This document shows, one piece after another, positions 1 through 22,773 of a DNA stretch of 22,773 bases. The notes beneath the pieces were generated by a model. The model was not told the DNA's origin, did no database searches, and worked only from the letters and a program-made list of their open reading frames with translations. How positions within the stretch are numbered: position 1 is the first letter of the stretch; each line of letters opens with the position of its first letter. Made by a program: the position numbers and the translations under genes. This DNA comes from an uncultured Eubacterium sp. (lineage in GTDB: Bacteria > Bacillota > Clostridia > Peptostreptococcales > Anaerovoracaceae): contig UQRM01000035.1 in assembly GCA_900543485.1 (NCBI GenBank), positions 1 to 22,773 on the forward strand, given 5' to 3'.

Positions 1-187
1 GGTCAGGGCACAACTCTGCCGTAACTATCTTTACACCTTTCCACTCGCAAAGCTGCCTAAGAATTTTCCCTACCGCTATCTTTTTCTCACCATAAAAAAC
101 CATTCTCCGATATTTCGGCGCAAAGACTATGTGATATTTGCAATTCCATTTTGAATGCGCTAAACTATTTATGTCGTTAAGACTCAT
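1..187 (-). CDS. tnpA: IS200/IS605 family transposase TnpA, N-terminal 62 residues (partial)
   Basis: Small HUH-type single-strand transposase that cuts and rejoins element ends through a catalytic tyrosine. The visible frame begins MSLNDINSLAHSKWNCKYHI and continues with VFAPKYRRMVFYGEKK and LRQLCEWKGV, the classic N-terminus of the IS200 TnpA family (HxKW, KYHIVFxPKYRR). The reading frame runs off the left edge at ...TAELCPD, immediately before the position where the family carries its HUH (HVHM-like) metal-binding motif, so catalytic integrity cannot be judged. The ATG at 187 is preceded by a full AGGAGG at 196-201. The gene points away from the neighbouring operon. Confidence 0.85.
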   Translation of the reverse strand, partial: MSLNDINSLAHSKWNCKYHIVFAPKYRRMVFYGEKKIAVGKILRQLCEWKGVKIVTAELCPD

Positions 188-199
188 TTAATTTTCCTC

Positions 200-246
200 C
201 TGTTAAACTTTATTGCAGTTGCCAGACCGCGATTTTAGTTTAACAG
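200..246 (-). repeat. 10-bp inverted repeat overlapping the tnpA ribosome-binding site
   Basis: CTGTTAAACT at 200-209 pairs perfectly with AGTTTAACAG at 237-246. The stem begins within the last two bases of the tnpA AGGAGG (196-201), so folding of the mRNA would partly mask the ribosome-binding site. IS200-group elements are known to keep transposase translation low through 5' mRNA structure; that role here is an inference from position. Confidence 0.6.
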
Positions 247-281
247 TTGGAAAATTATTGTTCAAACGCATAGCTTCAACG

Positions 282-304
282 AACCCCGTGTCTAACACGG
301 GGTT
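282..304. repeat. 10-bp hairpin, probable IS200-type left-end recognition structure
   Basis: AACCCCGTGT at 282-291 pairs perfectly with ACACGGGGTT at 295-304 around a 3-nt loop. It lies about 95 bp upstream of the tnpA start, where IS200/IS605 elements carry the subterminal hairpin bound by TnpA. On the plus strand it is followed by TTTTCC, so it could also act as a weak terminator that insulates tnpA from outside transcription. Confidence 0.55.
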
Positions 305-313
305 TTCCTTATA

Positions 314-363
314 CAAAAAAACATCAACGCCGCGGAGTCGAAGACTGCTCCGCGGCGTTGATG
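314..363 (-). terminator. Intrinsic terminator of the nucleoside-transport operon
   Basis: A perfect 16-bp stem (322-337 with 348-363, 10-nt loop, GC-rich core CGCCGCGGAG) lies about 20 bp downstream of the PHP gene stop. On the minus strand it is followed by a run of seven T (positions 321-315). This is a textbook rho-independent terminator closing the 8-gene minus-strand operon. Confidence 0.92.
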
Positions 364-383
364 CCAAATATTTTCAGTTTTCT

Positions 384-1259
384 TCAGTCTGTAACAGAAA
401 GAAAAGGATTCTTCCGTATCCAGTCTTGCTCCTGGCTGTAATCCGGTCCGTGGAAATCAGAGCCTCTCGTTATCCACAGGCCGTGGCGATGGGCCATCCC
501 GGCAAAACGGCCGGCCTGCTTTTCATCCTGGTCCGGATGATAGCATTCCAGTCCGCCAAGCCCCTGATCCGCCAGGCTGACCACCAGCTTTTCCACAGCT
601 CGGTAAAAATCCTCGGATCCGGTGATCCCCATGCCTTTTATCTGTATGGGATGAGCCAGGACTGGGATCCCGCCGGCTCCTCTTATCAGCGATATAGCCT
701 CAGAGGATGAGAAGGGTTCCTTTTTCACGGCCCTGGCCCGGCTGCTCTCCAGGAACCGGCCGGGACTGAAGGCTTCCCGGTAGTCGGCGATATACCCTTT
801 TTCCACCATGGCGCGGGCGATGACAGGCTTCCCCACGTAGCCGCCGGGGTGTCGCTCCTTCAGCTCGCTCAGCGACAAAGGATATCCCATATCCGTCAAA
901 GCCTTCAGCAGCCCTTCGTTACGACGCTGTCTGCGCCTGTCCAGCTCTTTCATCACACGCCTGAAATCCCTGTCCTCCAAATCCATGCCATATCCAAGGA
1001 TGTGAAGATCAACGCCTTGTTCCGTCTCCGTATCCAACTCTATGCCGGGGATGACCCGCACGCCGTTTTTCCGTCCGGCATCGACAGCTTCTTTCACACC
1101 ACCAATACCATCGTGATCCGTTATGGCGATGTCTGAATATCCCATTTTCCCGGCTTTTTCCACTATGGCCCCCGGACTGGACTGACCGTCAGAATAATAA
1201 GTATGGATGTGAAGATCGGCTTTCCCCATATCAATCATCGATAATTTCATACCACTCAC
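384..1259 (-). CDS. PHP-domain phosphoesterase (TrpH/YciV-like)
   Basis: Predicted metal-dependent phosphoesterase of the PHP superfamily. Characterised relatives (YciV/RNase AM, 3',5'-nucleotide bisphosphate phosphatases) act on 5'-phosphorylated RNA or nucleotides. Visible metal-site motifs are DLHIHTYYSDG (residues 15-25), ITDHDG (46-51), PGIEL with Glu74, LAHPIQ and the C-terminal GSDFHG. The central insert with GYPLSLSELKER and GKPVIARAMVEKGYI is typical of this subfamily, and 291 aa is the usual length. The GTG at 1259 overlaps the stop of the DJ-1 gene (GTGA). ATG codons at codon positions 4, 8 and 11 are alternatives, and none has a strong SD, so translation is probably coupled to the upstream gene. 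It is the last gene of the operon. The substrate here is unknown. Confidence 0.88.
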   Translation of the reverse strand: MSGMKLSMIDMGKADLHIHTYYSDGQSSPGAIVEKAGKMGYSDIAITDHDGIGGVKEAVDAGRKNGVRVIPGIELDTETEQGVDLHILGYGMDLEDRDFRRVMKELDRRRQRRNEGLLKALTDMGYPLSLSELKERHPGGYVGKPVIARAMVEKGYIADYREAFSPGRFLESSRARAVKKEPFSSSEAISLIRGAGGIPVLAHPIQIKGMGITGSEDFYRAVEKLVVSLADQGLGGLECYHPDQDEKQAGRFAGMAHRHGLWITRGSDFHGPDYSQEQDWIRKNPFLSVTD

Positions 1260-1804
1260 TTGCGCTGATACAGCAAATCTTCCGCGATCTCGTCAGAAGC
1301 AGCCTTCCCTTTGATAGCTTCCACCAGAGCAAGGGCGAATTCCATGGCGAGAGCCGGGCCTCGTCCCGTGATGATATTGCCGTCCACCGTCACGGCAGCG
1401 CCTGTAGCCTGCGCCCCGGTCAGAGTATCTTCCATGCCGGGATAAACAGTCGCCTTCTTTCCTTCTATGATGCCGCAGTGTCCCAATATCATCGGCGCGG
1501 CGCAGATGGCCGCCAGCTTCTTACCGTTCTCGGCGAAACACTTTATGTGCGTCAGCAGCCCTTCATGAGCCTGCAGGTTGGCAGCTCCCGGCATCCCGCC
1601 CGGCAGCACTATCATCTCACAGTCCTCGTACTCCGCGTCCTCATAAAGGATGTCCGCCGTTACCGGCACACCGTGAGTCCCTGTAACAACTCTATTTCCC
1701 GTTACGGACACGGTCTGCACATCTATTGATGCCCGTCTGAGCACATCTACAGCCGTCAGCGCCTCTATCTCTTCAAACCCTTCTGCCAAATGGACATATA
1801 TCAT
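1256..1804 (-). CDS. DJ-1/PfpI family protein (YajL/ThiJ-like)
   Basis: Member of the DJ-1/ThiJ/PfpI superfamily, class I glutamine-amidotransferase-like fold. The conserved acidic residue sits in GFEEIEA (Glu14) and the nucleophile-elbow cysteine in LAAICAAP (Cys101), with downstream ATVYPG and ITGRGPA segments typical of the DJ-1 subgroup. Length 182 aa is standard. Relatives are reported as redox sensors, chaperones or deglycases, so the exact activity is unsettled. The ATG at 1804 follows the permease stop by 3 nt, and its SD (GAGAGGAGAGA) lies in the last permease codons. It overlaps the PHP start by 4 nt, so the two are translationally linked. Confidence 0.92.
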   Translation of the reverse strand: MIYVHLAEGFEEIEALTAVDVLRRASIDVQTVSVTGNRVVTGTHGVPVTADILYEDAEYEDCEMIVLPGGMPGAANLQAHEGLLTHIKCFAENGKKLAAICAAPMILGHCGIIEGKKATVYPGMEDTLTGAQATGAAVTVDGNIITGRGPALAMEFALALVEAIKGKAASDEIAEDLLYQRK

Positions 1805-1807
1805 ATA

Positions 1808-2734
1808 TCATCTCTCCTCTCTGAAATAATTGTTGCCAAGATCAGCCGGAGGCTGACTTTCTTTTTTCTTCTTATATGTACTGAATATGACTATCAGTAT
1901 GGTCGCCACGTAAGGGATCATATCCACCAGGTACTGAGATACGTTGAATCCCATGGCCTGGAGCCTGAGTCCCAGGATGCTGAGGCCGCCGAAGAGGGCC
2001 GCGCCGAAAAAACCTTTGATAGGATTCCACGCCACGAATATTACCAGGGCTACCGCTATCCAGCCGCGGCCGTTGACGATATTCTCCTGCCATATGGGCA
2101 TCCTCACCAGGGAAAGATAGGCGCCGCCCAGACCGCATAGAGCTCCCCCTATCAGTATATGGATATATTTGTAAAGAGCGACATTTATGCCGGAGGCGTC
2201 AGCCGCCGCATTGCTTTCGCCCAGGGCTTTGAGATTCATCCCCATCCTGGTCCTGTACATGTACACGGCTGCCAGCCCGCACATTATGTAGCTGAGGTAT
2301 ACGAACAGGTCCTGCTGGAAGAATACAGGTCCGATGAACGGGATATCTCCCAGAACAGGTATGGATATCTTTCCAAAGAAAGATATCACCGAAGACGGTG
2401 CGCTCATCCCCAAAAGAGGCTGTCCCACAAACTGAGCATAGCCTGTGCCGAATATGGTCAAAGTGAGCCCGCATACTATCTGATTAGCCCTCAGGGTCAC
2501 AGTCAGTATAGCATAGATCAGCGCCCCCGCAGCTCCCGTCACTGCTGCCGCCAATATGGCCACCACAGGGCTTTCCGTATTCATAGCTGCCAGGAATCCC
2601 ATCACGGCACCTATCAGCATCATGCCCTCAACCCCCAGATTGGTGCTCCCTGATTTTTCAGTTATCAGCTCGCCCAGCGTGGCGAAGACCAGCGGTGTTC
2701 CCGCAACCACACATGCCGCAAGAAAATCTGTCAT
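1808..2734 (-). CDS. nupQ: Nucleoside ABC transporter permease, NupQ/RnsD type
   Basis: Inner-membrane permease (308 aa) of the BMP/BPD_transp_2 (branched-chain/monosaccharide-like) family. It begins with a hydrophobic helix and the hallmark LGELITEKSGSTNLGVEGMM near residues 20-41, then about eight hydrophobic segments, and ends in a basic tail (TYKKKKE). It pairs with the larger permease encoded immediately upstream to form the translocation pore. Start ATG at 2734 follows the upstream stop by 2 nt with the SD GAGGAGG inside the last codons of that gene. Gene order matches B. subtilis nupNOPQ and streptococcal rnsABCD; nucleoside specificity is inferred from family and from adjacent xpt. 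Confidence 0.88.
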   Translation of the reverse strand: MTDFLAACVVAGTPLVFATLGELITEKSGSTNLGVEGMMLIGAVMGFLAAMNTESPVVAILAAAVTGAAGALIYAILTVTLRANQIVCGLTLTIFGTGYAQFVGQPLLGMSAPSSVISFFGKISIPVLGDIPFIGPVFFQQDLFVYLSYIMCGLAAVYMYRTRMGMNLKALGESNAAADASGINVALYKYIHILIGGALCGLGGAYLSLVRMPIWQENIVNGRGWIAVALVIFVAWNPIKGFFGAALFGGLSILGLRLQAMGFNVSQYLVDMIPYVATILIVIFSTYKKKKESQPPADLGNNYFREER

Positions 2735-2736
2735 GA

Positions 2737-3813
2737 CTACGCCACCTCCTCTTTGTTTCTGCCTATGTGAACCTTATATCTCATGAAAAACTCGCTTCCC
2801 AATATGAAGAACAATATCAGTCCCTGTACTATATCAGCTACGGAGCTTGAGACTCCCAGAGCTATCTGTATATAATCACCGCCCTGCAGCAATACAGCGA
2901 AAGCTATACATATGATAAAGGCCGAGACAGCGTTGAGCTTGGAAAGCCATGCCGGTATTATGGCTGTAAAACCGTAGTTGTTGGCGATACCGTACACCAA
3001 AGTTTTCTCAACGGCTGAAGCCTGTATCATCCCCGTGATGCCGCAGAGGCCTCCCGAAACTATCATGGCCGTTATTATTATACGGCTTATGTTCATTCCC
3101 GCATACCTGGCCGTCTCTATGCTTTCTCCTACCACGGCTATCTCATAGCCCTTCTTGGTATGCTTCATGAAGAAGTACACGGCCACCGTCGCCAGTATGG
3201 CAAAGATCCAGCCTATGTGAATACCTCCCAAAACGGGGAGCCTGGCGCTGTCCGGGAACATCTCTATTCTCGGGAACCCATTGACCGACGGATCTCTCCA
3301 CGGTCCGTACTGAAGATATGTGACGAACTTGATGGCCACGTAATTCATCATCAGCGTGAATATCGTCTCGTTGGTCCCCAGCTTGGCCTTGAATATGGCC
3401 GGTATGAAGGCCCATATGCCGCCGCACAGAGCCGCAGCCGCCATCATCAGCAGCATCATCAGTGGCTGAGGTGTATCAGGGCTCAGGTTGAGGGCTATCC
3501 ATGTGGCTCCCAGAGCTCCCATGGTTATCTGGCCCTCGGCGCCGATGTTCCAGAATTTCATCTTAAAAGCCACTATTATGCCCAGCGATGTGATTATCAG
3601 CGGAACCGCCTTGACGATCGTCTGCTTTATCCTCAACTCTGTCCCCACAGCTCCCAGGATAACTTCCTTGAAGATATGGAAAGGATTCAGGCCGAATACG
3701 GCCAGTATGATGCCGGCAAACACCATGGAAAGCAATACGGCCAGCACCGTTATCATTATCTCCTTGCTCTTTGGCAGGTCGTCCCGCTTGGTCAGTCTTA
3801 TGAAGTTCATCAC
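2737..3813 (-). CDS. nupP: Nucleoside ABC transporter permease, NupP/RnsC type
   Basis: The larger permease (358 aa) of the same transporter. It has an N-terminal cytoplasmic stretch, a first membrane helix around residues 20-42, the insertion HIFKEVILGAVGTELRIKQT typical of the NupP/YufP group, then FKMKFWNIGAEGQITMGAL, the conserved permease motif, and several further helices. The GTG at 3813 overlaps the ATPase stop (GTGA) with GGAGG 7 nt upstream; the ATG at 3810 is an equally possible start. Membrane partner of the 308-aa permease; energised by the upstream ATPase. Confidence 0.88.
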   Translation of the reverse strand: MMNFIRLTKRDDLPKSKEIMITVLAVLLSMVFAGIILAVFGLNPFHIFKEVILGAVGTELRIKQTIVKAVPLIITSLGIIVAFKMKFWNIGAEGQITMGALGATWIALNLSPDTPQPLMMLLMMAAAALCGGIWAFIPAIFKAKLGTNETIFTLMMNYVAIKFVTYLQYGPWRDPSVNGFPRIEMFPDSARLPVLGGIHIGWIFAILATVAVYFFMKHTKKGYEIAVVGESIETARYAGMNISRIIITAMIVSGGLCGITGMIQASAVEKTLVYGIANNYGFTAIIPAWLSKLNAVSAFIICIAFAVLLQGGDYIQIALGVSSSVADIVQGLILFFILGSEFFMRYKVHIGRNKEEVA

Positions 3814-5342
3814 GCGCCCACCTCCTCACCAGCGCCGTCAAGGGATTTTCCCGTCATCAGCAGTCCTATGTCTTCCTTCGTCACCTTGTCCGGATCCACT
3901 ATGCCTGTCACCTCACCGTGACACAGCACTACGACCCGATCGCACAGATCCATCAGCACGTCCAGATCTTCTCCTACGAACAGCACACCTACTCCCGCCG
4001 CTTTCTGCTGATTCAGCAGCTCATAGATCTTATAAGAAGCACCGATATCCAGCCCTCTGACAGGATATGCTGTTATCAGCACTCTGGGAGACGAGTCTAT
4101 CTCTCTCCCCAGCAGCACCTTCTGGACATTGCCTCCTGACAGCTTCTTCACCGGAGTATATATGCTGGGAGTCTGTATATCCAGCTCCTTCACGATCTTC
4201 TTGGCCTTCTCTATACAAGGCCCTCTGTGAAGGATGAAGCCCGGTCTGTTCTGGTAGTCCTTGAGGATTATGTTGTGAACGATATCCATTCCTCCTACCA
4301 GTCCCATCCCCAATCGATCCTCAGGTATGAAGCCCATCCTTATACCCAGCTTTATGATATCACGGGGAGTCTTCCCCACTATGTTCTCTCCGTCGAAGAA
4401 TATACGTCCCTTCTGGGTCTTCACCAGTCCCGCGATGGCCTCGCACAGCTCCTTCTGGCCGCTGTTGGCTACACCGGCCACACCGACGATCTCGTGGGAA
4501 TTTATATCGAAACTAACGCCTGAAACAGCCTCCTTGCCTTCTCCGTTGAGAACGGTGATCTCATCCAGCTGCAGCAGCGGCTTCTTATCGCTGAACTTCT
4601 TCTTTTCTATGGAAAGATCCACCTTCTTGCCTACCATCATCTCGATGAGATCGGAGACTTCCGTTTCTCCGGTGACGACAGTTCCGATGGAGCGGCCTTT
4701 CCTCAATACCGTAACTCTGTCGGATATCTCCATCACCTCGTTGAGCTTGTGGGTGATGATGACCACAGAACATCCCTGCTCCTTCATGTTCCGAATCACC
4801 CGGAAGAGCTTCTTTATCTCCTGAGGAGTAAGCACTGCTGTAGGCTCATCCATTATCAGTATCCTGGCGCCGCGGTACAATACCTTTACTATCTCCAGAG
4901 TCTGCTTTTCCCCTACCGACATATCGTAGACTTTCTTATCTGGATCTACATCGAGACCATATCTGTCGGAAAGTTCCTTTACCTCTTTGGCCAGCTTCTT
5001 CCCGTGAACGAAAAAGCCGGCAGGCTGTCCTATGATGACGTTTTCTTTGGCCGTCATTACGTCCACCAGCTTGAAATGCTGATGGATCATCCCTATCCCC
5101 AGCCTGATGGAATCCTTCGGAGACGAAAACCGAACTTCCTTTCCGTCTATCCTTATCTGTCCCGTATCCGGGGTATATATCCCTGCCAGCATGTTCATCA
5201 GCGTAGATTTCCCTGCGCCGTTTTCACCCAGGAGCGCGTGGACTTCTCCCTTTCTTACCGACAGGTCCACCGCGTCGTTGGCCTTATGGGCGCCGAAGCT
5301 CTTGCTGATATTTTTCATTTCGATTGCAAGATTCTGCTCCAC
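3810..5342 (-). CDS. nupO: Nucleoside ABC transporter ATP-binding protein, two fused NBDs (NupO/RnsB type)
   Basis: Cytoplasmic ATPase (510 aa) with two nucleotide-binding domains in tandem, the arrangement of sugar and nucleoside CUT2-like importers. NBD1 carries Walker A GENGAGKST (39-47), signature MSVGEKQ and Walker B ILIMDEPTAVLTPQE. NBD2 lacks a canonical Walker A (GVANSGQKELCE) but keeps LSGGNVQKVLLGRE and a Walker B-like ITAYPVRGLDIGA. This asymmetry is normal in the family. The start is GTG at 5342 with GGAGG 6 nt upstream; the next gene overlaps its stop. A hairpin separates it from bmp. Confidence 0.92.
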   Translation of the reverse strand: MEQNLAIEMKNISKSFGAHKANDAVDLSVRKGEVHALLGENGAGKSTLMNMLAGIYTPDTGQIRIDGKEVRFSSPKDSIRLGIGMIHQHFKLVDVMTAKENVIIGQPAGFFVHGKKLAKEVKELSDRYGLDVDPDKKVYDMSVGEKQTLEIVKVLYRGARILIMDEPTAVLTPQEIKKLFRVIRNMKEQGCSVVIITHKLNEVMEISDRVTVLRKGRSIGTVVTGETEVSDLIEMMVGKKVDLSIEKKKFSDKKPLLQLDEITVLNGEGKEAVSGVSFDINSHEIVGVAGVANSGQKELCEAIAGLVKTQKGRIFFDGENIVGKTPRDIIKLGIRMGFIPEDRLGMGLVGGMDIVHNIILKDYQNRPGFILHRGPCIEKAKKIVKELDIQTPSIYTPVKKLSGGNVQKVLLGREIDSSPRVLITAYPVRGLDIGASYKIYELLNQQKAAGVGVLFVGEDLDVLMDLCDRVVVLCHGEVTGIVDPDKVTKEDIGLLMTGKSLDGAGEEVGA

Positions 5343-5387
5343 TGTATTCCTCCGTACATTGCATCGTTGTTTTCCGCATAAATAGTA

Positions 5388-5413
5388 TAAGGGGAACTGA
5401 GCTGTTCCCCTTA
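5388..5413 (-). terminator. Hairpin between bmp and the ATPase gene (attenuator or mRNA-stability element)
   Basis: TAAGGGGAAC (5388-5397) and GTTCCCCTTA (5404-5413) form a perfect 10-bp stem with a 6-nt loop. On the minus strand it is followed by only a broken T-rich stretch, so termination would be partial at best. In transporters that need more binding protein than ATPase or permease, such intercistronic hairpins commonly set the ratio by partial termination or by protecting the upstream mRNA; that function is inferred. Confidence 0.55.
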
Positions 5414-5469
5414 TTAATATACCATATTATGTCTTCCTTTTGAAAGATTTTAATCGTATGGCCCGATAT

Positions 5470-6426
5470 TTAGTTGGAAGTGGCTGTCACGCCTTCCACT
5501 TCCTTGTTTATCTGCCAGATTTCCTCATCTGTCAGCGTCTGTCCTTCCTCACAGAGAAGAGTGCCGTCGGAGTATCTTATCTCTCCGGAGAACACTTCGA
5601 ATTCACCGTTCTCCATCTGCTCCTTCACGTCGTTTATCTGCTGAGCCACATCTTCAGGAACCGCAGACCCCAACTCGTCGAGACAGATCATGCCATCGGC
5701 CATGGAGCCGTAGTAGCTGAAAGGCTGATTACCTGACGGAGCAAATTCCCCGTTCAGCACTTTTTCAAATGTGGAGGAGAAGTAACCTTCTATATCCCAG
5801 TAAGGAGCCGTTATATAATAATCTCCCGCTACATTGTTGGCAACGTTCCAACCTGTGGTATAAACGCCTGCCTCCGAGGCAGCCAGCTGTGTAGCCGTGG
5901 AATCGGCGTGATACGTCAGTACGTCGCAATCCGCCGCGATCAACTGCTCTGCTCCCGTTCTCTCGATCTCGGCATCGCCCCACGTATTGATGTAGATGAC
6001 TTTGACTTCGATATCAGGGTTTATGGCCTGAGCTCCCAGCGTGAAGGCATTGATACCTATCTGTACTTCAGTGTACGGGAACGCTGCCACGTATCCCAGG
6101 ACTCCCGTCTCACTTACGGACGCCGCTGCCATACCACTGAGATATCTGGCCTCCTCCATGGAGCCGAAGAAGTTCTCAAGATTGGTCTCATTCTGATAAG
6201 ATCCTGAGAAATGCAGGAACGTGATATCGTCATAGTCTCCCGAATTGGCCAGCTCGTTGAGGACCTCTCCGTAGCCGAAGGAGCATCCTACGATTATGGT
6301 GCATCCCTGATCGACGAAGTTGGTCACTGCGTCTCTTATTGCCTGCGCGTCGTTCTCACCCAGGTTTTCCTTGATGAGCAACTCCAGATCGTTGGCTTCC
6401 GCCGCCGCTTCCAGGGCCTCATTCAT
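5470..6426 (-). CDS. BMP-family nucleoside-binding protein, 5'-truncated (no signal peptide or lipobox)
   Basis: Substrate-binding protein of the BMP/PnrA/NupN family that should be a lipoprotein feeding purine nucleosides to the transporter encoded downstream. The first ATG in frame is at 6426, but family sequence continues upstream in the same frame to about 6513: GGGEDSSGGSGK, a typical Gly/Ser-rich lipoprotein spacer, then VGALYIGNVNDGGFTQSM, the conserved first strand. No start codon, signal peptide or lipobox cysteine precedes it; at that point the sequence becomes the 3' end of xpt in another frame. As read, the product would be cytoplasmic or not made, and the ATG at 6426 would delete the first strand. 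The rest of the fold (IIVGCSFGYGEV, GVLGYVAAFPYTEVQIGINAFTLGA, VLTYHAD) looks intact. Either a true deletion or an assembly collapse explains this. Confidence 0.85.
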   Translation of the reverse strand: MNEALEAAAEANDLELLIKENLGENDAQAIRDAVTNFVDQGCTIIVGCSFGYGEVLNELANSGDYDDITFLHFSGSYQNETNLENFFGSMEEARYLSGMAAASVSETGVLGYVAAFPYTEVQIGINAFTLGAQAINPDIEVKVIYINTWGDAEIERTGAEQLIAADCDVLTYHADSTATQLAASEAGVYTTGWNVANNVAGDYYITAPYWDIEGYFSSTFEKVLNGEFAPSGNQPFSYYGSMADGMICLDELGSAVPEDVAQQINDVKEQMENGEFEVFSGEIRYSDGTLLCEEGQTLTDEEIWQINKEVEGVTATSN

Positions 6427-6473
6427 GCTTTGGGTAAAGCCTCCATCGTTGACATTACCGATGTAGAGGGCGC

Positions 6474-6516
6474 CTACCTTTCCGCTGCCGCCTGAGGAAT
6501 CTTCACCGCCGCCAGC
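6474..6516 (-). other. xpt/bmp junction: probable deletion point
   Basis: Two reading frames overlap here. In the xpt frame the conserved VESLAAV is followed by IPQAAAER and a stop, which does not resemble a normal Xpt C-terminus. In the -1 frame the same bases encode AGGGEDSSGGSGK, the spacer of the BMP lipoprotein. The shared GC-rich string GCTGGCGGCGG could be the recombination point. Missing between them are the last xpt codons, any intergenic region with SD, and the bmp signal peptide. Confidence 0.7.
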
Positions 6517-7040
6517 GATTCCACGGTATAGCCCTTTTCTCTGAGTCTGCGGCTGCCTCCCTGGAATCCTTTCTCAATGACCGCGCCTATGCCGATCACC
6601 TTTCCTCCGGCCTGCCCGACTATCTCCGTAAGCGCCATAGACGCTTCTCCATGAGCCATGAAGTCATCGATTATGAGAACTTTCTCGCCGGCCGTCAACA
6701 GATCCTTGGCTACCCTGAATTTGGAAACGGTCCCCTTGGTGAAGGATCTGGCATCCGCCTCATAAAATCCGTCATTCATCGTACTCGGCCTGGCCTTCTT
6801 GGCAAACACCACCGGCGGATATCCAAAGCACGGCGCCGTAAGACATGCCACAGCAATACCGCTGGCTTCCACCGTCAGTATCTTATCGATCTCGCTGTCC
6901 GCGAACCTCTTCCTGAACTCGGCTCCGATACGCTCCAGGAACCCGATATCCAACATATGATTGAGAAAGTGATCCACCTTCACTATCTCGGTGCCTATGG
7001 CGACACCCTCATTCAAAATCTTTTCCTTTAATTCTTTCAT
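6474..7040 (-). CDS. xpt: Xanthine phosphoribosyltransferase, altered C-terminus
   Basis: Cytoplasmic purine-salvage enzyme converting xanthine and PRPP to XMP. The start is the ATG at 7040 (MKELKEKILNEGVAIG), since longer reading in this frame only overlaps the upstream gene. Residues 18-40 (EIVKVDHFLNHMLDIGFLER) and the PRPP-binding loop VLIIDDFMAHGEAS (121-134) match Xpt closely, followed by GIGAVIEKGFQGG. B. subtilis Xpt is 194 aa; here 188 codons, but the last ~8 residues (IPQAAAER) read out of the family pattern because of the junction with bmp. The active-site regions are upstream of the change, so activity may be retained. No purine riboswitch leader precedes it: it sits 13 nt after the DivIVA-like gene. 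Confidence 0.92.
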   Translation of the reverse strand: MKELKEKILNEGVAIGTEIVKVDHFLNHMLDIGFLERIGAEFRKRFADSEIDKILTVEASGIAVACLTAPCFGYPPVVFAKKARPSTMNDGFYEADARSFTKGTVSKFRVAKDLLTAGEKVLIIDDFMAHGEASMALTEIVGQAGGKVIGIGAVIEKGFQGGSRRLREKGYTVESLAAVKIPQAAAER

Positions 7041-7053
7041 CGCCGGCTGATAA

Positions 7054-8193
7054 TTATTTTTCGTCCTTGAACAGTTCTTCCAGTCCTTCAAAAGAGATCT
7101 CACCTGTCTCCTCCGCAGCCTTTTCGTCACTTCCAGCCACTTCCTGTGGAAGGTCTCCCACCGCTGCGGCTGCCTGACCAGGAGCGGCCTCCGCTTTATC
7201 ATCTTTCAGCTCAGGAAGATCTACTTCTATGTCTTCCAGCTTCAGCTCCTGTGCATCTTCCACCGATGCCGCGCCAGCTGCAGACGCAGAAGCGCTATCA
7301 GCCTCCACTGTCACATGCTCAGGCATAAGATCTTCAAGTCTCAGTCCGCCGGTCTCCCCTTCAGATCCAGTCTCGACCGCCGCTGCAGCCGCCGGTGCCG
7401 TTTCCTCAGCTGCCTCCGGCTGAATCTCAACAGGAGCTGCCGGTATCTCCGCCGCTGCAGGCTCGTCCATATGTATCTCCGGAAGCTGCTCATCCGGAAC
7501 GTTTATTTCTTCAACGCCTTCGTCCATTACAGGGAAATCGACAGCTTCAGGAGTATCGTTCACTGTCCATACGGAACCTTCATCATCTGCCAGCTTGCTT
7601 TTGAGGCTGTCCACTCGTCCCGCCGTGCGAAGGATATTGGTCTTTATCTCAGCAAACTCTTCCTCCATGGCGTTTATCTGCTGCTTATACTTATTCTTGA
7701 GAGCCTCAGCCTTTTCCTTTTCAGCCTGTACCTCGGCCTTCATGGCCGCCTTTTCCGCTTCAACGGCCTCTCTCGAAGCATTGAGTTCCCTGGTGATGGC
7801 CTCCTTCTCGGATTCCATACCGTTTCTCATCTGCTCCAGCTCCTTCTCCTGCTTGGCGACCTGATCCCTGCCCTCCGCAAGGATCGTCTCGACCTCCGTC
7901 TTCGCCTGGTTGATGATCTCGTTGCTGCTCTTCTTCGCCTCCATGATCAGACTGACATACAGCTCGTTGTTATCGTCATATTTCTGATATCTTTCTCTGA
8001 GTTCGTTTATCTCGCCTTCATAGGCGTTCTCCAGTTCCTCTATATTATTCTCATACAAATCGCACAGCTGCTGCATGCATTCGTATACATCGTCTTTATC
8101 GAATCCCCCTTCAGCGTTCTTCCTGATGTTCATATTTTTAAGGAGACCGATAACCGTTTCCCGTCTCTGCTCAGTTAAGGCGCTCTTATTCAT
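7054..8193 (-). CDS. DivIVA-like coiled-coil protein with acidic Ala-rich tail
   Basis: 379 aa. The N-terminal ~200 residues resemble the DivIVA/GpsB layout: GFDKDDVYECMQQLCDLYENN (29-49), then long heptad-like helices, including MEAKKSSNEIINQAKTEVE, the segment most like the DivIVA second coiled coil. A very charged coil (EKAAMKAEVQAEKEKAEALK) follows. From about residue 205 the protein is low-complexity, acidic and Ala/Pro-rich, ending SFEGLEELFKDEK. No signal peptide or membrane helix. DivIVA relatives bind curved membrane or division sites and scaffold other proteins; that is inferred here from the fold pattern, not from strong motif identity. First gene of the operon; ATG at 8193 with AGAGGT at 8201-8206. 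Confidence 0.8.
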   Translation of the reverse strand: MNKSALTEQRRETVIGLLKNMNIRKNAEGGFDKDDVYECMQQLCDLYENNIEELENAYEGEINELRERYQKYDDNNELYVSLIMEAKKSSNEIINQAKTEVETILAEGRDQVAKQEKELEQMRNGMESEKEAITRELNASREAVEAEKAAMKAEVQAEKEKAEALKNKYKQQINAMEEEFAEIKTNILRTAGRVDSLKSKLADDEGSVWTVNDTPEAVDFPVMDEGVEEINVPDEQLPEIHMDEPAAAEIPAAPVEIQPEAAEETAPAAAAAVETGSEGETGGLRLEDLMPEHVTVEADSASASAAGAASVEDAQELKLEDIEVDLPELKDDKAEAAPGQAAAAVGDLPQEVAGSDEKAAEETGEISFEGLEELFKDEK

Positions 8194-8248
8194 TTCCGTA
8201 ACCTCTTTTTCTTCTCATTTTGTTATAAATATGAAAATAATTGCTTAT

Positions 8249-8277
8249 ATTATAACATCATTCAACCGGTTTGTCTT
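8249..8277 (-). promoter_or_regulatory. Probable sigma-A promoter of the DivIVA-xpt-nucleoside transporter operon
   Basis: On the minus strand AAGACA (8277-8272) and a perfect TATAAT (8254-8249) are separated by 17 nt, about 55 bp upstream of the first start codon in an AT-rich region. The -10 is perfect and the -35 matches four of six. Confidence 0.6.
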
Positions 8278-8307
8278 CCTTTATTTGTAATTATATCGCA
8301 TTTTTTA

Positions 8308-8337
8308 TTGACTTTTCATGGTCAAAAAGGTTACCAT
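8308..8337 (+). promoter_or_regulatory. Possible promoter of the divergent plus-strand gene
   Basis: TTGACT (8308-8313) and TACCAT (8332-8337) with an 18-nt spacer, about 65 bp upstream of the ATG at 8405. The -35 is good and the -10 is weak, so this is a tentative call. A GAGG ribosome-binding site at 8393-8396 precedes the start by 8 nt. Confidence 0.4.
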
Positions 8338-8404
8338 AAAAAAAAGGCCTTTGAAAAAGAGCTTGAAATTCTCATGAAATTTATACAAAGTTGAGGTCAT
8401 TATC

Positions 8405-9448
8405 ATGAAAACTATCGAAATAATATCAGGAGAACAAAGAGCGACATTCACGACGAGATCCGTCACATTCGATGGGAAAGAATTCCTTTACATCAACATG
8501 ACCGACGTGTCGAACGATCCCGATGCATGTGTCTATACATTTACATATGACAACGAAATAAAGCTGCTGCCTTACGAGGCGAAGGACGCGGCTGTTCTCA
8601 ACGCCATATTCGGCCAGGTAATGGGCATGGCCGCGAAAAAGGCCACCGGAAAAGCTAACGGTGCGCCTGCCTCCAAAAATGCGGCAGATACAGTCCCAAG
8701 CAGCACTGCTGCCGAAACAAAAACAATGTCGACACCGGAGCAACCGGAACAGGCAGCGCCTGATGATACCGGAACGTCCGAAGCACCGCAGACCGGCTCT
8801 CCAGGCGACCTCCAGTCGCCGGATGGACAATCGCCGGACAGACAGACAGCGGACGGGCAGGAAACCGTACCGCTCAACGAGAAGGAGGCAAAGAAAGCCG
8901 AAAAGGAACGGCGCAAGGAGGAGAAACGCAGAGAAAAAGAGAGGAAGAAGGCCGAGAAAGCTGCCGCTAAAGCCAGGAAGGCAGAAGGAAATGAGGATCC
9001 GGCTGTCATGACTGCCAGTCAGGACGCCGATGTCAATGCCGTATCCGACGGTGCTTCCCCTCAGGATGCCGCCGCCAGTGAAAGCGACGAGGCCGCCAAT
9101 GACACGATCAGCGAGGTTGTCACAGGAAGTGAAATTCCCGGCACAGTCACAGACGACGGAACTGTCACAAGCAACGACGCAGGCGAGGGTCCGGAAGAAC
9201 AGGAAAAGAAGAGCGAAAGATTTTCTCTCTTCAAAGATGTCGACGATGAAGATGAACGTGCGGAAAAGAGCGCCAAGTTCAAAAAATCCATCATAATATT
9301 CGCAGCGGTGGTCGCTGTGATAGCGATACTTGCACTTATCTACTTCTTCGTGTTCGGGACCAGCGACGATCCTTCGTCCATCAATCCTTCATCGACAAAT
9401 TCGCAGACGTATGATGATATCGACGAACTGATAAACGATCTGCAGTAA
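8405..9448 (+). CDS. Unrecognised single-pass membrane protein with charged low-complexity linker
   Basis: 347 aa, family not recognised. Residues 1-75 form a compact mixed beta/alpha region (MKTIEIISGEQRATF ... FTYDNEIKLLPYEAKDAAVLNAIF) of the sort seen in small PH-like domains. Next come about 200 residues rich in Ala, Pro, Glu, Asp and Ser, with a strongly basic/acidic helix around 155-190 made of Lys-Glu-Arg repeats. A hydrophobic helix near 295-317 (IIIFAAVVAVIAILALIYFF) follows, then a short acidic tail ending DIDELINDLQ. There is no N-terminal signal, so the long N-terminal part is probably cytoplasmic with a near-C-terminal anchor. It is transcribed divergently from the DivIVA-like gene, and both have one small folded N-terminal part plus charged linkers. 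Function unknown. Confidence 0.8.
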   Translation: MKTIEIISGEQRATFTTRSVTFDGKEFLYINMTDVSNDPDACVYTFTYDNEIKLLPYEAKDAAVLNAIFGQVMGMAAKKATGKANGAPASKNAADTVPSSTAAETKTMSTPEQPEQAAPDDTGTSEAPQTGSPGDLQSPDGQSPDRQTADGQETVPLNEKEAKKAEKERRKEEKRREKERKKAEKAAAKARKAEGNEDPAVMTASQDADVNAVSDGASPQDAAASESDEAANDTISEVVTGSEIPGTVTDDGTVTSNDAGEGPEEQEKKSERFSLFKDVDDEDERAEKSAKFKKSIIIFAAVVAVIAILALIYFFVFGTSDDPSSINPSSTNSQTYDDIDELINDLQ

Positions 9449-9843
9449 ACACAGTGATCATATACAAGAAACAGACAGAAATATGGCTGCCTCACCGATG
9501 AGATCTTCCCGTCGGCAGGCAGCCTTTTATCTTTTCCCGGCAGTCGGCGGATCGACGGATTATCGCCAGACGCTGTCAGGATATACCTTCGCGATAGTTT
9601 CGCATGTTTTTCCACTCGATTTTCGGTAAAAATATCCTGACTTACTGTAAGACACAGTATTCACGATATTTTAAAGGAAATTTTCTCCAAAAATTATCTC
9701 TGAACAATTCCTGAATATCAATTGACGATATTCCACTATGCCACCGACAGCCAAAAAGGCTGCATATTATCGCGAAGGCCACTGCTGAGACGCATTGAGG
9801 ATATTCCGGCTATCCTTACCTCGAAATCCCATCCTAAAATCCC
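9449..9843. other. Intergenic region between convergent genes
   Basis: 395 bp without a supportable gene. It holds the plus-strand terminator at 9485-9531 and a few weak hairpins: TACTGT/ACAGTA at 9643-9659 and CAGCC/GGCTG near 9749-9763. No convincing terminator for the minus-strand operon ending at 9844 is seen, and the short open frames on either strand lack family resemblance or SD. Confidence 0.6.
9485..9534 (+). terminator. Intrinsic terminator of the plus-strand membrane protein gene
   Basis: GGCTGCCT (9485-9492) pairs with AGGCAGCC (9517-9524), with an additional inner CCGA/TCGG pairing, followed by TTTTATCTTTT. It lies 36 bp after the stop at 9448. Confidence 0.85.
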
Positions 9844-10998
9844 TCAGCTGCTCCCATCCGGATGGCACAATCCACACGGCTCATATCCCGCTTTCTCCGC
9901 AGCGGCTCTATCGGTGAAATAGACGCGGTTCTTTTCCTCGGACAGACCTCCGCAGTCAGGAGAGTGATACTTTTTCGAATTCACATTACCGATATACGAC
10001 GCTTCCTGATGATCCTCGGAATACGGTCTGTCAGCTTTGGCGCCTTCACAATTGAAGGTGATCTCCTCGCCGTCATCCACCGCTATCACAGTCCCCTGCA
10101 GGTCTGTCCTGAAGACTTCCGCTCCCAGGTCATTGAACCTGCTCAGCGTCTCCTCATGGGGATGACCATACATATTGTCTTCTCCACACGATATCACCAC
10201 ATATCTGGGATTCACCTCCCTGAGGAAATAATAACTGTTTGATGTACTGCTGCCGTGATGTCCTGCCTGCAGCAAATCCGCCTCCAGTGTGGCACCGCTC
10301 TCTATCATCTCGCGTTCCGGCCCGCTTCCGGCGTCCCCTGTAAAAAGCATACTGTTCTGTCCGTGATCGATACGAAGACAAATGGACATATCGTTTTCAT
10401 CATCACTGTCGCTGACAGGGCCCAAAAACTCGATACCGCACTCTCCCAGCTGCGCCGTATCTCCCGGCTTGGGAGCCTCGACGTTTATACCCGCCTGCTC
10501 CACAGCCTGCCTCAGGCTCCCCTCGATGCCTTCATCGTAACCATCGAGCATATAGACCATGTCTACCGTCACCTGCGAAAGGACAGCTTCCCCTGAGCCT
10601 ATATGATCCTCGTGAGGATGGGTGAACACCATGTACTTGAGCCTTTCGATCCCCAGCTCCGCAAGATAACCGGTGATGAACTGAGCATCGTCCCTGTTGC
10701 CCGCGTCTATCAGCATTGCTTCTCCCCTGGAAACAAGCAGTGTAGCATCCGCCTGGCCCACATCAAAAAAATATGCCGTCAGATCTTCCTCAGCCGGCAG
10801 ATATGTTCCCTGACTGTCAACGGAGCCTGTCTCCCCTGCCGCCGTTCCCGCCGAGCACGACGCCAACAGCAGCATTACCGTAAAAAGCGGAAAAAGCAGC
10901 AACAGCGCTGCCCTCCTGCAGGCAGCGCTTCCACCACACTTTCCTTTATCGGTTTTTCGTCTTCTCATATCAAAGCACGACGGATATATACGTCCCAT
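9844..10998 (-). CDS. Secreted lipoprotein: ComEC-like metallo-beta-lactamase-fold hydrolase with C-terminal Cys zinc-binding-like domain
   Basis: About 385 aa. A basic N-terminus, hydrophobic helix and lipobox LLLASC (Cys about residue 48) predict a surface-anchored lipoprotein. The MBL-fold domain has FFDVGQADATLL, LIDAGNRDD, the metal motif THPHEDHIGSG, MLFTGDAG and AGHHGSSTSNS, closest in style to the ComEC C-terminal hydrolase domain. The last ~55 residues (YIGNVNSKKYHSPDC ... NRVYFTDRAAAEKAGYEPCGLC) match the Ada-like Cys zinc-binding segment often found at the end of extracellular nucleases and such hydrolases. Together this suggests an extracellular phosphodiesterase or nuclease; substrate unknown. 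GGAGG at 11005-11009 is 6 nt before ATG 10998 and 3 nt before ATG 11001, whereas the ATG at 10968 has no SD, so the start overlaps the upstream gene by ~29 nt. Confidence 0.88.
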   Translation of the reverse strand: MGRIYPSCFDMRRRKTDKGKCGGSAACRRAALLLLFPLFTVMLLLASCSAGTAAGETGSVDSQGTYLPAEEDLTAYFFDVGQADATLLVSRGEAMLIDAGNRDDAQFITGYLAELGIERLKYMVFTHPHEDHIGSGEAVLSQVTVDMVYMLDGYDEGIEGSLRQAVEQAGINVEAPKPGDTAQLGECGIEFLGPVSDSDDENDMSICLRIDHGQNSMLFTGDAGSGPEREMIESGATLEADLLQAGHHGSSTSNSYYFLREVNPRYVVISCGEDNMYGHPHEETLSRFNDLGAEVFRTDLQGTVIAVDDGEEITFNCEGAKADRPYSEDHQEASYIGNVNSKKYHSPDCGGLSEEKNRVYFTDRAAAEKAGYEPCGLCHPDGSS

Positions 10999-11233
10999 CA
11001 TGTCCCTCCGCGTGTATTATCTCAAGCCCTTTGTTCTGTCTGAATATATCCTTGCATTCTCTGAACATCGTCACCGCCAATTCCCTGGTGATAAATGCGT
11101 CATAAGGAGGCCTCATCTTCTCCCGGCCTTTTTCAAAAATCGATTCCGGCATGTTATTGATCGCCAATTCGGCCATGGCAAGAGGCACCGGCATGGAAAA
11201 ATCCGTATTTTTCGTCTTAACTACTATCTTCAT
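10970..11233 (-). CDS. Small 87-aa protein, paralogue-like partner of the adjacent 87-aa protein
   Basis: Not assigned to a named family. It starts MKIVVKTKNTDFSMPVPLAM, a beta-strand-rich opening with an amphipathic PVP turn, has a helical middle (TMFRECKDIFRQNKG), and ends EIIHAEGHDGTYISVVL. The layout strand-PxP-helix-helix-strand-DGT-strand is shared with the neighbouring 11246-11509 product, which is also exactly 87 residues. ATG at 11233 is preceded by AAGGA and lies 12 nt after the upstream stop. No signal peptide or membrane helix. It resembles small clostridial proteins encoded near membrane-stress genes, but I cannot give a function. Confidence 0.75.
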   Translation of the reverse strand: MKIVVKTKNTDFSMPVPLAMAELAINNMPESIFEKGREKMRPPYDAFITRELAVTMFRECKDIFRQNKGLEIIHAEGHDGTYISVVL

Positions 11234-11245
11234 CTTTGTCCTTCA

Positions 11246-11509
11246 TTACTCCACAAAGACGCGAAGCCGCGTTCCGTCGGCCGCGTCGATGGTGATTATA
11301 TCCCCTTCTGTTTCCGCTTCGAGACATTGTTCGACAGTCCTCATCAGATCTTCCAGTTCCATGCCATCCAGCTTTTCTCTTGGGACAGGAAGCTTCCCAG
11401 TCGTCCCGATCAGCCTTTTCACAGCAGCTACAGGAAGCTGCACCTTCACCTTATCTCCCCTGGGATCGTCGGCGGTTATCCTGAACATCCTTTTATCATA
11501 CGGTATCAT
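11246..11509 (-). CDS. Small 87-aa protein, first of the tandem pair
   Basis: Starts at ATG 11509 (MIPYDKRMFRITADDP), because GGGGAG at 11517-11522 is 7 nt upstream and directly overlaps the end of the SPFH gene; a longer reading from 11587 would overlap that gene by 65 bp. The core GDKVKVQLPVAAVKRLIG corresponds to TDFSMPVPLAMAELAI of the next gene, and DIITIDAADGTRLRVFVE to EIIHAEGHDGTYISVVL. Predicted cytoplasmic alpha/beta protein. Its location between SPFH/NfeD and a lipoprotein hydrolase suggests a membrane-associated role, which is an inference. Confidence 0.72.
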   Translation of the reverse strand: MIPYDKRMFRITADDPRGDKVKVQLPVAAVKRLIGTTGKLPVPREKLDGMELEDLMRTVEQCLEAETEGDIITIDAADGTRLRVFVE

Positions 11510-11522
11510 CTGCGGTCTCCCC

Positions 11523-12503
11523 TCAGCGATCCGTTTCAACTGTGCCTGACCCGGCAGCTCCCAGAGAATACTTTTTCGGTTTCCCATCTCCGTCTACTAC
11601 GATTCCCGTAAGAGCGCTGGCAAGTCCCGCCATACCCTGTATCTCCGCAGGGATGATTATCTTGGTCGCTTTTCCGTCGGCGGCCTTTTCAAAGGCTTCC
11701 AGGCTTCTCAGAGTCAGAACTTCCTTAGTGGCCTCTGCCTTGCTGAGCATCCTGAGTCCCTCTGCCGTCGCTTCCTGCACCATCTTTATCGCCTCTGCTT
11801 TACCTTCCGCTTCCTTTATGGCTGCCTGCTTGGTAGCTTCCGCTTCCAATATGGCCGCTTCCTTGTTTCCTTCCGCGATAAGGATAGCTGATTTTTTCTC
11901 TCCCTCTGCCCTGAGGATAGCTTCACGTCTTTCTCTTTCGGCTCTCATCTGCTTTTCCATAGCAGTCTGGATATCCTCCGGCGGATTTATGTTCTTCACC
12001 TCGACACGGTTTATCTTTATCCCCCACGCGTCGGTGGCCTCATCGAGAACTATCCTTATCTTCGAATTGATGTGCTCGCGGCTGGTGAGTGTACCGTCCA
12101 GCTCCAGTTCCCCGATGATGTTTCTCAACGTCGTAGCTGTCAGATTTTCTATGGCCGCCATAGGGTTTTCCACACCATAGGCATAGAGCTTCGGATCAGT
12201 TATCTGGAAATAGATCACTGTATCTATTTCTATCGTAACGTTATCCTTCGTTATCACCGGCTGAGGCGGGAAATCGATGACATGCTCCTTGAGAGACACC
12301 TTCCTGGCCACTTTATCTATCAATGGTATCTTGAAATGCAGACCCACCTGCCACGTAGCGTAATACGCGCCGAGCCTTTCCAGTACATAAGCGTTTGCCT
12401 GCGGAACTATTCTTATGTTGGTCACTATCAATGCGATGATGATGCCTATGAGCACTATTATCGCGAAAATACCTCCCAGTGATATTCCAGCACCTGAAAA
12501 CAT
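11523..12503 (-). CDS. SPFH/band-7 (stomatin-like, QmcA/paraslipin) membrane protein
   Basis: 326 aa from ATG 12503, chosen because GGAGG lies 6 nt upstream, not from an upstream in-frame ATG that overlaps NfeD. An N-terminal membrane helix (IFAIIVLIGIIIALIV) is followed by the band-7 domain: RIVPQANAYVLERLGAYYATWQVGLHF, KEHVIDFPPQPVITKDNV, TLRNIIGELELDGTLTSREHIN and WGIKINRVEVKNINPP. A long Ala/Glu-rich coiled coil (EAILRAEGEKKSAILIAEGN...) and a Gly-rich tail complete the stomatin pattern. Such proteins form large membrane-bound oligomers and usually work with an NfeD-type partner, which is encoded just upstream. Confidence 0.93.
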   Translation of the reverse strand: MFSGAGISLGGIFAIIVLIGIIIALIVTNIRIVPQANAYVLERLGAYYATWQVGLHFKIPLIDKVARKVSLKEHVIDFPPQPVITKDNVTIEIDTVIYFQITDPKLYAYGVENPMAAIENLTATTLRNIIGELELDGTLTSREHINSKIRIVLDEATDAWGIKINRVEVKNINPPEDIQTAMEKQMRAERERREAILRAEGEKKSAILIAEGNKEAAILEAEATKQAAIKEAEGKAEAIKMVQEATAEGLRMLSKAEATKEVLTLRSLEAFEKAADGKATKIIIPAEIQGMAGLASALTGIVVDGDGKPKKYSLGAAGSGTVETDR

Positions 12504-12513
12504 TGTTATCCTC

Positions 12514-12963
12514 CTATCTCTTTTCTTCCACCATAAGGGTAACACCCTTTATCGACTTTATAACAACAACGGTATCTTTTTCTATGGTCTCGCCTTCAGC
12601 GCACACTGCTGACCAGACCTTGCCATCCGCCCTTACCGCGCCCGGTTCCAGATGAGTCACCCGTTCTTCCACGATACCCTCTGATCCCGGCAGGGCTTCC
12701 ACATTGGTCCTTTCGACTCTGTTATTGAATTTATTCCTGACGATAGGCCTCATAATCGCCAGCATGATCACGGAGACCGCCAGAAAAACGATCACCTGCA
12801 CTGGCAACGGACCGCCTACCATAGCCGCAACAGCTGCCGCTACCGCTCCTCCCGCGAACCATATGGACGTGAGCCCCTGCGTAAGAGCTTCTATGATAGC
12901 CAGGACCGCGGCTGCTACCAGCCACAGAACTGCCGCGCCTATTGTTATCCCAGCAATAGTCAT
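12514..12963 (-). CDS. NfeD-like membrane protein (short form)
   Basis: 149 aa. Several hydrophobic helices cover residues 8-70 (AAVLWLVAAAVLAIIEALTQ, VQVIVFLAVSVIMLAIM), then a C-terminal soluble beta-barrel-like domain with ALPGSEGIVEERV, the entry to the NfeD OB fold, and GETIEKDTVVVIKSIKGVTLMVEE. There is no N-terminal ClpP-like protease domain, so this is the short NfeD that pairs with stomatin-like SPFH proteins. It is 10 nt upstream of the SPFH gene and 25 nt downstream of the preceding gene; ATG at 12963 with GGAGG 6 nt upstream. Confidence 0.9.
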   Translation of the reverse strand: MTIAGITIGAAVLWLVAAAVLAIIEALTQGLTSIWFAGGAVAAAVAAMVGGPLPVQVIVFLAVSVIMLAIMRPIVRNKFNNRVERTNVEALPGSEGIVEERVTHLEPGAVRADGKVWSAVCAEGETIEKDTVVVIKSIKGVTLMVEEKR

Positions 12964-12988
12964 ATCGTTCCTCCATCTCTAAGCTTCG

Positions 12989-14143
12989 TCAACTTCGTCT
13001 TTTCTTCCTGCGTTCAAGATCCCGCATAGTCCTTTCATATTTATCCAGCAATTCCTGCATCTCCGCCTTCGTCACCAGCCCTGATTTCCTCAGGGTCTCC
13101 AGGCTTTCCACATATCCACTGCCATGTCGCCTGCCACCATTGCTTACGGTCGCCGGCTGTCTCTGCCGATCATGATTTTCTCTCTTAGAGCTGCCGTTTT
13201 TCTTCCTGTCCTTTTCCGATTTTTTACGTTCTTTCGCAGTGTCCTTCTTTCCCGGCGACAGATCCGCCTGCTGCCATCTGGCTTTCGGATAGGATGTACG
13301 CGCCCTCCTGGCTCTCCTCTTTATCGCCAACACCACGATCATTATCACGATTACAAATATAAGAGACATCACGACCGATATCACACTCGAAAGCACTGCT
13401 CCCGAGTCTGTCTCGCTGTCCGGATGATATGTATCATCGAAGCTGCTTTCTTCCGCATCTCCCATCAGTATATCATCGTATCCGAAGTCGTAATACTCGG
13501 CCGCTATCGGCTCCGCCCATTCATCCAGCTGTTCTGCCGTCATCGTCCCGCCCTGGTCGTTTCTGAAGAGGAGGATGCGATCCACCACTGCTCTGGTCTC
13601 GTCTTCGTAGGAGTAGTTGTAGGAGCTTCTGGCGAAGAAATACACCAACTGCTCATTCGCGCCGGCTCCGCTCCCCACAGTTACCATCATCTTCAGATAC
13701 GTGTCCCAGGTGAGATCGGCCAGCTCCGGCTCCGCAACAGTTATCTGCTCTCCCGGATACAGCTCGCCGTAAAGCGCTTCTATCATGCCACGGCCCTGTT
13801 CTTCGTAGTATCTTTCCGCATCACCGTTTGAGCTGTCAAAATACACAGATTCTGTCGTTTCACCAGGATGATAATAGAGGTCGAATACGACACCATCGCC
13901 CTGCGAAGACGCAATAAGCTCGAATCCACTGTCCGACGACTCATCCGGGGCTATTTCCTCCATATCCCACCCGTCAGGAAGATAAAAATCTATATTATTA
14001 TCTCTGACATAGTGAAGCTCATCAGCATAGACTCTCTCCGCCGAAAACGCCTGCAATACAAAAATAATTAACAGAACCGCCGCAAAGATCTGCGCTTTCA
14101 GCGAAACTTTTCCACATACTTTCCGTATCGCTTCTCCATCCAC
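12989..14143 (-). CDS. Exported single-pass membrane protein with SHOCT-like C-terminus
   Basis: 384 aa, family not recognised. It has an N-terminal signal peptide (IFAAVLLIIFVLQAFSAERVYADE), an extracellular domain of ~200 residues opening VRDNNIDFYLPDGWDMEE (a pattern of PsbP/DcrB-like folds that begin with YxxPxGW), a membrane helix near 255-280 (SVISVVMSLIFVIVIMIVVLAI), then a very basic cytoplasmic linker. The last ~40 residues, ESLETLRKSGLVTKAEMQELLDKY, resemble the SHOCT short C-terminal oligomerisation domain. The start is GTG at 14143; GGAGG at 14156-14160 is 12 nt away, long but the only SD, and an in-frame stop lies just upstream. First gene of the SPFH/NfeD operon. Confidence 0.8.
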   Translation of the reverse strand: MDGEAIRKVCGKVSLKAQIFAAVLLIIFVLQAFSAERVYADELHYVRDNNIDFYLPDGWDMEEIAPDESSDSGFELIASSQGDGVVFDLYYHPGETTESVYFDSSNGDAERYYEEQGRGMIEALYGELYPGEQITVAEPELADLTWDTYLKMMVTVGSGAGANEQLVYFFARSSYNYSYEDETRAVVDRILLFRNDQGGTMTAEQLDEWAEPIAAEYYDFGYDDILMGDAEESSFDDTYHPDSETDSGAVLSSVISVVMSLIFVIVIMIVVLAIKRRARRARTSYPKARWQQADLSPGKKDTAKERKKSEKDRKKNGSSKRENHDRQRQPATVSNGGRRHGSGYVESLETLRKSGLVTKAEMQELLDKYERTMRDLERRKKRRS

Positions 14144-14183
14144 TTCCCAGTCTCACCTCCGCTCATTGCCTCATAAAAACAAG

Positions 14184-14282
14184 AAAAACCCGGACAGCCT
14201 CATCGGTCCGGGCGATTTCCGGTGAAAAGGCGGGCACTTCCCGCCGCTTCATGACTGTTCCCAAATCCCATAGCCAGTATAT
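14184..14282 (-). ncRNA. Structured leader or small RNA between promoter and SHOCT-tailed gene
   Basis: From a predicted transcription start near 14280 the minus strand gives about 97 nt containing a GGCGGG/CCCGCC hairpin (14229-14245, extended by UGAA/UUCA), then a CCCGGAC/GUCCGGG hairpin (14189-14212) followed by UUUUUCUUGUUUUU. The last hairpin has the form of an intrinsic terminator, placed before the GGAGG of the downstream gene. It could be a transcription-attenuation leader (riboswitch-like) or an independent small RNA. I tested it by eye against 6S, SRP, ZTP, fluoride, guanidine and c-di-GMP motifs and recognised none. Confidence 0.5.
14189..14212 (-). terminator. Intrinsic-terminator-like hairpin in the leader
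   Basis: CCCGGAC (14189-14195) pairs with GTCCGGG (14206-14212) across a 10-nt loop. On the minus strand it is followed by TTTTTCTTGTTTTT. It lies 41 nt upstream of the GTG at 14143. Confidence 0.75.
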
Positions 14283-14286
14283 TTTT

Positions 14287-14315
14287 ATTATAATATAAAT
14301 ATATATCGATTGCAA
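14287..14315 (-). promoter_or_regulatory. Promoter of the SPFH/NfeD membrane operon
   Basis: On the minus strand TTGCAA (14315-14310) and a perfect TATAAT (14292-14287) are separated by exactly 17 nt of AT-rich DNA. It is the only good promoter between the prophage boundary and the operon. Confidence 0.7.
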
Positions 14316-14455
14316 AAGATACGAATGTCTTTTCACCTGGATTTAACTGTGAGTGCTTTCACAGGGCAACGTATCAGTGCATGAGGTTGATGGCTTTTGC
14401 ATGATTTATTTTCATGCTTTTTACTATTTTTCGCAGGAACTCACAGGAAACGATG

Positions 14456-14491
14456 AAAAAAACACGTTGGAATTTCAATGCTTCCAGCGTG
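14456..14491 (-). terminator. Probable native terminator downstream of the interrupted tRNA gene
   Basis: CACGTTGGAA (14463-14472) pairs with TTCCAGCGTG (14482-14491) with one G-T wobble, and on the minus strand is followed by seven T (14462-14456). It sits 16 nt after the CCA end of the tRNA fragment, as a tRNA terminator should. A plus-strand CTTTTT tail also makes it potentially bidirectional. Confidence 0.75.
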
Positions 14492-14506
14492 CTTTTTCAT
14501 TGATAT

Positions 14507-14551
14507 TGGTGGAGCATAGGGGGTTCGAACCCCTGACCTCATGACTGCCAA
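14507..14551 (-). other. Prophage attachment site (attR type): displaced 3' half of tRNA-Ala(GGC)
   Basis: On the minus strand the segment reads as a tRNA 3' half: anticodon loop TTGGCAG with anticodon GGC, stem TCATG, variable loop AGGTC, T arm AGGGG-TTCGAAC-CCCCT, acceptor strand ATGCTCC, discriminator A and encoded CCA. The matching 5' half (acceptor GGAGCAT, D arm, 5' anticodon stem) is absent: sequence upstream of the loop is unrelated. This is the signature left by a tyrosine integrase that inserted into a tRNA gene and displaced its original 3' end; the reconstituted gene should be at the other prophage end. Alanine identity follows from the anticodon loop. Confidence 0.8.
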
Positions 14552-14630
14552 TAAATCCACGCTTTTCAGTGTCTCTATAGCATACAATTCGATTTTTACA
14601 ACTTTTTTACAACCATATATATAATGTAGG

Positions 14631-14655
14631 AAAAAATCCCCGGCCTTCGCCGGGG
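14631..14655 (-). terminator. Intrinsic terminator of the phage late/lysis operon
   Basis: CCCCGGC (14638-14644) and GCCGGGG (14649-14655) enclose a tetraloop; on the minus strand ATTTTTT follows. It lies 5 bp after the stop of the last phage gene. Confidence 0.92.
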
Positions 14656-14660
14656 ACACT

Positions 14661-15011
14661 CTATTTTATATATCCATCTGTTCCAACATAATATGGGTTC
14701 CACTTTGTGCGCTCTGGCACTATAGGCAGTTCCATGCATTCTTCGTAGATGCCCGTTACTATGCCATTTCCATGCAATCTATTATGATACACGTCGTACA
14801 TCTCACTTAGATCGTTCCGTTCCTCCATCGTTATTTGGTTGGTAAGAATATAGAATTTACCAAAGCGGCGTATTTTATCCCGCATATCCGTTCGGAGCGT
14901 GATAATTACGCTGTTGAACATGCGGACGGCCCACACCAGCACACCGGCTGCGAGACTGGCGACGCCGGAACAAATTATCGCTACCATATTTTCTTGTATC
15001 ATATTCCACAT
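14661..15011 (-). CDS. Small phage membrane protein after the endolysin (holin/antiholin-like)
   Basis: About 116 aa from ATG 15011 (MWNMIQENMV), preferred because AGG lies 8 nt upstream; a GTG directly abutting the endolysin stop at 15020 is the alternative. One N-terminal hydrophobic helix (VAIICSGVASLAAGVLVWAV) is followed by a soluble tail with RDKIRRFGKFYILTNQITMEERNDLSEMYDVYHNRLHGNG and ELPIVPE. This pattern (short helix, RD...Y, LxxLYxxYHxxxGNG, LP) is common in small proteins in lysis cassettes of Clostridia phages. Role as a second holin or antiholin is inferred from place and topology. Confidence 0.8.
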   Translation of the reverse strand: MWNMIQENMVAIICSGVASLAAGVLVWAVRMFNSVIITLRTDMRDKIRRFGKFYILTNQITMEERNDLSEMYDVYHNRLHGNGIVTGIYEECMELPIVPERTKWNPYYVGTDGYIK

Positions 15012-15020
15012 AGGCAGCAC

Positions 15021-15764
15021 CTACACATTTATATGTACAGCGTTACCCATCTGTGCCGTGTTGGCATAACTATAAGCTGCACCATACTTATACGCCAGAT
15101 TCACAACGGCATTTCTTCCCGCTCTGGTGTTGGTTACGCCTGGGATATAAATATCCGCTGCCTTGCCCTTGGTATGCGCACTGCCGGATACGCCGCCAAC
15201 CTGAGCATTTCTCGTAGCACAACGCTGGCCGGATGTGATCGTTATCGGCTTACCATAGTACGCTCTAATCTTTTCTAGTATGTTGAGCAACTTTGCCGAT
15301 GTGTTCCCTGCCGGATATCCATTGCAGTATCTACCGCCACAGCTGCACTCAAACTCGCTCTTCGCAAAATGCGCAGAACTTCCGCCGGAGGCCGCACTGG
15401 TGGAACCGGACGAACCCGATCCGCTACGCAGCTTCGCCCACGTAGCCTGTCCAGCGCATCCGTCTGCTGTCAGGCCCAGCTTTTTCTGCACGGTCTTTAT
15501 AGCTGCCGCAGTCTTCTGCCCCAGCACGCCGTCGACAGTCAGCCCTGCGCCACATTTGTTCAGTAACGTCTGCAGTTCCTTCGTTACCGCCACAGCCTTT
15601 GCGTTCGTCTTCGTCCCCCAGATACCGTCCTGCGACAGGCCGTATCCTCTCTGGAATTTCTTTATAGCCGCTTTAGTGCCGGACCCGGATATACCATCCA
15701 GTGCGCCAGTATAATAGCCATAGTTATATTTTAGAAAATACTGTCTATATAAAACCGATATCAT
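15021..15764 (-). CDS. Phage endolysin: two peptidoglycan-binding repeats and M15 peptidase
   Basis: 247 aa from ATG 15764 (MISVLYRQYFLKYNYGYYTG), chosen because it overlaps the previous stop (TAATG) behind a GGAG site; an upstream in-frame start at 15803 would overlap that gene. Residues ~14-60 and ~62-112 are two PG_binding_1 modules (DGISGSGTKAAIKKFQ, DGVLGQKTAAAIKTVQ), then a Gly/Ser linker. The C-terminal ~115 residues form an M15-type peptidase: FECSCGGRYCNG, ITITSGQRC, SAHTKGKAADIYI with His197 and Asp204, and the final AVHINV with His244, the expected zinc set. It would cleave peptide stems in the host wall at lysis, after the holin has opened the membrane. Confidence 0.92.
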   Translation of the reverse strand: MISVLYRQYFLKYNYGYYTGALDGISGSGTKAAIKKFQRGYGLSQDGIWGTKTNAKAVAVTKELQTLLNKCGAGLTVDGVLGQKTAAAIKTVQKKLGLTADGCAGQATWAKLRSGSGSSGSTSAASGGSSAHFAKSEFECSCGGRYCNGYPAGNTSAKLLNILEKIRAYYGKPITITSGQRCATRNAQVGGVSGSAHTKGKAADIYIPGVTNTRAGRNAVVNLAYKYGAAYSYANTAQMGNAVHINV

Positions 15765-15780
15765 TACTCTACATCTCCTT
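15762..15780 (-). repeat. 19-bp direct repeat, copy at the Tad2-like/endolysin junction
   Basis: Minus-strand AAGGAGATGTAGAGTAATG, containing an SD (GGAG), the end of the Tad2-like gene and the overlapping stop-start TAATG of the endolysin. An identical copy is at 16277-16295; bases on either side differ. Confidence 0.95.
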
Positions 15781-16279
15781 TCAAACTTTTCGCAAAGACC
15801 CAATCTTCAGCAAGCATGTCAGCCTGAGAAGCAAGCCACCCCATCTGCACGCCAGATGTTCCAACAAATGCAATCGCCTGGTTTCCGATTGCGTTATGGT
15901 TACAGTTATGTTTCTCTCCGTCCGGAGTCAGATAGCTGATATTCTTTGCCAATTCGATATACTGTTTTTTTCCGTTCCAGCCCTTGCGAGCAACTTTCAA
16001 TCCTCGTTTAAGGTATCTAATCGCATCAGAGAAACCGAACATTGCTTCACCTCCAAGCTGAGGGCAGTTCTTCTCGTCAGCAAGTTGCCATTCATCAGAG
16101 CAGATATTAAGTGCGGTATATTCAACCATCTTTGTCGCTCTAATATCCAGTTCCTCGCCATTCTTGGTGTGCATTATAATAGTCTCTTTGTCTGCATCCC
16201 AATACCAATATCCGCCCCATGAAGGAAGCTTTATCTTTGCCCCTTCTTTCATCTTTTCGAACGCTTTTTTAAACTCCAT
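15764..16279 (-). CDS. Two-domain DUF2829 protein, Tad2-like (Thoeris anti-defence family)
   Basis: 171 aa. The C-terminal half (81-163) is a full DUF2829 domain: FGFSDAIRYLKRGLKVARKGWNGKKQYIEL and GWLASQADMLAEDWVFA. The N-terminal half (1-70), MEFKKAFEKMKEGAKIKLPSWGGYWYW ... MVEYTALNICSDEWQLA, repeats the same layout in diverged form: opening FxxAFxxMKxGxKI, WGGYW, and closing SDEWQ. Tad2 proteins of this family bind the Thoeris signal molecule (glycocyclic ADP-ribose) as multimers of a single domain and so block immunity. Here two domains are fused. It is coupled to the holin (TAATG) and to the endolysin (TAATG). Anti-Thoeris activity is inferred from family membership only. Confidence 0.82.
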   Translation of the reverse strand: MEFKKAFEKMKEGAKIKLPSWGGYWYWDADKETIIMHTKNGEELDIRATKMVEYTALNICSDEWQLADEKNCPQLGGEAMFGFSDAIRYLKRGLKVARKGWNGKKQYIELAKNISYLTPDGEKHNCNHNAIGNQAIAFVGTSGVQMGWLASQADMLAEDWVFAKSLKGDVE

Positions 16280-16295
16280 TACTCTACATCTCCTT
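16277..16295 (-). repeat. 19-bp direct repeat, copy at the holin/Tad2-like junction
   Basis: Minus-strand AAGGAGATGTAGAGTAATG, identical over 19 bases to 15762-15780. It holds the SD, the last holin codons (GDVE, the same residues that end the Tad2-like protein) and the overlapping TAATG. Confidence 0.95.
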
Positions 16296-16572
16296 CCTCA
16301 ACTTCTTCAAACACAGCTCCATCGCTGCCGTCTCCGTCCTCTTTAATTGCTTTGAGCGTGTTCTGCGCCTCCTGCGCCGCCGCGGTTACGTTGTTGTTCT
16401 TCCACCACGACCACAGCGTGGACAGCCCTGCTGCCGCCACCGTCAACCATTCTGTAAGCTGTGCTTCGTCAAACGGTATCGGGTTCTTTCCCGCCAGCGT
16501 CAGCACCATGTTTACCATCAGCACTGCCATTACGATCAGTCGTATGATTGCGTCTCTCTTCTGATTTTTCAT
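16279..16572 (-). CDS. Phage holin, SPP1 type
   Basis: 97 aa. Two hydrophobic segments (AIIRLIVMAVLMVNMVLTLAG and LTVAAAGLSTLWSWW) separated by NPIPFDEAQLTEW, then WKNNNVTAAAQEAQNTLKAIKED and an acidic tail. This is the SPP1 holin (BhlB-like) pattern, including the ...WWKNN..T.AAQ... motif. It makes membrane lesions that release the endolysin. ATG at 16572 with GGAGG 8 nt upstream. A stem-loop ends exactly at that SD, so expression may be timed at translation. Confidence 0.92.
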   Translation of the reverse strand: MKNQKRDAIIRLIVMAVLMVNMVLTLAGKNPIPFDEAQLTEWLTVAAAGLSTLWSWWKNNNVTAAAQEAQNTLKAIKEDGDGSDGAVFEEVEEGDVE

Positions 16573-16585
16573 AGATAATTCCTCC

Positions 16586-16610
16586 TATCCTTGCAATTTA
16601 CCCAAGGATA
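16586..16610 (-). promoter_or_regulatory. Hairpin immediately upstream of the holin ribosome-binding site
   Basis: TATCCTTG (16586-16593) pairs perfectly with CAAGGATA (16603-16610). On the minus strand the second arm ends at the base before GGAGG (16585-16581). The stem could limit access of ribosomes to the holin SD or, with the neighbouring hairpin, alternate in structure. Confidence 0.55.
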
Positions 16611-16611
16611 G

Positions 16612-16649
16612 CAAAACGCCCTGAGAGCTTTCGCCCCCAAGGCGTTTTG
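16612..16649 (-). terminator. Hairpin between the polyvalent gene and the holin (weak terminator or processing site)
   Basis: CAAAACGCC (16612-16620) pairs perfectly with GGCGTTTTG (16641-16649). The T run is part of the stem itself and no long T tail follows, so complete termination is unlikely. It stacks directly next to the hairpin at 16586-16610, about 94 bp after the polyvalent gene stop. Confidence 0.5.
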
Positions 16650-16742
16650 GCTGTAAGATTTTTCACGAAAAGAAGTAAAGCATGAATATGAATACATGCC
16701 ACCTCAGTTATATAATACAACGTTGTTATGCCTTCGTCTCCC

Positions 16743-19700
16743 CTACCTGAAATATATCATCGGGTCGACGTACGTTCCGCTCTCACGAACCCTAAAATCA
16801 AGGTGTGGGCCGGTTGATACACCTGTGCTTCCAACAGCGGCAATAATTTGCCCTTTTGATACCGCATCACCTTTTTGCACGTAATAACAATTAAGGTGGT
16901 TATATTCTGTATATCTGCCATTGCCATGGTCAATCGTAACGGAGTATCCCTTTCCGCCATTCCAGCCAGCCCTTGACACCTTTCCTCCATCAGCAGCAGC
17001 AACGTCTGAGCCAAGCGGCGCGCCAATATCTATACCTTCGTGGTAAGATGATGCCCCCGCTGTTGGCGAATTGCGATATCCAAATGCGGACGTAATGGTG
17101 CCATCTGTAGGGTATGCAAGTTCTCCCGTGCTATAATCTGCGCCCTTTATGGCTTTGGTTCGGTTCACAAACAGCGTATAAGCATCTTGGTACGTTATGC
17201 CCGCTTCCAGAAGGTGCGATAAGGCGGTTACCGCAGCCTCTTCATCATCCATGCAGAGCGCGAGCTGAAACTCTTTTGCAGAATCACTGTCCGCTATGAC
17301 CTCGCGACTAATCTGAGCCTCTGTCATTCCCTGCTTCGTGAGGTAGTATCTATACGCCTCTGTTTTGTCAGGATCGCCTTTGGCACCGATATTCTTCTTG
17401 TATGCCGTCTTAGTTCTTGAGAACACAGACTCGTCAAACTTATCCACGTCGCCACCCAGATCACCAAGGAGTTTACGTATTTCGTCGAGCTTCTTATAAT
17501 CACCACTGTTGATATACTTCGTGTAGTTCTCCGTCGCTTCGCTCCATATCTTCTCCTGCTTCTCGTCGCCGGAAAGCCCTTCGACTTTCTCTTTGATGTC
17601 CGACAGACGCTCATCGTATTCACGCTGAGCCTTCTCTTCTTCTGTCAGGTTGAATCCGAAATGATTCAAAACTTTGTCGAAGTTGCTGCCATCCTTAATG
17701 TTCATCTTGCCTAATACGGAATCAAAGATGCCCGCTTTTTCCTTTTTCTCCTCGCCATCTTCTGATGCAAACACCTCGATTCCCAGAGCTTTGAAGATAG
17801 AGTCAACCTCTCTCATAACGTTCTTGACCGGAAGACCGGTAACATATCCAAGTCCTTCACAGAACGCTTTCAAAGACTCGGCATCTCTGTTGGCGGCAAG
17901 GTTCATAGCTCCCTGCACGAGCTTCTCCCAGCCTTCCATCGCCATATTAGAAGTGCCCCAGCCGTCAGTATATCCCCAGATGTCTTTTACCATCGGGATC
18001 ATGTTGAGCGGATTCACATTGCCCCAGAAGTTAGCCCAGAAGTTAGCCCACCAGCTATCATCGTCATCATCGCCCGGCGCCTTATCTCTCAGTGCATCCG
18101 CTATGGCAGCGGCGGCAGATACGGCAGCGGCATTGAGCACAAACACTGACGTCGCCCTGTTGAACTTGCCGACAGCCGCAGTTTTGTTTCCTTCATGCCA
18201 CAGCTCTATTGCGCGGGCATATTCAGTACGCATCATGTTAAACGTTCTCGTAGGCTCTGCCATGAACGACGTGAGCATCTTGCTCATTACGTCTGTATTT
18301 CTCATCGCCTGCGAACGATGGAACACCGAATCGACCACCTGAGTCTTGTCGAATATCTCAGACGCACGCTCATTACATATCTGGTAGAACTCCTCGGAAT
18401 CCACCTTCACATCTTTGTGTTTTGCCTTTGTTTCCTCGCGTACAGCCGCCCAGATTGAAGACCATGTTACATTATCCAACGCGCCGTATATCTCCATGGT
18501 GACGGTGTCGATCTTCGACCATTCGTTATTCATCATGATATCGTCGATATCTCTTGCCATATCAACCTGCGAGAAACCCCACGCTTTCCACTTTGCGATC
18601 TGGCAGTGCTCCTGCATGTCCCGCATATTCTTCACTGGATTTATGTGCGCGTTCACAAAATATCTTGGGCTGATAAGTGTAAACGCCCTCATAACAGCTG
18701 TCGGCTGCTGGATGGCAACTCTAAGATTCCCGCCTATGGCAGATTTTTTATAATTTGCAAGCGACTTACTTACAAATCTTGTGAGTCCTTCCGATCTTGT
18801 CTGCACCTGACTATTAAGATCACTCATAAAGTTATTGATATAATTTATCGCCTTCTTGCCATAAGCGTCCTCAACTGCAGCCTTTACAGAACCATGTATC
18901 AAGCCGGCATCATCTCTGCTCTTATAGTTATACACACGCATAAAGTCCGATATCGGCGCAGCAAAGGCGTTGTAAAGGCTCATTTTATTCACATGATCCG
19001 CTACCACAGAAAAGATATCATCGATCATTATAGGATTGTTCGCATTTACGACCGTTCCCTTTGTAAAGCCGAAGTTTTTTATCCTCTCCATTGCCTGCCT
19101 TCCTTCAAAATTGCTGTCAAGATACGCATCGGCAGACTTAATCGGGAAGTAATTTTTTTCTGTGAATTTGCGGTATCCATACATCTTCATGGAAACCTCG
19201 TTACCCCATGCGGCACACTCGTTATTCAGATATCCCTGCAACTTATCAGCCATTTCTCTTTGTTCTGGCGTAAGCGTGTCGACAATCCTCGCCACATCTT
19301 CCATGCTCACCATTACGGTTGAGCCGCTTGTTGAGATTTTCCCTCCCAGCGCCTTTTTAAGCTTTGACGCCTTGTCTACTCTACTTGCTACGATACCCGA
19401 GCCGAATATATGACCGAGCGCTTGCTCACGCTTCGATAAACAGTAGAGCGACATGATCTGCGCAGGGCTCAGGCTTATCTTGCCACCTTGCACATCGAAC
19501 GTCTGCACCTGTGAATCATCTCTCCAATGCTCCAGCTCACTTCCCGGCTTTGACCTTTTTCGGATGGCGGTCTTATTTCTATATGGTTTAAACAATTCAT
19601 CGAAGAAGTCTCTCGTACGGGAGATGTTATCAATGTGCTTATCCATACCTCGACGCATCGACATGAATGTTTTCTCGAGGCCGCCTCCCAACCTTTCAAA

Positions 19701-22700
19701 GAAATCTCTCGGAGTTACCATAGATTCATTTAATAGTCTGTCGGCACTGCCCAGCACCCCAGACCTATCATGGTATTTATCATCTTTCAGTTTTTCCTGC
19801 CTTGCTCTGGCTTTGCCTATGGACTCGTCTCCAAGCTGCGAAATTTCCTCTTTTATACTCTCGTCAAAAGCTTTGTTGTAGTTCCTGATGTTTGCCACGA
19901 TATACTTCATCAGGATGTCAAGCTCGTGCAGCTGTTCTGTGCTGGACTCATCAATAGCCCTGCCGTCCATATGCTGAGCCATGGAGTCTATGACCTCAAA
20001 TATGTATCCGTCGTATTCAAACTCACCGCTTCCATCCTCCTTCGCGATTTCAGCAAGACGGCTTCGCAACTCGTCCATCTCAACCCATCTTCTGGCCCTC
20101 TCACCGCGCTTTGCTTCGAGGTTTTTCGACCTTGTGGTCTGCATATCCATCTGCGACAATAAATCTGCGAGGGCAGACTTCATGCCCTCCGGCACATGCT
20201 TATCATCCGTCGGCTTTGCGATTCTGTCTTGCAGCCATCTCCTGTTCTGCTCGATGCTTGCCATTGCCTCACGACGTGCCTGTGTGTCTCTGCGCTTTTC
20301 ATCTCTTGCGCGCGCCTTATCCCTTTCAGCCTGCACCCTTTTATCGGCGCGCTCTTTCGCGTGCTTCACTTGTTCTGCCCGCTTCTCGCGCTCTGCCTGC
20401 ACAAGTCTTTCAGCGCGTTCGCGCTCATTTCTGCGCACATCTCTAATAGCCTCCTGCTGACGCGCCTTTACAAGTCTGAGCTTCTCATCGTATTTATCAA
20501 CGGTCGACCTGTACGGCTTACCACGACCGGCAATATCGAGAAGGTCTTGCGCCGTCTGTTTCACAAGCTGCTGCGTCTCTTCTGCCGACAGCATAATGTC
20601 GTATGGCTCAAGCGACTCTCTGACCTCGGCGATTTCAGTAAGCTGGTCTGCCGGATGCGTGAGCTCTGCATCGAAAAGCTCAGGATACTGCTCAACGAGC
20701 TCCTGATATACCGTATCAACCGGCATACCATTCTGCTTTACGATCCTGATCCTTCCCGCCTGCTGCTTCTTGAAGTTCTTGAAGTCCGGTATGTTTGCTG
20801 CATCTTCCTCAGATATCACCAGCCTCGTGTTTTTCAGATAGTTTCTGAGGTCTTTATACTCATAAAACATATCGTCGTTCACGAGTTCCAAACGCTCCAC
20901 GATGTCCTGTGCGGCAAGCTCTGCCGTTGTGATAGCCTCATAGGAATCGCCTTTTTTCAGCGCAGTGAAAATCTGGCTGACCGCATGCACGCCGTCACGC
21001 ACCAGATCGCGGTTCGTCTTTCTTCTGCCACCATTTACAGTATAGCTTTCACTGTATGTCATGAGATTTACCACAAGGCTGTTAACTTCTTCGCGTACAG
21101 ACCTCTCGTCAAGCACTCTGCCTTTGGTGCGCTTCCTATCGCGCTTCAACTTCTCGACCTGTTCCAAAAGCTCACCGTACGTCTGCTGTCTTACGCGTAC
21201 CGCATCCTTTTCATAGTCGCGTACCGGCGGCACGTCGACAAACTCAGTCTCGTGCTCATTGGCATAGTCGATCACGTCAGCTTCGTCGGGATAGGAATAC
21301 CACCTTTCTCCTGCACGTTCGATGATGCTATCGTCATAAACAACGCCGCCATTTTGTGTGCGAATACCTTTTATGCCGTTTGGCTCCAACACGGTGTCAT
21401 AGAGCCATGCACTTGTAGCGGAATTATCATATGCCGCTGCCGCATCAGTAATGTCAGCAGGGTCGAAAAGCTCTAAGAACTCAGCCTTGTCGTTGTATAT
21501 ATTTTCGTCTATGCCGTAAAATTCCATCACGGAAAAATCGTTTGCCTTATCGTCTTCATAGGCTTTATCTATAAGTGGAACCACGTCTTCAAACGAAGTA
21601 AGCTCGCTTTCGTTCACTGTATATTTATTTTTACCATAATGCTCTACCTGCCCCTCGTTGTCGGAAAACATAGCGTGTCCCCAATCGCTCATAGGGCTAC
21701 CGGAGTTTGAGAATCTGTAAAGTATGGAGTCGGTGTCCGACCCTGCTTCGTCCGATAACGAGAACCTAATATCAGGGCTGTCCGATTGCGTATTGCCTTT
21801 GCCTTCATCCTGTGATATATTATTATCAGAATCACCGGTGGATTCGGCATGTGCGGCAACGCCTCGACCGATATTGCCATCGGTGATATCTTTTATTTTT
21901 GTGATATCATAAAATACATCGCCACGGGCAATTCTTTTTATTTGTACCTCTCCGCTATACACTCTCGCATTGCTGTCTTTTCCCATCACAACAAAAATGG
22001 TCTGATAATAATTCCAGCCTCTAACCGCATCTTTATGTGTACCTTTATCTTTGTTCCAACGAAGAAACTTACTTCCTTTGAGCAGATTTTGAAGCTCTGT
22101 CACAGCAATCAGCTTGTCTCGATAGATACCATCATCTATTACTTTTGCAGGGTTTGTATACTCTCCCTCAGCCTCTCTTCGCATATATGCACCCTTAGTC
22201 TTTCCAACAGGGAGCACCACGCCCCTGAAATGTTCTCTCATATATGCTCTTGCACGTTTCGGCAAGGGATCGTTTTCACTCATGCCTTCAACGCTTATGT
22301 CCTTTGCGTCTATAAGTGTGTACTTCGTGCCACTATCATCTTCCTTGAGTGAGAACCTGACACCCTCCTCTTCTGCGGCAGCATTGACCTTGTTTATCCT
22401 GTCGGCATCATTGTCACTTTCGTATTCAAAAACCTCCACGCCTCTATCGGCGAGCCCTGATTTTATATCTTCCTCTATATCGTTTGGCACTACAGCTGCC
22501 CTTACCTCATCGAAGCCTACAGCACGGAGCGGTTTAGCTTCGAACATATTTACCGGCATATCTACAACTTCGTTTATTATGTTGTTAATTTCCTGTGCCT
22601 GTTCATCTGTTATGTTGAATTTATATCCCTCTACAGTCTCCTTGATATTCTCTACCGTTGGTCTTTCGCAGGCTTCCTCTATGGCGTATCCCAGATTGTC

Positions 22701-22757
22701 CATTGCTATAAACTGGTTGTCATTGTTGTTGCTGGCTGTGGGGCTTGCCGGTTGCAA
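16743..22757 (-). CDS. Giant phage polyvalent protein (2004 aa) with LPD-type domains, coiled coils and C-terminal M23 peptidase
   Basis: Modules in order: (a) 64-130, a segment with MFEAKPLRAVGFDEVRAAVVP and an RxxxVNAA ending, the C-terminal part of a domain common in polyvalent proteins; (b) a VRFSL linker (133-137); (c) ~155-300, an LPD3-like domain with RARAYMREHFRG, KLIAVTELQNLL, WNYYQTIF and YDITKI; (d) a second linker IRFSL (330-334); (e) ~345-505, a possible ADP-ribosyltransferase-like fold (LYRFSNSGSPMSDWGHAMFSD); (f) charged coiled coils at ~515-545 and ~755-845; (g) ~1000-1600, LPD38-like helical region with hydrophobic 1538-1556; (h) 1880-2004, M23 zinc peptidase with SYHEGIDIGAPLG (His1906, Asp1910), YNHL (His1954) and GPHLDF (His1985, Asp1987). 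Such proteins are thought to be packaged and delivered into the host; the M23 domain would open the wall. In-frame TGA at 22767-22769 forces a TTG (22757) or internal ATG start without SD, so the true N-terminus may be missing. Confidence 0.85.
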   Translation of the reverse strand: MQPASPTASNNNDNQFIAMDNLGYAIEEACERPTVENIKETVEGYKFNITDEQAQEINNIINEVVDMPVNMFEAKPLRAVGFDEVRAAVVPNDIEEDIKSGLADRGVEVFEYESDNDADRINKVNAAAEEEGVRFSLKEDDSGTKYTLIDAKDISVEGMSENDPLPKRARAYMREHFRGVVLPVGKTKGAYMRREAEGEYTNPAKVIDDGIYRDKLIAVTELQNLLKGSKFLRWNKDKGTHKDAVRGWNYYQTIFVVMGKDSNARVYSGEVQIKRIARGDVFYDITKIKDITDGNIGRGVAAHAESTGDSDNNISQDEGKGNTQSDSPDIRFSLSDEAGSDTDSILYRFSNSGSPMSDWGHAMFSDNEGQVEHYGKNKYTVNESELTSFEDVVPLIDKAYEDDKANDFSVMEFYGIDENIYNDKAEFLELFDPADITDAAAAYDNSATSAWLYDTVLEPNGIKGIRTQNGGVVYDDSIIERAGERWYSYPDEADVIDYANEHETEFVDVPPVRDYEKDAVRVRQQTYGELLEQVEKLKRDRKRTKGRVLDERSVREEVNSLVVNLMTYSESYTVNGGRRKTNRDLVRDGVHAVSQIFTALKKGDSYEAITTAELAAQDIVERLELVNDDMFYEYKDLRNYLKNTRLVISEEDAANIPDFKNFKKQQAGRIRIVKQNGMPVDTVYQELVEQYPELFDAELTHPADQLTEIAEVRESLEPYDIMLSAEETQQLVKQTAQDLLDIAGRGKPYRSTVDKYDEKLRLVKARQQEAIRDVRRNERERAERLVQAEREKRAEQVKHAKERADKRVQAERDKARARDEKRRDTQARREAMASIEQNRRWLQDRIAKPTDDKHVPEGMKSALADLLSQMDMQTTRSKNLEAKRGERARRWVEMDELRSRLAEIAKEDGSGEFEYDGYIFEVIDSMAQHMDGRAIDESSTEQLHELDILMKYIVANIRNYNKAFDESIKEEISQLGDESIGKARARQEKLKDDKYHDRSGVLGSADRLLNESMVTPRDFFERLGGGLEKTFMSMRRGMDKHIDNISRTRDFFDELFKPYRNKTAIRKRSKPGSELEHWRDDSQVQTFDVQGGKISLSPAQIMSLYCLSKREQALGHIFGSGIVASRVDKASKLKKALGGKISTSGSTVMVSMEDVARIVDTLTPEQREMADKLQGYLNNECAAWGNEVSMKMYGYRKFTEKNYFPIKSADAYLDSNFEGRQAMERIKNFGFTKGTVVNANNPIMIDDIFSVVADHVNKMSLYNAFAAPISDFMRVYNYKSRDDAGLIHGSVKAAVEDAYGKKAINYINNFMSDLNSQVQTRSEGLTRFVSKSLANYKKSAIGGNLRVAIQQPTAVMRAFTLISPRYFVNAHINPVKNMRDMQEHCQIAKWKAWGFSQVDMARDIDDIMMNNEWSKIDTVTMEIYGALDNVTWSSIWAAVREETKAKHKDVKVDSEEFYQICNERASEIFDKTQVVDSVFHRSQAMRNTDVMSKMLTSFMAEPTRTFNMMRTEYARAIELWHEGNKTAAVGKFNRATSVFVLNAAAVSAAAAIADALRDKAPGDDDDDSWWANFWANFWGNVNPLNMIPMVKDIWGYTDGWGTSNMAMEGWEKLVQGAMNLAANRDAESLKAFCEGLGYVTGLPVKNVMREVDSIFKALGIEVFASEDGEEKKEKAGIFDSVLGKMNIKDGSNFDKVLNHFGFNLTEEEKAQREYDERLSDIKEKVEGLSGDEKQEKIWSEATENYTKYINSGDYKKLDEIRKLLGDLGGDVDKFDESVFSRTKTAYKKNIGAKGDPDKTEAYRYYLTKQGMTEAQISREVIADSDSAKEFQLALCMDDEEAAVTALSHLLEAGITYQDAYTLFVNRTKAIKGADYSTGELAYPTDGTITSAFGYRNSPTAGASSYHEGIDIGAPLGSDVAAADGGKVSRAGWNGGKGYSVTIDHGNGRYTEYNHLNCYYVQKGDAVSKGQIIAAVGSTGVSTGPHLDFRVRESGTYVDPMIYFR

Positions 22758-22773
22758 GACTTCGCGTCACTCA

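Follow-up and report, generated by a model that had tools for sequence, protein, structure and literature searches.

A tandem Tad2-like gene between holin and endolysin of a prophage: a constant N-terminal domain joined to a C-terminal domain with a putatively exchangeable middle

The locus studied here raises the question of what a fused pair of Tad2-like domains does between the lysis genes of a prophage, and which of its parts could decide what it binds. The window, i.e. the whole stretch of DNA that was analysed, comprises 22,773 nucleotides of contig UQRM01000035.1 from an uncultured Eubacterium sp. The interval 15764..16279 contains one minus-strand ORF, which encodes 171 aa. The stop of the holin gene overlaps its start, and the start of the endolysin gene overlaps its stop, both times as TAATG. 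The features are as follows.

16279..16572, minus strand: SPP1-type holin (PF04688, E 3.2e-21; phrog_263)
15764..16279, minus strand: tandem Tad2-like gene, 171 aa (ORF; phrog_1048 over residues 1-164, E 1.1e-54)
16070..16279, minus strand: N-terminal Tad2-like domain, residues 1-70, diverged, constant among relatives
15785..16045, minus strand: C-terminal canonical Tad2 domain, about residues 79-165
15839..15967, minus strand: putatively exchangeable middle of the C-domain, residues 105-147, cassette type T1
15021..15764, minus strand: endolysin, with PG_binding_1 (two stretches) and Peptidase_M15_3 (domain families)
16277..16295, no strand assigned: 19-nt repeat, copy 1, at the holin/Tad2-like junction
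15762..15780, no strand assigned: 19-nt repeat, copy 2, at the Tad2-like/endolysin junction, 515 nt from copy 1

On the upstream side of the holin, a 2004-aa phage protein (16743-22757, minus strand) has an M23 peptidase at its C-terminus and matches phrog_22978 over a long stretch; a 2568-aa counterpart is found upstream of the tandem Tad2-like gene of the relative L081. At the other side, between host-type genes on the left and the lysis end of the prophage, a stretch at 14507-14540 (minus strand) resembles the 3' end of a tRNA. We take it to be the end of a tRNA-Ala gene, and it is probably the prophage boundary in the form of an attachment-site copy. ARAGORN reported no whole tRNA in this region.

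The initial annotation had described the product as a fused, asymmetric pair in which a diverged copy precedes a canonical DUF2829/Tad2 domain, and predicted models together with profile homology bear this out. The whole protein matches PF11195 with 84.5 bits and the C-half alone with 72.5 bits, the curated Pfam cut-off being 25. The N-half alone gives a weak match (17.0 bits, E 0.0087) which is below this cut-off; it is thus termed Tad2-like by fold and homology and not counted as a Pfam member. Structure prediction, run as a single chain (pTM 0.74), placed the Tad2 fold in both halves. The N-half thus shows neither the absent match nor the different fold that would have spoken against the annotation. 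The C-domain carries the signature RxGWNGK ... WLxSQxDxLAEDW, and R98, G100, W101, G103, W148, S151, D154 and W160 are invariant in an alignment of 62 rows. In the same rows the N-half has invariant W21, G23 and W25, and D45, R47, T55, N58 and W64 are kept in at least 90%. When the motifs of the two halves were aligned with each other, the N-half was seen to keep W21, G23 and W64, and its K17, T55 and N58 stand where the C-half has R, S and D; it is without the SQxD motif, and its loop lacks R and NGK. In the C-half, the loops corresponding to those around the published pocket retain the motifs of the family. Judged by motifs and regions, the pocket may be kept in the C-half.

The fused form itself is widespread, which the same annotation had missed. 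A protein search returned 6396 proteins at E <= 0.001, and 110 of the best 120 are of two-domain size (160-172 aa). Residues 1-164 match positions 31-195 of 211 of phrog_1048, so that one profile spans both halves and the two-domain family had already been grouped; no function is attached to phrog_1048 in the library. Among 299 genomes of one family, that to which the genome of L082 (Faecalimonas umbilicata) belongs, a Tad2-like match was found in 12 and a match to the two-domain alignment at E <= 1e-20 in eight, in six of them at full length. Each domain also occurs without the other: the C-domain stands without the N-domain in, for example, L114 and L120, and the N-domain without the C-domain in L133 and in an annotated 75-aa gene of RG-TP1. 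In other relatives the C-domain is preceded by Phage_gp49_66 (L116), or an HTH domain stands ahead of the tandem pair (L058).

Several further arrangements were observed. In L175 (3679-4203) a Prp cysteine protease is fused to the N-terminal Tad2-like domain and the C-domain is absent. In L109 (7740-8321) a DUF4406-like domain (21.4 bits, Pfam cut-off 22) is fused ahead of the Tad2-like C-domain. L003 (3496-4197), as well as P0055 and P0113, has three Tad2-like units per chain by way of an extra N-terminal unit; the first 70 residues of L003 score 17.9 bits against the Tad2-like profile, which is under the Pfam cut-off, and the cluster of P0113 has 1775 member sequences. L078 has a second, separate Tad2-like gene (6483-6812, 46 bits) directly behind the tandem gene.

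The most variable part of the protein appears to be not the N-half but a segment inside the C-domain, which the initial annotation had overlooked. The N-domain, the C-domain up to WNGK and the terminal W..SQ.D..AEDW are constant across relatives, and the segment of about 30-54 residues between these two conserved motifs can differ outright among close relatives, as if swapped. Between L015 and L061, residue identity amounts to 94% for the first part, drops to 10% for the middle and recovers to 73% for the tail. At the nucleotide level, blastn aligned L061 and L029 at 88% over 1042 nt up to about codon 104 and again at 93% over 471 nt beginning at the terminal motif; it gave no alignment between these two points. 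On a fine scale this pair shows 96-100% identity just outside the gene, 60-96% in the N-domain part and 16-43% in the middle, so the whole gene is a hotspot with its middle as the extreme. L027 and L067 are 94% identical over 6.7 kb around the gene (blastn), yet their middles are of different type. The middle would thus seem to be exchanged as a cassette between close relatives.

The middles were sorted into types in 94 non-redundant proteins (114 of 120 parsed; L075, L086, L171, L209, L175 and L214 were dropped). Ten types were obtained. Pairs of the same type are 60% identical up to WNGK and 70% in the middle; pairs of different type are 59% and 19% identical, respectively. T1, the type found in the window, accounts for 74 of the 94, a share that is overstated because one of the two patterns of the first locus scan was of T1 type. 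With the N-domain pattern alone (80 of 137 relatives kept) T1 was found in 46 of 70 non-redundant loci; the others comprise 22 of non-T1 type, one of which (L209) is broken off, and two that have the N-domain without the C-domain. On a tree of the first part, which is poorly resolved (109 columns, 33 of 90 inner branches open), the ten labels require 18 changes, the minimum being 9. Shuffled labels gave a mean of 19.9 and in none of 200 shuffles was the number as low, so the labels are slightly clustered, as recent copies would make them. T1 against the rest requires 17 changes, as compared to 18.4 in shuffles (as low in 108 of 500), and the starred branches force at least 5. Middle type follows descent weakly on this tree; its exchange is not fully free of descent.

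How does this segment relate to what is known of Tad2? SPO1 Tad2 is reported (PMC12043709) to be a homotetramer with its pockets between protomers. In that description the beta1-beta2 and beta3-beta4 loops form the pocket together with the terminal helix, and cyclic dinucleotides are bound by an insertion. The exchanged segment covers what lies between the beta1-beta2 loop and the terminal helix; by this description, it would fall in the region bearing the messenger-contacting loops. SPO1 Tad2 is reported to bind gcADPR and ModTad2 His-ADPR (PMC13299392). The titles of the PDB entries of solved C-domain relatives name SPO1 Tad2 with gcADPR, ModTad2 with hisADPR, SptTad2 with cGG, and AcrIIA7 with 1',2'-cADPR and cGG. 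The portions of PMC12043709, PMC13299392 and PMC11722364 that were covered make no mention of a tandem Tad2 or of exchange of its middle.

Comparison with the solved proteins brings out the difference further. Both halves of the window's protein are predicted to share the fold of SPO1 Tad2 (gp34.65, PF11195), and the signature is kept in its C-domain. The PDB search matched seven Tad2/AcrIIA7 sequences, of which six consist of one domain in a chain of 88-104 aa (9kzr has 158), whereas the window's protein fuses two unequal domains. Its best PDB sequence match is AcrIIA7 9kzr (8.3e-10), over the constant parts, and its T1 middle gave no good alignment to any of the seven. The chain of AcrIIA7/HgmTad2 (8kbi and others, 9kzr) is 104 aa long, against about 82 residues for the C-domain here; the middle of AcrIIA7 does not align with that of the window's protein but does so with the longer middle of the relative L067. 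ModTad2 (8v3e and 9eib, hisADPR complex) is likewise a single domain, to which L080 aligns through the middle better than the window's protein does. The best solved matches of the relatives differ: AcrIIA7 for L067 (1.1e-16), ModTad2 for L080 (3.3e-17), SPO1 Tad2 for L061 (7.8e-12) and AcrIIA7/SptTad2 for L060 (about 4e-13). These cassette scores are hints and not ligand assignments, since the constant parts add to them.

From this analysis we consider it probable that the gene encodes a late-made counter-defence sponge of the Tad2 kind, with which the prophage would sequester a nucleotide-type alarm messenger and which combines a constant half with a swappable segment. Two chains could together make up a body of four domains, equivalent to the homotetramer of single-domain Tad2. 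The constant N-domain would then supply the fixed half of the interface or of the pocket, and the swappable middle of the C-domain may set which messenger is bound. Points that weigh against this reading are the lack of a good alignment of the T1 middle to the solved sequences, the lack of Thoeris enrichment in carriers, and the poor resolution of the tree together with the slight clustering of the labels on it. We hold more tentatively, as a serious possibility, the narrower proposal of a modular sponge of gut phages with constant N-domain and variable C-domain, in which only the segment of about 30-54 residues is recombined to retarget immune messengers and the constant half serves as shared scaffold or as a second, fixed pocket.

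It could also be that each half binds a messenger of its own, independently of the other half, one messenger being fixed and the other variable, and that no pocket is shared. The conservation of the N-domain described above is consistent with such a role, as are the occurrence of this domain on its own in L133 and RG-TP1 and behind Prp in L175, and that of the C-domain alone in L114 and L120. On the other hand the N-domain is devoid of the SQxD motif and its loop of R and NGK, and one domain may not suffice if the pockets lie between protomers, as is reported for Tad2 (PMC12043709). We regard independent binding as rather unlikely.

The position of the gene bears on its function as well. It had been called odd for an anti-defence gene to lie among lysis genes, but this view did not hold: relatives occupy late operons. 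Neighbours were called by a longest-ORF rule, and 97 non-redundant of 119 loci were searched with 34 reference proteins, the lysis and head references being checked or annotated in phage records. When a locus was assigned by a head gene within 3 kb or a lysis gene within 2 kb, nearest first, 42 of the 97 were near head genes and 24 near lysis genes; 31 stayed unassigned, six of which have less than 2 kb of DNA on one side. Dropping one lysis reference that was not confirmed as a holin (L021, phrog_18218) alters no count. The lysis position is thus one of two usual late positions. Accessory neighbours within 1.5 kb at the 97 loci include DUF6275 (31), nucleoside-deoxyribosyltransferase/DUF4406-like proteins (17) and Prp protease (9), and a gene which we take to be PGDYG-like stands in seven. 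A DUF6275 neighbour is seen, for example, in L064 (5733-6008). The nucleoside-deoxyribosyltransferase-like neighbour might act on the same messengers as the Tad2-like protein.

A lysis-linked accessory, such as a timing factor for holin and endolysin that uses the Tad2 fold outside defence messengers, would agree with the TAATG junctions to both neighbours, with the 24 relatives near lysis genes and with phiRg507T2_3, in which the order of holin, Tad2-like gene and endolysin is identical to that of the window. Yet more relatives, DO134P1 (L141) among them, lie near head genes, and exchange of the middle fits a role in recognition better than one in lysis. It should be noted here that a related holin-endolysin pair does without the gene. 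The holin of L224 is 53% identical to that of the window, its endolysin follows 73 nt on (66% identical in the best segment), and there is no gene between them. We consider a role as lysis accessory quite improbable. In the window a perfect 19-nt repeat, which includes the ribosome-binding stretch and TAATG, brackets the Tad2-like gene. The gene with one junction copy thus has the appearance of a unit inserted at the holin-endolysin junction, i.e. an optional insert which would have brought its own copy of the coupling signal. A shared stretch of at least 15 nt at the corresponding places was found in just one of 93 relatives. An anti-CRISPR role, suggested by the name of AcrIIA7, a single-domain member of the fold which (as 9kzr and 8kbi) ranks with the nearest solved proteins in sequence and fold, is very improbable in view of entry 8kbk, in which AcrIIA7 is complexed with 1',2'-cADPR and cGG, and of 8kbj, the same sequence deposited as HgmTad2.

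For a sponge of the Tad2 kind, late expression could coincide with messenger production triggered by the capsid. Thoeris is reported (PMC12043709) to sense the phage major head protein, and late expression would hence suit an antidote. Thoeris itself was not enriched in carriers, as ThsB_TIR was found in 5 of 18 carrier genomes as compared to 76 of 299 genomes of the L082 family (G002 and G010 belong to both sets). Of the 299, 12 genomes have a Tad2-like match, and five of these carry ThsB_TIR as well.

What would most merit a test by specialists is the apparent exchange of the middle while the frame stays constant. If the putative sponge acts as proposed, the timing of counter-defence would be tied to the late genes, at the stage when defences triggered by the capsid fire. 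Should the choice of messenger lie in the exchanged segment, the natural cassettes would be a key to the alarm molecules of gut bacteria, perhaps including unknown ones; for T1, the commonest type in these samples, no solved structure was matched through the middle.
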